Under the pieces are notes generated by a model. That model was given only the letters and a program-made list of their open reading frames with translations, was not told where the DNA came from and did not search any database. From Sulfolobus sp. A20 (GTDB lineage Archaea; Thermoproteota; Thermoprotei_A; Sulfolobales; Sulfolobaceae), in assembly GCF_001719125.1 (NCBI RefSeq), contig NZ_CP017006.1, positions 1 through 64,000 of the forward strand: DNA of 64,000 bases. Direction: 5' to 3'. Within the stretch, counting starts at the first letter, position 1. Every line of letters begins with the position of its first letter. This document shows, in pieces, positions 1 to 64,000 of this stretch. The position numbers were made by a program, and so were the translations under genes.

Positions 1-12
1 GTAAATGCTAAA

Positions 13-3000
13 ATACTAACGAAACTAAAACCCGGAGTTCTCGCGGTAAAGAGTCCTCCCACATTAGTACTAACGACAAGAAACTAAAACTTAGGAGCCA
101 CTGTTCCAGAACCACCTGAGCCAGAGGGTACTAACGACAAGAAACTAAAACTCACAATAAAACACATTTTCCTTACCAGCTACAGTGTACTAACGACAAG
201 AAACTAAAACGTTATAATAGTTGTTACATCCAAAAAATGAATAAAGTACTAACGACAAGAAACTAAAACGGAGGAAGTGCTAAGCTGTTGAAGTTCTGGG
301 TCTTCATGTACTAACGACAAGAAACTAAAACTTAGTAAAAAATTCTACATTTGATGTAAACATTTTAGTACTAACGACAAGAAACTAAAACTGCGTAAGA
401 TTTCCACCAACTTCATTACCACGTACTAACGACAAGAAACTAAAACTTATGTCTTCAACTCCCCTTATTATAGGAGAAAGGTACTAACGACAAGAAACTA
501 AAACTGCAGACGTCTGTAGTTTTACAGTATAATAATATAGAAGTACTAACGACAAGAAACTAAAACTTGAACAGTAAGCCTTATCAAACGGCATATCCAG
601 ATGTACTAACGACAAGAAACTAAAACCTGTAGTTGTTTCCCGTATTGGTAAATAGGAGAAAGGTACTAACGACAAGAAACTAAAACTCAAACTTCTCGGT
701 GAAGAGGACATGGAATGCAGGGTACTAACGACAAGAAACTAAAACGTGCCGGTAGTGCCGGTGCCGGTGGTAGTGGTGGGTACTAACGACAAGAAACTAA
801 AACTTTCCACCATTAAGCGTATATGATGTGCCGTTAAGCGTTAGTACTAACGACAAGAAACTAAAACCCGAAGTGTAGACAGTCTGAGTAAGATTTCCAC
901 GTACTAACGACAAGAAACTAAAACCCCTGAGTTCAGTTTGAGTCTGGTTTGGTAAGGTAGGTACTAACGACAAGAAACTAAAACATATGGCTATTTTTAG
1001 AGCTACAATTTCAACTGTTTGTACTAACGACAAGAAACTAAAACATTTTCGAAATGCCTTAAGCCCTAACTCGATTTCGTACTAACGACAAGAAACTAAA
1101 ACAGAAATTTTAATGTGGGGGGGTGTATTTACCGCGAGGTACTAACGACAAGAAACTAAAACGAAAATCCCGAGAATTTTGATCCGCTTTTAGACTTTGT
1201 ACTAACGACAAGAAACTAAAACTACAGGCTAGCATGCCCAATCATCTACCTTCAGGGTACTAACGACAAGAAACTAAAACTAGCTCCAATTTGGTAATTC
1301 TACAGACCAGTTGAAGTACTAACGACAAGAAACTAAAACAGAGATCGACAAAGACATTAGGGAACCTAATGAAGTACTAACGACAAGAAACTAAAACATA
1401 AAAATTTCCACAAGAGAAAGCTGAAAAAAGAGTACTAACGACAAGAAACTAAAACAATAACTCTGGTACTGGTATCAGTAATTCTAATCCATATGTACTA
1501 ACGACAAGAAACTAAAACTTACATGGTATTGGGTAGGTACAGTTTGGGACAGAGGTACTAACGACAAGAAACTAAAACAATCTTGTTTCCATTAACGCGA
1601 GAGCTTCCTCTTTTGTACTAACGACAAGAAACTAAAACTGTACATAGAGAGATGGGGCGATTTTGTTAGAAGCGTACTAACGACAAGAAACTAAAACCTA
1701 GTAACCTTCTGGTATTCATATAATAATGGAATATCGTACTAACGACAAGAAACTAAAACTATCTACAAATCGTGTTGTTTAACGATCTCAAAAGGTACTA
1801 ACGACAAGAAACTAAAACAATCCAAATGATATTATTCAGATGAAATTAATTGTGTACTAACGACAAGAAACTAAAACATAAACGTAATTGAATGGGACGG
1901 CGTATCGGACATGTACTAACGACAAGAAACTAAAACGCATCAGAAAGGACTTCTGGTTTAGTGGGATATTATGTGTACTAACGACAAGAAACTAAAACCC
2001 GACACTGTATCGCTCTCCGTGGACTGACCCACAGTACTAACGACAAGAAACTAAAACGTTAACCCGTTAGATACTAGTGGAAACATTAAGGTGTACTAAC
2101 GACAAGAAACTAAAACTGGTCGCTACCCGCATAGACCTTCCAGGCAGCCGTACTAACGACAAGAAACTAAAACATGAAAGATGTTACCATGTGGGATAAT
2201 CATACCTGTACTAACGACAAGAAACTAAAACATCTCTAGTTTCCAAAGTAATAAAGGGGTTATCAGAGTACTAACGACAAGAAACTAAAACATGAGAGAT
2301 GGAAGATTGATGATAATTCCAATAAAAGTACTAACGACAAGAAACTAAAACAATACTCATATGATTAAGATAACCGGGGTGGTATATAGTACTAACGACA
2401 AGAAACTAAAACTCCATCCCCTAAATTCTGCGTTTTGTTTCTTTACTTGTACTAACGACAAGAAACTAAAACAAAATGAATCTATCAATAATATATGGTT
2501 TTCTCCAATGTACTAACGACAAGAAACTAAAACTCGCCAAGCATCGATGGTTACGTCGTATTTTACAAGGTACTAACGACAAGAAACTAAAACAATTAGT
2601 GCGGTAGATTTAAGGGTTAACGTATTGCAGTACTAACGACAAGAAACTAAAACAACACAACCACATTGAACTATAACTATACAAAACGTACTAACGACAA
2701 GAAACTAAAACTCTTTTTCATTATTTTTGCTCTGGTATAGACGTCTTGTACTAACGACAAGAAACTAAAACTAAGACTTATCACGCCAGTAACAAATATC
2801 CGCTTATGTACTAACGACAAGAAACTAAAACCCTTATTTACCCAGTAAACATAGAGTCCACTAAGTACTAACGACAAGAAACTAAAACGAGTATCTAAGG
2901 GGGGTCAAGATAGGATATATTAAGTACTAACGACAAGAAACTAAAACTCACGATGAGAACCGAGGGAAAAAAGGCATATTGTACTAACGACAAGAAACTA

Positions 3001-5467
3001 AAACTATTTCTGAAATCACTGGCAACTACATCAGCGAAGTACTAACGACAAGAAACTAAAACTTTATGTTTTTGAACCTCCGGATCATCAAAATCGATAA
3101 TCTTGTACTAACGACAAGAAACTAAAACGCCATTGAGTCAAGTTAGAGACATAGTTGCTACAAGTACTAACGACAAGAAACTAAAACATGTGAAAAAAGG
3201 GAGACAGCGAAAAAGATAATAGGTACTAACGACAAGAAACTAAAACTGGCTTAGGGACTTAATATATCCATGTGGTTCCGTTCCAAATGTACTAACGACA
3301 AGAAACTAAAACCTCTCATCTCAGCAAATAATGCCACTTTCAACAGGGTGTACTAACGACAAGAAACTAAAACCTAACACCCCCACCACCAAAAAACCCC
3401 GGTAAGGGTACTAACGACAAGAAACTAAAACATCGAGAGGAATAAGCGGATATTTGTTACTGGCGTGATATGTACTAACGACAAGAAACTAAAACTCCAT
3501 GGGTTGTCCTAGCATTTCGTAATCCTCAGTACTAACGACAAGAAACTAAAACACACTACACAATAGATATCGCTGATCGTGAAATGCTGTACTAACGACA
3601 AGAAACTAAAACTAGTTGCTGCTCTAATTTCTTAAGCCTTAGTTTGTACTAACGACAAGAAACTAAAACTTCTGGATCGCTTGGACTGCTGTGGTAGTAG
3701 TCTGTGTACTAACGACAAGAAACTAAAACATTGCTTGCCAGATCGTTGAGCAAAGGTGATGATGTGTACTAACGACAAGAAACTAAAACTAGCGCATATT
3801 CCAGTTGCTTGTAGATTCCTAAATCGTACTAACGACAAGAAACTAAAACGCCAATTCTCTGTTGGTAGCATCTCCTAGTGTAAAGTTGTACTAACGACAA
3901 GAAACTAAAACAGTGGAATCCAGGCTACAACCAATATATTAGTGTAGTACTAACGACAAGAAACTAAAACACTTGGACTGATGCAGTACCCCCAGTAATC
4001 GCCTCATAGTACTAACGACAAGAAACTAAAACCTAAATCCAAACATCTCTGAAAGCTTATCGGTAAAGTACTAACGACAAGAAACTAAAACTAAAAACGA
4101 CACGATGGTAGTGCAAACGGTTGAGAGTACTAACGACAAGAAACTAAAACATAATGAGGGCTGGCGCTGCGCGGTTTGAACTGAAGGGTACTAACGACAA
4201 GAAACTAAAACGCTCCTAGGGACTATTGGAGGGGCATTTATCTTAAGCGTACTAACGACAAGAAACTAAAACGAGGAGGGTAGGTTTGTGGGATGGCGAT
4301 ATCTTAGTACTAACGACAAGAAACTAAAACTTGTTCTCCCCATCTGACACTGTACCTTTCAGAAGTACTAACGACAAGAAACTAAAACCAAAATCCTAAT
4401 TCTTTTCAAATTCCAGCTGGTAGTACTAACGACAAGAAACTAAAACACCTTAATATTATTAGTTTGGTAAATGATCTCTTGTACTAACGACAAGAAACTA
4501 AAACTGGCTTTTCCAATACCCCCACAACAACAATATCATCGTACTAACGACAAGAAACTAAAACACGAGTATGTCTGCATAAAAACAAAACAAAGGTATT
4601 TTGTACTAACGACAAGAAACTAAAACATTACTCACAATTGGTGTAGTTATAATTATCCTATTGTACTAACGACAAGAAACTAAAACTGTTTTAATTTAGG
4701 ATTTATTGGTGAATATGCAATTGTACTAACGACAAGAAACTAAAACTTTCAACGTATTTGTATCCAAAATCTTGTTGACGAGTACTAACGACAAGAAACT
4801 AAAACATGAAAATGAGATACGCCGTCTTAGATCAAAACAATGTACTAACGACAAGAAACTAAAACATTAGCCGTAAAGCATTTACAAGGACAAACACAAT
4901 GTACTAACGACAAGAAACTAAAACTGGTAACCCAACTTATGAAATTGCCCCCATACCAATTGTACTAACGACAAGAAACTAAAACGCAAGCTGCCGGAGT
5001 ACCAGGTTGTCTCCAGGCTAGGCTTGTAGTACTAACGACAAGAAACTAAAACGTGGTTACAGCAGCTTTCCCAGTGTTATCTTGTACCAATATATTGTAC
5101 TAACGACAAGAAACTAAAACATTTCAGGGTTCTCTCCTAGCTCGATCCACGCTTTGTACTAACGACAAGAAACTAAAACATAGCAGAAGGTGGTATGTTA
5201 AACATAGTAGCAGCGTACTAACGACAAGAAACTAAAACTACTTGCCGTTAAGCCTGAAAACACTGCCATTGATTGTACTAACGACAAGAAACTAAAACTT
5301 TGACGCTCCTGCAGGACTTCGATTCGAGATAGTGTACTAACGACAAGAAACTAAAACACATAAATCTGGGGGGCTACTGATTTTCATGGCTTGTACTAAC
5401 GACAAGAAACTAAAACTTGTAGGGAACAAGATGTTGAGTTTGCCGAAGAGATTGTACTAACGACGAG
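13..5467 (+). CRISPR. CRISPR array A, about 92 repeats of 24 nt
   Basis: About 92 copies of a 24-nt repeat beginning GTACTAACGAC and ending GAAACTAAAAC, separated by unique spacers of about 30-44 nt. The first visible copy (13-31) has lost five bases. The last (from 5454) keeps only about 14 bases, with one mismatch, before a MITE begins. The 3' end ACTAAAAC resembles the 8-nt crRNA handle of other repeats (ATTGAAAS type). From this I infer + strand transcription and a leader to the left of the window, so the array may continue past base 1. The repeat has no strong palindrome. The many small ORFs here, with recurring FSFLSLV peptides, are artefacts of the repeat. Confidence 0.97.
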
Positions 5468-5718
5468 TGTGTGGACAACAATTTCATCCACCCCCCTTAA
5501 AATTCAATTTTATTCCAACTTATGTCAATAGATTTCGAGTAAACTGTGTTGAGGAATATTTTTAACCATCTCGTCATTGTGTTTCTTGTTAAGTAAGGTG
5601 AGTGCTAGGAAATCAAACCCATTCATCTTCTCGCCCTAATAAAATAACTTAACCCTAAAAATACTTTTCCACAATAAAGAAAATTCAATTTATATCAACT
5701 AAATTGTTGTCCACACAC
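5467..5718 (-). mobile_element. MITE-like element, copy 1 (inverted relative to copies 2 and 3)
   Basis: An element of about 250 bp bounded by perfect 18-bp terminal inverted repeats, GTGTGTGGACAACAATTT at the left and its complement at 5701-5718. Its reverse complement matches the elements at 18924-19158 and 39801-40015 over most of their length. No ORF lies inside, so it is non-autonomous. It abuts the truncated last repeat of array A. The missing half of that repeat does not reappear on its right, so flanking array sequence was lost. I see nothing else between here and 5906. Confidence 0.85.
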
Positions 5719-5906
5719 ACGCTATGAGTAAATCAAGTTAAGTAGATATAGATCTAAAAATAAACTATGGATGTAAGTGTCTTAAATACTGATACTTAAT
5801 TTACGTTGCCATTACATAAGTAGTTGCTAAAGACTAAAAAGGATCCGACCAAAAACTTAAGTGTAACTTATGCATGTTAGACATTCTTGCTTCATGCCTT
5901 TTGACT

Positions 5907-6755
5907 CTAAATTATGCAGACTGAACCCCAGCCTCTATCAGTTAGATATCCTATCCCTTCTTGAAATATTGAGTTCTTGTTAACCTCAACATTAAGCTTA
6001 ACCGTTGGCATGAGTCCCAGTTTCATTTGTGATCTCTTCCCTCTCTCGAAACCTAAGGATACAACCCTATACGTTATTTTACCTTCTATAGCTTCGATAT
6101 TGACTTTTTTATCATCCCAGCTTACTATATTATCATCATCTCTTGGATCAACTATGGCGGGAGAGGCTAGTAGCACTTCATTCCTTCTTATAAGCTTTCC
6201 CACATCGTCAAAGTCTATTACTTGGATTTTCGCTGGTCTTGACTCTCCTCCAAAAGGTGCAACAAAGCCATTTATCTTATCCTTGACATGTTCATCAAGA
6301 GAAACGTCTATCAGTACTCCATACCTCTTCGCTTTACTTATTATTTTATTTGCAATTAATTGTAGGTTAAGCATCTTCTCCATGTATATGTATCCCTCTT
6401 TTGTGATTTTCTTTTTTCTATCTAAGCCTATACCTAATCTATGCTCATACCAACCCTCATCAGTTTTAATATTTATGTCATTATTGCATCTCAGTTTTTG
6501 GGGATATGAATGGACACATAAGACCTTTTCTGTTTCACTCTCTACGTAAAATAAGGGACCTCTAAACTTTGGTACTGGATCATTGTCCTTTATTATGTTA
6601 TTTATCACCAAGGTATATTTCAAGAACCCATAGATAGTCGATGGTAGGGGTAATGGCTCATAATACCCTGTATTAATAGACCCTGAAATTAATATTGAGC
6701 TTACTCCTCCCCACCTAAAAATCGTAGAGCTTATTGGAGTTATGAGGAGATACAT
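5907..6755 (-). CDS. cmr3: Cmr3 subunit of type III-B effector (Cas5 group)
   Basis: RAMP protein of the Cas5 group that caps the 5'-handle end of crRNA in the Cmr complex, next to Cmr2 and Cmr4. The N-terminus has the Cmr3 pattern (TPISSTIFRWGG, then PLPLPSTIYGFLKY, a typical 'PSTIxGxLR' loop), and a C-terminal Gly-rich strand (GIGYLTDRGWG) closes the RAMP fold. About 280 residues is on the short side for Cmr3. GTG 6764, ATG 6761 and ATG 6755 are all possible starts. I chose 6755 because AGGTGAT (6766-6760) then sits 4 nt upstream. It is last in the cmr operon, its SD overlapping the cmr2 stop. Confidence 0.85.
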   Translation of the reverse strand: MYLLITPISSTIFRWGGVSSILISGSINTGYYEPLPLPSTIYGFLKYTLVINNIIKDNDPVPKFRGPLFYVESETEKVLCVHSYPQKLRCNNDINIKTDEGWYEHRLGIGLDRKKKITKEGYIYMEKMLNLQLIANKIISKAKRYGVLIDVSLDEHVKDKINGFVAPFGGESRPAKIQVIDFDDVGKLIRRNEVLLASPAIVDPRDDDNIVSWDDKKVNIEAIEGKITYRVVSLGFERGKRSQMKLGLMPTVKLNVEVNKNSIFQEGIGYLTDRGWGSVCII

Positions 6756-6764
6756 AGGCATCAC

Positions 6765-9521
6765 CTAAAATAAGTCCGCAAGCGACGAAATCATGTTGAG
6801 ATAAGCCTCCTTTACCTTATCTTTAACTATAATACATTCTCCTAAATCCGTTATTTGAGATATCATTTTTAAAACGCTTTCGGAGACTTTATCGTTCTTA
6901 GCGTTCCTGGAGACAGTCCTCTTAACTAATGACTGATAAATCTCTGTATATAGATTAGCCTTATCACATGCTAGGACCGCATAGTCCTCAAGTGCCAGCG
7001 AATCATATATGAAGCTCCTTGATAAATCTTTATTCCTTATTTTCTCGTCTATAGAGTTTATGAGGTCAATAAATTGAAGTTCAATTTTATTCCCTTCACT
7101 CATCTTCAAGGCGGAAAACTCCAATTTAGCCATCCCCCTGCCCGATGACACGAACAATACGTCCTTTCTCTTTATCTCATTCTTCTCCGTCTTATTCATC
7201 TCCCCTTCCACTCTTATATCGTCAGTCCTTATCACTTCATCTTTTAATTCTAAGTAATAGTTAGCTAGGGATATAGACATAGTCAGCGGATCCCTATAGT
7301 GTGCTATAAATAATGCATAACTTCTACCGTAGGTCCTCAAGGAGTCTACTACTATCCCATTAAATGACTTAAACCCGTCAAACTCAGTGTTCGGATTGTC
7401 TGAGTATTCCCAGTAGGCTTCTCTAGTCTTCTTAACACTATCTAATACCACAAACTTATCCATATACCTTACTGGAGATAGTGCCAATATATCATCTCCT
7501 CCCAGGTAAATTGGGTATGCCCTATTTTCCTCAAGGAGCTGTTTATCTACTATAGCTTGCATAGTTAGTGTCCTTGAGAGGGTGTAAGCATACGACATGG
7601 TTATAGGGACACTTTCTAAATTTTCATTAGTATTATATAGCTTCTTTCTAGCATCTTTTATCTCATCCTCCACCTTATTTACATCCAGTTCTATCGTGTA
7701 CCCTATTTCTTTTAAATATCCTAATACTGTATTTAAGTACTCTTTTAGAGTCATGAGTTTACCTTCCTTTGATAATAATATCCCTTTCCATAACTTACCT
7801 AAATTATCCCCGTTAGCCTTCACAATAGCAAAGTAAAGGTTTCCATATTTCTTTAGGTTTTCTTTGTCAAGTATAACAAGCTTTTCACACGCTTCTTTGT
7901 TCCCAGAGTAACACTTACAGTAATTTTCCGCGATTGCCGGGGTTTCAAATAACTTGTTTATCCAATCTTCTTTAACACCTATTTCTTCACTGGAGTCAGT
8001 CGAAACTAAATTTCTTACTTCGTCTTTCATGTGATAAGCAAAGTTTAACATTGCTAACTCTGATGTAGAGGGGAACCTCCATTTATACTGACTTATCAGA
8101 AGATCTAGTTTTTGCACAACGTTAGATATTACTTTACCCTTTAGTAATCTCTTTATTGCGCAATATGGACATAGCCTATCCTCGGCGTTATTATCCTTCA
8201 CGTCCAACTTGTCCCCATTATCATAAAGTATAGCAGGAAGTACCCCACATACTGTACAGATCTTGAAATCGGTTTTTTGAGTAAGTTTCTCTATAGTCTT
8301 AATTATTCTACTCCCGTAAGAGTACTTCACCTTAGTGTACAGTAAAGCTTTATTCAATAAGTATTCAAAGAAAAGAGAATAGGTCAGAGGTGGAGTGTGA
8401 TCACAACTAATCTCAGCTCTTACCTTTTCAGAGAACTCCTTGTATATCTCACTTACCTTAAAGACCTTTACAATTGGTCTTATTGGAGGGATCTTCTTAG
8501 CCTCTTCAAAATATTCTTTTTCTAGTTCTTGTTCTTGAGGAATTTCGATTCCTTCCAACGCTATTTCAGCTATTGTTCTCCAAACTTCATTAAACCCATT
8601 ATATACTTCGTCAGTTATTTTAGTCTCATCTTCCTCTGGAAGTAGCAATATTACTCTCTCTGACATCATGGCTATCCTAGGGTAATCTGTTAAACCTGCG
8701 TATTTTTTGGCGTACTCCTTAACTTCCTCCTTTACGCTTTTAGAGACTGAGTTATATAGCCACGCTATAAAGAAGTGGTTTAAGCTAAGCTCTGGCCTTA
8801 AGACAACGTCTGGACCATATCTCTCTACAAACCCCTTTATAGAATTCCATAAAAGGACGGATGTGAGCCAGCTCGATGCCCACAAATCCCTCGACTTCCT
8901 ACTGTATGATATAAACTCTTGAATTGAAGGGATCTCTATTACCACGATGGATCCCTTGAATTTCACTTTACCTCTTTCACAGCTTATTATGTTAGTCATC
9001 GCTGCAGTAGCGATAGCGTGATCAAAGATTGTATGAGTTGGAACTCTTGTATCAGCTAAGGGAGGAGTATTAGGAAAAATTTCATACCATAGTAGTGGTG
9101 CTAAGAAGTAGACTAAATGATACTTAAACTTGTTTTCCTGGTTTACGATCTTACTCAGCTTATCTACGTATTGTTTAACTTGATTTTCTGATACATTTCT
9201 TTGGCTCTGGCTCCTAAACCTGTATTCTGGAGAGAATAAGTTTAGTTTAAAGGATATTTCAGTGACTATATTGGACTCTTTTTTATTACTGCTATACAGC
9301 TCGCTTATTACCCATCTATCTATAGTAGATGATAACTTATCAGCTATCTTAACATATTGTGGGAATGAGTTATTAATTCGTATCCCTAATTTTTCTAATA
9401 GTTCTTTAGCGTCTGCTTCGTGGCCTCCACTATCAGCCAAGAACGTCTTTCTCTTAGCTATATTCCACGCTTTCCAAGGGGGGTCATGAAAATAAGCAAT
9501 CATTTTGTGGTCTAGGGACAT
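6765..9521 (-). CDS. cmr2: Cmr2/Cas10, large subunit of type III-B effector
   Basis: Cas10-family signature protein, 918 aa. An N-terminal HD motif (H12-D13 in YFHDPPWKAW) is the usual site of target-activated DNA cleavage. A Cmr2-type segment SIQEFISYSRKSRDLW follows near residue 205. A treble-clef zinc site is formed by CTVCG (about 420) and CPYC (about 450). The Palm domain carries YLGGDDIL (GGDD near 674), the cyclic-oligoadenylate synthase motif. The D4/Cmr5-contacting C-terminus is helical. All key motifs are intact, so it should signal through cOA. The start overlaps the end of cmr6 by about 10 nt and the stop abuts cmr3, showing tight coupling. Confidence 0.95.
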   Translation of the reverse strand: MSLDHKMIAYFHDPPWKAWNIAKRKTFLADSGGHEADAKELLEKLGIRINNSFPQYVKIADKLSSTIDRWVISELYSSNKKESNIVTEISFKLNLFSPEYRFRSQSQRNVSENQVKQYVDKLSKIVNQENKFKYHLVYFLAPLLWYEIFPNTPPLADTRVPTHTIFDHAIATAAMTNIISCERGKVKFKGSIVVIEIPSIQEFISYSRKSRDLWASSWLTSVLLWNSIKGFVERYGPDVVLRPELSLNHFFIAWLYNSVSKSVKEEVKEYAKKYAGLTDYPRIAMMSERVILLLPEEDETKITDEVYNGFNEVWRTIAEIALEGIEIPQEQELEKEYFEEAKKIPPIRPIVKVFKVSEIYKEFSEKVRAEISCDHTPPLTYSLFFEYLLNKALLYTKVKYSYGSRIIKTIEKLTQKTDFKICTVCGVLPAILYDNGDKLDVKDNNAEDRLCPYCAIKRLLKGKVISNVVQKLDLLISQYKWRFPSTSELAMLNFAYHMKDEVRNLVSTDSSEEIGVKEDWINKLFETPAIAENYCKCYSGNKEACEKLVILDKENLKKYGNLYFAIVKANGDNLGKLWKGILLSKEGKLMTLKEYLNTVLGYLKEIGYTIELDVNKVEDEIKDARKKLYNTNENLESVPITMSYAYTLSRTLTMQAIVDKQLLEENRAYPIYLGGDDILALSPVRYMDKFVVLDSVKKTREAYWEYSDNPNTEFDGFKSFNGIVVDSLRTYGRSYALFIAHYRDPLTMSISLANYYLELKDEVIRTDDIRVEGEMNKTEKNEIKRKDVLFVSSGRGMAKLEFSALKMSEGNKIELQFIDLINSIDEKIRNKDLSRSFIYDSLALEDYAVLACDKANLYTEIYQSLVKRTVSRNAKNDKVSESVLKMISQITDLGECIIVKDKVKEAYLNMISSLADLF

Positions 9522-10243
9522 GTTTGATTAACCTCCAATAGTTCTAAATCACCATAACCCCTACTGGTCCTCCTACCCCAACCTGACTTCATTGAGAGAA
9601 TTAAGGCTCTAAGTAATGTGATAGTAACGCTTTCCTTCAAGTTAGATTTACACTCTTCTAAGACTTCTTTATCGAAGGCTATAAATGTCTTGAACTTGAC
9701 CCCTTCATTTATGGCTAAGAACTTGACTGGCACGGGCTGAACATCATACTCGTCTTTAGCCCTACCATAGTGCGGGTTTATAATATCATATGTAAGGATA
9801 CTATTTTGAGGAGCTTCAATTGGATAAGCGTCGAGGAAGATCACTTTACCCACTCCCCCTTTACTACCAAAGACACAATCGGTCAATACACCGTTGTTAG
9901 TAAGTTCCATAAAATGGTCCCTCAATATTCCTTTGATTTCGGAAGCTGGTATATAGGGGGAGTCTAATATGAGGTCCCAAGCTAATGGTACTTCAGTTAT
10001 GAAATATAAGAGGCTCCACCCAGCAATGAACTTACGTAATGTTTTAAAAGTGAGAGTCATATAACATAGGTCAGAGTTCTTCAGAGAGGTTTCTAAATCG
10101 TTTAAGTGGGCCTTAATCAGATCATAATTTGGATTATAATTTATCAAATCCCTCATTATATCGTCTTTCAGTTTAGCCTTATCTTTAGTACACCTTATCT
10201 CAATCCTATACCTCTGAATTGCACTTAATAGATTATTGGGCAT
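9512..10243 (-). CDS. cmr6: Cmr6 subunit of type III-B effector (Cas7 group)
   Basis: RAMP protein of about 243 aa that sits with Cmr1 at the 3' end of the Cmr backbone. Visible RAMP features are PLAWDLILDSPYIPASEIKG (the conserved 'PYIPGSSIKGxLR' loop, followed by ILRDHF), VFGSKGGVGKVIFLDAYP (the common 'FGS...GxVxFxDA' strand), TPHYG-like INPHYG, and a C-terminal Gly-rich loop GWGRRTSRGYG. Order, size and the NPHYG region are typical of Cmr6 rather than Cmr4. It lies 16 bp after cmr1 and overlaps cmr2. Confidence 0.88.
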   Translation of the reverse strand: MPNNLLSAIQRYRIEIRCTKDKAKLKDDIMRDLINYNPNYDLIKAHLNDLETSLKNSDLCYMTLTFKTLRKFIAGWSLLYFITEVPLAWDLILDSPYIPASEIKGILRDHFMELTNNGVLTDCVFGSKGGVGKVIFLDAYPIEAPQNSILTYDIINPHYGRAKDEYDVQPVPVKFLAINEGVKFKTFIAFDKEVLEECKSNLKESVTITLLRALILSMKSGWGRRTSRGYGDLELLEVNQTCP

Positions 10244-10259
10244 TTCTTACACCACGAGG

Positions 10260-11591
10260 CTATTGAGTATTACTACCTCCACATAAATCTTTCTTTATTA
10301 AGTTCAATAGCTCCCTTGTATAGTTTTGTATAAGACCTTTCAACCTATCATCGTAGTAGTTCACATTTGAATTCCCAAATGATAAATTACTCTTCTTATT
10401 AGCAAGCCGTAGTTCAACATTGTACCAGATCTCATCCTTATCCACTTTTGACGAAATTATATCAGCTACTTTAAGTCTATGCTTCCCTGTTTTCTTGTGC
10501 TTACCTATGTGTACAATTTCTTTACTTTGATTCAAATTATCATAAAACGATAAGAACGGTAATATATATATATCATAGGAATTATCCTTCTTGACGGGTG
10601 TAACTATGAACATTGACTGCCTTCTCAACATAGTAAGATGCTTCCCGTTATCCTTAAAGTAACCGGTGTCTCCCACATTTCTGGGAAGACCAAAGATCCA
10701 CGTATGTATATATGGAGCCGGTTTCTTTTTGCGATCGTTTTTATGTTCTATTCGGTATACATATATCTTGAAATTTGACTTTAAGAAAGCATCTTGAATT
10801 ATTTTTAATGCAATAATTACATCGCTCTTATTACACTGAGTATTAGTTATCACGTCCACCGCCTCATTATTACTCTTGTCCACTAAAGGTGCTAACGGTA
10901 CTGCTGAATTTTCCCATTTGTTGACTTTATTGGTCTTAACATTCTTATTAAAATTGTTATAAAAGGTTCTGAAGGCTTGCTGTATGTCACCGCTGATTAT
11001 GCTTTTACATATATTATCGGCGACCTGGAGGTTGCAGTTCAGTGGAAGGAACCTACCAAATCCTCTATTAGCCCCCTTTCCTATCCCTATATATGCTAAA
11101 GTGATTAAAGTCCCCCCGACAATTAACTCGTCATAACTCGTATTATTTGACGTCCTCAAGATCTCTAACATAAAATGCATTTCATCTAATGGGAGATAAT
11201 CTTGCTTATCGTCCTTCCCCATTAATACTAATTTTACCCTTGCTAAGTCTGAGTATTTATAATTTTGCGTTCTTGATTCACAGTCCTTCACCTTAAACAT
11301 GTATTGAGATGCATTATTAGTAGAGCCCAAAATTTTAGATACATATCCTTCAGCTTCATCATAACTACTTAGATCATTAGCTGAGAACCTATTATAGACC
11401 GTTCTGAGGAACCACCTGAGTCTGCCCACTATTTCGTCCTCATCTACGCAACTTGAAGTATGCCCCTCATAATCTCCTCCCCACCAAGGAGTCACAGACT
11501 TAAAATTGATTCTTGCGGCAACCCTTTTCTCGTAGTAATTATTCACTTCCTGTTTTAGAGAATCTAGTAGGGACTTTGGATCTATGGTCAT
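10260..11591 (-). CDS. cmr1: Cmr1 subunit of type III-B effector (Cas7 group)
   Basis: RAMP protein of 443 aa. The N-terminus has the Cmr1 hallmark SVTPWWGGD and, further on, GRLRWFLRTVY ('iRGxlRwWfR'). GGTLITLAYIGIGKGANRGFG is the Gly-rich RAMP loop. In known Cmr complexes Cmr1 sits at the 3' (spacer) end and is needed for efficient target binding. Its ATG overlaps the cmr5 stop as ATGA, so translation is probably coupled. The C-terminal 150 residues are Lys/Asn-rich and I cannot assign them beyond the family. Confidence 0.88.
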   Translation of the reverse strand: MTIDPKSLLDSLKQEVNNYYEKRVAARINFKSVTPWWGGDYEGHTSSCVDEDEIVGRLRWFLRTVYNRFSANDLSSYDEAEGYVSKILGSTNNASQYMFKVKDCESRTQNYKYSDLARVKLVLMGKDDKQDYLPLDEMHFMLEILRTSNNTSYDELIVGGTLITLAYIGIGKGANRGFGRFLPLNCNLQVADNICKSIISGDIQQAFRTFYNNFNKNVKTNKVNKWENSAVPLAPLVDKSNNEAVDVITNTQCNKSDVIIALKIIQDAFLKSNFKIYVYRIEHKNDRKKKPAPYIHTWIFGLPRNVGDTGYFKDNGKHLTMLRRQSMFIVTPVKKDNSYDIYILPFLSFYDNLNQSKEIVHIGKHKKTGKHRLKVADIISSKVDKDEIWYNVELRLANKKSNLSFGNSNVNYYDDRLKGLIQNYTRELLNLIKKDLCGGSNTQ

Positions 11592-12097
11592 AATGGTAAC
11601 GCCTCCAATACCTTTTTCAACTCATATAAATATGGTAAGAGTAGCCTTTCATCCCTAAAGTCAACGTTATCAGTTATGTTCAAAAGCTCAGTATAAAGCT
11701 TATCGTCAGATAAGGAGTCAAGGTTAGGAATAGGTTTACCTATTTTCTTTAGCGCTTTGATCAAGATTGATATATACCCAGTATAACCCACACCCTCATC
11801 TTTTTTTACCTCATCGCACATATCTTCAAGAGATTTCTTGTCATCAGATTCTATATACTTTAAGACATTCTTTAGTTTTTTGTAATTTTCTACTTTTGAG
11901 AGGTAGAACATAAATGCAGATGAAAAACCGGCTGTAAGCATTAGGGAAGGGAAATCAACTGCTCTCCTCACCAGACCCGCCTTCTTATCTTGCTCATAAG
12001 CGTTTGCTTTTTCGCTCTTTTTACCTTCGTCACTAGCTACACATCCTACTACTTTCCTACCAATATCAGCCGCAAATTTAACGTACTCATTATTCAT
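11588..12097 (-). CDS. cmr5: Cmr5, small subunit of type III-B effector (Cas11)
   Basis: Small, almost all-helical, charged protein of about 169 aa. It has the Cmr5 opening (EYVKFAADIGRKV) and the region RRAVDFPSLMLTAGFSSAFMFYLSK, typical of Cmr5 ('...lP.mi..nGL..tlaFl.sk'). Cmr5 subunits form the inner filament along Cmr4 and help melt and hold the target. The frame can open with GTG at 12106, but AGGTGA lies 5 nt upstream of ATG 12097, so I take the ATG. It lies between cmr4 and cmr1. Confidence 0.88.
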   Translation of the reverse strand: MNNEYVKFAADIGRKVVGCVASDEGKKSEKANAYEQDKKAGLVRRAVDFPSLMLTAGFSSAFMFYLSKVENYKKLKNVLKYIESDDKKSLEDMCDEVKKDEGVGYTGYISILIKALKKIGKPIPNLDSLSDDKLYTELLNITDNVDFRDERLLLPYLYELKKVLEALPL

Positions 12098-12108
12098 GAA
12101 ATTCACCT

Positions 12109-12927
12109 TTAAGACTTCTTACATTCTATTACCTTCATCTTTATAAGACCCTTTCCAATAGTCTCCTTACCTCCTATGAATACCGCCTTGTTGTTAAAAT
12201 TTTCCAGAAACTGCTTGGCAACGTCATTACCACTTTTAATAAGATCCTCGCATACACTATTCTCTCTATCCCCATCTATAACTCCTCCTATTAATATTGT
12301 ACCGTGGGGTATGTACTCTTCGGTCCAGATATTGTTAGACTTTTTAGTCTTATCTACAAGCACGTTTCTTGTAACTCTAATTAGTGAGGACTCTACGAGT
12401 TGTAAGCCTATCTCGTTATCTAGTACGTAGCTCTTTTCCCTAATGAGCTTACCAAGGTTTCTGATCTCGTCAGTTAAAGTAAGTACTTTCTTACTACTCA
12501 CACTGCCTAGGAGTACGCTTATACTTTTACTTTTATCCTCGTTATCCTCTTTATATAGAGATTTAAAGTCACATTCGAGAACACTTAAAAGGTCTTCCAC
12601 CCTATTAATCAGATACTCAGTAGTAATATACACGTAACCTTCATTTAAGCTAGCTGTGGGGTATAATATTGGTATGAGATCCGTTAATATAAATTTTCCC
12701 ATGTTAGAGGTATCTTCTGTCTCGCTCCCGAAAACACAAGTAGCCAAATCTTTTTTATTCTTCTGGAGAAGGTGGGACTTTAACACTCCCTTAAAACTTG
12801 AACCATAGATTATTGGGTACCCCATGGAGTCTCTCTGGAACGGTAGATCTACTACTCCGGGAGACCTCCCAGCACCTACATGCACTGGCGTTACAGCATA
12901 GGAAAGAAATAAGTACTTCGACCCCAT
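12109..12927 (-). CDS. cmr4: Cmr4, backbone and target-RNA-cleaving subunit of type III-B effector
   Basis: RAMP/Cas7 protein of 272 aa. The thumb/catalytic loop reads GVVDLPFQRD, and D27 corresponds to the Asp that cleaves target RNA every 6 nt in studied Cmr4 proteins. PIIYGSSFKGVLKSH is the conserved RAMP loop, CVFGSETEDTSNMGKF the Cmr4 'vFGs..... G.v.f.D' strand, and FIGGKETIGKGLIKMK the C-terminal Gly-rich motif. It is first in the cmr operon. A TATA box about 26 bp upstream of the ATG points to a leaderless transcript. Confidence 0.93.
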   Translation of the reverse strand: MGSKYLFLSYAVTPVHVGAGRSPGVVDLPFQRDSMGYPIIYGSSFKGVLKSHLLQKNKKDLATCVFGSETEDTSNMGKFILTDLIPILYPTASLNEGYVYITTEYLINRVEDLLSVLECDFKSLYKEDNEDKSKSISVLLGSVSSKKVLTLTDEIRNLGKLIREKSYVLDNEIGLQLVESSLIRVTRNVLVDKTKKSNNIWTEEYIPHGTILIGGVIDGDRENSVCEDLIKSGNDVAKQFLENFNNKAVFIGGKETIGKGLIKMKVIECKKS

Positions 12928-13880
12928 TATTATTTACTCTACAAAGGATAATATAAACATTTATGGAACCTAGTTAATGAATTTCTGACCCTTTAATATG
13001 AGATCTATCACAAACAACTTTATATTTATTAGTCTCAGTTCCATACATGCGGACGTAGTACTATTATATCGTGTAAACGATGCTAGCCCATTTACTCCCA
13101 CCTCCTTTAAGGACATCACCTATACACTACATTGTGTACACCTCAAGGTACGCGCGATAGCCGTCAATCGCCTACGCTTGGGCTAATTTACATCTCTTAA
13201 ATATCTTCACTTCCGAGAACACTGCGAGCATTTTTAGACTATTAAATCTTGTATATCTCCTCTTCATTTCAGATTGCATTGCTCAATAAGTCATGAAAGC
13301 TGTATCTTTTTCATTACTATCATCATATTTGAGCTAACTTGATGAGTAAAGGGTAATTATCATCTATACTTCCACTTAAGGTGACAATTATTACTCTAAG
13401 GTACGTACCCTAAGCCCTTAATCTGTATACGGCCCCCCTAACTTGACCACATACGTAATAATTGTTAACTTATTAGCTTTTTCGTAACTTAACTATTAGA
13501 TTCCCAAAACAATAAATTACTTCGTATTATGACGGCTTATACAAACTCAAACCTCACCACAAAATACTAGTTATTCATTGTCTCCTCTTACTACAACCAT
13601 TCAACTAATAAACTAGGTTTACGGAACTGAGACAATTAGAGAATTAAACCTCTTTCTCCTTTTTATAATACATCTTTAAACCGGCTAAAAACTTGAAGAG
13701 TCTCCCCCCACCAAAGAGTGCACACTCAACTGTCTCTTCTTCACAACTCTATTCCTTATCTGATTGTCAGTCATGTTAACTGTCCTTTTCCCCTTAGATA
13801 GTTTACTTCATCGATTCATCTTTATATTTCTCGTGTATCGAGAGAATCAGAGAACCATTTTTTATGGGGAAGTGTTATAT
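12928..13880. other. Non-coding stretch between the cmr promoter and array B
   Basis: About 950 bp with no credible gene. The short frames lack ribosome sites, codon pattern or recognisable products. It lies beyond the leader-distal end of array B, so some of it may be decayed old array, but I find no repeat-like core here. Confidence 0.6.
12948..12957 (-). promoter_or_regulatory. Probable promoter (TATA box) of the cmr operon
   Basis: On the minus strand GTTTATATTAT is centred about 26 bp upstream of the cmr4 ATG (12927). That is the usual TATA-to-start distance in Sulfolobales, so transcription should begin at or next to the ATG. No SD lies before cmr4, whereas genes inside the operon have GGTG-type SDs. 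Confidence 0.6.
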
Positions 13881-16800
13881 CTTCCAATCCCTTGTGGGAC
13901 GCATCGTAGTATATTCCCAGTTTACTTCAATGTATCAAGTTTTGTCTTTCAATCCCTTATGGGATGCATCTTGACAACTTAACAGTAGACGATATCTATA
14001 AGCTAATAAGCTTTCAATCCCGTTTGGGATGCATCTCTTCTACTTGAGTCCACATTCGGACTTGACCTCTTCGGCTTTCAATCCCGTTTAGGATGCATCT
14101 TTACGCAATAACAGCATATGTTCAACTGCCTACTGGCTTTCAATCCCGTTTGGGATGCATCTTTAATTCTCCAACTCCTTCAACATAGTAAGCTACCTTT
14201 CAATCCCGTTTGGGATGCATCGAAAAAGTACTGCGGAAATAGGGAATAAAATTATAAATCTAACTTTTAATCCCGTTAAGGATGCATCAGAGTTTTTTTG
14301 GTAAAAGAAGGTAAAAGTATAAAATTTGACTTTCAATCCCGTTAAGGATGCATCAAATGTGTGAAGCACAAATCGATCCCCAAATCCAGGAATTCTTTCA
14401 ATCCCGTTAAGGATACATCTCGTGTTCTTAGCCAATTTGTACAACAAATAACAAAGTGACTTTCAATCCCGTTAAGGATACATCTTGAGCAGACACAGGA
14501 ATAGCATGGGTTGGAACAATTTAGCTTTCAATCCCGTTAAGGATGCATCGAGGAAGATAAGGACACTGATCCTCGTAACTGATGGCATCTTTCAATCCCG
14601 TTAAGGATGCATCGGAACCGTATAAGGAATACATACATAGGGCATGGGGGACCTTTCAATCCCGTTAAGGATGCATCAGGTGGTGAGACATTCCTTTACC
14701 TAAATCAAACTATAACTTTCAATCCCGTTAAGGATGCATCAGATCCACCTAGCGTTACTAAGTTTACGGAAAGAGAGACTTTCAATCCCGTTAAGGATGC
14801 ATCGGGATCTTTGATGTAATTTACGGTCTATCGTTCCTAGGCTTTCAATCCCGTTAAGGATGCATCGTGAACTGGGATTACTAAAGTGGGAAAATGAGGA
14901 TAAGCACTTTCAATCCCGTTAAGGATGCATCAAGCCACAATATTATGCTTTAGCAAAAATACAAGTACATACTTTCAATCCCGTTAAGGATGCATCGTCT
15001 ATTATATGTCACTGATTACCAATGTTAAAATTGACTTTCAATCCCGTTAAGGATGCATCTCATATAAGCTGTATGATTGCCATACAATTTTGTAAACCTT
15101 TCAATCCCGTTAAGGATGCATCAGTAAACAAACATTTGCTCTAGTTCAGCAGAGCACACAGTTCTTTCAATCCCGTTAAGGATGCATCCATACCGAATGG
15201 GGCACAGAGTCACAATGTTGCTTATGTCTTTCAATCCCGTTAAGGATGCATCAAAAAATCAATTTCTATAGTATAAAGATTTTAGAAGAAATCTTTCAAT
15301 CCCGTTAAGGATGCATCAAAAAAATATGATATAAACTTTTTATACAAAAGATTTCTATTCTTTCAATCCCGTTAAGGATGCATCCAGTCTCAAACCACAC
15401 AAACCCAAATTAAACAAAAATCCTCTTTCAATCCCGTTAAGGATGCATCTTGATGAGAGCAGACCCAGTAACAGCTATGAATTCTTTTTACTTTCAATCC
15501 CGTTAAGGATGCATCTTTTTTTATACGCAGATGTTAATAAACTGAAAATAGTTTACTTTCAATCCCGTTAAGGATGCATCGTTTGGATGCTGGGTCTGCA
15601 CCGTAGTCAAGAACGATACTTTCAATCCCGTTAAGGATGCATCAGTAAACAAACATTTGCTCTAGTTCAGCAGAGCACACAGTTCTTTCAATCCCGTTAA
15701 GGATGCATCCATACCGAATGGGGCACAGAGTCACAATGTTGCTTATGTCTTTCAATCCCGTTAAGGATGCATCAAAAAATCAATTTCTATAGTATAAAGA
15801 TTTTAGAAGAAATCTTTCAATCCCGTTAAGGATGCATCAAAAAAATATGATATAAACTTTTTATACAAAAGATTTCTATTCTTTCAATCCCGTTAAGGAT
15901 GCATCCAGTCTCAAACCACACAAACCCAAATTAAACAAAAAATCCTCTTTCAATCCCGTTAAGGATGCATCTTGATGAGAGCAGACCCAGTAACAGCTAT
16001 GAATTCTTTTTACTTTCAATCCCGTTAAGGATGCATCTTTTTTTATACGCAGATGTTAATAAACTGAAAATAGTTTACTTTCAATCCCGTTAAGGATGCA
16101 TCGTTTGGATGCTGGGTCTGCACCGTAGTCAAGAACGATACTTTCAATCCCGTTAAGGATGCATCTATAAAAGGTTTATTAATATACGTTTTCATAATTT
16201 CTTTCTTTCAATCCCGTTAAGGATGCATCAGGGTGGCTAATGAGAGATGGTGAAACTGTTGAGATACTTTCAATCCCGTTAAGGATGCATCCGGACATAC
16301 TAATAGCGCTTAGCCAAGAACCTTTAACAACTTTCAATCCCGTTAAGGATGCATCTTGCAGAGTTCACAGGTCACAAGTTAACTAAAAGACCTTTCAATC
16401 CCGTTAAGGATGCATCAGTAAACAAAATGTGTTGGTCTACAAACTTAATGTCAGAGATCTTTCAATCCCGTTAAGGATGCATCAAATCACTATTTTTTAG
16501 ACCTATGTTTTTACAAAATTATACCTTTCAATCCCGTTAAGGATGCATCACAAAGAGAGCTATGAGCTTGGCTGTGACTGTCATGACTTTCAATCCCGTT
16601 AAGGATGCATCATATTCTCTTCTAACACTTCATAGTCTTCTAATGTGTTGCTTTCAATCCCGTTAAGGATGCATCCATCCCTATTAACATTAAGGATCCC
16701 AGAGGATGGGCCTTTCAATCCCGTTAAGGATGCATCAAAAGGCTAGTAGTTAAAGATGAGCTCAACGTTTACGTCTTTCAATCCCGTTAAGGATGCATCT

Positions 16801-18271
16801 GTGATGAATATTATTCGTTATGAGCCCCTAGATTTTAGCTTTCAATCCCGTTAAGGATGCATCACTATTTTTCTCTTGATGTGCCCCCTAAATTTTGTGA
16901 ACCCTTTCAATCCCGTTAAGGATGCATCAATATCTCACTGATCTTATACTTTATCATTCCAATCTCCTTTCAATCCCGTTAAGGATGCATCTGCGAGATA
17001 AGGAAAGGAGTCCAGCAATCGAATCAATCTTTCAATCCCGTTAAGGATGCATCTAAAGATTATTACCTTATTATAAGGGTGAAACAAATGACTTTCAATC
17101 CCGTTAAGGATGCATCTTAAAGTCAGTGATTGGTAATAGGAAAATTATTGGACATTTCTTTCAATCCCGTTAAGGATGCATCAAGAGGATAGCTGAGAAG
17201 TTTAAAGAGAAATATGGAGTCTTTCAATCCCGTTAAGGATGCATCGTTGAGAGTAAGACCTAGGGAAGGGTTTGATATATTTGCTCTCTTTCAATCCCGT
17301 TAAGGATGCATCTAAAAGGTGCGGATAAGGGTAAAAAGTACGTATTAGACTTTCAATCCCGTTAAGGATGCATCCTAGCGTTGAAACGTAACATCACTAG
17401 GAGCGAGCTTATACTTTCAATCCCGTTAAGGATGCATCAAAAAACTAATTTTTCGATTTTTTCAAAAAGGCTTAACTTTCAATCCCGTTAAGGATGCATC
17501 GTTACTCACGACATGGTCTTTTCGGCAATAAAGAGATTAACTTTCAATCCCGTTAAGGATGCATCAAACCTATGGAAAATTAACCCCTTAAACTTCAAGA
17601 TGTCTTTCAATCCCGTTAAGGATGCATCCCAGATACATCGCCAGAAGGTACACCGAAACTGTTATACCTTTCAATCCCGTTAAGGATGCATCTGATTTCT
17701 TGTGATCTTATGCGAAATCTTGCGAAATCTCTTTCAATCCCGTTAAGGATGCATCAAAGAACCTGCAGGAACTCTGGCACGGGATAAAAAATAGCTTTCA
17801 ATCCCGTTAAGGATGCATCATCAAGGTAAACCCTCAGACTATATAGTGACTCCTTCCCTCTTTCAATCCCGTTAAGGATGCATCTTGTTTACTCCCCAGT
17901 GTACACTTAATAAAAAAAGGACTTTCAATCCCGTTAAGGATGCATCCTAATATAATCTAGATCTTTGCCCTCCATTTTATAATAACTTTCAATCCCGTTA
18001 AGGATGCATCGCTGGGCCAACGACAGAAGCTACATCTTTCATTGCATTATCTTTCAATCCCGTTAAGGATGCATCATATTCAAAGTGCGTATACTTATAA
18101 ACTCTCTGACATTTTCTTTCAATCCCGTTAAGGATGCATCCTTCTATAAACTGTTGAATTTCCTCTTTTGTCCCAATAACTTTCAATCCCGTTAAGGATG
18201 CATCATATCATTCCAGCGGATCAAATGGGAAATCATATCCACGTAACTTTCAATCCCGTTAAGGATGCATC
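13881..18271 (-). CRISPR. CRISPR array B, about 69 repeats of 25 nt
   Basis: About 69 copies of a 25-nt repeat reading, on the plus strand, CTTTCAATCCCGTTAAGG plus ATGCATC, with spacers of about 36-43 nt. On the minus strand the repeat ends ATTGAAAG, the standard Sulfolobales crRNA 5' handle, so transcription runs leftward from a leader at 18272 onward. In agreement, the repeats at the left (leader-distal) end are degenerate: 13881 has CTTGTGGGACGCATC, 13946 has CTTATGGGATGCATC, and 14011-14221 have CGTTTGGGATGCATC or a close variant. Units between 15123 and about 16165 form a tandem duplication of eight repeat-spacers. Confidence 0.98.
15123..16165 (-). repeat. Tandem duplication of eight repeat-spacer units in array B
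   Basis: The spacers starting at 15123 (AGTAAACAAACATTTGC...), then CATACCGAATGG..., through to GTTTGGATGCTGGG... at 15581, recur in the same order from 15644 to 16103 and beyond. The offset is 521-522 bp. The only difference I see is one extra A in the A-run of the fifth spacer (near 15940). This is most simply unequal recombination between repeats rather than repeated acquisition. Confidence 0.95.
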
Positions 18272-18757
18272 TGATTTGTTTATTAACCCCTATGCCTTAT
18301 CTTCTCCTTCCCCTATAATAAATTTTACTTTACTCACCTTCCCCTATCATGCGAGGGTTTTTCCTAGTAATAGTCTTTAACGTTTTTCCCTCGCATGGAC
18401 TTTTAATTTATTTGAAAGTTTGGGTTAATTTATAAACGTTTAATTCACCAAATGATTATCGCAACTCTCGCATTGAGACTCATACTTTCACACTTTTAAA
18501 CCACTTAATGAAGACGGATAAATACTGTTTGAATTAACGTACATTAGGGTTGTTACATCGTAATAAGACGTTTAAAGATTTATTGAAAATGATAGAATAT
18601 ATAAAACGATTTTTAAGACTACGTTATAGTTATGTTTATAAAGAGGCTTAAATAAGCGCGTTGTAACGTAAAAATTGGATTGACGTTAGAATAAAAAGGT
18701 TTTATTAGGATATAAAATCTATTCTTCTTATATCTAAATAAATCTATATTTTCCCCC
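18272..18757 (-). promoter_or_regulatory. Leader of array B
   Basis: AT-rich gene-free region adjoining the youngest repeat. On the minus strand, TTTATTATAG (complement of 18312-18327) is a good TATA box about 45 bp before the first repeat, which puts the start about 20 nt upstream of the array. A 10-bp inverted repeat, CATGCGAGGG (18348-18357) and CCCTCGCATG (18388-18397), flanks a 30-bp loop just upstream of the TATA box and may be a protein site. No cas1/cas2 genes are adjacent, unlike many Sulfolobales leaders. Confidence 0.7.
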
Positions 18758-18838
18758 TTTTATATATACTATACACGTGAATTAGCAATAATTTTTACTT
18801 TATATATACTATACACGTGAATTAGCAATAATTTTTAC
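18758..18838. repeat. Two tandem copies of a 40-bp unit
   Basis: The unit TTATATATACTATACACGTG plus AATTAGCAATAATTTTTAC occurs twice head to tail, with period 40 and no mismatches that I see. It contains a TATA-like string and the palindrome CACGTG. It lies at the outer edge of the array B leader, just before MITE copy 2. Its function is unknown; it could be a duplicated promoter or a recent replication-slippage product. Confidence 0.8.
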
Positions 18839-18923
18839 CCATATTTTTCTGTATCTTTTGCTTTTCTTTCATAGTTGAGGAAAGCTTCATAGGTGGGGAT
18901 GTAAAAAATATTTCCATTTTGTG

Positions 18924-19158
18924 GTGTGTGGACAACAATTTGGTTGTTTTGATATAAATTGAATTTTCTTTAGATGGAAAAGTATTTCGTGTGAGGCAAC
19001 TCATCTATTGGGACGAGTAGATGAATGGGTTTGATTTCCTAACACTCACCTTACTCAACAAGAAACACAATAACGAGATGGCTAAAAATATTCTTCAACA
19101 CAATTTACTCGAAATCTATTGACATAAGTTGAAGTGGACAAAATTGTTGTCCACAAAC
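18924..19158 (+). mobile_element. MITE-like element, copy 2
   Basis: Starts GTGTGTGGACAACAATTT and ends AAATTGTTGTCCACA. The interior contains GATATAAATTGAATTTTC, ATGGGTTTGATTTCCTA and AACAAGAAACACAATAACGA, shared with copy 1 (reverse complement) and copy 3. No coding capacity. It lies between the array B leader region and the decayed segment that follows. Confidence 0.85.
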
Positions 19159-20256
19159 CTCGTCTGTGTAGACAACCTTATAGGATAGTAAAGAAATCTC
19201 TTTAACTTTATTTTTACTCTCCTCTAACAGAAAAGAACATTATCTGAAGCTTATGATCTCTCCATACGTTATGGGATTCCTTTATACCTAAAGGAGACCA
19301 AAAATTTGGGAATCTTAACACAAAATCTGGGGAAGCGTTGTATTTTCCTGAAAAAGAATGAAGGCTTCTTAAAGAGGTTTATAGGAAGTTTTAATATATT
19401 ATTATCTTTAATCTATTTCTTTGCCGTAATTTGGCCTCATTTTCCTTTCTCTGGTATATATTACGATATAGATAATTAAGGGGCAATATGAATACCTTTT
19501 TATCCCGGTGCCAGACGCTTCATACATGAATTGGTATTATCTTTATAAATGTTCTTTACTTTAGACCAAATATACGCTAAACACCTAGGAAATATTTCAG
19601 AAGAGCTTAGGGGTTGGAAATAGAACGAACCGCTATTCTGTAATCAGCGTATCCAGTGTTATAGGAATATACCTTACAGGAGGAGAGACGTCTATCTGAA
19701 GTGGTTGAGGAAAGTAGAGGAGGATAAACGAAACCTACGCAGAAGTATGAAGGTACGGGAATCGGTTAAGGTTCTCTCTGGCCGAGGAATTTTATAATTT
19801 TATGAAGAAAATCGAAAAATATAAGAGTATACCATTAAGCAGGGGTACATAGGACTACGCTATAAACATAAGAAATTGATAAAGCAGTAAATAAATTCGT
19901 TTTTTACGAAATACTACCTACATAATAGCGTAGAATACCAAATTGGTAGATAGTTAGTGGGTAAACCAGAACGTAAGGGCTGCCGTGTTCATTCCACTAG
20001 TACCTACGATAAATGAAGACGGGGGAGAGCAAAAGTTACGAAATTACGTTAGCAGGATATACGAAAGTAATTTTGAAACTCGAATAAATTTCAGTCTCCT
20101 AATGCTGCGTTAAATGCGAAGAAAAATTAAATTCGAATTTTAAGATAATAAGCGATAGACTAAGGGAAGAATTTCTGGAAGGGAGGGGAAACTGGAAATT
20201 CTAGATAAGGTAATTGACCCAAGGGTACTGAATTACTGTAATCCGTAATGCTTGTA
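19159..20256. other. Decayed region without intact genes
   Basis: About 1.1 kb in which all frames are closed repeatedly, although parts look formerly coding (Arg/Lys/Glu-rich stretches near 19660-19780 and 20120-20220). It ends in a TnpB C-terminal relic, so it may be the body of a dead IS200/IS605-family element, but I could not align it to TnpB with confidence. No RNA gene seen. Confidence 0.5.
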
Positions 20257-20460
20257 ACTTAATGTATGTGGAGGGAAGACTAAAAGATGACTGAAGACTC
20301 AAGCCATTGCTTGAAGAGTGCTCTAAAGCCCACTAGCTATGAAGTGGTGAAGGTGGTAAACCAGTGAACCGCTCTAAGGGGAGAAGGTCAGCCTCATAGA
20401 TAAACCGTAGTCGTGGTAGTACTTAAGAGATTGTCAGCCCCTTACCCTAGAGCAAAGGTG
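20257..20460 (+). pseudogene. TnpB (IS200/IS605 family) C-terminal remnant with right end
   Basis: In one frame 20293-20367 reads ...CLKSALKPTSYEVVK then VVNQ and stop. The string LKPTSYEVxK recurs at the ends of the relics at 38220 and 60112 (LKPTSYEVMK, LKPTSCEAMK) in the same context, directly before a conserved ACCGCTCTAAGGGG segment. The repeated occurrence and the LDEW(V/T)LKPTS context fit the tail of a Sulfolobales TnpB; the identification is from pattern memory, not an alignment. Confidence 0.5.
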
Positions 20461-20511
20461 ATTTAAGTAACATTGATTAAGTAGATCTCTATATATAAAT
20501 TATGAAAAAAT

Positions 20512-21867
20512 ATGGGTAATAAGATAGTAATTGCCTCCTGGGGAGACCCTTCTGCATGGAGAAAAGTGAAATACTTTGGCGAGCAGACGGATAAAGAGCC
20601 CGTTGAATCGATATCCTCACTCAAGCTGATCAGCGAAATGTTTAGTGACATAGAGAAGTTCTACATATTCGTACAAGATTCACTAGCCCAAAACCTAAGA
20701 TACACGAAGACGTTAAGTCGTGTGCCGAAAATGAAAAACTATACTCTAGTATAAAACGCAGCTCTAATACACAATCTGAAGACGTGGCCAACCGAGAGGA
20801 TAGGCTCCTACAAGGACCTAGTGGAAAAGGTCCGTAACTATATCTCTTGCATAGTCTCTAAACTAGGGATAAAAAATCACGAAGTCCTAGTACTCCCCTC
20901 ACGCATAGAGATCAAGTTAGAGAGTGAACCTACACCATACTACACCTCGTTCAGCTCTACCTCCGACTACGACTTCATGTACTCAGTGGGCTTAGTAGCG
21001 CTCTACGAGAAAATAAACCAAAACGTGGAGGAAATAATCGTCGACACTACGCACGGGATCAACTACTTCACGATAATGACACAGCTATTAGCTAGGGACT
21101 TAGCAAGTATACTCTCGGTAAAGCAGAGAGAGACTAAGGTAAAGGTTAGCTACTACAACGCCATCCCCAAGACCATCGGCGAGTTCTTAATGGCTAAAGT
21201 GTACAGTGACGCTAAGCCTAGCATAAGGGCACTTGACCAGCTGAGTAACAACGAACTGCGTATAGCTTACAACACCCTAAACTATAACGCTCCACTAGCC
21301 CTCGTATACTTCCTAAAAGAGTTTAACGAAAAGATCCCTAAGCTAGACGAGATTTACAGTAAAGTGAAGTTAAGTGAGGAACAGGGGAAGTTGAGAGTAG
21401 ACTACAACCTCATAGGGCAGGGAGTGAAGAAGATGAACGACACTTACCTCAAGCTCTTGATGAGGACAATTAAGGACAACTTCAACGTAAATGGGGACGT
21501 GAGCGTAAAGCTACTCAGGGACATAACTGACATAGTATACAAGCTCATATCAGAGGCTTCGTCCTCTATCATCATACGTGAGCTCGACAAGTTGTTCAAT
21601 TGCGTGAGGGATAATGCAGAAATGATAGCTAGTAAGGGCAAGGTGAATTATAAGGATATATACCCTATGTGTACTCAATCTAACACCGGAGAGGCCCAAG
21701 GATGTGAGGAAGTCTTAAGTGAAGATAATAAGAGGAACTTCATAGCCCACGGAGGGCTGCTAGAGGAGATCGTTGAGATTAAAGTCACTAATGAAGTGAG
21801 CAAGGAGAACATATTCCTATCGTACGGGAAATGTTGGGAAAAAGTTAAGGAATTCCTTTCGAAGTAG
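20512..21867 (+). pseudogene. csx1: csx1 (CARF-HEPN ribonuclease) interrupted by one in-frame stop
   Basis: Reading from ATG 20512 to 21867 gives 451 codons in a single frame with one TAA at 20752-20754 (codon 81). The frame continues without a shift (NAALIHNLKTWPTERIGSY...) into the open part, which could restart at GTG 20821. The N-terminus MGNKIVIASWGDPSAW is a CARF-type opening, DTTHGINYF near codon 178 is the CARF signature of Csx1, and RNFIAHGG near codon 408 is the HEPN Rx4H RNase motif. The family is usually about 450 aa, so only the stop is abnormal. Csx1 proteins are cOA-activated RNases acting with type III complexes. A sequencing error, a real knock-out or read-through are all possible. 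Confidence 0.85.
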
Positions 21868-22338
21868 TCTAGGCAAAGCCTTAAGTGGGGGTAGACCGCG
21901 TTATGTCCCCGTTTTACCCAGTCTTGACGTGTAGCAGGAAATATCTTATTGGTCAGCGTTACCATTAACCTCTACATAGGACCTTTACTATAACCAGTCT
22001 AGCTATGGAGGGATGCTCATCTCTGTTGTATATCTGGGTTGACAGGATGGATGATTATGCCACGGGGAGTCTCATCACGACCAGTAGTTAGTACCTAACT
22101 GATTTTTTGGGGAAACGGTAACTTACCTCCTCCCCACCTTAAAGGGCGAGGCTTGTCCTTCCTTTGTTAGTACACATTATTATGATATTTTACTTTAAAG
22201 ATAAAAGTTTTTTGAACGACACGGAAAACTTCAACCATAATTAATTCTGCTTCCATTTCACCGTATTACCGAGACCAGACTAGCAGGGAATAGAATTTAA
22301 GAATATCAGATTGGAGTTTCACTGTATTACAGAGATGA
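21868..22338. other. Non-coding stretch after csx1
   Basis: About 470 bp without a gene. An IS200/IS605-like end hairpin lies near 22126-22165 (CCTTAAAGGGCGAGGCTTG). Two imperfect copies of TTTCACCGTATTACCGAGA start at 22256 and 22317, about 61 bp apart, next to the 3' end of the III-D operon. Confidence 0.5.
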
Positions 22339-23133
22339 TTATGACAGTGTCAGAGGGGTTACCTTAACTTCCCCAAACCCAATAGCCCTACTCTTACCTA
22401 CGCCTAGGTAATTCGCGTAACCTAATAACTTTCTGATGTTATCTCTTAGTTTACTGTTCTTCCTAGCTGATAGTTGATATATAGTCCACCCTACAAATCC
22501 CCTGACTGGCTTATTCCCATAATAGGCTGTTATAGGCCTTAGCCTATAGTCCACTTCCCTAAAGTAGTACAACGTTTTAGAGCTTAGGACGTTGCTTATC
22601 TTTTCATCACTGTTAGAGTTCCAGTGCCTCAGTATTGAGGAGATCAAGTAGGGGACGCAAGGGAATAAAATGAACCTGTTCTTCTTCCTTTTGATTGGAG
22701 GTCTTATTGGTTGTAATAGTGTTGGCGTTAGGAAAGAAATCTTATAGAGCCTCGCGTCCTCTATTTCAACGTTTTCCGTTATCTTGACGTCAACCAGTTG
22801 GACTCTGAACTTGGTCTGCCAAAAAGTCAATACTTGTTGTGGGTTTTGGAGTATTTCTTCAAAAAAACTGTTACCTATGAAGGAAAAAGTGAAGTAGTAT
22901 TTCGCTCTACCATTTAACACGACTTTTTCCTTACCGGTAAAAAAGATTGGTCTTTCATTTATGTCCTTAATTACACTCACCCTTACTGGCTTGTAAGGCC
23001 TAGGGTCGTGGACTATTTCTGAGTAGCTTTTACTCATGTTGACTAGGATTTGTCTTCCTAACTTTGAGGTAAAGGGTGGGATTAGGACGTCATGTTCTGG
23101 TTCGACCTCGAATTTCATAGAATATATCATCAT
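22339..23133 (-). CDS. cas6: Cas6 crRNA-processing endoribonuclease (III-D operon copy)
   Basis: 264-aa RAMP protein with two ferredoxin-like halves. EHDVLIPPFTSKLGRQIL at the N-terminus matches the start of the second Cas6 in this window (NNAIIPPFSSKVGKTLL). YLGVGKSRAIGFGEVKV near the C-terminus is the Cas6 Gly-rich loop. Cas6 cuts precursor crRNA within the repeat, 8 nt upstream of the spacer, and leaves the 5' handle. It is last in the operon, its ATGATG overlapping the stop of the preceding cas7. Catalytic residues are not conserved in Cas6, so I do not assign them. Confidence 0.88.
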   Translation of the reverse strand: MMIYSMKFEVEPEHDVLIPPFTSKLGRQILVNMSKSYSEIVHDPRPYKPVRVSVIKDINERPIFFTGKEKVVLNGRAKYYFTFSFIGNSFFEEILQNPQQVLTFWQTKFRVQLVDVKITENVEIEDARLYKISFLTPTLLQPIRPPIKRKKNRFILFPCVPYLISSILRHWNSNSDEKISNVLSSKTLYYFREVDYRLRPITAYYGNKPVRGFVGWTIYQLSARKNSKLRDNIRKLLGYANYLGVGKSRAIGFGEVKVTPLTLS

Positions 23134-23858
23134 TTCAGCTCATCACTTAACGGTTTGAATATTGGCTTATCTAATAGTGAGTAAACTTTTGCCACACTGC
23201 TCTCCTTATCGTCCAATTGTATGAACCCTATCCCCCTAGACTTGCTGTTACCTATGAAAGTACCTACGTCCCTCATGAACTTTAGCGTCCTCATCCAAGG
23301 AATATAGTTGTATTCTCCCCTTACAATCACCATGACCTCAATTGAGCTCAAGTCGAGGATCTTCTCGTTGAATAAAAACCTCTCCAGATTAGTCCTGGAC
23401 TTCCTATCGATGACTACGTGAGGTCTTTGGATTATGTTTGCCTTAACTAACACGTCAGATATAGTTATACTACCAGCGAAGTAGTCCCCTCCATATAGCC
23501 TTTCGATGGGGCAGTTGTACTGGTTGTAGAGCTTATTGAACTCCTCTTCATCAGTTATTCCCTTAGCTACGGCTATTCTCACAACATCGTCAACGCATTT
23601 TTTAGGGTGTTGGTTGCACTCATCTATTAAGGTTTTATACTTACTATATACGTTACTGCTGTTCACGTGCTGGTTGAAGTGTTCTGGGCTACCCATTATG
23701 ATCTCTGTGACCCTTCTGAACATGCCTTTGAGGCTACTGGAGGGGATTAAGTACTCTTCACTACCTAACCTTAATGGTTCAGTAGTATCGTATACTCCCC
23801 CTATCCTCAGACCGTTTGGCAGGTTAAACTTTAACCTATATATATAGACTTCTGTCAT
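23130..23858 (-). CDS. Cas7-group RAMP protein (Csm3-like) of III-D effector
   Basis: 242 aa. It has a RAMP loop (YLIPSSSLKGMFRRV, 'iPgSSlKG.lR'), a central insertion with CNQHPKKC and CPIERLYGGDYFAGSITISD ('lfG....G.v.i.D'), and a Gly-rich loop near the C-terminus (GTFIGNSKSRGIGFIQL). I see no obvious catalytic Asp in the thumb position of the other Cas7 paralogues. It lies between the Cas5-like gene and cas6, overlapping both by 4 nt. By comparison with the S. solfataricus Csm locus this is one of several paralogous backbone or capping subunits. Confidence 0.8.
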   Translation of the reverse strand: MTEVYIYRLKFNLPNGLRIGGVYDTTEPLRLGSEEYLIPSSSLKGMFRRVTEIIMGSPEHFNQHVNSSNVYSKYKTLIDECNQHPKKCVDDVVRIAVAKGITDEEEFNKLYNQYNCPIERLYGGDYFAGSITISDVLVKANIIQRPHVVIDRKSRTNLERFLFNEKILDLSSIEVMVIVRGEYNYIPWMRTLKFMRDVGTFIGNSKSRGIGFIQLDDKESSVAKVYSLLDKPIFKPLSDELK

Positions 23859-24760
23859 TGTACTCTCACCTTATCTAGTAAGTACTTTAGGTCTGGTATT
23901 TTGAGGATGAAGTTCAAGCCTGAAGCCATAATCCTTGAGTCATAATACTCATCAATGTATATTAACGTGCCCTCCTTCAGGGTTTTGAAGACTGGCTTAT
24001 TCCCGGATATTGTGTCAGTAGTAAACCAGCCTGTGTAAAGTGATGTCTCCCCTATGATAGTTTTAGCGTCGAAGAACTTCTTACCGAAAAGGGATGGGAG
24101 GCACTGGGATAGGCAGTAGGATAAACCTTTTGGATCATCTAGGTTTATCTCCCTTACCTTATTGACCTCAGCTATGTTCCCCACCCTATTCTTACTCCTA
24201 CCTATGCCTACTCTTTTGACCAAGTCTATGACCTCACTTGGCTTAGCTAAAGCCCAAAGTTCATCAAATTTCTTATACTCGTAAGCGAATAACATCCCTT
24301 GGTATGACGATACGCTCTTCTTATCTATTGCGACGTGCATTTGTATTGTAGACTCAGCTGAGAACTGTTGATAGACGTGGTGGTCTTTCTCATCACCTTT
24401 ATAAGTTATTAGGGCACCAATCTTAGGCTTACCCTCTACCTTCATTGCCTCAGATATTCTCCCTTCCCCTATCACCTTCTCTTTTTCGTTTAAAACGCCA
24501 TTAGCCTCAATGAAGTCTTTGCCCTTCCTCTCCTTAGCTGGGCTGAAGTAGTGGGAAGGTAAAGTGTTTGTGGGGTAAGCTGGGGATACGAAGAAGTCCT
24601 CCTCTATCTTCCCTTTTTGGTAATAGTACTCTGCCAGAATAGCACCCCTTAACGTTGTGGATGGGATGTAGTCAGCTGTTGAGAAGTAGTAGTTTTTGAC
24701 CTTTCTCAGTTGGGTCGTTATGTATCTTTTTACAGTTATTTTTAATAACGCTAGGTCCAC
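23855..24760 (-). CDS. Cas5-group RAMP protein (Csx10-like) of III-D effector
   Basis: 301 aa. The N-terminal half has STADYIPSTTLRGAILAEYY, the loop typical of Csx10/Cas5 ('iPgt.lRGala..y'), and the middle has RVGIGRSKNRVGNIAEV, a Gly-rich RAMP loop. Csx10 is the Cas5-like subunit diagnostic of subtype III-D and should hold the crRNA 5' handle beside Cas10. It is shorter than many Csx10 proteins. It starts with GTG at 24760, supported by GGAGGTGA a few bases upstream, next to the preceding stop. The subtype call depends on this identification. Confidence 0.65.
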   Translation of the reverse strand: MDLALLKITVKRYITTQLRKVKNYYFSTADYIPSTTLRGAILAEYYYQKGKIEEDFFVSPAYPTNTLPSHYFSPAKERKGKDFIEANGVLNEKEKVIGEGRISEAMKVEGKPKIGALITYKGDEKDHHVYQQFSAESTIQMHVAIDKKSVSSYQGMLFAYEYKKFDELWALAKPSEVIDLVKRVGIGRSKNRVGNIAEVNKVREINLDDPKGLSYCLSQCLPSLFGKKFFDAKTIIGETSLYTGWFTTDTISGNKPVFKTLKEGTLIYIDEYYDSRIMASGLNFILKIPDLKYLLDKVRVQ

Positions 24761-24766
24761 GGACTT

Positions 24767-25381
24767 TCACCTCCACAAGTAATCTGATAGAAAATCAAGC
24801 AGTTTTTCAGTCTCGTCGTTACACTTCACCTTGTTACATACCTCCTCTTTCTTAGTCAAGACCTTAACGTCTACCATAGCGTTCCTCCCTAACCTCCAAT
24901 ACCTTAATGCGGACAGTGAGTAGAGTAATAGGTTAAACAGCTTAATATCGTCTTCACATCTGTAAATGATTTTAGCCTTAAATTCTCTACCAGGCTTTAT
25001 GATCTGTTGGGTGAACAGTGAGCCGTCCTTAGCCTTTTGTGTCTTATCATCAATTGATACCCTCGTTATCAAGTGTTTTTCCTCTACCACTTGGTCCATT
25101 AAGATGGTGAAGCATCCCCCATCTTTCGAGTCTGGGTAACCGTAAAGTCTACATACATCACAAGGGGAGGAGCCGTGTGCCTTTCTCATCCTATTAGGCT
25201 CTATTTCACCACAGGATGTAAACCCGTTTGGCAATAGGTTACTTACCGCTGTCCTCATCACTCCTCTTAACGATGAGGAGGGGATCCCAAGTTCGTTAAA
25301 TGGGATGTCGACTATGCCTATTGTACTCCCTCCTGCAATTGTCAAAGAGGTGAGGTTTTTTAAGAGTATTGTGATCTCCAC
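24767..25381 (-). CDS. Cas7-group RAMP protein (Csm3-like) with catalytic-type Asp
   Basis: 204 aa. GGSTIGIVDIPFNELGIP places D25 where Cmr4/Csm3 carry the Asp that cuts target RNA. GIPSSSLRGVMRT is the RAMP loop. CGEIEP followed by CDVCRLYGYPD gives a possible zinc knuckle and the 'lFG.p' strand. A GTG start at 25381 with GGGTGA upstream fits better than any internal ATG. It lies 6 bp downstream of cas10. Likely a backbone subunit of the III-D complex. Confidence 0.8.
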   Translation of the reverse strand: MEITILLKNLTSLTIAGGSTIGIVDIPFNELGIPSSSLRGVMRTAVSNLLPNGFTSCGEIEPNRMRKAHGSSPCDVCRLYGYPDSKDGGCFTILMDQVVEEKHLITRVSIDDKTQKAKDGSLFTQQIIKPGREFKAKIIYRCEDDIKLFNLLLYSLSALRYWRLGRNAMVDVKVLTKKEEVCNKVKCNDETEKLLDFLSDYLWR

Positions 25382-25387
25382 TTTTCT

Positions 25388-27943
25388 TCACCCTATACCT
25401 ACTCTTATAGTCTTTAACATGAAGTAGAAATCGTAAAGTGGGATGACGTTCTTATTTATCTTACTCAATAGTAGTGTCAGTAGTCTCTTCGTATATTCGT
25501 CATCACTCCTAAACCTCTTTCTTACCATATAAGCTACTGTTTCGTAGAAGTATCTGTCAGTGCCGTACAATGTATCTGCGTAACTCACTACATCTTCTAG
25601 CGGTCTGATTAGGTCCCTCGCTTCCTTCCTCGCTTCCTCCCTTGCTTCCTTCGTTGCGTCTTTATCGTATAGTTGTGATATGAAGCTGAAAACGTCTTGC
25701 TTATTGCTTATTAGGTCTAACAATTCCTTCACCTCATCTAAATCGTTTGACACCAAGAGGAATGACTTTTTGTTTCCATTAGAGGGAATGGCACTGTATT
25801 TAGAGAGCTCAGTTTTAATCACCCCTTCTGATGCCAGTGTTGATGAGAAGACTAGACACGATATTGAAGATTTATTAGCGTCCTCTATCTTACTCCTCTC
25901 CATTAACTCGTTTACCGCGTGGTAAGCGAACTGTACTGGATGGTCTGGCTTGACTGATATTACCCCGACCTTGAAGGTGAAGCCAGTGTTCTTCTCCGCT
26001 CTCTCAAACAGTTTAGTAGCTAATGGTATGGAAACCACTGATGGGGCTAATATCATAACGTCGTCCCCACCTAGATATAGTACACCAGATAATACCCTAC
26101 TCGCCAAGTCTTTATTCACTCTAGCTAGCTCAGATATCGTCTCGTAGAACGACTTCTTTATTCCATAGTCTAGCCTGAAGCTCCTATCGATGTAGTCTGA
26201 AAAAGTCACACTCGTCATAAAGATTACTCCAGCCCTATTCCCATCAGCTTTTATTAAGGCTACGTATTTATTGTCCTCCTTTTTCTTATAACCAGCTATG
26301 AACTCCATTGCTTTGACTGGGTAGTCTTCACCGAGATATTTTTGAGCGTATTCTAAAGGTCTGACTGGAGTCCCGTCTAACAAGTAATTCGCGTTAACCC
26401 TAGCTACAAAACCTCTCTGCTTTGAGAGTTCCCTAACGAATTTACATCTCTCGCAGAGTAAATCGTCTTCACTCCTATCAATAGCTGGTCTAATCCCACA
26501 GCTAGTGCAGACTTCATGAAGACCTAAGGAGTAAATCTGTTCGTCAAAGTTGATTAAATACTTCTCGTACTGTTGCGATGAAATCTCAGCCCATACTTCG
26601 TTGAAGTTTTTAACGTAGTCCTCATAAATGAAATCGACTATTTTCACGTCCAACTTAACGTCAATTGGCTCAATGACGTTCTCAAATAGTTTCTTAATTT
26701 GGTCCTTGCCTAGATCGCTTCTCACTACAATATACGAGTGACCCCCATATCCACTTAGTAATGCCTCTGCAGGTATTCTGGATTTTCCAAGGTTTTTGAA
26801 CTCAGTATCAATGAGTATGAAGGCGTAGACTGAGGTTAAGAAATCGACTAATGTGCTTGCAAACGACATATCCCTTAAATTAGGGAAGCTGGTTATGAAC
26901 TTCTGGATACCGGGGAAGTCTATGTAGACTAGGTAGGCTTTAGGGCTTCCCAACTTCCTTTCCTCAGACCTCTTGACCTCTTGGGTGTTCAGAAACTCAA
27001 AGAACTTAGAATCCTTAGTGAACCTGCTCAACTCTAGGGTCTCGCCAACTATACGCTTAAATAAAGTCTTACTGGCCTCTTCATACTTCTCTTTACCATA
27101 TTTCTCAATGCAGTCGTAAGAGTTAGCATCGTTATAACATTCTCCCATAGGAATTTCCTTGAGGTATCTATTGACTATACCACTTAACCTATCTGCTGAT
27201 GCAGCCAACCTATCTGCCATGTTTAGAACGTTTTCTGCTCTAGTGTGATGCTTTTCAACCAAATCTTTTATCTTATCTAATGATTCGCCCATGCATAAGC
27301 CGGCTTTGTCAGCACTCTCAATTAATTTTTTAAGGATTTCAGATGAGGCTGTAACGTGATGTTTGGGGTTAATTAGCTTTCCAATATCATGGAGGAGTCC
27401 TGCTATTCTTAAGTAGTTTAGGTCAACTGACTCTGGCTGTAAAGCCCAGGTTAGTAAGGAGGAAAGCTGTAAGTGTGATACGAGGGAAGTGAAGTTATAG
27501 CCCGGTCTGGTGTCAGCTGGAGTGTAAAGCAATGCCTCATAGATCTCTCTGATATCACTTGAGGTTACAATATAAGTGATTAGCTTATCGTATTCCTTCC
27601 TCTTACTTTCTAGCTGTTTAAAAACATCTTCAAGTTTTAATGAACTGATGTCCTCCAAGTGCCTAAAAATTACGTAGATGAAGAAGTATTCAAAGGCGTT
27701 GAACACGTAATTGCTAGAGGTATAAGGTGAGTATGAAAATAGCATTGGCATCTTATATAGGAAGGACAGTACGTCAGCGTATATATCAATTGCTTTCTTC
27801 TCATCGTTATCAGCTATTTCACATGAAAAACTCGCCAACTGGAACAGGACGTCAACTATCTTGCCTTCCAGATTACTTACCTTATTCTCGTCGACGAAGC
27901 TCACCTTAAAGTCCGGTAACAATAGTTTACCTCTTAGGACCAT
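25388..27943 (-). CDS. cas10: Cas10, large subunit of III-D/Csm-type effector
   Basis: 851 aa. The HD domain has LRIAGLLHDIGKLINPKHH (HD near 183), with paired His residues further on (LVEKHHTRAENVL). The Cas10 core begins YIDFPGIQKFITSFPNLRDM. A zinc site is formed by CTSCG (about 477) and CERC (about 496). YLGGDDVMIL (GGDD near 623) is the cyclase Palm motif. A repetitive helix (KEAREEARKEAR) lies near the C-terminus. HD and GGDD are both intact, so ssDNA cleavage and cOA synthesis are expected. Its ATG overlaps a 54-codon gene upstream by 10 nt, and GGTGG lies just before it. Confidence 0.94.
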   Translation of the reverse strand: MVLRGKLLLPDFKVSFVDENKVSNLEGKIVDVLFQLASFSCEIADNDEKKAIDIYADVLSFLYKMPMLFSYSPYTSSNYVFNAFEYFFIYVIFRHLEDISSLKLEDVFKQLESKRKEYDKLITYIVTSSDIREIYEALLYTPADTRPGYNFTSLVSHLQLSSLLTWALQPESVDLNYLRIAGLLHDIGKLINPKHHVTASSEILKKLIESADKAGLCMGESLDKIKDLVEKHHTRAENVLNMADRLAASADRLSGIVNRYLKEIPMGECYNDANSYDCIEKYGKEKYEEASKTLFKRIVGETLELSRFTKDSKFFEFLNTQEVKRSEERKLGSPKAYLVYIDFPGIQKFITSFPNLRDMSFASTLVDFLTSVYAFILIDTEFKNLGKSRIPAEALLSGYGGHSYIVVRSDLGKDQIKKLFENVIEPIDVKLDVKIVDFIYEDYVKNFNEVWAEISSQQYEKYLINFDEQIYSLGLHEVCTSCGIRPAIDRSEDDLLCERCKFVRELSKQRGFVARVNANYLLDGTPVRPLEYAQKYLGEDYPVKAMEFIAGYKKKEDNKYVALIKADGNRAGVIFMTSVTFSDYIDRSFRLDYGIKKSFYETISELARVNKDLASRVLSGVLYLGGDDVMILAPSVVSIPLATKLFERAEKNTGFTFKVGVISVKPDHPVQFAYHAVNELMERSKIEDANKSSISCLVFSSTLASEGVIKTELSKYSAIPSNGNKKSFLLVSNDLDEVKELLDLISNKQDVFSFISQLYDKDATKEAREEARKEARDLIRPLEDVVSYADTLYGTDRYFYETVAYMVRKRFRSDDEYTKRLLTLLLSKINKNVIPLYDFYFMLKTIRVGIG

Positions 27944-28098
27944 TTTACCACCTTCTTCAAATACTTACCCTTTTTCCATTCAATGAAAGAGTGGTCACTC
28001 TTATTATCTACAAAATTAACTTCATCTACGAATAAATAGCCATTGGGGTCTTTACAATCCAAATCAACTGATAGGTCATAACGAATACATATCTTCAT
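27934..28098 (-). CDS. 54-aa acidic/aromatic small protein inside the III-D operon
   Basis: An open frame of 54 codons fills the gap between a cas7 gene and cas10. It starts at ATG 28098, one base after the TAA of the preceding gene, with GGAG about 8 nt upstream, and ends overlapping the cas10 start by 10 nt. It begins MKICIRYDLSVDLDCKDPNG and continues with YLFVDEVNFVDNKSDHSF and IEWKKGKYLKK. There is no signal peptide or membrane segment. The spacing on both sides and the SD indicate a real gene. I do not recognise the family. A role in Cas10 assembly is possible from position only. Confidence 0.75.
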   Translation of the reverse strand: MKICIRYDLSVDLDCKDPNGYLFVDEVNFVDNKSDHSFIEWKKGKYLKKVVKWS

Positions 28099-28099
28099 C

Positions 28100-28921
28100 T
28101 TACCACTCCTCGTTAAAATCTGATGGTTTGAACGCGTTTACAAACTCCTTTAAGTAGTCAACGTACTTGGGATCAGAGCTCACGAGGGAGAACTGGACTC
28201 TTCCAAACCTTCTGTCAGAGAACTTGAACCTTCCTAATAACATTGTCTTAGAAATTAAGGAGTTGTTATTAACTCTAAACCCGAAACCGTAAAGTAACAT
28301 CCCTATTTCCACGCTCTTCAATCCCTTGAAGATAGCTCTTCCCTTAAATACGGAGTTCTTCGTTACGCATTCGTATTCATCTCCCCTTACGTTAACGTTT
28401 TGAGAATTGACATTTTCTCCTATGAAATCACTAAACGTTACTCTACTAGCCAAGCCACTGTTTCCTAAGAGGTCACAGACTGGGCAAACTTTGGGAAACT
28501 TAACTACGTCAAATTTTTCACTTTCCTTATCCTTAGGTCTGAATATTTTCTTATACGTCTGAGACGTGTTGCTTGCTTCCCTAGAGACTATGTAACAGCT
28601 CCCTGGGATTGCTAACTCTAGTCTAGTCCTCACCAGTCCCTTTATTGTTGACCCTGGGATTATGACTAAACCATTACTATACCTAGTCATTAAGTGGAGT
28701 TTTGGTGAAAAGTAGGCTGAGAGATCTGGTATACTACCCTTTAATGCTTGTTCAAGTAAAGCGTTAATGTTATCTATTTTTTTCATTAACCTATACGTTG
28801 GAAGTCCACTCCCCACGTGTAAATAGTCTGACTTCACTGTGAGCCTTAGCTCTATTTCACCGTCAATGCCCTTAGAGTTTCTCCTAGTATATTCACTTCT
28901 CTGGATATTGGATCTTTGCAT
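28100..28921 (-). CDS. Cas7-group RAMP protein of III-D effector
   Basis: 273 aa. RAMP loop [19 protein letters not shown], zinc-type pair CPVCDLLG followed by [13 protein letters not shown] ('lfG....s.v.f.D'), and a Gly-rich C-terminal segment ([16 protein letters not shown]). Where the two upstream paralogues have a catalytic-type Asp, this one has LPTYRLMKK, so it may not cut RNA. The start at 28921 overlaps the previous gene by 29 nt, and no later start keeps the first strand. Confidence 0.8.
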
Positions 28922-29723
28922 TCTGGAAGACCTCTATGTATGGTTTCATTAATTCGAAGAACTGATCTCCTTCTACTGAATTTAAGTCCACTTTAACGTC
29001 CTCATCTCCAATCTTGTTATCACCTGTACTGGTGAACTTCAGCTTGGAGAACTTAACTAAACCAAAGCCCCTACTCTTATGCCCTCCAACTTGTGTTAGA
29101 CCATCATGAATGTATTTCATAATATTTACAATATAACCAATGACGTAACTCGGTAAGTTATATCCGATTAATTTAAAAGAGAACGTTGAGCCGGGTTCGA
29201 CATATTCGACTTGCACTAATGCTCCCCTTGCAGCTGCCCCCTCTGTTCTGCTTATTGCTACCATTGTTCTCATACCAATCGAGTAATTTAACGCCACTGA
29301 GTCTAAGAACCTAACATTGCCTATTACCATATTTGTCCCGAAGAGTTTACAATTTAGACAAGTTTTTTTCCAAAACATTTCTAATGCCTCATTAATCTTA
29401 TTTCTTTTTAATAAGTTTTGGAAGTCGTCATCCAACCCTCTCTTCCTTAAACAGTTGTCATTTCCTACACCACTACATACCTCGACGTTTTTCGCTGACA
29501 ATAACCTCTCTCCGGTAGATCTGAAAATGCCTTTCCATGATGAACCAGGTATGACTGGTCTCCCATTATGATCCTTCAATATGGTATCCCTAGCTATACT
29601 AGTAGGATCTAAGCTACCTCCCCTACCTACTCCTATCCTCAATGGAGCTATTGTAACGACTTCTCCTTCAATAATTACTATTCTCTTTACCAAATCCTTC
29701 CTAATAAAGGTGTAGTCTACCAT
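28893..29723 (-). CDS. csm3: Cas7-group RAMP protein (Csm3-like) of III-D effector
   Basis: 276 aa. [20 protein letters not shown] places D46 as a candidate catalytic Asp in the thumb loop, followed by [16 protein letters not shown] (RAMP loop), [20 protein letters not shown] (zinc-type pair and 'FG....G.v.f.D'), [15 protein letters not shown] (the Csm3 'R..v.IdR.tg' segment) and [13 protein letters not shown]. This set is the full Csm3 pattern. The ATG follows the stop of the preceding gene directly, with GGTG 6 nt upstream. Confidence 0.86.
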
Positions 29724-30428
29724 CTAGAGCACCTGGTTTAAATCGTACTCTTTAGGGGTTAGAAGGTTAGGGGACTTATAATACTTCAACTTCCCACCAG
29801 TTAGCTTGACTAGACCATATCCTGCGCTCTTCTTACCCCCTACAAAAATACCGTCTGTAACGAGAGTCTTTAACACGTACTTCAATGCGTTTACTGAAAC
29901 TTTCTTCCAATCCTCTTTCTCTTGGTTTACTAAGTCTAAATTATATATTATCATTGAGAAGTCGAACCTAGAGTTCGGCTCTACGAAATCAAGCGTATAA
30001 AGGTTCCCGGGCAGATTACCCCCAAATACTCGATTTATCGCCACCATAGTCCTCTGCCCAATTGAGAACTCCTCTGCTATAGAATCTAAGATGTAAACTC
30101 TTGAAGCCAAGTCTTTGAACCCAAATATTATACACGGTATGCAATAGCTATTTTTATCACATGATGTACACTCATCATCACTAATATCGCATACTCTGTA
30201 TTTCTGGTCATTTAATGATTTTATGTAAGCCTCTACCATACTTCTAAATACTCCCTTCAATGAGGATCCAGGTATTACAGGCTTTCCCTTTATTTTCATG
30301 ATTGGATTATCAGTTGCCTCTGTGAACTCTTGTGCCTTACCTTGACCAACCCTTAAAGGCGTTAAGTTAATTAGTTTACCCTCTATTTTTATGATCGTAT
30401 TTATGACGTCTAAATCCTTACAGCTCAT
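29724..30428 (-). CDS. csm3: Cas7-group RAMP protein (Csm3-like), first backbone gene of III-D operon
   Basis: 234 aa. [20 protein letters not shown] gives a thumb loop with D40 in the catalytic position. [16 protein letters not shown] is the RAMP loop, CTSCDK...[20 protein letters not shown] the zinc-type region, [14 protein letters not shown] the Csm3 segment and [14 protein letters not shown] the C-terminal Gly-rich loop. The size is that of canonical Csm3. GGGATGAA precedes the ATG at 30428. It shares most motifs with the next gene, so the two arose by duplication. Confidence 0.87.
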
Positions 30429-30432
30429 AATT

Positions 30433-30825
30433 TCATCCCTTAGCTATGAGCTCTACAAGCTCTGAGAAGGTCTTCACACTGTTTAGCTTACTTCTATCCA
30501 TCTTAATGTCTCTTGAGGTGAGAGTTTCGTAAATCCACTTAACGTAACCCAATAGCTGAATAGCCTTATCTGGACTAAGTCCTCTCAAATGTTGTAATAA
30601 CAGCTTGCCAGTGTTTTGGTCTATTTCTCCTCTACCAGTTTGTCTCATGATAAATGCTAATAACTCATTCACGTCCCTTCTAGATTGTATAAAGGTCAAC
30701 AAGTTGTTGATAGTCGATGAGTCAACTGAAGGACCTGCATCTCTTCCAGCAGGTCTTGAAGCAGAAATAGCAATTATCGTAGCAACGTCTAGAAGCTTTT
30801 CGTTGGAAGATTGTTGTGTGGACAT
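30433..30825 (-). CDS. csm2: Csm2/Cas11-like small subunit of III-D effector
   Basis: 130-aa all-helical protein, first in the operon, where the small subunit of the S. solfataricus Csm complex is also encoded. A Ser/Gly-rich N-terminal segment is followed by helices with [20 protein letters not shown] and [17 protein letters not shown]. The assignment rests mainly on size, helicity and position, since the small subunits diverge strongly. It starts at ATG 30825 about 29 bp after a weak AT-rich TATA-like string (minus-strand AACTTAAAAG), so the mRNA may be leaderless. Confidence 0.72.
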
Positions 30826-31454
30826 TATTGATATATCTATTTTTACATCTTTTAAGTTTTACTGTCTATTTTATTGTGCAATTTTTGAGAATTATTAAAT
30901 AAAATGTACTGAGATATTATTAGTCATTTGAAATATTACTTTAATATTAATCCTATTAGGGAGATTCAAGAGAGGATTAATTAAATTATCAAACTGATTC
31001 TCTCTCCCAGCCTAAAGGAAAAGGCTTACTTTATTAAACTTTTATTCATATTTATTATTTCCTATTATACTTTGTTAAGAAATTCTTTTTTGATGAGTAA
31101 ATTAAGGGCAAAACGCGGAAAGACTTTTATATGGGAAAATTCATATCATTATTCGGGAACCTATAATGAATTGATTGAGGGAAAAAATATTTCTATTAAT
31201 TATGATACATTAGGTAGTTCCCACAAATGATCTTCTTTTTTTCGTCAAAGAAGGATTTAAATGCCACAAATCAAGATCAAAGATAACTTTAAATTTTAAA
31301 AAAAACAATAGTATAGTACGGTGAACATAATGTCCATGATCAATAGAAATATTCTCAGTCCTAAATTACCTTTTTTAGAAGCAAAAGTAAATGTAAGTTT
31401 TAAAGTAAATGTTAGTAACATAAGTAAAAAATAAACGAAGTGGGGGATTCATTG
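30826..31454. promoter_or_regulatory. Divergent intergenic region between the III-D operon and the Cas6/CARF module
   Basis: About 630 bp of AT-rich sequence that must hold both promoters. A short IS-end-like hairpin relic lies near 30998-31040 (CTCTCCCAGCCTAAAGGAAA). Two small open frames occur: 31093-31230 (45 aa) and 31330-31434 (34 aa, opening MSMINRNILSPKLPFLEAKV). The second is followed within 21 nt by the next gene and could be a leader peptide or chance. Confidence 0.45.
31093..31230 (+). CDS. Possible 45-aa small protein
   Basis: ATG 31093 to TGA 31230 encodes MSKLRAKRGKTFIWENSYHY and then SGTYNELIEGKNISINYDT, ending LGSSHK. The composition is protein-like (a basic start, then polar/aromatic), but I see no clear SD or close TATA box and no recognisable family. 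It lies in the cas divergent region. Weak call. Confidence 0.28.
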   Translation: MSKLRAKRGKTFIWENSYHYSGTYNELIEGKNISINYDTLGSSHK

Positions 31455-32090
31455 ATGAACCCACTACTACGTGTTAGTGTATACCCTAACTTTCAATTTA
31501 ATGCTACTTTGCAATTTAAACAAAATACTGGCATACATGCTAAAAAAGAGTACCTTATGCTGAATAAAGACTTGAGATTGCTTTGCACAGCTAAGACTCT
31601 TATTAATTCACACAAAAGCAATTTGTCTAGAGATGTAGAAGTATTGCCATCTATCGAGTCATCAGTAATAGATGCACTAGGAGGGGAGAGAATTAAAGAG
31701 AAGCATTGTAGAGGATTGTTATGCGGAAAGCCCGACATGCTTTACGAGGGAAAACCAGCTGAGATAAAGAGTTTTAATATAGGGAAATTAGATGGAAAAT
31801 CGAGCAACTATTGGAATTACAGATGGTACAGAGATATATTTGAAAAAGGAATCGCACAAGCTGGTATCTATGCTTGGATAAACGAGGCAAACCCTTGGAC
31901 GAATACTTCAAAAAACAATTTGAAATACTCCTACCTCATAATAGCATTATATAAGGATGTGGACGAATATAACGCCGTCATAAAAGAAATAGACATGTAT
32001 ATAGTCGACGTGCTGTCGTCTCCCACAGAAGATGAGGTAAACGATTGTTGCGAGAAATTACTAGAGAAAACTATAGTGATGACGGCTTAA
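31455..32090 (+). CDS. PD-(D/E)XK nuclease-like protein (Cas4-like core, no Fe-S cysteines)
   Basis: About 211 aa. LLCGKPDMLYEGKPAEIKSF has the spacing of a PD-(D/E)XK site (D in PDM, E and K in AEIK), and QAGIYAWI some 45 residues later resembles the 'Q...Y...' helix of Cas4/RecB nucleases. Unlike Cas4 it lacks the four-cysteine cluster; the only C-terminal cysteines are an adjacent pair (NDCCEKL). GTG 31440 and ATG 31455 are possible starts; GGGGGAT 6 nt upstream favours the ATG. It is first in a three-gene rightward set with cas6 and a CARF-HTH regulator. Nuclease activity is inferred, not certain. Confidence 0.6.
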   Translation: MNPLLRVSVYPNFQFNATLQFKQNTGIHAKKEYLMLNKDLRLLCTAKTLINSHKSNLSRDVEVLPSIESSVIDALGGERIKEKHCRGLLCGKPDMLYEGKPAEIKSFNIGKLDGKSSNYWNYRWYRDIFEKGIAQAGIYAWINEANPWTNTSKNNLKYSYLIIALYKDVDEYNAVIKEIDMYIVDVLSSPTEDEVNDCCEKLLEKTIVMTA

Positions 32091-32103
32091 AGAGGTGATA
32101 GAA

Positions 32104-32805
32104 ATGTTGTTGGCTGAAGTTTATGTTAGTCCAGAAAATAACGCTATAATTCCTCCTTTTTCCAGTAAGGTCGGCAAAACGCTCTTAATAAACCCCAAAA
32201 ACGTTGCAATATCTCCGTTAAAATATAAGGGTAAATACTTTATAAAGTACTCTGAAGTTCCAACCTATCTAGAAGTGTTTCCAAGTCAGCTTTACTCCTT
32301 TGAGGTTGGTGGAGATGAGGATAGTGTTACTATGGCATTAGCTCACTTGGAAGATAGAAAAGTGTTCAACACACTTTGGAGAGTTAAAGACGTTGTAGTG
32401 AGTGAAATTGAGATTGATGGATATAAGAAGATTGAACTAGAAGTCTTAACTCCCGCTTTACTAGTGAATCCCTTCATAAAGAGCAAGAGAAAGATATTTA
32501 CTAATAGACCGTCTGTTGTCTTTTTTAACAATTTAATTGACGTAACTGGGCTTAAGAGGGGTGAGGAAAAGTTAAATTATTTATTAAATAGGCTAGACCA
32601 TTTACTTTGGGAAGACCCATCTATCGTTAAATACGCAAAGGTGGTTTATGCCGGAAAAGAGGTGATAGGACTTGTCGGAAAACTCAGATATTCCCTCACG
32701 AACGAGGATGATATCGTTTATAAAGTATTGGAGAGCGTTGCGTCAAAGGGAATTGGATCATCTAGACGAAACGGGTTTGGAAGAGTAAGAGTGAGGGGTG
32801 ATTAA
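32104..32805 (+). CDS. cas6: Second Cas6 crRNA-processing endoribonuclease
   Basis: About 233 aa, related to the Cas6 at 22339. The N-terminus NNAIIPPFSSKVGKTLLIN and the C-terminal Gly-rich loop KGIGSSRRNGFGRVRV are in the same relative places. ATG 32104 is chosen because AGGTGAT lies 4 nt upstream; GTG 32095 is inside that SD. The end overlaps the next gene's SD. With two repeat families in the window, the two Cas6 proteins may process different repeats. Confidence 0.85.
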   Translation: MLLAEVYVSPENNAIIPPFSSKVGKTLLINPKNVAISPLKYKGKYFIKYSEVPTYLEVFPSQLYSFEVGGDEDSVTMALAHLEDRKVFNTLWRVKDVVVSEIEIDGYKKIELEVLTPALLVNPFIKSKRKIFTNRPSVVFFNNLIDVTGLKRGEEKLNYLLNRLDHLLWEDPSIVKYAKVVYAGKEVIGLVGKLRYSLTNEDDIVYKVLESVASKGIGSSRRNGFGRVRVRGD

Positions 32806-32806
32806 G

Positions 32807-33451
32807 ATGGTAATTATCATCACTCCATTAATCAACAGTATGGACTATATTTTTAAAGAGGTGTATTACACTAAGAACGTTAAAGAGATTAAGGTATTGA
32901 CCTACGCTAACACTGATACGTCTACCTTAGAACATTTCATGAAAATTATTGGCATAAAGGTAAACAAGAAAGTCATTGAGTTAAACGCTGACCTTATGCT
33001 ATCCATCATTGACGTTATAAAATGGATAAAGACAAACTCAAATGGGAATCATTACGAACTAGTGCTAACACCTGAGGCTGTTGAGCTAAACATTATATTA
33101 ATTGGAGCATTCTTATTGATGAATAGGGAAGGAATTGCTGTAGTTTACGACGAGAAAGGTGACAGATTTGAGATAGATATGTCAATTTTTAAGGGTATAG
33201 ATTTAGATGATAGGGATCTGGATTTACTTAGAGCTTTAGTAAATAAGCCCTTGAGTAGTAAGGATATACATGATCTGTTTACGAGTAAGATGAATTTGAG
33301 TAAGTCTACTGCGTATAGGGTGTTAAACAAACTAGAAAAGGATAAATACATAGAGAAGTCTGGAGATAAGTATACTATCAGTAAGAAGGGACTAATAGCT
33401 TTAGAAGCATTAAGTTTGAACTTTAAGCATTGTGTTGAGCAAATAAGTTAA
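32807..33451 (+). CDS. csa3: CARF-winged-helix transcription regulator (Csa3-like)
   Basis: About 214 aa. The N-terminal 130 residues look like a CARF/Rossmann domain (VVIIITPLINSMDYIF, then a strand-helix pattern and YELVLTPEAVELNIILIGAF). A winged helix follows (LSSKDIHDLFTSKMNLSKSTAYRVLNKLE, DKYIEKSGDKYTISKKG). Csa3 proteins bind cyclic tetra-adenylate and control cas genes and spacer uptake in Sulfolobus. ATG 32807 has GGTGAT 4 nt upstream. Its place beside divergent cas operons suggests it regulates them and that it reads the cOA made by the Cas10 proteins. Confidence 0.82.
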   Translation: MVIIITPLINSMDYIFKEVYYTKNVKEIKVLTYANTDTSTLEHFMKIIGIKVNKKVIELNADLMLSIIDVIKWIKTNSNGNHYELVLTPEAVELNIILIGAFLLMNREGIAVVYDEKGDRFEIDMSIFKGIDLDDRDLDLLRALVNKPLSSKDIHDLFTSKMNLSKSTAYRVLNKLEKDKYIEKSGDKYTISKKGLIALEALSLNFKHCVEQIS

Positions 33452-33824
33452 ACGACCTACGTATAGATAAGAAATAACTACACTAGAGGTGGTTACAGAT
33501 TATTTAAACAAAATTGTTATTTCTATTATAAGTCCAATTAATAAGAAGCGAGTCTTCAAAGAGATTATTATCTAGACTACATATTGCATAAAAATTGTTT
33601 AACGACTATAAAAATTACGTATAAGTCCTTTGATAATCTTATATATAATTAAAATATAACTCAGCCTAATTTTTCTTCGTTCATATAAGTCATTTTAGTT
33701 TTAATAAATTTATATTTTACCCACTTTTTTACTAAACAATGTATATAATTAACGCCGTTAAAAATGGTTTAACAAAAGCTTATATAGAAAGACTTAATAC
33801 GTAGAGACGTCTATAAAATATTTC
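33452..33824. other. AT-rich intergenic region
   Basis: About 370 bp with no gene. CTTATATA at about 33779-33786 is a plausible TATA box for the gene at 33825, which would give a short leader of about 17 nt. Nothing else is recognised. Confidence 0.5.
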
Positions 33825-34577
33825 ATGAAGACTGATTCACTCACAATAGAAGGGAAAAAGAATGCGTTAATCTTGAGTTGGGCTAAGAATATACAAAACC
33901 TCATATCAATTCTGCCTAACGTAGTTAGCGTAGAAAACAATACTTACGTAAAATTTCGCTTCAGTAGATTCCTATTGTTCTCCTTTGAGTCTAAATTCAG
34001 TATTGAACCAGGCTATTTTGGAGATAAGATCATAGAATATAAATTGGTTGATCAAAAAGGGAATACATTTAAGATCCTATTCACTGTTGAAAACGATGAT
34101 AAGGTAAGGATTTCCATAGCATATTCTGGCGAGAAGGAATGGATTGTAGGTAATGCCTTACATAATATACTAAGTGAGTTAAGGCAGGGTATAGAAAAAG
34201 AGATATCAAGGTACGAAGTTCAACCTCAACTTGAGGACTACTCTCATAAATTGGCTAAGATGTCGTATTTAACAAAACTAATTATCAAGTCTAAGTTAAT
34301 TGACACGGAAGAGGTAACGGTTACTCAAGGAGGATTGGTAGATTACTTACAACAAATAGTCGCCCAATATGCACAATATCCAGTTATATACGTTTCCGGG
34401 ACAGGTTCCTCTACTTTCAGGGTTTTGCTGATAAATGGTGAGTTAAAGGGAGTTTACATCTTAGATAACAATAAGGAGTACTTTGGAGAAGAGGAGGTAC
34501 TAAATAAGCTTGTGGGAGAATTTAAACTCAACATTTACGTTATGATCTCACCGAAGGCTTTGGAGGTATTACAATGA
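33825..34577 (+). CDS. SRPBCC-like protein with an uncharacterised C-terminal domain
   Basis: 250 aa, soluble, no signal peptide. Residues 1-150 look like an SRPBCC/START-type ligand-binding fold (alternating strands ended by a long helix, NALHNILSELRQGIEKEI). Residues 165-250 form a second domain (EEVTVTQGGLVDYL, YPVIYVSGTGSSTFRVLLIN, GELKGVYIL) that also ends the protein at 38875, so the two are paralogues. The stop overlaps the ATG of the MBL-fold gene (ATGA), pointing to a functional link. I do not recognise a named family. Confidence 0.7.
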   Translation: MKTDSLTIEGKKNALILSWAKNIQNLISILPNVVSVENNTYVKFRFSRFLLFSFESKFSIEPGYFGDKIIEYKLVDQKGNTFKILFTVENDDKVRISIAYSGEKEWIVGNALHNILSELRQGIEKEISRYEVQPQLEDYSHKLAKMSYLTKLIIKSKLIDTEEVTVTQGGLVDYLQQIVAQYAQYPVIYVSGTGSSTFRVLLINGELKGVYILDNNKEYFGEEEVLNKLVGEFKLNIYVMISPKALEVLQ

Positions 34578-35347
34578 CTAAGGTTCACAAACCTTATGTC
34601 ATTTTTGAGGATAAGGATCATAAGTTCGTATGGTTAGGGTTAGATGAGTCCGAGTACGAAAAAGGGATTTTAACGAACCAATATTTAATAGTTGATGGAG
34701 ATAAAGGAGTATTATTAGATCCAGGAGGATATTTCGTCTTTGAGAGAGTTTATGAGAACGTTAAACAGTTTATTAATCCTAACAACATAATTGCAATACT
34801 TTACTCCCATCAAGACCCTGATGTTATAGGTTCCTTAAACTTATGGCTCGATGTATCTCCAGAGGCTAAAATTTACGTTTCAGCGTTGTGGGAGAGATTT
34901 TTACCACATATAGGGGTTGGAGGAATTAAGATTGTTGACATACCGGATAAAGGCATGGATATAAAGTGTAATAATATAATGATAAAGGCTATCCCAGCCC
35001 ATTTCATGCACTCTCCGGGAAACTTTCACTATTACGACCCTAGAGCTAAAATTTACTTCTCTGGTGATCTAGGTGCTGCAGTATTTCCAGAGGGTAAGTG
35101 GTACCTCTTTGTCGAGAATTTCGATGAACACAAGAAGTTAATGGAAGGCTTTCATAAGCGTTATATAGCTACGAGAAAGGCTATAGATCTATGGCTAAAG
35201 AGGATTAAGGATTTAAAAATAGATATAATAGCTCCACAGCATGGTTCAATATTTCAAGGAGAGAATGTCAAGAAATTCATTGACTGGTTAAGTAGTTTGG
35301 ATAAAGTTGGGATTGACTTAATGGAAGTAGATTTTCAGCAAGAATAA
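34574..35347 (+). CDS. MBL-fold (oxygen-binding diiron protein-like) hydrolase
   Basis: 257 aa with the beta-lactamase fold of flavodiiron proteins (ODP type): NQYLIVDGDKGVLLDPGG, the metal loop SHQDPDVIGS (HxxxD-like, replacing HxHxDH), IPAHFMHSPGNFHYYD, FSGDLGAA and PQHGSIF. No flavodoxin domain follows. ODP-only proteins can act as O2/NO reductases or as redox sensors. It is translationally coupled to the SRPBCC-like gene. The metal residues appear complete, but the substrate is unknown. Confidence 0.78.
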   Translation: MTKVHKPYVIFEDKDHKFVWLGLDESEYEKGILTNQYLIVDGDKGVLLDPGGYFVFERVYENVKQFINPNNIIAILYSHQDPDVIGSLNLWLDVSPEAKIYVSALWERFLPHIGVGGIKIVDIPDKGMDIKCNNIMIKAIPAHFMHSPGNFHYYDPRAKIYFSGDLGAAVFPEGKWYLFVENFDEHKKLMEGFHKRYIATRKAIDLWLKRIKDLKIDIIAPQHGSIFQGENVKKFIDWLSSLDKVGIDLMEVDFQQE

Positions 35348-35615
35348 TTTTTCAGCAAAATTTTCCCTGCCATAAATGACGAGAGTTCTCCTCATCGATT
35401 AAGGGAGAGTCGAGAGACGATTCATCATTGCAACAATAACTAGGGTGGATATAATGACGTCATGAAGACATACTGGTTGTAGTCCCATTTGAATTGAGTG
35501 TTTTTAGGCTTTACTGCTTTTTTCTCTTGAGTCTTATCTCTCGGCATATAGAATGACAAACTCTAGTGAGGTAAGAAACTAGTACTTATAATCTCATACG
35601 TGTTTAATTCTATTA

Positions 35616-35954
35616 ATGCCATCGCCCTCAGATCACTTTGCAAATGAGAGAACTTTCTTAGCGTGGATTAGAACAGGGATAGCGTTAATAGGATTTGGGT
35701 TTGTTATAGCAAAATTTGCGCTATTTTTAGAAATTTTAAGGGGAGAAAAGAGCATTAATGGTGCCTCAGTATTATATGGAGAGATAATGATAATTTTGGG
35801 AGGTATCGTGATAGCTTATGGTTTATATAATTATTTAAGGAATGAGAGGGATTTAGCAAAAAATACGTTTAGACCAAAAACTTACGAAAATGCTACATTT
35901 GCATTTGTGATTCTACTAATTGCTATAATATTGGCATTACTTATAATAACGTGA
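35616..35954 (+). CDS. DUF202 (YidH-like) small membrane protein
   Basis: 112 aa. The N-terminal motif [20 protein letters not shown] is diagnostic of DUF202. Three membrane segments are visible (about 20-45, 55-75 and 92-112), with a polar loop [14 protein letters not shown] between the last two. Function unknown in the family. A TATA-like ACTTATAAT about 28 bp upstream of the ATG fits a leaderless mRNA. Confidence 0.85.
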
Positions 35955-35988
35955 AAATTTTTAAATGTGACAGACTTATAGATTATAA

Positions 35989-36573
35989 ATGACTGAGATT
36001 GAGGAAGATAAGATTTTAGAAATTATAAAAGGTTCAAATAAGGATGGAGTAACTATTAGCGTAATATATGGTAAATTAGGTATAAGTGTTCGTGCTAAGG
36101 CTGATGAGGGAAAAAGAGAGGAAGTAAAGAAGTTATTAGATGATTTAATTAAAAAAGGTGCAATAAAAGAGAAGACTAAGGGAAAGACTAAAAGATATTA
36201 TTTCGTTAAGGAGGTGAGGGAGGAAAGAGAGGAGGCTTTGGAAAAAGGGCTAGAAAGTATAATTAAAAAAGTAGTACAAGAGGCTTTGGAAAAAGGGCTA
36301 GAAAGTATAATTAAAAAAGCGCTCCTAGAAATTTTGGAGATTTACTTTGGAAATAGTAAGACTGAAAAGGACTTCGATAAAATATATGAAGACGTTAAGG
36401 ACTCATTTGGATATGCTAGACTAGATAATATAAGGAAGCAATTGGGGATGACGGAAGAGCAATTTTATGGACGCTTTAGGGAACACATTATGAAAAATTA
36501 TGAACTAATACAAGGTGGACAAGAGGGAATGATTTTGCATGGAGTTCTTTATGGCATTATAAAGAAGAGGTGA
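35989..36573 (+). CDS. Winged-helix protein, partner of the AAA ATPase
   Basis: 194 aa. The N-terminal 70 residues form a winged helix (EEDKILEIIKGSNKDGVTIS, then KKLLDDLIKKGAIKEKTKGK and RYYF). A charged helical linker contains the unit EALEKGLESIIKK twice, encoded by an exact 40-bp repeat with 48-bp period. The C-terminal helical domain (DFDKIYEDVKDSFGYARL, QLGMTEEQFYGRFREHI) could be a second DNA-binding or oligomerisation part. TTTTTAAAT about 26 bp upstream gives a leaderless start. The end overlaps the SD of the ATPase gene. Probably a DNA-binding subunit or repressor for the pair. Confidence 0.68.
   Translation: MTEIEEDKILEIIKGSNKDGVTISVIYGKLGISVRAKADEGKREEVKKLLDDLIKKGAIKEKTKGKTKRYYFVKEVREEREEALEKGLESIIKKVVQEALEKGLESIIKKALLEILEIYFGNSKTEKDFDKIYEDVKDSFGYARLDNIRKQLGMTEEQFYGRFREHIMKNYELIQGGQEGMILHGVLYGIIKKR
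36232..36319 (+). repeat. 48-bp tandem duplication in the winged-helix gene
   Basis: GAGGCTTTGGAAAAAGGGCT and the bases that follow (40 bp) occur identically at 36232 and 36280, so the frame is kept and the helical linker is lengthened by 16 residues. The lack of mismatches implies a recent event or gene conversion. Confidence 0.9.
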
Positions 36574-36578
36574 TCTTA

Positions 36579-37916
36579 ATGGTTTGTGAATTCCCCGAGT
36601 ATACTGTGACGCAATGGAATACTAAGCCTAAATTGGGTGGAAGGAGGTGGGTCGAGGGTGTTAAGGAGTTGGAAAGTATTATAATAAAGAGTGGGTTTGG
36701 GGTAGGGGTCATCGTAGGCGATCCGGGGATGGGAAAGACTGCTTTACTTCTATCCCTAAAAGATAGATTAGCTAATAGTGGTTTTCATGTAGTCTTCATG
36801 GACCTAGCTGGTAAGGATAACTTAGTTGAGGAATTTTGGAAAAATATTAATATGGATAGGCTAAGAGAAGAGGCATATGGTTTCTTGTATAAAAATAGGA
36901 AAAACATAGGGTACAGAGGATCTGCTAAACTATTCAAGGAATTTAACGCGTGGTTAAAAATAAGATGCAAGAAACGTGATTATAACGATGATTACGCTCA
37001 CGTATTCAAGATTTACTGTAACTCTTACTCTGATAGTATAGATGATATGATAAGTTTGATTGATGATATAAGTAGATTAGGAAAGAGCGTTGTATTGCTA
37101 ATTGACGAGACTAGGAACGTAGAGGGGATAATAAAGCCTTTACACAGACTTTTAAATTCTAATTTGAACTTTAAACTCGTCTTAACTATAATCCCAGATG
37201 TTCTTGAATCAATAACTGATGGTGCAATAAGGAGAAGACTAGAGAGTGATGCTTTAAGGATTAATCTTTCACCCCCAATAAATGACGATGAGGTAAGAGG
37301 AATTTTAAGTGCCTATTGTGAAGAATACGCTGATGTATTGGCAAATGCTGTGAAGGGAAGTAAGACCGTTAACGAAATCCTAATAAATGCTAGGGAGAGG
37401 TATGAGGAGGCTCTCCATAACTGTGTTGGATCATCTTCTGAGTGTATAAAAGGGTTCTTAAGTGGTCTTCCAAGCATAGAAAGTCCTCAAGAGGTATCTA
37501 AGAAGTTGGAGGGTATAATTAGGGATGGTATAAATAGTTTAAGAGAACAATTTGGTATTGAATACGTTCATGATAAGGGAAAGAAAATGGTAAATCCAGA
37601 TAACCAAACAGTTATTCCAGATATTTATTTTAGGACTAAAAATAAGGTTTACATCGGAGATATTAAGATTAGTAATAGGAACAGTATAGATAGTAAAGAG
37701 TTAAAAAATGTGATGAAGTTTTCGAGGATAAAGAGGGATGAGGAAACCAATAATGAAGTGGTCAAGTTTATAATATCTAACGTAGACAATGTCGATGTTC
37801 CTGCTGGAGTAAAGGTGTTTAAAATAGATAACGAGAAGATAAACAAGATTATTAATGGAGATCGTGAATTGTTACTCCAAGAATTGCGAAGGATTTTGAA
37901 AGAGCTAGTATCGTGA
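36579..37916 (+). CDS. AAA ATPase with C-terminal PD-(D/E)XK-type domain
   Basis: About 445 aa. Walker A VGDPGMGKTALL near 47-58, Walker B KSVVLLIDETRN near 171, a sensor-like arginine segment (IRRRLESDALRIN), then a helical lid. The C-terminal 120 residues contain TVIPDIYFRTKNKVYIGDIK, which fits a restriction-endonuclease fold (D347, then D and K in GDIK near 360). ATG 36579 is preceded by AGGTGAT at 4 nt. The mix of ATPase and nuclease-like domains, a small wHTH partner and proximity to the CRISPR loci fit a defence-type NTPase, but this is inference; ATPases of this kind also act in chromosome or plasmid maintenance. Confidence 0.72.
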   Translation: MVCEFPEYTVTQWNTKPKLGGRRWVEGVKELESIIIKSGFGVGVIVGDPGMGKTALLLSLKDRLANSGFHVVFMDLAGKDNLVEEFWKNINMDRLREEAYGFLYKNRKNIGYRGSAKLFKEFNAWLKIRCKKRDYNDDYAHVFKIYCNSYSDSIDDMISLIDDISRLGKSVVLLIDETRNVEGIIKPLHRLLNSNLNFKLVLTIIPDVLESITDGAIRRRLESDALRINLSPPINDDEVRGILSAYCEEYADVLANAVKGSKTVNEILINARERYEEALHNCVGSSSECIKGFLSGLPSIESPQEVSKKLEGIIRDGINSLREQFGIEYVHDKGKKMVNPDNQTVIPDIYFRTKNKVYIGDIKISNRNSIDSKELKNVMKFSRIKRDEETNNEVVKFIISNVDNVDVPAGVKVFKIDNEKINKIINGDRELLLQELRRILKELVS

Positions 37917-38117
37917 GATCTTCCTTAAAGCTAATTTTACGTGTTTACAATTACCTCTTATTGCGAATCCTTTACAGCTACAGCTAGCCCTCAAATTGCC
38001 TTGGGTATATTGGATTCTCACCATATAACTTTCTAAAGGATTACTCTCACTATTAATTACGAAAAGATAAGACATTGTGCCCTCGTTCACAGATTTGCTT
38101 ATTAAGTATGGGTACAT
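37905..38117 (-). CDS. Small SWIM zinc-finger protein
   Basis: 70 aa. The C-terminal half reads ASCSCKGFAIRGNCKHVKLA, a clear SWIM motif (CxC-x8-CxH) that binds zinc and often contacts DNA or proteins. It is convergent with the ATPase gene and overlaps its last 12 bases. Stand-alone SWIM proteins occur in archaea as partners of recombination (Shu2-like) or transposon genes. The role here is unknown. Confidence 0.75.
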   Translation of the reverse strand: MYPYLISKSVNEGTMSYLFVINSESNPLESYMVRIQYTQGNLRASCSCKGFAIRGNCKHVKLALRKISRY

Positions 38118-38219
38118 TTCATTTTTATACGGCTCCTAAAAAGTTGTAGAGAGTGTAGTGAAATTTTTGATTGACTAATAAAAGTTTCTTGATAAAAGAG
38201 TAGCAAACATTAGAGAGGA

Positions 38220-38465
38220 TAGAGCTAACCTTTACCCCTTAGGGCGGTTCACTGGATTACCGCCTTCATCACTTCATAGCTAGTAGGCTTTAACGTCCAT
38301 TCGTCCAGCAATTGTTCAACCTCTATCCCTTTTTCCTTACTCCACTCTCCTCGAGACTAATATTGAGGAGGAAGGACACGTTCTTATTACCCCTTTTTTA
38401 GCTTCCCTCAATAATCTTCCTTCACTAAAAACTTTACCCCGAGGCTTGTCTTTCCTTTGTCAGAT
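38220..38465 (-). mobile_element. Internally deleted IS200/IS605 TnpB element
   Basis: On the minus strand it begins CTGACAAAGGAAAGACAAGC (left end), continues about 130 bp, then reads a short frame ...LDEWTLKPTSYEVMK ending AVIQ-stop at 38249, and finishes in the conserved GCCCTAAGGGG segment. It matches the elements at 48111-48354 and 60112-60397 in layout. The transposase body is missing, so these are non-autonomous derivatives made of a left end joined to a TnpB tail and right end. Confidence 0.6.
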
Positions 38466-38874
38466 ACTCTAATTGGCAAGTCCTTTTAAAATCTCGTATA
38501 AACGATTTACAAGTTGAGGAAAGACCTTAAGAAATGCTCTTCTACAAAGTTGAGGAAAGCCTCGTCATTTAGGGCGGAGAAGAGGTCAGTTAAGGATAAT
38601 TTGTGAAAATCGAAGCTTCTTTAGCAAATTTGGGTAATTATTTTAAAAAAGAGTAAAAGCTAAATATATACTTTTAATTTATTGTCATAAGTATAATTCA
38701 TGCTGATCATTTGTATGATATTTATGAAATACACTATAAATACTTTAACTGAAGTATAAATTTATATAGATGAATTGAAGAGTAATGTTGTGTCTCTTAT
38801 TCCTTAAAACTAAACTTTCTAAATCTTGATTATTTCAACGAAAACTTTAAAAATATAAAAACTGTTACTAGCTC
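38466..38874. other. Intergenic region
   Basis: About 400 bp, AT-rich, no gene. It contains two short partial copies of an AGTTGAGGAAAG string near 38510-38560, probably IS-end debris. AAAATATAAAA at about 38848-38858 is a likely TATA box for the gene at 38875. Confidence 0.5.
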
Positions 38875-39669
38875 ATGAAGGAAGAATACAACGGAAGTTT
38901 GAAAATTAAGGCAAGTAGGGGTTCAATATTTAACGTACTAACCGATCCCTACATCTTCTCTGGTGCCTCTGGTCATATAACGTTATATAAGGTATTTGAT
39001 AATAAAAAACAAAGCTTTGTTCCTCAAGGGGATGCTATTGATCCAGCAAATAAGTTTAAAGCAGCATTCTTATATCAAGATGAAGAGGGCAATCTTTACG
39101 CAATAGATAGTGTTCTAGAAGGACCACAGTTAATAATGGATGAGATATCGTATCGATTTTCAAGTGACGATGGAAATCTGAAAATTTCGTTTTCCTTTAT
39201 AACTAAAGATGATATCTTAAACGCTAGGTGTGTAGTGGAGTACTCCTCTTCATTCTTTGACGTATTCCGAAGAAAGGCTTATACGAAGAGGGCTAAGTGG
39301 TACGGAAATATGGCAGAGCACTTGATAACTAAACACTTCTTCTATTACCTACCGAAATTAGGACCTAACATACAATACAACCTAACAGAGGTTATGAGAA
39401 TTAGTGGAGATATGAATGAGTTAATACTAAAGCTTAAAGATGCATTAAGGTTAGATTCAGTGTACTTATTGCTTAAGGGAGACAACTTCAAATTAGTAGG
39501 TATTGTAAAGAATGGTGAAATAAGGAACGCTATATTAAAACTTGGAAACATGAAATATCTGAATGAAGATGCGTTGAGTAAATTATTCTCCCTAAATGGA
39601 AGAGGAGAGTTAATAGTCTACAGAGCAGCAGAAGAAAGCATATTAGAGAAGTTGGAGAACTTAGCATAA
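38875..39669 (+). CDS. SRPBCC-like protein, paralogue of the gene at 33825
   Basis: 264 aa. The N-terminus (YNGSLKIKASRGSIFNVLTD then PYIFSGASGH) is a typical SRPBCC/START beginning, with the closing helix around TKRAKWYGNMAEHLITKHFF. From residue 175 on, EVMRISGDMNELILKLKDAL, DSVYLLLKGDNFKLVGIVKN and GEIRNAIL align in order with the C-terminal domain of the 33825 product. No membrane or export signal. Likely leaderless. Family name unknown. Confidence 0.7.
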   Translation: MKEEYNGSLKIKASRGSIFNVLTDPYIFSGASGHITLYKVFDNKKQSFVPQGDAIDPANKFKAAFLYQDEEGNLYAIDSVLEGPQLIMDEISYRFSSDDGNLKISFSFITKDDILNARCVVEYSSSFFDVFRRKAYTKRAKWYGNMAEHLITKHFFYYLPKLGPNIQYNLTEVMRISGDMNELILKLKDALRLDSVYLLLKGDNFKLVGIVKNGEIRNAILKLGNMKYLNEDALSKLFSLNGRGELIVYRAAEESILEKLENLA

Positions 39670-39800
39670 TGATTTTTTATTTTAAAAACACATTTTTAAT
39701 ACCTCAGCATGTCCTTTAGGCTGGGAGGAGGATTATCGTGCAGGATTCTAAAGAAACAATTTTTGTGTTTCACAGGACTTCTTGATTTGATACGATTCTT

Positions 39801-40015
39801 TGTGTGGGCAACAATTTGGTTGTTTTGATATAAATTGAATTTTCTTTAGATGGAAAAGTATTTTTAGAGTTATTTATTGGCACGAGTATGGGTTTGATTT
39901 CCTAGCATTCACCTAACTTAACGAGAAACACAATAGCTAGCTGAAAATATTCTTCCACAATAGACTCTTGCATAAGTAAAAAATTTTACAGTTGGACGAA
40001 ATTGTTGTCCACGCA
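39801..40015 (+). mobile_element. MITE-like element, copy 3
   Basis: About 215 bp, starting TGTGTGGGCAACAATTTGG and ending AAATTGTTGTCCACGCA, with the same interior as copies 1 and 2 but about 20-40 bp shorter, and one mismatch in the left terminal repeat. It lies downstream of the SRPBCC-like gene. Right after it, at 40068-40112, is a short hairpin relic of the CCTCCTGCTTGAAGGGAAGG type. Confidence 0.8.
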
Positions 40016-40149
40016 TAATTCAGAGCTGATTTCATATAAGTCTACCTCAATAACGCCCATTATAAATACCTGAATCCCTCCTGCTTGAAGGGAAGGCTTT
40101 CCTCGTTTTGTAACGAATGTTTTTAATTCATTAAATCTAATATAAATAT

Positions 40150-40713
40150 ATGAAACTTCTCAAGGATCAAGTCAATATCAAGAACTTATCTCTACCAATA
40201 ATTCTCCTAATCTTAGCAGTCAATCCTTATACTGAAATTATGGAGTTCAAATACGAATGGTTATTCATGTTATCTCATTACTTATTATACATTTCTGGTT
40301 TTATCATAGCATATAAGATTTTGAGAGGGGAGATACTTTACGTTTTGCCTAGCATAGTTATCGCAACATTTTGGCATATACCATTATTCTTCAACTTAGC
40401 TAGTGCTTACGTAGACTGGAGGATCGGCAATGACGTAACCTTATTCTTAGCTGGGATTCTGGGAGGTTTAAGTGTTAATAAATTCTCTTATGCACTGAAG
40501 GTCTTTTTGCTTATATTGTGGATGAGCGCAGATTCCGTTTTAGCAGTTTTATTTCTAGTTGAGTTTCCATTATACTCCAACGCTGCATATACTTTTTCGC
40601 CATACGCTCCTACTCAAGAGATATTAACTGGAATAGTTATGTTCACCGTTATGATGATTATTTTCGTTTATGTTATAGTGAAAATGTTGAGGGGAATGTT
40701 CAAGATATTTTAA
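40150..40713 (+). CDS. Polytopic membrane protein (DUF1404-like)
   Basis: 187 aa with about six hydrophobic segments (for example SLPIILLILAVNPYTEIMEF, LSHYLLYISGFIIAYKI, FLLILWMSADSVLAVLFLV). Conserved-looking histidines occur in LSHYLLY and ATFWHIPLFF, suggestive of haem or metal binding. Size and the NPYTEIMEFKYEWLFM opening recall the Sulfolobales DUF1404 family; I am not certain of that assignment. Confidence 0.6.
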   Translation: MKLLKDQVNIKNLSLPIILLILAVNPYTEIMEFKYEWLFMLSHYLLYISGFIIAYKILRGEILYVLPSIVIATFWHIPLFFNLASAYVDWRIGNDVTLFLAGILGGLSVNKFSYALKVFLLILWMSADSVLAVLFLVEFPLYSNAAYTFSPYAPTQEILTGIVMFTVMMIIFVYVIVKMLRGMFKIF

Positions 40714-40759
40714 GATCTCGTCTAAATAACATGAAGGGTCTTTTTCCCATAAATCTCCT

Positions 40760-41783
40760 TTAGCAACCAATGCTCTTCCCCCTTAAACCGCCGTTACATA
40801 CAGTGAAGAAGGGACAATGGGAACACTTAACGTACTTCCATCTCTCCCTTAACTTTCCAACTAAGTCATTTGGCTTATCCCAAATCTCCTTAAGATTATT
40901 AATGTTACCTATGGGTATTGGAGTGAACTGGTCCGGATAAACAATTCCTTCTGGGGCTTATATCTGCTATTCTCTCTCCAGACTTGTTTCCACCATTCCT
41001 CTTTAATAACTCAAGGACCTCGTTACTAAACCCAGTTTTTATGTATACTAATATTCCATCTACCGGATTATCTGCAGTTAACACTTCCCCATCTTTACTC
41101 CTCTCAATAATCTTGTTCACAACTTCATACCTAGTTTTGTTATCAATGTCTAAGCTCATATCAGCCCTACCAGAGTATGCTAGGTGATAAAAGCAAACCC
41201 TATTAATTCCCTCCTTTTTCATTATATCAAACACGAAATCAACGTATCTATAATTCAGTTTAGTTATCGTAAACCTTAGACCGGTCTTTATTCCGGCTTG
41301 CTTAGCTAATCTTATGCCTTCCATTGCCTTCTTAAATGCTCCTCTAACTCCCCTAAACTTATCATGAACTTCTTCTGGTCCATCAATGCTCACTCCTATG
41401 TAACTGACATACTTCTTTAACTCCTCTACTCTTTCCCTTGTTAGCATAGTACCATTTGTTGATAGCTCTACTGAGATTCCATAGTCATATGCCTCCTTAG
41501 CTATTGAACTTAAGTCCCTTCTATCTAATGGTTCTCCTCCGGATAATAGAATGTGTTTTACACCCATTTCAGCTGCTTTTTTCACTGCATTAAGCCAAGC
41601 TGATAGTGGTAAATCTTGAAATCTGGATAAGCCAGAGTTAGAGTAGCAATGAACACATTTTAAGTTACAATTTCTAGTTACGTTGAACACTAGTACTTTT
41701 GGATAGTAGTCTCTTTTACCAGAGTACCTTATTTCATCTGCTTTTTCTGGTCTACCATTAACTAACCTGGAAATACTTATCAA
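40760..41783 (-). pseudogene. ahbC: AhbC/NirJ-like radical SAM haem-biosynthesis enzyme with a frameshift
   Basis: The N-terminal part has the radical SAM cluster motif NCNLKCVHCYS, the GGEPL loop and ISIDGPEEVHD. The family motif NGGNKSG then ADISP is followed by a run of four C at about 40951-40954. Reading with one C fewer, ADISPEGIVYPDQFTPIPIG continues to CSHCPFFTVCNGGLRGKSIG plus C and a stop at 40760: a complete SPASM-type Fe-S region. As sequenced, the frame ends early in a nonsense tail (RRNCLSGPVHSNTHR). Corrected length is 340 aa, normal for the family. AhbC converts 12,18-didecarboxysirohaem to Fe-coproporphyrin. It starts with TTG 41783 after GGGTGAGG. Confidence 0.75.
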
Positions 41784-42820
41784 GCTAACCTCACCCTTTT
41801 TGGTGTATATAAACAGAAGGGATCTTCGGCTAGATAATCTTTAGTTAATGAATAAGATCTAGCTCTACACCCTCCACAAACTGTTCTGTATTCACATATT
41901 CCACACTTTCCTTCAAGTGAGTTAGGATTTCTTAGTGAATTGAAGATTGGTGATTCATTATAGATCTCACTGAACTTCTTAAACTTTATATTCCCAGCTG
42001 GTATGGGTAAGAATCCACAAGGATAAACTGTACCGTCATAGGATATAAAGGCGTAACCATTTCCAGCCATACAGCCTCTCGCTCCTTCAATACTTCTCCT
42101 CCCGTATTTGGTATCAGGCGGTAGTGGTTTTCTACCTAATTCATTTGATACTCTTATATAATATGGGTTGCAGGTCATCCTTACGTTAATCCCTTCCTTA
42201 TGCCTCCAATTATAAACTTTCCTCATAAGCATTTCGTTCTCCTCTGGAGTTATCATCATTTCACTAGTCGCCCTTCCAACTGGAATTAATACGAAGATAT
42301 CCCAATAAATTGGGTTAAGTGATAATACTGTCTCCTTAACCTTCTCTAAGTGATTAATGTTATACTTACTTATAGTAGTATTTATTTGAACTTGAATACC
42401 GACTTGCTTGAATGAGTTGATTGCTTTCAATGCTATCTCAAATGCGCCCTTAACTCCTCTAAACTCATCATGAATCTCTTCTGGTCCATCAACACTTATT
42501 GAAGCTATAGAGACCCCAGCGTCCCTTAGTTTTTTGGCAATGTTTATATCTATCTTACTCCCACTCGGAGATAATGCAGTGTTTATCTTCTTAGATGAGT
42601 ATTGGATTATCTCAAAGATGTCATCTCTCTTTAATGCATCGCCTCCACTTATCACGAAGATCTTCACTCCTAAACTGGATAGGTCGTCTACTAATGAAAA
42701 CACTTCTTTTTCCTCTAGCTCATTAGGTAGTCTGTTCGGAATTGCCTTCGCTCTACAATGTTTACAAGCGAAATCACAAGCCTTTGTACTTTCCCAAACT
42801 ACGACATAAGGGGCTAACAT
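41780..42820 (-). CDS. ahbD: AhbD-like radical SAM haem synthase
   Basis: 346 aa. The opening VVVWESTKACDFACKHCRAK carries the CX3CX2C cluster and the AhbD-type start. GGDALKRDD replaces the usual GGEP. ISVDGPEEIHDEFRGVKG follows. The SPASM domain reads CMAGNGYAFISYDGTVYPCG, then CGICEYRTVCGGCRARSYSL and DPFC. AhbD decarboxylates Fe-coproporphyrin III to haem b in the sirohaem-dependent archaeal route. SD GAGGTGAT lies 6 nt before ATG 42820. It overlaps the MBL gene and the AhbC-like gene, forming one operon. Related SPASM enzymes with other substrates cannot be excluded. Confidence 0.75.
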   Translation of the reverse strand: MLAPYVVVWESTKACDFACKHCRAKAIPNRLPNELEEKEVFSLVDDLSSLGVKIFVISGGDALKRDDIFEIIQYSSKKINTALSPSGSKIDINIAKKLRDAGVSIASISVDGPEEIHDEFRGVKGAFEIALKAINSFKQVGIQVQINTTISKYNINHLEKVKETVLSLNPIYWDIFVLIPVGRATSEMMITPEENEMLMRKVYNWRHKEGINVRMTCNPYYIRVSNELGRKPLPPDTKYGRRSIEGARGCMAGNGYAFISYDGTVYPCGFLPIPAGNIKFKKFSEIYNESPIFNSLRNPNSLEGKCGICEYRTVCGGCRARSYSLTKDYLAEDPFCLYTPKRVRLA

Positions 42821-43494
42821 TTACTTATCACCTCACCATGATAAGGGACTAAGTATTTGTATTCCAAATTAAGTAGATAGTTAAAATACTCTATAGCCTT
42901 TTCATAATTCCAAGAGAAGAACTTTATAGGTGGCTTAAGTCCGTTATAATTTCTTATCGCATCTCCAGCTATTAAAACCTCTTTATTGTACAAAACTATG
43001 TGACCTTTTGTATGCCCAGGGGTATGGATTACCTTAAAACGACCTAACTCCTCTCCTCCTTTTAGATGAACGTCGATTTCAGGTATTTTGTAATGCATAG
43101 AGTTTATCCTCTTCATCGTTAACTTGAACTCCTCTTCACTGACGTTAAACTCTTGCTTAACTTCGTTATAGTTTACGTCATTTAAAATAGTTAGTTCCTC
43201 GAGTTCATGAGCATATATCTTAGCCTTTGCTATTTTCTTGATTTCCATAGCGTTTGCGAAGTGATCTGGATGAAAGTGCGTTAAAACTATGTCTGATACG
43301 TCTGCAATGGAGAACCCCCATGATCCTAAGTATTTTTCTACGTTATCCAGATTCTCCGGCAAGCTAGTATCTATCATCATAAGACCTCCGTTAGGCCCCT
43401 TATCGATTATGACAACGTTATGATTTAAGATTCTTCCGAAAAAGTTAGGCTCTACGAGTTCTAACACTCTAACGTAATCGTTTAGTTTAACCAT
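42814..43494 (-). CDS. MBL-fold metallohydrolase
   Basis: 226 aa. Complete metal motifs: [10 protein letters not shown] (HxHxDH), [23 protein letters not shown] and a final YHGE. This is a glyoxalase II/SAM-binding-like MBL protein of unknown substrate. It overlaps the U32 gene by 8 nt and ahbD by 7 nt, so it belongs to the haem/quinone-type operon. It is a different subfamily from the ODP-like protein at 34574. Confidence 0.82.
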
Positions 43495-44617
43495 TTTGGG
43501 AGAACCTCGGAACTAGTTCTAATGGAGGAGTGACTTTCTCAGATTTAGTTTCAGAAAGTGACTTACCGTTAATCGTAATTACCTTTTCCGCTATTATATC
43601 GCAATATTTACATTCCTCACAGCTTCTACTAGTACAGTCGTTATGTTCAAAGAACGTGATCCAATTCCTAGGAAATTTCGTATTGTCCACGATAACTTTT
43701 TCAAGTATATCGTAAAAATTAGGTCCGTTAACCTTTCTCATTACTTTTGGCACTGCTCTACCTTGAGGGTAGCTTACAATATCTAATAAATTACCCTCAT
43801 ATTTCCTCTCAACATAAGCTTTTACTACATTTACTAACCATTCAGTTTTCTTATTTCTGCCAGCTATCTTAAACCTATCTATTCCAATGTTCTCGTAAAA
43901 TGATAAGTCTTCTGGTCTAATCCACCTCATCCTTATTATGTTTGCCAAGTCATTCCTAACTTCCGTTGCACAAAACAGTATAGGATACTCGAACCACACG
44001 TTGTTTAAACCATCATGGGAAGAAGTTATTGATGATACAATATCATGAGATAGTCTGTATGGACATCCCCATAGACAGGAGTTGTTAAGTATCAGTTCAA
44101 TATCAGCCCTATATCTGAAGTTAGATACTAGGCTCCTCAACAGCTTAAAATTTCTGTTCTCATCTTCATTCACGATTATGGTGTTAGCTCCCATATTAAC
44201 GTATTCCTCAAACTCCCTGATATTATGTACCCTAGCATAGGATGAGATGGAAACTTCTATATTTTGATACTCCTTCTTAATGTAATAAACTAGAAATGGA
44301 AGAGCTAGAATAAAACCATCAACTCCGATATTAATTAATTTGTCTACTTCTTTCTTTAAACTTTCTAGAAATGTAGACGAGTACTCCTTACCATTCAATG
44401 TAGCAGTGTTCATAGTATAAAGGAATTTTATGTTATAAGAATGAGCTATGTCTATATGTTCCTTTAACCTCTCATCGTCTACTTTAGGTAATATGAAGGA
44501 TGCCCTACCATGACCAGTTATACTTTTCGTTTGGCTCCCAAAAATGTACTTAACGGGATAATTCCTAACCTTCTCCAAGAGGGAATCGTCAAAATTAGTT
44601 GCTAAAACAAGCCTCAT
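43487..44617 (-). CDS. Peptidase U32 family protein (UbiU/UbiV-like)
   Basis: 376 aa. TIM-barrel U32 features: [34 protein letters not shown] and [20 protein letters not shown] ('DlvS..v.ivN'). Cysteines that could bind an Fe-S cluster occur in [21 protein letters not shown] and [13 protein letters not shown]. UbiU/UbiV use such clusters for O2-independent quinone hydroxylation. With a UbiE-like methyltransferase directly upstream, a role in anaerobic quinone formation is attractive but inferred; RNA-hydroxylating U32 proteins also exist. Confidence 0.72.
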
Positions 44618-44666
44618 AATAGATTTACTGTCGTAAAAACGATTTAAGGATTTAATGTTGGACTGA

Positions 44667-45338
44667 TTAACGTTTTGAACCTAAAAATATGTATACTGTT
44701 CCAAGAGCTTTTTCTTCAAAGATCTTTAGGTTAAGGATTTTGCTTATAGTATTTTTCAATTGGGTATTTGTGGGTATCCTTTGATAAATGTAGAAAATGT
44801 ATTTATAATCCCTCGATTTAGCTCCAACTAAACACGCTAAATAAGGCTGAATATAGCCTAAATAAAACGATACGTACTTTCTATACACCATGTTATCTGA
44901 TTTTCCCATCGCTATCACTCCAACACAACCTCTAGATACTCTAGCCATTTCTTTTACCACTTCCCCAATATCGTCTGCAGAGTGTAAAGCAAAGCTACTT
45001 ACTACGCAATCGAAACTTTCATCTCTAAACGGTAATTTATAGAAGGACCCTTGAACTCGGTCTGCTTTAACAAAAGAGTTTAGTAACATATTTTCAGCAT
45101 AATCTACCATGATCGTTTCACCTTTGATCATTTTATTTATGATATAAGATAGTTCACCCTTACCGCTTGCGACGTCTAATATTCTTCTTGTATCGGGGTA
45201 GTAATTAGATATATATTTTACCAGGGTTGCTCTCCATTCTACATCCTTAAAGAAGGAAACTAAAGCGTTAGCCCTATCATAAAATTTTGGTAGATCATTA
45301 TAAATTTTCTGTAATTCCTCATTACTAACTCTTACCAC
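44667..45338 (-). CDS. UbiE/MenG-like SAM-dependent methyltransferase
   Basis: 223 aa. [17 protein letters not shown] is the UbiE/MenG-type start ('f...a..YD..n.l.s.g'). [17 protein letters not shown] is motif I (the SAM loop DVASGKG), and [20 protein letters not shown] the post-motif region. The family methylates demethylmenaquinone or related quinones. It is first gene of the operon, 50 bp before the U32 gene. Sulfolobales make thieno-quinones, so the substrate is uncertain. Confidence 0.75.
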
Positions 45339-45519
45339 GTTAATAGAAATATAATACGTAACTTTAAAGCTTTTTAACCTTTAGCTAATCATGTATAGAA
45401 TTATAAGTTCCACTGTTTCATTTGACTTCCTACACTCCATAAATGGCTAAGTTTTCCTCATTTTTTAAAGCAAGAGAAAATTTTACAATAATAGTAGAGA
45501 TAGAATTTCAATTTAATAA

Positions 45520-46764
45520 TTAACTAGAAGAATATTTCTCTATTATTTTTTTAACAGCACTAGCTACGTTATCCCAACTTGAGTAAAGATTTAAGAACCT
45601 CATTAACTCTTCATCGTTCATTAAATCCTCAATTTCCTTTTCTCTCAGGGATAAAATCTTTGAAGCCTCTTCTGCAATTCTCGCTTTATCAAATTCTTTA
45701 ACGATTTTAACAGCCTTTAATCTTCCGTAAACGCTTCTTATTGCAGGAATGTCATAAGCTATAACAGGGGTTCCTAAGGCTAAGGCTTCTAAAACTACTA
45801 GGGAGAAGCCATCTACATGTGATGGATAGATAAATAGTTTCGCCTTAGATACTACCTCATTTAACCTATCTCTGGGTAAAAAGCCTAGGTACTCCACTTC
45901 TAATCCATATTTCTTAACTTTATTCCAAAAGACTCTTTCGTTGTATCTGTCGAAAAACTTTCCTGCTATAATTAGCTTGACCTTTCTGCTCATCATCTTC
46001 AAGATATCTGGTAGCTCTGGCAGACCTTTATCCTGGTTTAACCTACTCCAGAAAATGATATACTCCTCTTTACCCCTATTCCTATATTTTAATAATTCGG
46101 GGTCAAATGCATTACCCGGTATTAGAAGTTCAGTTTTTATTCCAAACTTGTTTAAATTGGTATCTGCTAAGGGACCCTCAGATACTCCAGCGACGAAGGT
46201 TGGCTTAATCTCTTTTAGAAGTCTAATATATTTTCTCTTGACATATTGGTTATAAAAAAACCTCGTATAGAAGCCTTTACCAGTATAAGGATTAAACGTG
46301 TAGAATTTCATTAATCTTTTCAAATAATGTAGAGAATCATCATAAAATAAGGGTACATGTAGAGTTAAACCGAACTCTCTCTTTTTCCCTAAATAAAAGA
46401 TGTCGAATGAGGTATGATCTGGTTCATATAGAAAATCTACCTTATCTACATCATATTGCTTAGATATCTCTAAGGCTAATTTCTCTTGGTTTAAAAACTT
46501 TTTAACACCCCTTAACATTGATGAATATTTAGTATAGTTATCAAGAAGGGAAAAGAACTCGTCAACGACCTCTATCCCATTTCTTCTTAACTCTTTAGCC
46601 TTTTCCTCTAACTTATCCTTATCCCAAATGAAAACTGTACTAGATGGATAGTATATTATTTTGAAACTTTTCTTTAGCCTAGAGATTACTTCATAAGCGT
46701 GGACAGCCCCTCCTCCTGCAAATATGGGAGAGAGGAAGTTGTTGTAAACTATCCCCAGTCTCAC
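45520..46764 (-). CDS. Family 4-type glycosyltransferase
   Basis: 414 aa, GT-B fold. N-terminal AGGGAVHAYEVISRLKK is the Gly-rich loop of GT4. The donor site includes EYIIFWSRLNQDKGLPELPD ('GRl...KG') and SHVDGFSLVVLEALALGTPV followed by IAYD (EX7E-type region with D in place of the first E). No membrane helix. Likely builds cell-surface or N-linked glycans. A monocistronic gene divergent from the DUF973 gene. Confidence 0.85.
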   Translation of the reverse strand: MRLGIVYNNFLSPIFAGGGAVHAYEVISRLKKSFKIIYYPSSTVFIWDKDKLEEKAKELRRNGIEVVDEFFSLLDNYTKYSSMLRGVKKFLNQEKLALEISKQYDVDKVDFLYEPDHTSFDIFYLGKKREFGLTLHVPLFYDDSLHYLKRLMKFYTFNPYTGKGFYTRFFYNQYVKRKYIRLLKEIKPTFVAGVSEGPLADTNLNKFGIKTELLIPGNAFDPELLKYRNRGKEEYIIFWSRLNQDKGLPELPDILKMMSRKVKLIIAGKFFDRYNERVFWNKVKKYGLEVEYLGFLPRDRLNEVVSKAKLFIYPSHVDGFSLVVLEALALGTPVIAYDIPAIRSVYGRLKAVKIVKEFDKARIAEEASKILSLREKEIEDLMNDEELMRFLNLYSSWDNVASAVKKIIEKYSSS

Positions 46765-46860
46765 GAATTAGCTTTATATTGCAGAAAATAAATCACTAAC
46801 TATGAATTTGTTGCATAAAAAGATTTATTTGAGTATTCTATTAGTTATTTTGTGTGAGAA

Positions 46861-48012
46861 ATGAGCATTGAAATTTCTGGTATAGAAAAACTTAAAGAGG
46901 GCTCATTATTTTACCTTATTTTACTAATCCTAGGAGTGGTATTACCTATACCAATACTTATTGAGATTAGTTTAGCCGGTGCTCTGATTGAAACTAGTTT
47001 AGCTGGTGCTCTGGCAACTGGATTATCTCAACAGTCTGGGTCGTCCTCCTTGATATCTCCCTTTTCATCTGGGCTATTATTTTTAGGAATACTACTATCG
47101 GGAATTATAGTCCTTTTTTCCTTATTCTTCATGTTTTACTGGAATTCAATTAAGGGATTCTATTCGCTAATAGCCTCAGGTAAGAAGGACGTTAGAGGTG
47201 GTATCTATTCCTTAAATGTTATCCTCATAGGAGGAGTAGTGATCTTAGCTGGTGTAGTAACGTCTTTTTCAAGTATCTACTTTCTGAATATAGCTCAAAC
47301 TTTACTTACGATAGGAATAATTTTAGGAGTGATAGGCTTTGTAGTCGGTTCAGTAGGATTCATAATATTAGGCTTAAATTTTAGTGCCTTAGGTAGGATA
47401 TATTTCAACAGTTCTGTAAGGAACGCTGGTCTGATGATTTCATCAGCATCAATTCTCTTCTTAGTCGGATCTGTAATAGTTTACCTTACTTCACCGGAGT
47501 TCGCATCACTTATACACATATCCATTATCAATCTAACTATAACTATCATAGGTATATTTATAGGAATATTGTCAAGCTCAGTAGGTTACACATTAGATCT
47601 AATAGGTTTCATTACCTTGTATTCTAACTTAAAGGAGCCTACAAATATTCTCAATACTAGCCCGGAAGTACTGCAACAGAGCGGAGTGCTACAACAGAGG
47701 GGATTTGTTAGTGAACAATATGGTAGCCAACAAGTAAGAACTATTAGCGAGATAGTTTCCGGAACACTAAGTAGTAGCGGGATAGCTAGATTATCAATTT
47801 ACTCTCAGCATCCTTTACAAATTTTGAGTGCTACATTAGTGGGATCGGAGTTGACGACTAATGACATAACCCCAAGTGAATTAAAGGTGGGAATAAATGA
47901 TGTTATTATTAACTTCAAGACAGCCCTTGTCTTATCTAAAGGATCTATGTATAGTATAGAACTTTTACTCTCTAACGGGCAAAAGATAAGTGCTAAAGCT
48001 ACTTATAATTGA
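46861..48012 (+). CDS. DUF973 membrane protein
   Basis: 383 aa. GIEKLKEGSLFYLILLILG is the typical DUF973 opening. Five or six membrane segments follow to about residue 250, then a Ser/Gln-rich linker (LQQSGVLQQRGFVSEQ) and a 90-residue C-terminal domain, probably extracellular beta sandwich (IARLSIYSQHPLQILSATLV). The duplicated ISLAGALIETSLAGALATGL near residue 40 is a small internal repeat. Function unknown; the family is common in Sulfolobales. Confidence 0.75.
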   Translation: MSIEISGIEKLKEGSLFYLILLILGVVLPIPILIEISLAGALIETSLAGALATGLSQQSGSSSLISPFSSGLLFLGILLSGIIVLFSLFFMFYWNSIKGFYSLIASGKKDVRGGIYSLNVILIGGVVILAGVVTSFSSIYFLNIAQTLLTIGIILGVIGFVVGSVGFIILGLNFSALGRIYFNSSVRNAGLMISSASILFLVGSVIVYLTSPEFASLIHISIINLTITIIGIFIGILSSSVGYTLDLIGFITLYSNLKEPTNILNTSPEVLQQSGVLQQRGFVSEQYGSQQVRTISEIVSGTLSSSGIARLSIYSQHPLQILSATLVGSELTTNDITPSELKVGINDVIINFKTALVLSKGSMYSIELLLSNGQKISAKATYN

Positions 48013-48110
48013 CTTCCTCACTATTATAAATGACGAGGCTTCTCTCGACTTTGTAAATAGAGATGTCTAGAATCTAAACAAATTTATTAAATAACACGTG
48101 AAATGGGATT

Positions 48111-48354
48111 CTGACTTTCCGCGATAAAGGTTCCCTTAGGGCTATTAATGGGTTTATTCATTTTCATCACTTCCAATAGGTGTGTTTACCCCACTCGTCC
48201 AGCTATGGTTCAGCCAGATTTGCCCCTTTTCCCTCACCCCCTTAGGCTCGTATTGAGGAGAAGGGCACACTCTCACTACCCCTTTTTGACTTCCCTCCAT
48301 GTCCTTTGCAAAAATATCACCCCTGCCTTAAAAGGCTTGCCTTCCATTTATCAG
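48111..48354 (-). mobile_element. Internally deleted IS200/IS605 TnpB element, most degraded copy
   Basis: Same layout as the copy at 38220: left end complement near 48330-48354 (CCTTAAAAGGCTTGCCTTCC), a GC-rich middle, and the CCCTTAGGGC/GACTTTCCGCG right end at 48111. The TnpB tail frame is broken here (HSWTSGVNTPIGSDENE). Just left of it, at 48012-48057, is a solo hairpin relic directly after the DUF973 stop. Confidence 0.55.
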
Positions 48355-48491
48355 CTAGAAGAATTTCATGTTGAGATCAGTATTAGATAGAGGGATTTAA
48401 GCGAGGCTAATGAACCTGCTCATTTACATCAGGATAATTGAAAGAGCAACCTTAAGGCTATGAAAACTAATTATCATAAGTTACGTATTAT

Positions 48492-49004
48492 CTAAAAATA
48501 TATTAGTTGATTATCCCTAATTGATGCACATTTACTTAATTTGTGTTCTATTATGTGCTCTTTATCTATTATATGAATTACTTTAAATCCCTTAGCGTAA
48601 AACCAATCGGAAATAATCTTCCTATGACAATTCCAAGGTAGGCGTTCAGCACACATTATTGCTACATTTCTCGTACTAGCTAGTTTTAGTAAATTGTCTA
48701 ATGCGTTTTTAGCTTTTTCAGAAGTCGTTATGTAAGTAGCATAAGCTCTAAAGCCTTCACTCTGGAAGCATTTAGCTATTCCTAGATCATTGACGTCTTT
48801 ACCAAATTTTCTATAGCCTCCTAATTCCTCTAACCAAATGTACTCAATGGGTTGTTTCTCTAGGTTCTCTTTGTTAAAATGTGGAAATTTTCTACTTTTA
48901 GGCCATCTTCTGACATCAACCAGTAGGCCTATTTTATACTCTAATAATAACTCAATTAACTCATCTAAAGTCCTGTTTGAGTGACCGACAGTATATAGAA
49001 TCAT
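48492..49004 (-). CDS. DUF488 family protein
   Basis: 170 aa. TVGHSNRTLDELIELLLEYK, VDVRRWPKSRKFPHFNKENL and IMCAERLPWNCHRKII are the three DUF488 motifs (the conserved Cys, Glu and CHR). Complete length, no fusion. Function unknown; the cysteine and His cluster suggests an enzymatic or nucleic-acid role. It is followed 7 bp upstream on the same strand by a small gene, so they probably form one operon. Confidence 0.88.
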   Translation of the reverse strand: MILYTVGHSNRTLDELIELLLEYKIGLLVDVRRWPKSRKFPHFNKENLEKQPIEYIWLEELGGYRKFGKDVNDLGIAKCFQSEGFRAYATYITTSEKAKNALDNLLKLASTRNVAIMCAERLPWNCHRKIISDWFYAKGFKVIHIIDKEHIIEHKLSKCASIRDNQLIYF

Positions 49005-49011
49005 GGAAAAA

Positions 49012-49299
49012 TTAGATTACGTATTCTAATAATACCCTTCCTCTTTCATTTAACAACAGTAAATTACCATCCCCAATCTTTATTTTATATTTTGATCTAC
49101 CAAGTATAAAGTTTATGAGAATATATTCATCTTCATTTACGTCAATGTGTAAAACAACACCATACTTGTTTATTGTCTCTTCAAGTTTTTTGAGCATCTT
49201 TTGAGTATCATTACTATATTGAGCTATCACGTTAGTCACTTCATCGAAAAGTTCTTTTAGGTATTTCTCAGATGATCGGTACAAAGGAAAGCACCCCAA
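49012..49299 (-). CDS. Hypothetical protein upstream of DUF488
   Basis: 95 aa if it starts at TTG 49299; no ATG exists in the first half. A helical N-terminal half (EKYLKELFDEVTNVIAQYS) and a beta-rich C-terminal half (EDEYILINFILGRSKYKIKI, GDGNLLLL). Seven bp upstream of the DUF488 gene. I do not recognise it. Confidence 0.55.
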   Translation of the reverse strand: MGCFPLYRSSEKYLKELFDEVTNVIAQYSNDTQKMLKKLEETINKYGVVLHIDVNEDEYILINFILGRSKYKIKIGDGNLLLLNERGRVLLEYVI

Positions 49300-49556
49300 T
49301 TATAATATACATGAGGAAGTTATAAAGTAAGTCTTTGGCTATCTTACATAATACGGCTTTAGATTAGATCGCACATCTCCCTTACACTCAAATAATTTTT
49401 GAAGGTTATACATTCCCATATATGGTATTATCTAGCAATATTTTAGATATTTTTATGACTTTTTAGCCTTTTCTGACTTTCTCCCCGCCATGAATGGCTA
49501 GGCTTTCATCGCATTGTAAGGTTAATCAGAGTGTTAATTCGCAAATATTTTACTAT

Positions 49557-49816
49557 TTGATAAAAGAACGGCAAACCTTTTAAGGCGGGATAAAAGTTTT
49601 TAAACTCTTTTTCCCACCTCTTCCTATGGAACTCCCTTCTGGTCAACTTCTCTATGAGGAGCGGGAGCCGATTTTTCCCATTACCTCCGCACTGTAACTG
49701 TCAGATTATTCCCTAATGGAGCACAACAGAGGAAATTGAGAAAATTAGCTGATGCTTCAGCTAAACTATGGAACGAGGTCAACTACGAGAGAAGACAACA
49801 GTTCTTCCAACATTAG
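49557..49816 (+). pseudogene. Left end and N-terminal fragment of TnpB (IS200/IS605 family)
   Basis: A left end with GGCAAACCTTTTAAGGCGGG (49571-49590) is followed by a broken frame. 49694-49816 reads VTVRLFPNGAQQRKLRKLAD, ASAKLWNEVNYERRQQFFQH, stop: a textbook TnpB/OrfB N-terminus ('...lyPt..Q...l......ar.vyN...e.r...'). The start is lost and the rest of the gene is absent. After it, 49811-49920 is open in another frame (LAKPSTSISWILMNAITSLY...), a scrap I cannot place. Just before it is a solo hairpin relic at 49474-49520. Confidence 0.7.
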
Positions 49817-49977
49817 ATTTAGCCAAACCTAGTACGTCAATAAGTTGGATATTGATGAATGCTATAACATCTCTATATCCATTTAACGACGCCATAAATT
49901 TAGCTATATATGGTTAATTTGTAATTTATATAATAATTCTGTTTTTACTATATCCTAAAATTTTCAGATAATTAAGT

Positions 49978-50271
49978 TTAAAATTCAATATATTTATCGG
50001 CATCAGGATCTGGATGGGCTGTGACTAATATTAACTCATTATTCTTGTTCTTGGCAATAATGTATCTTATTTTAGCACAAGATTTAAAGTGGATAATCAC
50101 TCTCCATCTTTCAATTTCTCCTAAGCGTGTATTCGGAACTTGTAGTGTTCCTTTTACCCTCTCAAGGAAAGATAGCACTTCACTACCGAGTGGGTCAATA
50201 TCGTTAAACCCTTTCATATAGTTTCTTATATCTTCGAGGTGTTTCCGCAAATGATTAGAGAAGATCAGCAT
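49978..50271 (-). CDS. Toxin-like small protein (DUF4258/RelE-like guess)
   Basis: 97 aa. The first half is helical (LRKHLEDIRNYMKGFNDIDP), the second half beta-rich (GEIERWRVIIHFKSCAKIRY, IIAKNKNNELILVTAHPDPD). This layout and length fit a small RNase-toxin-type fold. It overlaps the 3' end of the upstream gene by 17 nt, as toxin-antitoxin pairs often do. No motif proves the class. Confidence 0.5.
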   Translation of the reverse strand: MLIFSNHLRKHLEDIRNYMKGFNDIDPLGSEVLSFLERVKGTLQVPNTRLGEIERWRVIIHFKSCAKIRYIIAKNKNNELILVTAHPDPDADKYIEF

Positions 50272-50773
50272 GCATTAGCACTTTTTCACTATCCATTGTG
50301 TCCTTTATTTCTATCTCTATCTTTAACGGTCTGTATAATTTGTCTAGCTTAATTATAACCTCCCCTTCTATATGAGCCCAATGCTCAACAACTCCCTCTG
50401 CCAAGGTTATTTCCATAATATAATCTTTTAGAAATTTTATTTCATTATTCGCTCTCTCTATCTCATTAATCACTTTTTCACTATCCATTGTGTCCTTTAT
50501 TTCTATCTCTATCTTTAACGGTCTGTATAATTTGTCTAGCTTAATTATAACCTCCCCTTCTATATGAGCCCAATGCTCAACAACTCCTTCGTTGAGATCA
50601 ACGTATATCCAACCATGCTCAGCTTTAACCTTAGACTTTGCCCTTATTCTTGACGCCTCAGATAAAATTTCTTCAGGCGATAAAGGTATATCTATGATTG
50701 GTTTCCCATTCTTTCTTAAATACTCAGCGTACTTCTCCAGAAACTCAGCGTACTTCTCTAGCTGTTCTTCCAT
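50255..50773 (-). CDS. Antitoxin-like protein with duplicated C-terminal module
   Basis: About 172 aa from ATG 50773, which sits about 24 bp after the TATA-like AATTTTATATC and is favoured over the upstream ATG 50815. N-terminal helices repeat the unit LEKYAEFLEKYAEYL. DIPLSPEEILSEASRIRAK resembles an antitoxin DNA-binding or linker helix. A 39-residue beta module beginning EGVVEHWAHIEGEVIIKL and ending KDTMDSEKV occurs twice, separated by about 25 residues. The duplication is exact in DNA too. Cognate to the following gene by overlap. Confidence 0.6.
   Translation of the reverse strand: MEEQLEKYAEFLEKYAEYLRKNGKPIIDIPLSPEEILSEASRIRAKSKVKAEHGWIYVDLNEGVVEHWAHIEGEVIIKLDKLYRPLKIEIEIKDTMDSEKVINEIERANNEIKFLKDYIMEITLAEGVVEHWAHIEGEVIIKLDKLYRPLKIEIEIKDTMDSEKVLMHADLL
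50279..50587. repeat. Pair of identical 117-bp direct repeats within the antitoxin-like gene
   Basis: 50279-50395 and 50471-50587 are identical as far as I can read, starting CACTTTTTCACTATCCATTG and ending CAACAACTCC, offset 192 bp. The reading frame is the same in both, so 39 residues are repeated. The 75 bp between them codes for the linker NEIERANNEIKFLKDYIMEI. Confidence 0.92.
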
Positions 50774-51037
50774 AGTGAATATTTGGAATCTAAAGATATA
50801 AAATTGTATAGTCATAATGCGATTATATGCTTGACTTCCTCTCCACCACGAAGGGAGGGGCTTTTCCTCATATTTTATAAAAAATTATTGATATTCTTAA
50901 AAATTTTTAGTAGACTTAATCTGGTGAATGTACTCTTTTTAAACTACCAATCTAGAACGTAAAGGATTTTAATCTCATTTCAAACATAGTTTAGATTCTG
51001 GTAAATACTTATATTTCTAGTTTATAATAAGAGAATT

Positions 51038-51664
51038 ATGCGAAGAAGAGACTTTTTAAAGTTAATGGTTCTTTCAGCTTCCTTAATAACACTTTATCGA
51101 CTGGGTAGTTATGAGATTAATTCCTTACAACATTCTAATGGTTTAACTCCTTTCGGAAGTTGGTACGTAGTACAAATAGCTGAAACTCCTTCAATAAATC
51201 TTAATAATTACGTATTAACAGTAGATGGAGATGTTGAAAATCCTTTACAAATAACTTATAACGAATTAACTTCAATGCCTTCTGTCACCATAAAAGATAC
51301 TATACAATGTGTTTCAGACCCTCTATTCTTAAGGGCAAACGTTGAGTGGACTGGTGTTCCTTTAAGGTATATACTTAACATGGCTAACCCTAAAGCTTCG
51401 GCAATTAAGGTTTTGACATTTGGTGCAGAGGGTTATACAGCAGATTTACCCTTATGGAAGGCAATGGAAGATGATACATTAGTAGCTTACATGGTTGACG
51501 GAAAGCCCCTACCTCAAGTTCACGGATATCCAGTTAGAATGGTTGTTCCCAGGTGGTGGGGTTATACATATACTAAGTGGCTTGTGAGAATTCATGTAAC
51601 ATCGAAGAATGTTCTAGGCTATTGGGAAAGTCTGGGGTATCCTGATGTTGCAAGGAAGGACTAA
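51038..51664 (+). CDS. Tat-exported sulfite-oxidase-family molybdopterin protein
   Basis: 208 aa. N-terminal MRRRDFLKLMVLSASLITLY is a twin-arginine signal. The fold is the oxidoreductase molybdopterin domain: YVLTVDGDVENPLQITYNEL, then C91 in DTIQCVSDPLFLRANVEWTG (the Mo-binding Cys), GAEGYTADLPL, YMVDGKPLPQVHGYPVRMVV and PRWWGYTYTKWLVRI. No dimerisation domain, so it resembles MsrP/YedY-type single-domain enzymes. The next gene overlaps and encodes a membrane protein, probably its electron donor or anchor. Substrate unknown. Confidence 0.85.
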   Translation: MRRRDFLKLMVLSASLITLYRLGSYEINSLQHSNGLTPFGSWYVVQIAETPSINLNNYVLTVDGDVENPLQITYNELTSMPSVTIKDTIQCVSDPLFLRANVEWTGVPLRYILNMANPKASAIKVLTFGAEGYTADLPLWKAMEDDTLVAYMVDGKPLPQVHGYPVRMVVPRWWGYTYTKWLVRIHVTSKNVLGYWESLGYPDVARKD

Positions 51665-52136
51665 TAGATTATTAATAATAACGTCTACTCTAATCATCTC
51701 TTTAGGGGCTATTTCAAAATTGATACCCCTTTTTGTCATAGGGATTGTAATGATGGTTAACAATTACAAGAAGACGTTCAATCCAATATCTAAGGATTCA
51801 ATTTATAACCCGGAACTTCAAAGACAAACTGCTTACATATTATTCATCTTAGCCATATTAGAAGGAATTACGGGCTTTGGTGCGGGTCCCCAAACCTCAA
51901 CTTTCATAACAGTAATGACGTTAGGATTATTAAACAGAGGAAACAGCTTGGAGCTACATTTAATATTAATAGCCCCTCTAGCCTTCTTCTTCATACTACA
52001 CTCTACCTCTGGTTTAGGAAATTTGTTGTTAAGAAAAGGAGTTAAGAGTAAAGCTATTTATAGTTACGTCCTACCGTTAGCGATGTTGACGTTGTTTGCA
52101 ATAGCCTTCTATCTAGATACCTTATACTTCTTCTAG
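51645..52136 (+). CDS. Membrane partner of the molybdopterin protein
   Basis: 163 aa, four or five membrane segments (LLIITSTLIISLGAISKLIP, ELQRQTAYILFILAILEGIT, LHLILIAPLAFFFILHSTSG, VLPLAMLTLFAIAFYLDTLY). Histidines in LELHLIL and FFILHSTS could bind haem b. It overlaps the preceding gene by 20 nt in another frame, so co-translation is expected. By position it would pass electrons to or from the exported enzyme, as MsrQ does for MsrP, but it is not clearly MsrQ. Confidence 0.65.
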   Translation: MLQGRTNRLLIITSTLIISLGAISKLIPLFVIGIVMMVNNYKKTFNPISKDSIYNPELQRQTAYILFILAILEGITGFGAGPQTSTFITVMTLGLLNRGNSLELHLILIAPLAFFFILHSTSGLGNLLLRKGVKSKAIYSYVLPLAMLTLFAIAFYLDTLYFF

Positions 52137-52173
52137 CGATAGAGCTAAATCCTTTATTTTTAATTTCTGACTT

Positions 52174-52878
52174 GTGGAGTATTGCATAGAATTAGAAGGA
52201 GTAACTAAGAGTTTCACTAAAATAAAGGCTCTCGATGAGCTAAGCTTCAAAGTACCTTGTGGAGAATCCTTTGCTCTCTTAGGTCCTAATGGAGCTGGGA
52301 AGTCTACAACGCTTAGAATACTATCTGGCTTGTTGAAGCCCGATTCGGGAAAAGTAATGGTTTGTAATTCCACTCCGGATTTGGCAGGGGACTGTATTGG
52401 ATATTTACCAGAGGACGCCTTACCTTTCTTAAACTTAACAGTAAAGGAGAACTTAGAATACATAGCATTGTTGAGGGGAGTAAGGGATTATAAGAGTAGA
52501 ATAGTTGAACTAGCTTCCTTTCTTCATTTAGAGGATTTAGATAAGCCAGCAGGATCCCTGTCCAGAGGTAATAGACAGAAATTAGCAATTGCGATGACTT
52601 TAATTCACAGACCAAGAGTTTTGCTCCTAGACGAACCACTGAATTACCTAGACCTACCAACACAAGAAGAAGTGATCAAGTACTTGAGAGGATTGAACTC
52701 CACTATGCTCGTCTCTACACACATAATGTCTATTGCAGAGAGGCTTACGTCGTACGTCATTATAATTAATAAGGGAAGAGTTATTTGGGAGGGTAGAATG
52801 GATGATCTGAAAAAACTCTCTAAAAACGAGGAGAGATTGGAAGAAGTAGTAGCAAGAATTATGGGTGGGAAAATTTGA
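52174..52878 (+). CDS. ABC transporter ATP-binding protein
   Basis: 234 aa from GTG 52174. Walker A LLGPNGAGKSTTLRI, Q-loop region GYLPEDALPFLNLTVKEN, signature LSRGNRQKLAIA, Walker B VLLLDEPLNYLD and the switch STHIMS are all intact. The type is that of export or ABC-2 systems. It overlaps the following permease gene, which starts TTG 52875. Confidence 0.92.
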   Translation: MEYCIELEGVTKSFTKIKALDELSFKVPCGESFALLGPNGAGKSTTLRILSGLLKPDSGKVMVCNSTPDLAGDCIGYLPEDALPFLNLTVKENLEYIALLRGVRDYKSRIVELASFLHLEDLDKPAGSLSRGNRQKLAIAMTLIHRPRVLLLDEPLNYLDLPTQEEVIKYLRGLNSTMLVSTHIMSIAERLTSYVIIINKGRVIWEGRMDDLKKLSKNEERLEEVVARIMGGKI

Positions 52879-54242
52879 GGTTAACCAGGTTATTTTACTT
52901 TTACGTTAAATCGAGATATACTAAGGGATTCATAATCGTTAGTTTAATCTCTTATTTATTCATAGCCCTCTTAGCATGGGTTAGATTAACTCATCCTTAT
53001 ATTGAATTAGGAGTAGTGGGCGAAGACATAATATTTTGGGGTTCACTTAGTATTGTCATCTTTGGTCTAATTTATCCCTCTTACCTAACAAAATCTGAAA
53101 TGGATTTCGTATTAATTTCTACTAAAGTTAAACTATTTAACTTAATTCTAATTAAACAATTGGGAGATTCACTTATCCTCCTACTCATCTTCCTATTCTT
53201 TTCTATACTCTCCTCTTCATCCGTATTAATCAGTGTGATAGGAGTAATCCTCTTCTCGCTATTCCTTTCAAGTTTGTTTATAATAGGAGGAGTATTAAAC
53301 TTACAGAGGAGGATATTAATAAACGTACTTTTCCTAGCATATCTGCTTGCCTCATTCTTTGTATATCCTTCGATTAATCTGATATATCTACTTATCAATC
53401 CTTCACCCTTTTCGTTATTATATTACGTAATACTCCTAGGTCTTATGGAAGTTTTCTTGTACAAGATAAGTAAAGAACTTAAGGAGAGGGCTATTTCGTT
53501 AACCATTTATCCCTCTGAGTTTAAGAACCCAATAGATTTTCCTTTCCCTTCTTCATTCTTTGGGTCGATCCTCTACACTACGTTCTTTTCAACAACTATG
53601 AGATTTGGATTTTATGGGAGTGGTACGAAAAATTTAAGGATACCAACTCTTATCATAGTTATTCCTCCCTCGGTTGTAGGGGCTTTAATTTTGATGCTAT
53701 TTAAATCATCAATAGTAATAAATAACCTCTTATTGATTTACTGTGTAACCTTTTACGTTACGTTCATAGGACAATCATTTCAAAACGAGAGATTATGGAT
53801 AGATTTTGTAGGATTGAACTTGATGAAATATATAAGGACTAGAATGTTTGCTAGATTGTTACTTTCATACACTGTAATTTCACCATTTGGAATAGTTGAG
53901 ATTGCACATCACCTACTAGGAATCGGAATAAGTTTATTTGCACTACCTTTATCCTCAGTACCACTTACCTGGTTACTAATCTCTTTTAGACCACCTCCAC
54001 AAATTAGGGACATCGAGCAAATACCATTCAAATTCTCTCTTATGGGAGTATTGATTTTCATAGCTTTAGCTGTCACTATTTGGAGCCCTACTCTCTACGT
54101 TATTACCACAAACAATGTAGTTTTCTCTTTATATCTCTTCTTATCGTACTTTTTAATATATTTAATAATTCTTTATGGACCGTTTTCTGAAAGACTTTGG
54201 AAGGATTTCGTTGAAAGACTATCTATAAATAATTACTGTTAA
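52875..54242 (+). CDS. ABC transporter permease-like membrane protein
   Basis: 455 aa with about ten hydrophobic segments (for example SLSIVIFGLIYPSY, SLILLLIFLFFSILSSSSVL, LIIVIPPSVVGALILMLF, LFLSYFLIYLIILYGPF). It overlaps the ATPase gene by 4 nt and is its partner by position. No substrate clue. Start TTG 52875 is the only one that keeps coupling. Confidence 0.8.
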   Translation: MRLTRLFYFYVKSRYTKGFIIVSLISYLFIALLAWVRLTHPYIELGVVGEDIIFWGSLSIVIFGLIYPSYLTKSEMDFVLISTKVKLFNLILIKQLGDSLILLLIFLFFSILSSSSVLISVIGVILFSLFLSSLFIIGGVLNLQRRILINVLFLAYLLASFFVYPSINLIYLLINPSPFSLLYYVILLGLMEVFLYKISKELKERAISLTIYPSEFKNPIDFPFPSSFFGSILYTTFFSTTMRFGFYGSGTKNLRIPTLIIVIPPSVVGALILMLFKSSIVINNLLLIYCVTFYVTFIGQSFQNERLWIDFVGLNLMKYIRTRMFARLLLSYTVISPFGIVEIAHHLLGIGISLFALPLSSVPLTWLLISFRPPPQIRDIEQIPFKFSLMGVLIFIALAVTIWSPTLYVITTNNVVFSLYLFLSYFLIYLIILYGPFSERLWKDFVERLSINNYC

Positions 54243-54387
54243 CGAAAACTAATGTAGTTATTAGGAATATTATAGTCCATATCATCAAGGGGAAGTGTAC
54301 AGTAAACAAAAAGTAATGCTATATAATATGTTGCGGAGTACCTATGCTTGACTCTGAAGATGTAAAGTTATATTTATAATTATGTAC

Positions 54388-54655
54388 CCGTCACGAGAGT
54401 CCATCCCGTAGTCGGCAGTTTCAGTGTGACTATTAAGTTTATACAACTCCATACTAATATTTTTACATAATGCCAGATGTGGGTATGTATCCCGAAAGGC
54501 TGGCATAGCCCAAGATGTTCCCCCACTGTGGGTTGGGGTTATCCCGCTAATGGGGCGGGTGAAGGCGAAAAATTCGCTTGACTCCCGTGAAGCCCAAGGG
54601 TTGATATATATGAGATCCGATGAAACCCAAACCCCTAACACCAAATGTCTTAAAT
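54388..54655 (+). ncRNA. GC-rich, strongly foldable segment; candidate structured RNA or TnpB 3'-end relic
   Basis: In an AT-rich context this stretch holds several nested stems: GTCAC/GTGAC (about 54391 and 54425), ATGCCAG/CTGGCAT (54474 and 54503) enclosing GGGTA/TATCCC, CCCAC/TGGG, CCCGC/GCGGG (54551-54567), GCGAA/TTCGC (54574-54586), and GGGTT/AACCC (54598 and 54625). Both strands are poor coding material, but the last bases read DPMKPKPLTP on the plus strand, reminiscent of TnpB tails, whose 3' end doubles as omega-RNA. I cannot decide between an orphan ncRNA and an IS relic. It is not an SRP, RNase P or tRNA that I recognise. Confidence 0.4.
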
Positions 54656-54684
54656 AATTGTTTATCGCCTTTAGAACTATAAAA

Positions 54685-56943
54685 TTAAGTTGAAAAGGTA
54701 GCGTAATAAATTTGACCTAAAGCAATACCTCCATCACCTGCTGGAACTCTCTTAGGAGTCACTATTTCTAGTCCTTCTGAATTATCAATCATCCCCTTTA
54801 ATATATACTCATTTACGGCAGCACCACCGGAAACTAAAATCCTATCGGTAGGATTAGCCTTTAATGCAGCTTTTATCAACGCCTCTCCAAGCCTATATTG
54901 TACAGTATAAGCTATATCATTTCCCCTATATTTTCCCCTATTCTCTATAAGCCATTCAAATATTTTTATAGTATTTATCTCTTCTCCCTCTATAGGAATT
55001 TCTAGATCTAGTAGTCTCCCTCCTCTAGCATAAGCCTCTAATTTAATCGCAGGTTCTCCTTCATACGTCCTAAGATTACAAACGCCTAAGAAAGCTGAAA
55101 CTGCGTCAAGAACTCTACCCGTACTGGAAGTCATTATTCCACTTCTTTTTGTGCTCTTTTCTAATAAAGTATATTCCATTTCGTTGAGCTTTACGAAACT
55201 TTTAATCTCATCCCATCTCATAAAGGATGACAAGAATAAGGCTAACATCCTGTTAGGTCTTATGGCATTAATGTCTCCACCGATATAGGGAACGTATTTT
55301 AAATGATATTTTCTCTCATACTTCTCCCCACTGAACCTTATCACCTCACCACCCCACGCATTCCCGTCATCACCATAACCTACACCATCAATTGCAATTC
55401 CCACCCCTTCCTCATATCCATGTTCTGAGGCTACACTTAAAATGTGAGCATAATGGTGCTGAACTTGAATAAAGTCTGCGTTATATCTTTCAGCAATCTT
55501 CTCAGCCAAGTACGTACTTTGATATGCTGGATTCTTATCTGCAATTACGAGTTTAGGTTTTACAGAGTAAATTTTTATGAAAAACTCTAAGTATTTATCT
55601 AAGTCTTGCAACGTTTCTATTTCATCGGTATCTCCAATGTATTGTGTCAGAAGCGCCTTGTTATCAAATCCAACTCCTCCTACGTTCTGTAGTTCAGCAC
55701 CTACTGCAATAACGTGATTATTCAATTTCCTATTTAACCTTATCCATAATGGAGCATAACCTCTACTACGCCTCAACAGGAGTACTCTGTTATTAGATAC
55801 TCTGACCACACTATCATCTACCCTATTGACGATTTTCCTATTGTGGTAAAGAAGATAGTCTACTACACCTTTAAGCTTCTGCCTAACACATTCCTCTTCT
55901 ATACACATGGGAAAACCGTGTTTGTTACCACTGGTCATGATAAGTAAGTGCTTGGAAAAGGAGTCTAGTACCAAGTAATGTAATGGGGTATAGAATAGAA
56001 AGAATCCTTCCCTATCCAACCCTGGAGAGATGTATTTAGATAATTCGTAATTTTCCTCCCTTTTTCTTAGCAATACTACTGGTCTTTCCGGAGAAGTTAG
56101 AATTTCCTCCTCTAATCTAGATATGTAAGCATAATTTTTAATTATGTCCACGTTAAGGCCCATAACGGCAAATGGTTGTTGGGGTCTATTTTTTCTCTCC
56201 CTTAACTTTAAAACTGTGTCGTCATTGAAAGGATCAGCAGCTATATGGAATCCACCTATACCCTTAACAGCTATTATATATCCCTCTGATAACAACTTAG
56301 CTGTAAGTCCTATTGGATCTTGAGTATCTACTCTCTCACCATCTATAGTTTCTAGAAATAGCCTTGGTCCACACGATGGGCAACTAATTCCTTGTGCGTC
56401 AAATCTTCTCTCATCTGTTGGGTCTTGATATTCTTTATTACAGAGTTCACATAATGGAAATTCACGCATAGAAGTATTTTCTCGATCATATGGTATATCG
56501 TACATCATTGAAAATCTGGGACCACAGTAAGCACAGCTGTTAAAAGGATAACGATGCCTTCTATTATCCTTGTCTAGGACTTCCTTTAAACAATCATCAC
56601 ATACCGCGAAATCTGGAGGAATTTGACTAGGTTCTTTCTTAGATTTTCCACTTGGAACTATACTAAAGTTGTCAAATCCTACAAATTGATCTTCATTTAT
56701 TATTATTTTTTCTATTCTAGCTGGTTTAGGTATTTCCTTAAAAAGTGAGTTCATGAAGTCCCCTATCCGCTCTTGACTCCCCTCAACTCTTATTTCCACC
56801 TCACTCCCACCAAGATTCTTAACGTAACCCTTAAGTCCAGACCTCATAGCTATTCTATACACGAATGGTCTAAAGCCTACACCTTGTACAATGCCAGTTA
56901 CTATTATCTTATAAGAGTTAATACGAGTACTTTTACTGGACAT
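54685..56943 (-). CDS. hypF: HypF, carbamoyltransferase for hydrogenase cyanide-ligand synthesis
   Basis: 752 aa, full domain set. Acylphosphatase domain ([20 protein letters not shown]), two zinc knuckles (CDDC, then [23 protein letters not shown]), YrdC-like adenylation domain ([15 protein letters not shown]), and Kae1-like carbamoyl-transfer domain ([40 protein letters not shown]-like [13 protein letters not shown]). HypF with HypE makes the CN ligands of the NiFe centre. It is divergent from the hydrogenase structural genes. Confidence 0.96.
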
Positions 56944-57050
56944 TCATTTTATATTTAATTGGGAAAAAATTAAAGGTTTCCATAAAAGATTCTACTCATT
57001 AATAGAGATAATTATATTTATTATGCCTCTTTTATATAATATTTATTTTG
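56944..57050. promoter_or_regulatory. Divergent promoter region between hypF and the hydrogenase operon
   Basis: A 107-bp AT-rich spacer. ATTATATTTATTATG (57010-57024) and TTTTATATAAT (57028-57038) are TATA-like for the rightward operon. The leftward box is probably in TATCTCTATTAATG on the complement. No obvious operator palindrome. Confidence 0.5.
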
Positions 57051-58025
57051 ATGAAAAACTTACTGTGGTTGCAAGGAGGTGCTTGTGGAGGTAACACTTT
57101 ATCTTTTCTTAATGCCGAGAGCCCGGATATTCTAGAGTTCTTTGAGGCTTATAGCGTTAAATTGCTCTGGCATCCCTCTCTCTCATTAGAAAGCGGAAAC
57201 AAGGTAAAGGAAATATTAAATGAAATCGTCAATGGAAAAATTCATCTCGACGTTTTAGTATTTGAGGGTACGGTGGTTTTAGGGCCTAATGGAACTGGAA
57301 AGTATAATCTCTTCGCGGGGAAGCCTATGAAAGATTGGGTACGTGAAATAGCTAACATAGCTGATTATGTAGTAGCAGTGGGAGACTGTGCTAGTTTCGG
57401 CGGTGTTCCAGCTTCAACCCCTAATCCTTCAGAGTCAGTAGGTCTGCAATTTCGCAATAAAGAGTTTGGCGGTTTTTTAGGAAGAGAGTATAGAAGTAGA
57501 AAGGGTCTTCCAGTTATAAATGTTTCAGGCTGTCCTGCGCACCCTGAGTGGATAATGACTACACTATCAATGATTCTTAAGGGAAAAATAAACGAGGACT
57601 CTTTAGATGAGTATAATAGGTTAAAGATCATATACTCTACAACTACACAGTTTGGATGTCCTAGAAACATTTATTTCTCGTATAAGGTTGGCTTGAAGGA
57701 GTTTGGACATAAGGAAGGTTGTTTATATTTTAACCTAGGATGTAAAGGCTCATTTACTAGAAGTCCATGTAACTTAATACTTTGGAACAACCAGAGTAGT
57801 AAGACTAGAGTTGGAACTCCTTGCTTTGGTTGCACTGAATTTGATTTCCCAACTTTTAATTTCTTTAAGACGGAGAAGAATAAGGCTGAGTTGCCTAAGC
57901 AGTTACCATTAGGGGTTAGTAGGGGAAGTTATACCATGTTATCAGCAATAGCTAGATCAGCAGCACCTAATTTCTTATTGAGACCGTTAGTGAAGAAGGA
58001 GGAAAAGGTGGATTGGATTGACTAA
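57051..58025 (+). CDS. [NiFe] hydrogenase small (Fe-S) subunit
   Basis: 324 aa. NLLWLQGGACGGNTLSFLNA is the flavodoxin-like start with C12; then GDCASFGGVP, SGCPAHPEWI, TTTQFGCPRN, GCLYFNLGCKGS, SPCN and PCFGCTEFDFP supply further ligands for three clusters. The first motif is CxxN rather than CxxC. There is no Tat signal and no C-terminal membrane helix, unlike membrane-bound group 1 enzymes, so a cytoplasmic or peripheral uptake enzyme is likely (group 2 or 1h-like; not decided). ATG 57051 preferred over TTG 57048. It overlaps the large-subunit gene by 8 nt. Confidence 0.93.
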   Translation: MKNLLWLQGGACGGNTLSFLNAESPDILEFFEAYSVKLLWHPSLSLESGNKVKEILNEIVNGKIHLDVLVFEGTVVLGPNGTGKYNLFAGKPMKDWVREIANIADYVVAVGDCASFGGVPASTPNPSESVGLQFRNKEFGGFLGREYRSRKGLPVINVSGCPAHPEWIMTTLSMILKGKINEDSLDEYNRLKIIYSTTTQFGCPRNIYFSYKVGLKEFGHKEGCLYFNLGCKGSFTRSPCNLILWNNQSSKTRVGTPCFGCTEFDFPTFNFFKTEKNKAELPKQLPLGVSRGSYTMLSAIARSAAPNFLLRPLVKKEEKVDWID

Positions 58026-59523
58026 TATAACGATAAGTCCATTTAATAGGGTTGAAGGCGATTTAGATGTAGAAGTTAAATATGAGAAAAATAAGGTCGT
58101 TGACGTGAAATTCATCTCAAGATTGTTTAGAGGGTTAGAAATAATATTGAGAAATAAGGATCCGTGGGATGCTTTAGTAATAACGCCTAGGGTATGTGGA
58201 ATATGTGGAGGATCGCATCTATACTCATCAGCGTCAGCATTAGATATGATATATAATGCTGAAGTCCCTAAAAATGCGGTAAAAATTAGGAACGTATTGG
58301 CAATGGCTGAAACGTGTCAAAATGATATTAGGCACACGTATTTAATGTTCTTGATAGACTCTACCAATAGGCTATATGAAAAGTATGAATTTTACCCAGA
58401 AATTTTAAAGAGATGGACTCCATTAGTTGGAAGTTCTTATAAGGAGGCAATAAGATGGAGTAAAAAATATACTGAAATTTACGCCATTTTCGGCGGACAA
58501 TGGCCACACGGTTCAGCAATCATTCCGGGCGGGGTCACTACAGATCCCTATCCTAATGAGATCAATAAGGCTTTGGGTATATTAAAAAATATAACGTCAA
58601 ATTACTTAGAGAAAGTTATCTTAGGTGGAGATCTTGATCAGTTCTTAAATACCGTAAAAAGTGTTAAGGATTTAGATCAGTGGTCTGAGGATTTCCCGGA
58701 AAGTGATCTGGGAAAAATTTGGAGGTTTGGAAATGAATTAGGATGGCATAAGTTAGGCTTCGGTTCTGGGATTATGTTAAGTTATGGTCACTTTCCTAAA
58801 GATGAATACGTTAAGGAGGTTGATAGGGAAAAGGATTTGATCTTTAGAGCAGGAATTTATATAGTGAATAAAGGTGAATTGGTAAGGTTCGATCAGAAGA
58901 ATATTATGGAGTTCATTAATAAATCGTATTATAAGTACACTAAAGGGGATACGATTGGTCTTCATCCCTTCGAAGGAGAGACCAACCCAAACATGAGTGG
59001 TGATAAGGGGAAATATACTTTAACAAAATGTTTTAGATATAATCTTAATGGAGAGTTAATAACACCGGAAGTCGGCGCTCTGGCTATGCTAACAGTAGGA
59101 CAAAATCCTTTAATTTTAGATATAGTTAATAAGTTAGGTCCTAGTGTTTTAGCTAGGGTTATAGCAAGAATCGTTAGAGTTTCAATTTATCATAAGCTAA
59201 TCGAGGATGAATTAGAAGCCTTTGAGTTTGGAAAGCCAACTTATAAGAAACCTAATGAAGAAAAAGAGGGAAAGGGTTATGGCTTAGTTGAGGCACCTAG
59301 AGGTGCTCTAGGTCATTGGATTAGCGTTAAAGATGGAAAAATATACAATTATCAAATGGTTACACCAACAGAAATAAATATGGGACCAGAAGATCCTTCA
59401 AATAATAAGAGTCACGTAGCCAAAGCCTTAATAGGGACTGAGGTAGTTGATGTAAGTAATCCTGTAGAGGTTTATCATATTATAAGATCTCATGACGCAT
59501 GTATGGTGTGTAACGTACATTAA
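58018..59523 (+). CDS. [NiFe] hydrogenase large (catalytic) subunit
   Basis: 501 aa. N-terminal NRVEGDL and PRVCGICGGSH (first Ni/Fe Cys pair), middle FGGQWPHGSAIIPGGV, EAPRGALGHWISVKDGKIYN, and a C-terminal HDACMVCNVH (second pair) followed at once by the stop codon. Most hydrogenase large subunits carry a tail of about 15 residues after that His, cut by an endopeptidase; here there is none. Oxidises H2 at the NiFe(CN)2CO centre. The start is TTG 58018 within the small-subunit end. Confidence 0.95.
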   Translation: MTNITISPFNRVEGDLDVEVKYEKNKVVDVKFISRLFRGLEIILRNKDPWDALVITPRVCGICGGSHLYSSASALDMIYNAEVPKNAVKIRNVLAMAETCQNDIRHTYLMFLIDSTNRLYEKYEFYPEILKRWTPLVGSSYKEAIRWSKKYTEIYAIFGGQWPHGSAIIPGGVTTDPYPNEINKALGILKNITSNYLEKVILGGDLDQFLNTVKSVKDLDQWSEDFPESDLGKIWRFGNELGWHKLGFGSGIMLSYGHFPKDEYVKEVDREKDLIFRAGIYIVNKGELVRFDQKNIMEFINKSYYKYTKGDTIGLHPFEGETNPNMSGDKGKYTLTKCFRYNLNGELITPEVGALAMLTVGQNPLILDIVNKLGPSVLARVIARIVRVSIYHKLIEDELEAFEFGKPTYKKPNEEKEGKGYGLVEAPRGALGHWISVKDGKIYNYQMVTPTEINMGPEDPSNNKSHVAKALIGTEVVDVSNPVEVYHIIRSHDACMVCNVH

Positions 59524-60020
59524 CTATTACCATCATCTTTATTAACCAACGGTTTTGTCGATTTTCCTAGCTCCTTTAACATATACTGTAAGAAGGCTAA
59601 CGTCATCTTAACGTCTGGGTCATCGAAAGAGGCTAGTAACTCTATAATGTTTGACTGGCTGTTCTCCTTAATTATTCTCTCTGCTGCTTTAGATAGACCG
59701 GAAGTCATAACATCTAAAACTCCATGCTGATCTAGTGTGCTAACCACCTTACCTATCTTATCTAAATGCTTTGCTATAGCTATAAATCCATTAATGAAAT
59801 CGTCAACTTTCACTTCCCCAGAATCTATCATATGCTGTATGTCACCTAATAATTCTACTATAGCCTTAAACGTAGGTGATTTTACAACCGAGATTAACTT
59901 CCCCGATTTTAAAAGGTCAAGTATCATATCCAGAATTCCACTACTATTTAAGTAAATCACTATCTCAGTTAACTTCTTGATTCCTTCAATATAGTCTTGA
60001 TCTTCAAATGACTCTGTCAT
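59520..60020 (-). CDS. DUF1641 protein
   Basis: 166 aa, helical. AIAKHLDKIGKVVSTLDQHG, GLSKAAERIIKENSQ and DDPDVKMTLAFLQYMLKELG fit DUF1641 ('l.dp.v...lgfl...lk.lG'). DUF1641 genes often lie beside hydrogenase or formate-dehydrogenase genes, which matches its place here, convergent with and overlapping the large-subunit gene by 4 nt. Biochemical role unknown. Confidence 0.78.
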   Translation of the reverse strand: MTESFEDQDYIEGIKKLTEIVIYLNSSGILDMILDLLKSGKLISVVKSPTFKAIVELLGDIQHMIDSGEVKVDDFINGFIAIAKHLDKIGKVVSTLDQHGVLDVMTSGLSKAAERIIKENSQSNIIELLASFDDPDVKMTLAFLQYMLKELGKSTKPLVNKDDGNS

Positions 60021-60111
60021 TACGTATCATATTATTGATTACCATATATTAAAATATTTTTCTTTAGACTAAAAATGTCCAATTATGCATCAGAGTTATT
60101 CTTTCAGTTTT

Positions 60112-60397
60112 ACTGACCTCCTTTCCGTCCTAAAGGTTCCCTTAGAGCGATTTACTGGTTTATGGTTAAACAACTTCATTTTCATCGCTTCACAGCTAGT
60201 GGGCTTTAACACCCACTCGTCCAGCGATGGCTGTATCTTCAACCAGATTATCCCTATCCCTTTTTCCCTCACCCCACCCTCCTCGAGATTAGTATTGAGG
60301 AGGAGGGACACATTCTCACTACCTCTTTTTTTCCTTAATAATATCCCTTCACTAAAAACATTATCCCGCCTTAAAAGGCTTGTCTTTCCTTTGTCAC
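60112..60397 (-). mobile_element. Internally deleted IS200/IS605 TnpB element, best-preserved copy
   Basis: On the minus strand: left end TGACAAAGGAAAGACAAGCC with the GGCTTTTAAGGC-type hairpin, about 120 bp, then an open frame (LEEGGVREKGIGIIWLKIQP, LDEWVLKPTSCEAMK, NHKPVNRSKGTFRTERRSVK) and the right-end hairpin GACGGAAAGGAGGTCAGT. Shared order with the copies at 38220 and 48111 shows one mobile family. The frame here (60096-60311) is relic, not a gene. Confidence 0.6.
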
Positions 60398-60411
60398 AAT
60401 TTTCAAGACAA

Positions 60412-60774
60412 CTAGCACATATAAGCGTTCTTATCCTTATCTATTAAATTTATAACCGTGATGAGTATTTGCATAGCATTTTTAACAGCCTTACCTTCAG
60501 TGGTCAGATAATAATATACTTTTATAGGCTCTTCTGAAACTACTTCACGTTTAACTAGGTTAACGTCCTCCAGTTCCTTAAGTCTGATTGATAGAATCCT
60601 TTGAGTCATACCATCAATTTTCCTCTGTATTTCATTAAACCTAAGCTTTCCGTATTTGTCAAGCAAGACAAGTATAGCATAGGTATACTTTTTAGTTATT
60701 AGCTCAAAAAGTTTCGAAGAATATGGAAGACATAAGTCTTGATCCCTTATGCAACATTGATTTACTTGAGCCAT
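60412..60774 (-). CDS. HxlR-family winged-helix regulator
   Basis: 120 aa. FELITKKYTYAILVLLDKYG (HxlR 'l..l.gkW...il..L'), KLRFNEIQRKIDGMTQRILS, IRLKELEDVNLVKREVVSEE and YYYLTTEGKAV are in family order. N-terminal cysteines in CCIRDQDLC could sense redox state or metal, as in some HxlR/HypR proteins. It lies within the hydrogenase locus and is a candidate regulator of it. The N-terminal Cys group is its most unusual feature. Confidence 0.87.
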   Translation of the reverse strand: MAQVNQCCIRDQDLCLPYSSKLFELITKKYTYAILVLLDKYGKLRFNEIQRKIDGMTQRILSIRLKELEDVNLVKREVVSEEPIKVYYYLTTEGKAVKNAMQILITVINLIDKDKNAYMC

Positions 60775-61544
60775 CTTGTACCTAAATCTTAGACAACTTA
60801 TAAAAGTATATTAAACTAACTTTTCTATCGAGGAAAACATATTACACCCAGTATACCATTATTAAGCATCTGTTTAATCGTCGATACTTTTATTATATTA
60901 TTTAACTTCACTCTTAGCTTTCAATAATAATTATAAATACCAATATTTTCGACGAGTCTTTTAATATTGAAGCTACTAAAATATACTAGGTAAATTCTAG
61001 TATACTTATAATTGTTTACAATAAAAGTAAAGATACTTTTACCATTTAAAGATAGGTGTAATAAATTATTTTTAATGAATCTTGTATTAATATAGCGTAA
61101 TTATCAAGGTATAGACTAATTTTAGGATAATCCAGAGGGTTAAAAGACTGTATCCCAGCACTGACTTCCTCTAACTAGACTTTCCTCATTTTGTAAATTT
61201 AATAGCTCCCAACTTTTGATTTGACGAGACTTCTAAAAATACTTTTAATTTTGATCAGACGAGACTGAGTGGGAATCTAATGGATAGTAAATTTTAATGA
61301 ATAATTAATAATATTCATAATATCTGAAAATTATAATAATCTCCATATTTTAGATAGAACCTAACTCATTGGAATCTAAACTCATATTTTTATCTTAAAA
61401 ACTACCGCTTAAACTAATTTCATACTCTTTAGTTTTTATTAGTTAAACTGTTGTTCACATATTCTCTGACCCATATCTTTTTGAGGATGAAAAATAAGTG
61501 TACGTTTTCTAAAAATTTAAATTTAAAATTGAAAATTGTTAAAG
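60775..61544. other. Long AT-rich intergenic region
   Basis: 770 bp with no gene. A solo hairpin relic lies at 61162-61198 (TGACTTCCTC...TTTCCTCATTTTG). AAACTGTTGTTCACAT at 61445-61460 resembles the right terminal repeat of the MITE family and may be a solo end. It must contain the promoter of the HxlR gene. Confidence 0.5.
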
Positions 61545-62702
61545 TTAGCAGAATCCACCTATCCTCTTACTTCCTATTAATCTATTATTCTCGTCATAAA
61601 TATTAACCTTAGTTACAAAACATGTATCTAATGATGAAACGGCTAATGGTATTCCATCTATTGGTATTCCTATTACACTCCTCTCTAGTACTCCTCCCGG
61701 CGAGGCTATAATTGTAGTAGGCTGTAGAATGTTATAATTCTCGATCTTACCATTATCTATTTTGAAAGTATGAAGTAAAGACCCTCTTATCGATTCTACA
61801 AGTCCCATATACTCTCCATCTGGAATTCTTAAAGTTGACGAAATTAAATCAGCGTTATGATAAAGAAGTATAAGTAGTTTGGCAATTATCTTAAGCCTCG
61901 ATATTTCTCTCAATAGGGGAGATGGACCAAATTTTTCGTGATACTTTCTCACCAATCCATCAAAGGTTAAAGCTTGAGCTAAAGGTCCTACTTCAACTGG
62001 TTTACTATCATATGTTACTCTTAACCCCTCATCTTTTAATTTACTAACCTCGAAATTGGTACCAAATGGAAATCCTACTGTAATATAGTTATTGACGCCA
62101 TTATTCCAAAAAATTGATTCATAAGCTTTATCAACTAGTAAACCTACGTCACCTTTCCTTATTTCGTCTAAGTCATTTACTTCTAGGAAATCACCTAGGG
62201 GCATTCCTAGTATTTCGTTTTCGACGAAATTGACAACTTCCTTTAGATCCTCTCCTTTAAATGGGACGTTAACTTTTTCACTTAAATATTTAGTATGGGG
62301 CCATTTGCCTCCAATTCTCTCCATTATTTCTCTTATCTTTCTAGAGTAATAACTTACCTTCCTAAATTTATCACCAGACGGAAAGTCGTATTCGACACCT
62401 AATTTTAAATGAGGAAACCAATAGGCATAAGGATGTCTTAGATGACTTTCGACTATCTCTAGCATTACCATTATTTCAATTATCTGCTTGTTTTCTAGAA
62501 AAGGTGAAACGTAAGCGTAAATGTGTGATTGACTACAAGTTGCTAATAATCTAGGCAATATTTCATAAAGTTTCAAAGCTTCTTTTCCTATAAACGCTTT
62601 CTCAAATCCTCTCAAAACGTTTCCGCTAGATTTTGCCTTTATCACCTTACCATCACTTGTAAAAACGTCTAAATTGATGACTTCTATTTCTGGAGATATC
62701 AT
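61545..62702 (-). CDS. Degenerate hydrogenase large-subunit paralogue (HupK/HoxV-like scaffold candidate)
   Basis: 385 aa. It aligns over its length with the large subunit at 58018: LPRLLATCSQSHIYAY for PRVCGICGGSHLYSS, GGKWPHTKYL for GGQWPHGSAI, ESIRGSLLHTFKIDNGKIEN for EAPRGALGHWISVKDGKIYN, and SLDTCFVTKVN for SHDACMVCNVH. Only the second Cys of the first pair and the first Cys of the second pair remain, so a normal NiFe site cannot form. HupK/HoxV proteins are shortened large-subunit relatives that carry the Fe(CN)2CO unit during assembly; that role is my inference. Divergent from hypC. Confidence 0.78.
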   Translation of the reverse strand: MISPEIEVINLDVFTSDGKVIKAKSSGNVLRGFEKAFIGKEALKLYEILPRLLATCSQSHIYAYVSPFLENKQIIEIMVMLEIVESHLRHPYAYWFPHLKLGVEYDFPSGDKFRKVSYYSRKIREIMERIGGKWPHTKYLSEKVNVPFKGEDLKEVVNFVENEILGMPLGDFLEVNDLDEIRKGDVGLLVDKAYESIFWNNGVNNYITVGFPFGTNFEVSKLKDEGLRVTYDSKPVEVGPLAQALTFDGLVRKYHEKFGPSPLLREISRLKIIAKLLILLYHNADLISSTLRIPDGEYMGLVESIRGSLLHTFKIDNGKIENYNILQPTTIIASPGGVLERSVIGIPIDGIPLAVSSLDTCFVTKVNIYDENNRLIGSKRIGGFC

Positions 62703-62746
62703 ATAAATTAGTTATCTTTTTAAACTTATAAACATAGTTAATTTAT

Positions 62747-62974
62747 ATGTGTTTAAGCTTACCAGCTGTTGTGGTTCAGAGCGAGGGAATGGTGGTATTT
62801 GTTGATTACGGTAATGGCAATATTCAACCAGTTATAAATACTGAAGTTGACGTTAAGCCTGGTGATAAGGTTATTGTGAGTTATGGGATGATAATTAGTA
62901 AGATAAGTGAGGAGGAATTTAAAGAGTTACAACAAATTCAGAAAGAGATGGTGAATTATTTTGAGCAACTATGA
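62747..62974 (+). CDS. hypC: HypC hydrogenase maturation chaperone
   Basis: 75 aa. MCLSLPAVVV has the essential Cys2 of HypC ('MCLaiPg.V'), followed by the beta-barrel residues FVDYGNGNIQPVINTEVDVK, PGDKVIVSYGMIISKISEEE. HypC carries the Fe(CN)2CO precursor with HypD to the large subunit. The end overlaps the beginning of a second HypC-like frame. The core is more divergent than in bacterial HypC. Confidence 0.88.
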   Translation: MCLSLPAVVVQSEGMVVFVDYGNGNIQPVINTEVDVKPGDKVIVSYGMIISKISEEEFKELQQIQKEMVNYFEQL

Positions 62975-63194
62975 TCCCTATGATATGGCACACGTTGGTA
63001 AAATAATTGAAATTGTCGGTGACGAGGCTAAAGTGGATTTTAAGGGAGTAATGAGAAAGGTAAATATTTCATTAGTTAACGCTAAGGTAGGGGATTACGT
63101 TTTGGTTCACGCGGGTTATGCTATAAAAGTATTAAATGATAAGGAGATTGAGGAAGATTTAAGGAGCAAAATTAAGAGCTTACTTTCTGACTAA
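62961..63194 (+). CDS. HypC-like protein lacking the N-terminal cysteine
   Basis: 77 aa from TTG 62961, or 69 aa from ATG 62985 (MAHVGKIIEIVGDEAKVDF). GKIIEIVGDEAKVDFKGVMR, KVNISLVNAKVGDYVLVHAG and YAIKVLNDKEIEED follow the HypC consensus more closely than the first copy does, but no Cys is present anywhere. It cannot bind the iron precursor in the usual way. Its stop overlaps the convergent gene by 23 nt. Possibly a partner of HypC or of the degenerate large-subunit paralogue. Confidence 0.82.
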   Translation: MSNYDPYDMAHVGKIIEIVGDEAKVDFKGVMRKVNISLVNAKVGDYVLVHAGYAIKVLNDKEIEEDLRSKIKSLLSD

Positions 63195-63480
63195 TGAGTT
63201 CCTTTACTCTTTTTACTAATTCTTCGTTGCACTTACCGCTAATGAGATAGTTGAACATTTCGTCAATAACCTCAGAGTATAACTCATAAATCTTGCTGTC
63301 ACTCTTTTTCATGTTCTCTATAATCAAGTATCTGTAATCGACTATTGAATCTTTAAGTTGAAACTTAAATAATGCATATTCCTCAAGGCAGTCTAACAAT
63401 GCCGATAGTTTAACGACTGGATCTCTTGATATTTCAGCTAATTCTAATAAATTCTTAGCTAAGTATTCATGAGAGTCCAT
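63172..63480 (-). CDS. Helical protein of unknown function in hydrogenase locus
   Basis: 102 aa, nearly all helix (LAKNLLELAEISRDPVVKLS, ALLDCLEEYALFKFQLKDSI, EVIDEMFNYLISGKCNEELV). ATG 63480 overlaps the stop of the preceding gene by 14 nt. No known motif. By its place in the operon it is probably a maturation or accessory factor. Confidence 0.65.
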   Translation of the reverse strand: MDSHEYLAKNLLELAEISRDPVVKLSALLDCLEEYALFKFQLKDSIVDYRYLIIENMKKSDSKIYELYSEVIDEMFNYLISGKCNEELVKRVKELISQKVSS

Positions 63481-63745
63481 TCATTATCATCTCTAATCTA
63501 ACGTTTATCTCATCTCGTAAGTAATAGTTTTCAAGTTTAACTTGGTATCCGCATTTAAATACCTCCTTCAATATTTGCAATCCTAAAGCTATTACCAGAA
63601 TTTGTGGGGTGTAAGCTGAGACTGGTCTATAATAGATCGTATCGTTTTCAACTCTAATTAAACCTAAATTTAATGCTGGTATTCCTGTCTCAAGCTCTAT
63701 TACATTCTCCAAGTTTTTAAGACAGCTTTCCTTGTCTTCCGCCAA
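63467..63745 (-). CDS. Unknown small protein in hydrogenase locus
   Basis: 92 aa. ENVIELETGIPALNLGLIRV then ENDTIYYRPVSAYTPQILVI and ALGLQILKEVFKCGYQVKLE. Two cysteines (C8 and C64) and no motif I recognise. It overlaps the genes on both sides (29 nt and 14 nt), so the three form one leftward operon. Confidence 0.6.
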   Translation of the reverse strand: MAEDKESCLKNLENVIELETGIPALNLGLIRVENDTIYYRPVSAYTPQILVIALGLQILKEVFKCGYQVKLENYYLRDEINVRLEMIMNGLS

Positions 63746-64000
63746 ATTTTACCGCCCTAATGTATCCAGCACCAGGTTTTCTCAAGTCTATTAAGGTTAA
63801 TTTGTATTTTATACCCCCTAAAGCCTTTGAAGCTACATTAAATCTAGCCCATTCGTCCAATATCTCCATGAATGCCCTAGCTTCGTGAATGCAAGCACCA
63901 GCTGAAAAAGCTCCATGATTTAGAGTTATTACAACTCTAGGCACTTTCATTCCTTCTCCTCTAAACGCTTCGCCTATCAATTTAGCTAGTTCCTTAGTGC
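63717..64000 (-). CDS. Partial gene, C-terminal part of an unknown protein
   Basis: The frame is open to the right edge of the window (TKELAKLIGEAFRGEGMKVP...), so the true start may lie outside. Visible residues include VVITLNHGAFSAGACIHEAR, AFMEILDEWARFNVASKALG and LRKPGAGYIRAVKFGGRQGK. The Asn-His and single Cys in NHGAFSAGACIHEAR look like a metal-site candidate. An internal ATG at 63950 is another possible start. Family not recognised; operon with the two genes that follow. Confidence 0.55.
   Translation of the reverse strand, partial: TKELAKLIGEAFRGEGMKVPRVVITLNHGAFSAGACIHEARAFMEILDEWARFNVASKALGGIKYKLTLIDLRKPGAGYIRAVKFGGRQGKLS

Follow-up and report, generated by a model that had tools for sequence, protein, structure and literature searches.

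Do a winged-helix gene and an ATPase gene located near CRISPR loci in Sulfolobus sp. A20 form a defence system, or do they belong to a more general chromosomal machinery? The window analysed here, i.e. the whole stretch of 64,000 nucleotides, contains such a pair, hereafter W and A (Table 1). The initial annotation, made from the sequence alone, described the pair together with an overlapping SWIM zinc protein as a cassette of unrecognized composition, and considered ATP-driven sensing joined to a nuclease domain to be a common defence design. The composition was also not recognized in our searches, as PADLOC gave no match to W and only generic P-loop matches to A, the best being mad8 (E 9e-4 over residues 47–149).

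Architecture of the W–A locus

Genes W and A are consecutive on the forward strand and overlap by four bases (GTGA). Relatives of A begin at ‘MVCEF’, and the true start of A is therefore probably the ATG at 36579, which lies five bases past the W stop codon and behind a GAGGTGAT ribosome-binding site; translation from there would yield a protein of 445 aa. Either start would be compatible with translational coupling to W. The TATA-like box upstream of W, an arrangement that is also present in the related loci L033 and L034, would predict that the pair has its own promoter and a leaderless mRNA.

Table 1 Features of the W–A locus and its surroundings in the window.
Feature	Position	Strand	Remarks
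CRISPR array	66–5416		
CRISPR array	14329–18271		
Cas6 and Csa3-like genes	32095–33451		2.5 kb from W–A
TATA-like box, TTTTTAAA	35958..35965	+	~27 bases 5' of the W start codon; sequence reading
W, tandem winged-helix, coiled-coil protein	35989–36573	+	194 aa
W N-terminal winged helix, residues 1–73	35989..36207	+	AlphaFold model and structural matches
W helical linker, predicted coiled coil, residues 76–120	36214..36348	+	Sequence, AlphaFold model
W C-terminal winged-helix-like domain	36364..36570	+	AlphaFold model, relatives' sequences
A, Orc1/Cdc6-like AAA+ ATPase with C-terminal PD-(D/E)XK-like domain	36570–37916	+	448 aa
Walker A, GDPGMGKT, A residues 50–57	36717..36740	+	Conserved in relatives
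Walker B, D179-E180 of A	37104..37109	+	Invariant in family alignment
PD-(D/E)XK-like C-terminal domain of A, residues 306–448	37485..37913	+	AlphaFold model, DUF234 profile match
E314 of A, putative catalytic Glu	37509..37511	+	In first helix
D351 of A, putative catalytic Asp	37620..37622	+	14/14 accessory copies, 2/27 core copies
D364-I365-K366 of A, (D/E)xK motif	37659..37667	+	
SWIM ORF	37905–38117	−	Pfam SWIM, E 6e-5

W matches Penicillinase_R above the Pfam cut-off (E 3e-5) and was modelled by AlphaFold (pLDDT 84.7) as a winged helix-turn-helix, a helical linker and a second winged helix-turn-helix. MarR, BlaI, RPC6 and similar proteins were found as structural matches of the N-terminal winged helix (Z 8.4–9.8), while the most conserved part of the protein is the C-terminal domain, which includes the motif YxLIxGGxEG...YGIIK. 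The Sul7s winged-helix family was considered as a possible identity of W and rejected as different, being 59 aa in size (PMC8998557). The linker contains two exact copies of a 39-bp direct repeat, EALEKGLESIIKK, with a 48-bp period (36234–36320), evidently a recent in-frame duplication.

A belongs to the AAA+ family by its Walker A motif, its Walker B motif and its fold. It matches AAA_22 above the Pfam cut-off (E 2e-9), the Walker motifs are conserved in all 41 Sulfolobaceae copies, and the AlphaFold model has a mean pLDDT of 90.8. The structure search covered residues 1–300, and its match lists were headed by AAA+ folds only; the best match was the archaeal Orc1/Cdc6 structure 1w5t (Z 15.5, 3.8 Å over 236 residues), followed at some distance by MuB, DnaA, BrxC and TnsC.

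The C-terminal domain of A had been read as an apparent PD-(D/E)XK nuclease, and several lines of evidence are in favor of this reading. The predicted order of its elements (helix, strands, helix, strand, helices) fits that of PD-(D/E)XK domains, and the putative catalytic residues E314, D351 and D364-x-K366 are in place. A sequence search with this domain against Pfam and solved structures gave chance-level matches only, among them NERD (nuclease-related domain), matched by two members with a best E of 0.03, and no direct Pfam match to DUF234 (PF03008) was obtained. In profile comparisons using hhalign, the domain aligned with DUF234, which we take to be a PD-(D/E)XK domain, at an E of 9e-5 and a probability of 59%, with the Glu, the Asp and the (D/E)xK in register; unrelated control profiles scored E 0.02 or worse. 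The Hjc profile also placed its motif in register, without significance.

The SWIM ORF is convergent with A, overlaps it by 12 bases and is a real match to its profile, as the initial annotation had it, but it is not a member of the cassette. It is absent from all 40 other W–A loci, and its relatives are located away from W–A, in Saccharolobus-like genomes, in Aramenus and in one other genus. We therefore rejected the SWIM gene as a third component and attribute its position next to the pair to chance.

Core and accessory copies in Sulfolobaceae

W was found directly upstream of A at 41 of the 41 ATPase loci examined in Sulfolobaceae, a pairing that is well above chance and that, together with the overlap of the two genes, agrees with the co-translation proposed at the outset. 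A is present in 29 of the 31 genomes. The two genomes without any W–A pair, G020 and G021, make up the whole of one genus. A peptide pattern taken from the window protein retrieved no named genome, whereas a pattern from the family alignment gave three named matches, in Metallosphaera and Aramenus.

A tree of the 41 loci separates 27 core copies, which form one clade (support 100/99) and branch broadly by genus, from 14 accessory copies that fall outside this clade. Core copies are under strong purifying selection, with a dN/dS of about 0.06. The window pair is one of the 14, and its genome carries both kinds. As an accessory paralogue, the pair in the window belongs to a conserved, undescribed module that has a vertically inherited core copy in nearly every Sulfolobaceae genome. 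No description or function of the module was found in the open literature, the coverage of which was incomplete and makes this weak evidence of novelty; in the main text of the S. islandicus essential-gene paper (PMC6249222) the W–A pair is not named.

The two kinds of copies differ in their nuclease centre. E314, D351, (D/E)364 and K366 are all kept in 14 of 14 accessory copies, whereas at least one of these residues is missing in each of the 27 core copies: D351 is absent in 25, and the remaining two carry N364/V366 or R366. The accessory copies would thus appear to be under pressure to keep the predicted cutting centre. Loss of the DxK residues in relatives had been named as evidence against the initial reading; a loss of nuclease-centre residues is seen throughout the core copies but not in the window's own clade.

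Apart from W, core copies have no conserved neighbour beyond the genus level, and accessory copies share no neighbours except transposon-like and carrier genes. The Cas12f matches seen near accessory copies are probably TnpB proteins of transposons. In G026, G028 and G015, A or W is represented by degenerate fragments that contain stop codons or are reduced to short frames, indicating that accessory copies also get lost.

Relatives of the pair in other Thermoproteota

In the rest of the order, the ATPase profile retrieved generic P-loops only, and most non-Sulfolobaceae families of the order gave no match in the sample searched. The W profile detected homologues across the phylum Thermoproteota, and in the 20 loci retrieved outside the family an ATPase gene directly follows W, overlapping it or at most 45 bases away. 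Homologous pairs in these further families are typically present once per genome. W-linked ATPases of about 530–550 aa, found in lineages that we take to be Nitrosopumilaceae, Nitrososphaeraceae and Nitrosocaldaceae, are full-length homologues of A (hhalign 98% / 99%, E 1e-13 / 1e-21). In a second set of lineages, presumably Thermoproteaceae and Caldivirga relatives, the partner of W is an ATPase of 250–280 aa that has no C-terminal domain and shares a short N-terminal segment of the Sulfolobaceae type (Cys-x-x-Pro-x-x-x-V-like).

The nuclease motif is also lost in the Nitrososphaeria-like relatives, while L110 and L125, from two other lineages, retain the D and a DVK. As the centre is lost in core copies and other relatives and the ATP site is kept in all 41 Sulfolobaceae copies, the shared function of the module does not need cutting.

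Two local arrangements were observed in these lineages. In many genomes the Thermoproteaceae-like pairs (L146–L156, L164, L165) adjoin a divergent endonuclease III-like gene and lie upstream of a carboxypeptidase-like gene (both named by eye), the former neighbour hinting at a link to DNA repair. The Nitrososphaeria-like pairs (L107–L118, L121–L124, L162, L163) often have a conserved small protein of ~140 aa encoded directly downstream.

Transfer of the accessory pair between genera

Distances between genomes calculated from accessory copies conflict with those from core copies, with ratios from 0.21 to 5.3. G023 and G002, which belong to different genera, have in common a 2.2-kb block of 90% DNA identity with unrelated flanks. 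The block consists of W–A, the promoter region and a short 3' flank, and extends from ~50 bases before W to a few hundred bases after A; the dS in A between the two genomes is 0.18. In G023, A faces a convergent CARF gene, the last 52 codons of which are left in G002 (96% identical); this implies that the transferred block once included the CARF gene. Judged from these alignments, members of the window's subclade passed between genera as a cassette that includes a predicted promoter. The dN/dS of L033 versus L034 is 0.50, compared to 0.06–0.08 in other pairs; this fits conflict and relaxed constraint alike, and may reflect relaxed constraint.

Plasmid partition or viral origin of W–A was rejected, since plasmid and phage records included no W–A matches and the two matches on viral contigs were P-loop fragments only.

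CRISPR neighbourhood

That the cassette lies near CRISPR loci, as first noted, was confirmed by the two arrays and the Cas6/Csa3-like genes of the window, and the proximity recurs in three of the four members of its subclade. An array is located within 10 kb of the window pair, L033 and L034 and of none of the remaining Sulfolobaceae copies, which include all 37 outside the subclade. The probability that all three array-adjacent loci fall by chance inside a given four-member clade is 4/10660 (about 4e-4), a figure that comes from a post hoc test on loci lacking full independence. The G023 cassette has a 67-repeat array at a distance of 2.3 kb and is close to a type III operon of the same kind as that of the window, at the opposite end of the operon, and the arrangement is therefore not a simple inherited order. 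The G002 cassette adjoins cas3, cas8a and cas6; no Cas1 or RAMP match was found anywhere in that genome. The fourth member of the clade, in G010, is about 150 kb from CRISPR loci, and the ten accessory copies outside the clade have no array within 10 kb. W–A does not exhibit the constant association with cas genes that characterizes CRISPR–Cas components. CRISPR regions of Sulfolobales are insertion hot spots, and the adjacency of W–A may thus be hitch-hiking.

Of the defence design suggested initially, the CRISPR neighbourhood holds for the window's own subclade, but the pair as such is not primarily a defence system: it is a core, inherited module without conserved defence neighbours. Likewise, the association with chromosomal housekeeping that had been put forward as contrary evidence applies to the core relatives, which look like housekeeping genes, and not to the clade of the window.

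Other features of the window were also observed. The two arrays have different repeats, with GTACTAACGACAAGAAAC and CTTTCAATCCCGTTAAGG cores. A Csx1/Csm6-like CARF-HEPN protein (20821–21867) matches its profile from position 64 onwards, and its N-terminus seems to be missing or disrupted. A small protein (50255–50815) contains a perfect internal repeat, GVVEHWAHIEGEVIIKLDKLYRPLKIEIEIKDTMDSEKV, twice.

Possible function of W–A

Our observations comprise the pairing, homology, ATP site and predicted folds of W–A, the contrast in catalytic residues between the two kinds of copies, the transfer and the CRISPR adjacency; from them we infer roles in binding, assembly, cutting and defence. W would hold DNA with its two winged helices. 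A would act as an Orc1/Cdc6-like AAA+ switch, in which ATP binding leads to assembly on the W-bound DNA, and its C-terminal PD-(D/E)XK domain would cut the DNA. The window-type copy keeps its centre, was transferred between genera and tends to be adjacent to CRISPR loci, and thus probably acts against incoming DNA. We give about an even chance to this explanation, i.e. that W–A is a two-gene DNA-targeting machine whose window copy is directed against incoming DNA.

Alternatively, W–A may be a duplicated housekeeping machine for chromosome maintenance (replication, repair or segregation), the window copy being an extra version with no defence role. Such a role would be in line with the presence of A in 29 of 31 Sulfolobaceae genomes and of typically one homologous pair per genome in further Thermoproteota families, with the Orc/Cdc6-like AAA+ domain and the core dN/dS of about 0.06, and with the endonuclease III-like gene, named by eye, beside the Thermoproteaceae-like pairs. 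However, the window clade is patchy, was transferred between genera and keeps the nuclease centre that the core has lost, and we consider a pure maintenance function rather unlikely.

The movement of a 2.2-kb cassette between genera, into unrelated flanks, could also reflect self-spreading, in which W–A resembles a TnsC/TnsA-type or homing system and cuts targets such as CRISPR regions. While the AAA+ domain does resemble TnsC and MuB, and within Sulfolobaceae the nuclease centre is kept only in the accessory (mobile) copies, neither an integrase, a DDE transposase nor terminal inverted repeats were seen in the gene lists and aligned flanks; moreover, the core module is vertically inherited and W–A did not occur in phage or plasmid records. 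Self-spreading is in our opinion quite improbable. The least probable reading is that W–A locally regulates CRISPR genes or signalling by ATP-dependent promoter binding of W, without cutting. The two winged helices of W and its resemblance to MarR/BlaI repressors point in this direction, as do the adjoining CRISPR loci and the CARF gene that is convergent in G023 and left as a 52-aa remnant in G002, but the majority of accessory copies lie well away from CRISPR loci, and retention of E-D-(D/E)xK in every accessory copy would be left unexplained.

Returning to the DNA-targeting machine, a spare mobile copy of a pair whose centre is decayed or missing in many archaea may have been turned to defence. 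A broader scenario, which we offer tentatively and regard as possible though doubtful, is that W–A is an unrecognized, ancient DNA machine of Thermoproteota built as a split initiator, with the winged helices and the Orc-like AAA+ in adjacent genes; in several lineages, adoption of a chromosomal role would have inactivated or removed the nuclease, and the nuclease-competent mobile copies would serve in CRISPR-linked defence.

W–A is an adjacent gene pair conserved across much of Thermoproteota for which no assigned function was found in the open literature. The same cell carries a core copy predicted to be nuclease-dead and a mobile copy predicted to be nuclease-intact, which makes the role of the module with and without cutting directly comparable. 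Should the mobile copy prove defensive, it would illustrate the conversion of a chromosomal ATPase to immunity and extend the known ATP-driven nucleases by an Orc-like design.

Comparison with known systems

BREX BrxC has a related AAA+ arrangement (Z about 13.5) and a defence context, but the match is to the AAA+ part only, and no other BREX component is known for W–A. TnsC and MuB are similar to A in their AAA+ fold, and TnsA is the PD-(D/E)XK nuclease partner of TnsC. Unlike these systems, W–A has neither a transposase nor transposon ends in the gene lists and aligned flanks, and we know of no counterpart of W in them. Orc1/Cdc6 is similar in the AAA+ domain (Z up to 15.5) and in the use of winged helices for DNA. 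However, Orc1/Cdc6 combines AAA+ and winged helix in one chain, whereas A is modelled as AAA+, lid and nuclease-like domain; W–A provides its winged helices in trans, has the extra nuclease-like domain and its own partner gene, and forms a separate family.

The closest known design is that of the archaeal ATPase_2–DUF234 proteins (PF01637 and PF03008). Both these and A are about 450 aa long, with an AAA+ domain followed by a C-terminal E-D-(D/E)xK domain, but the PF01637 match of A is under the cut-off (26.9 versus 33.2 bits). In DUF234 proteins the winged helix is part of the ATPase chain, while the model of A has none there, its winged helices being encoded separately in the co-translated W.
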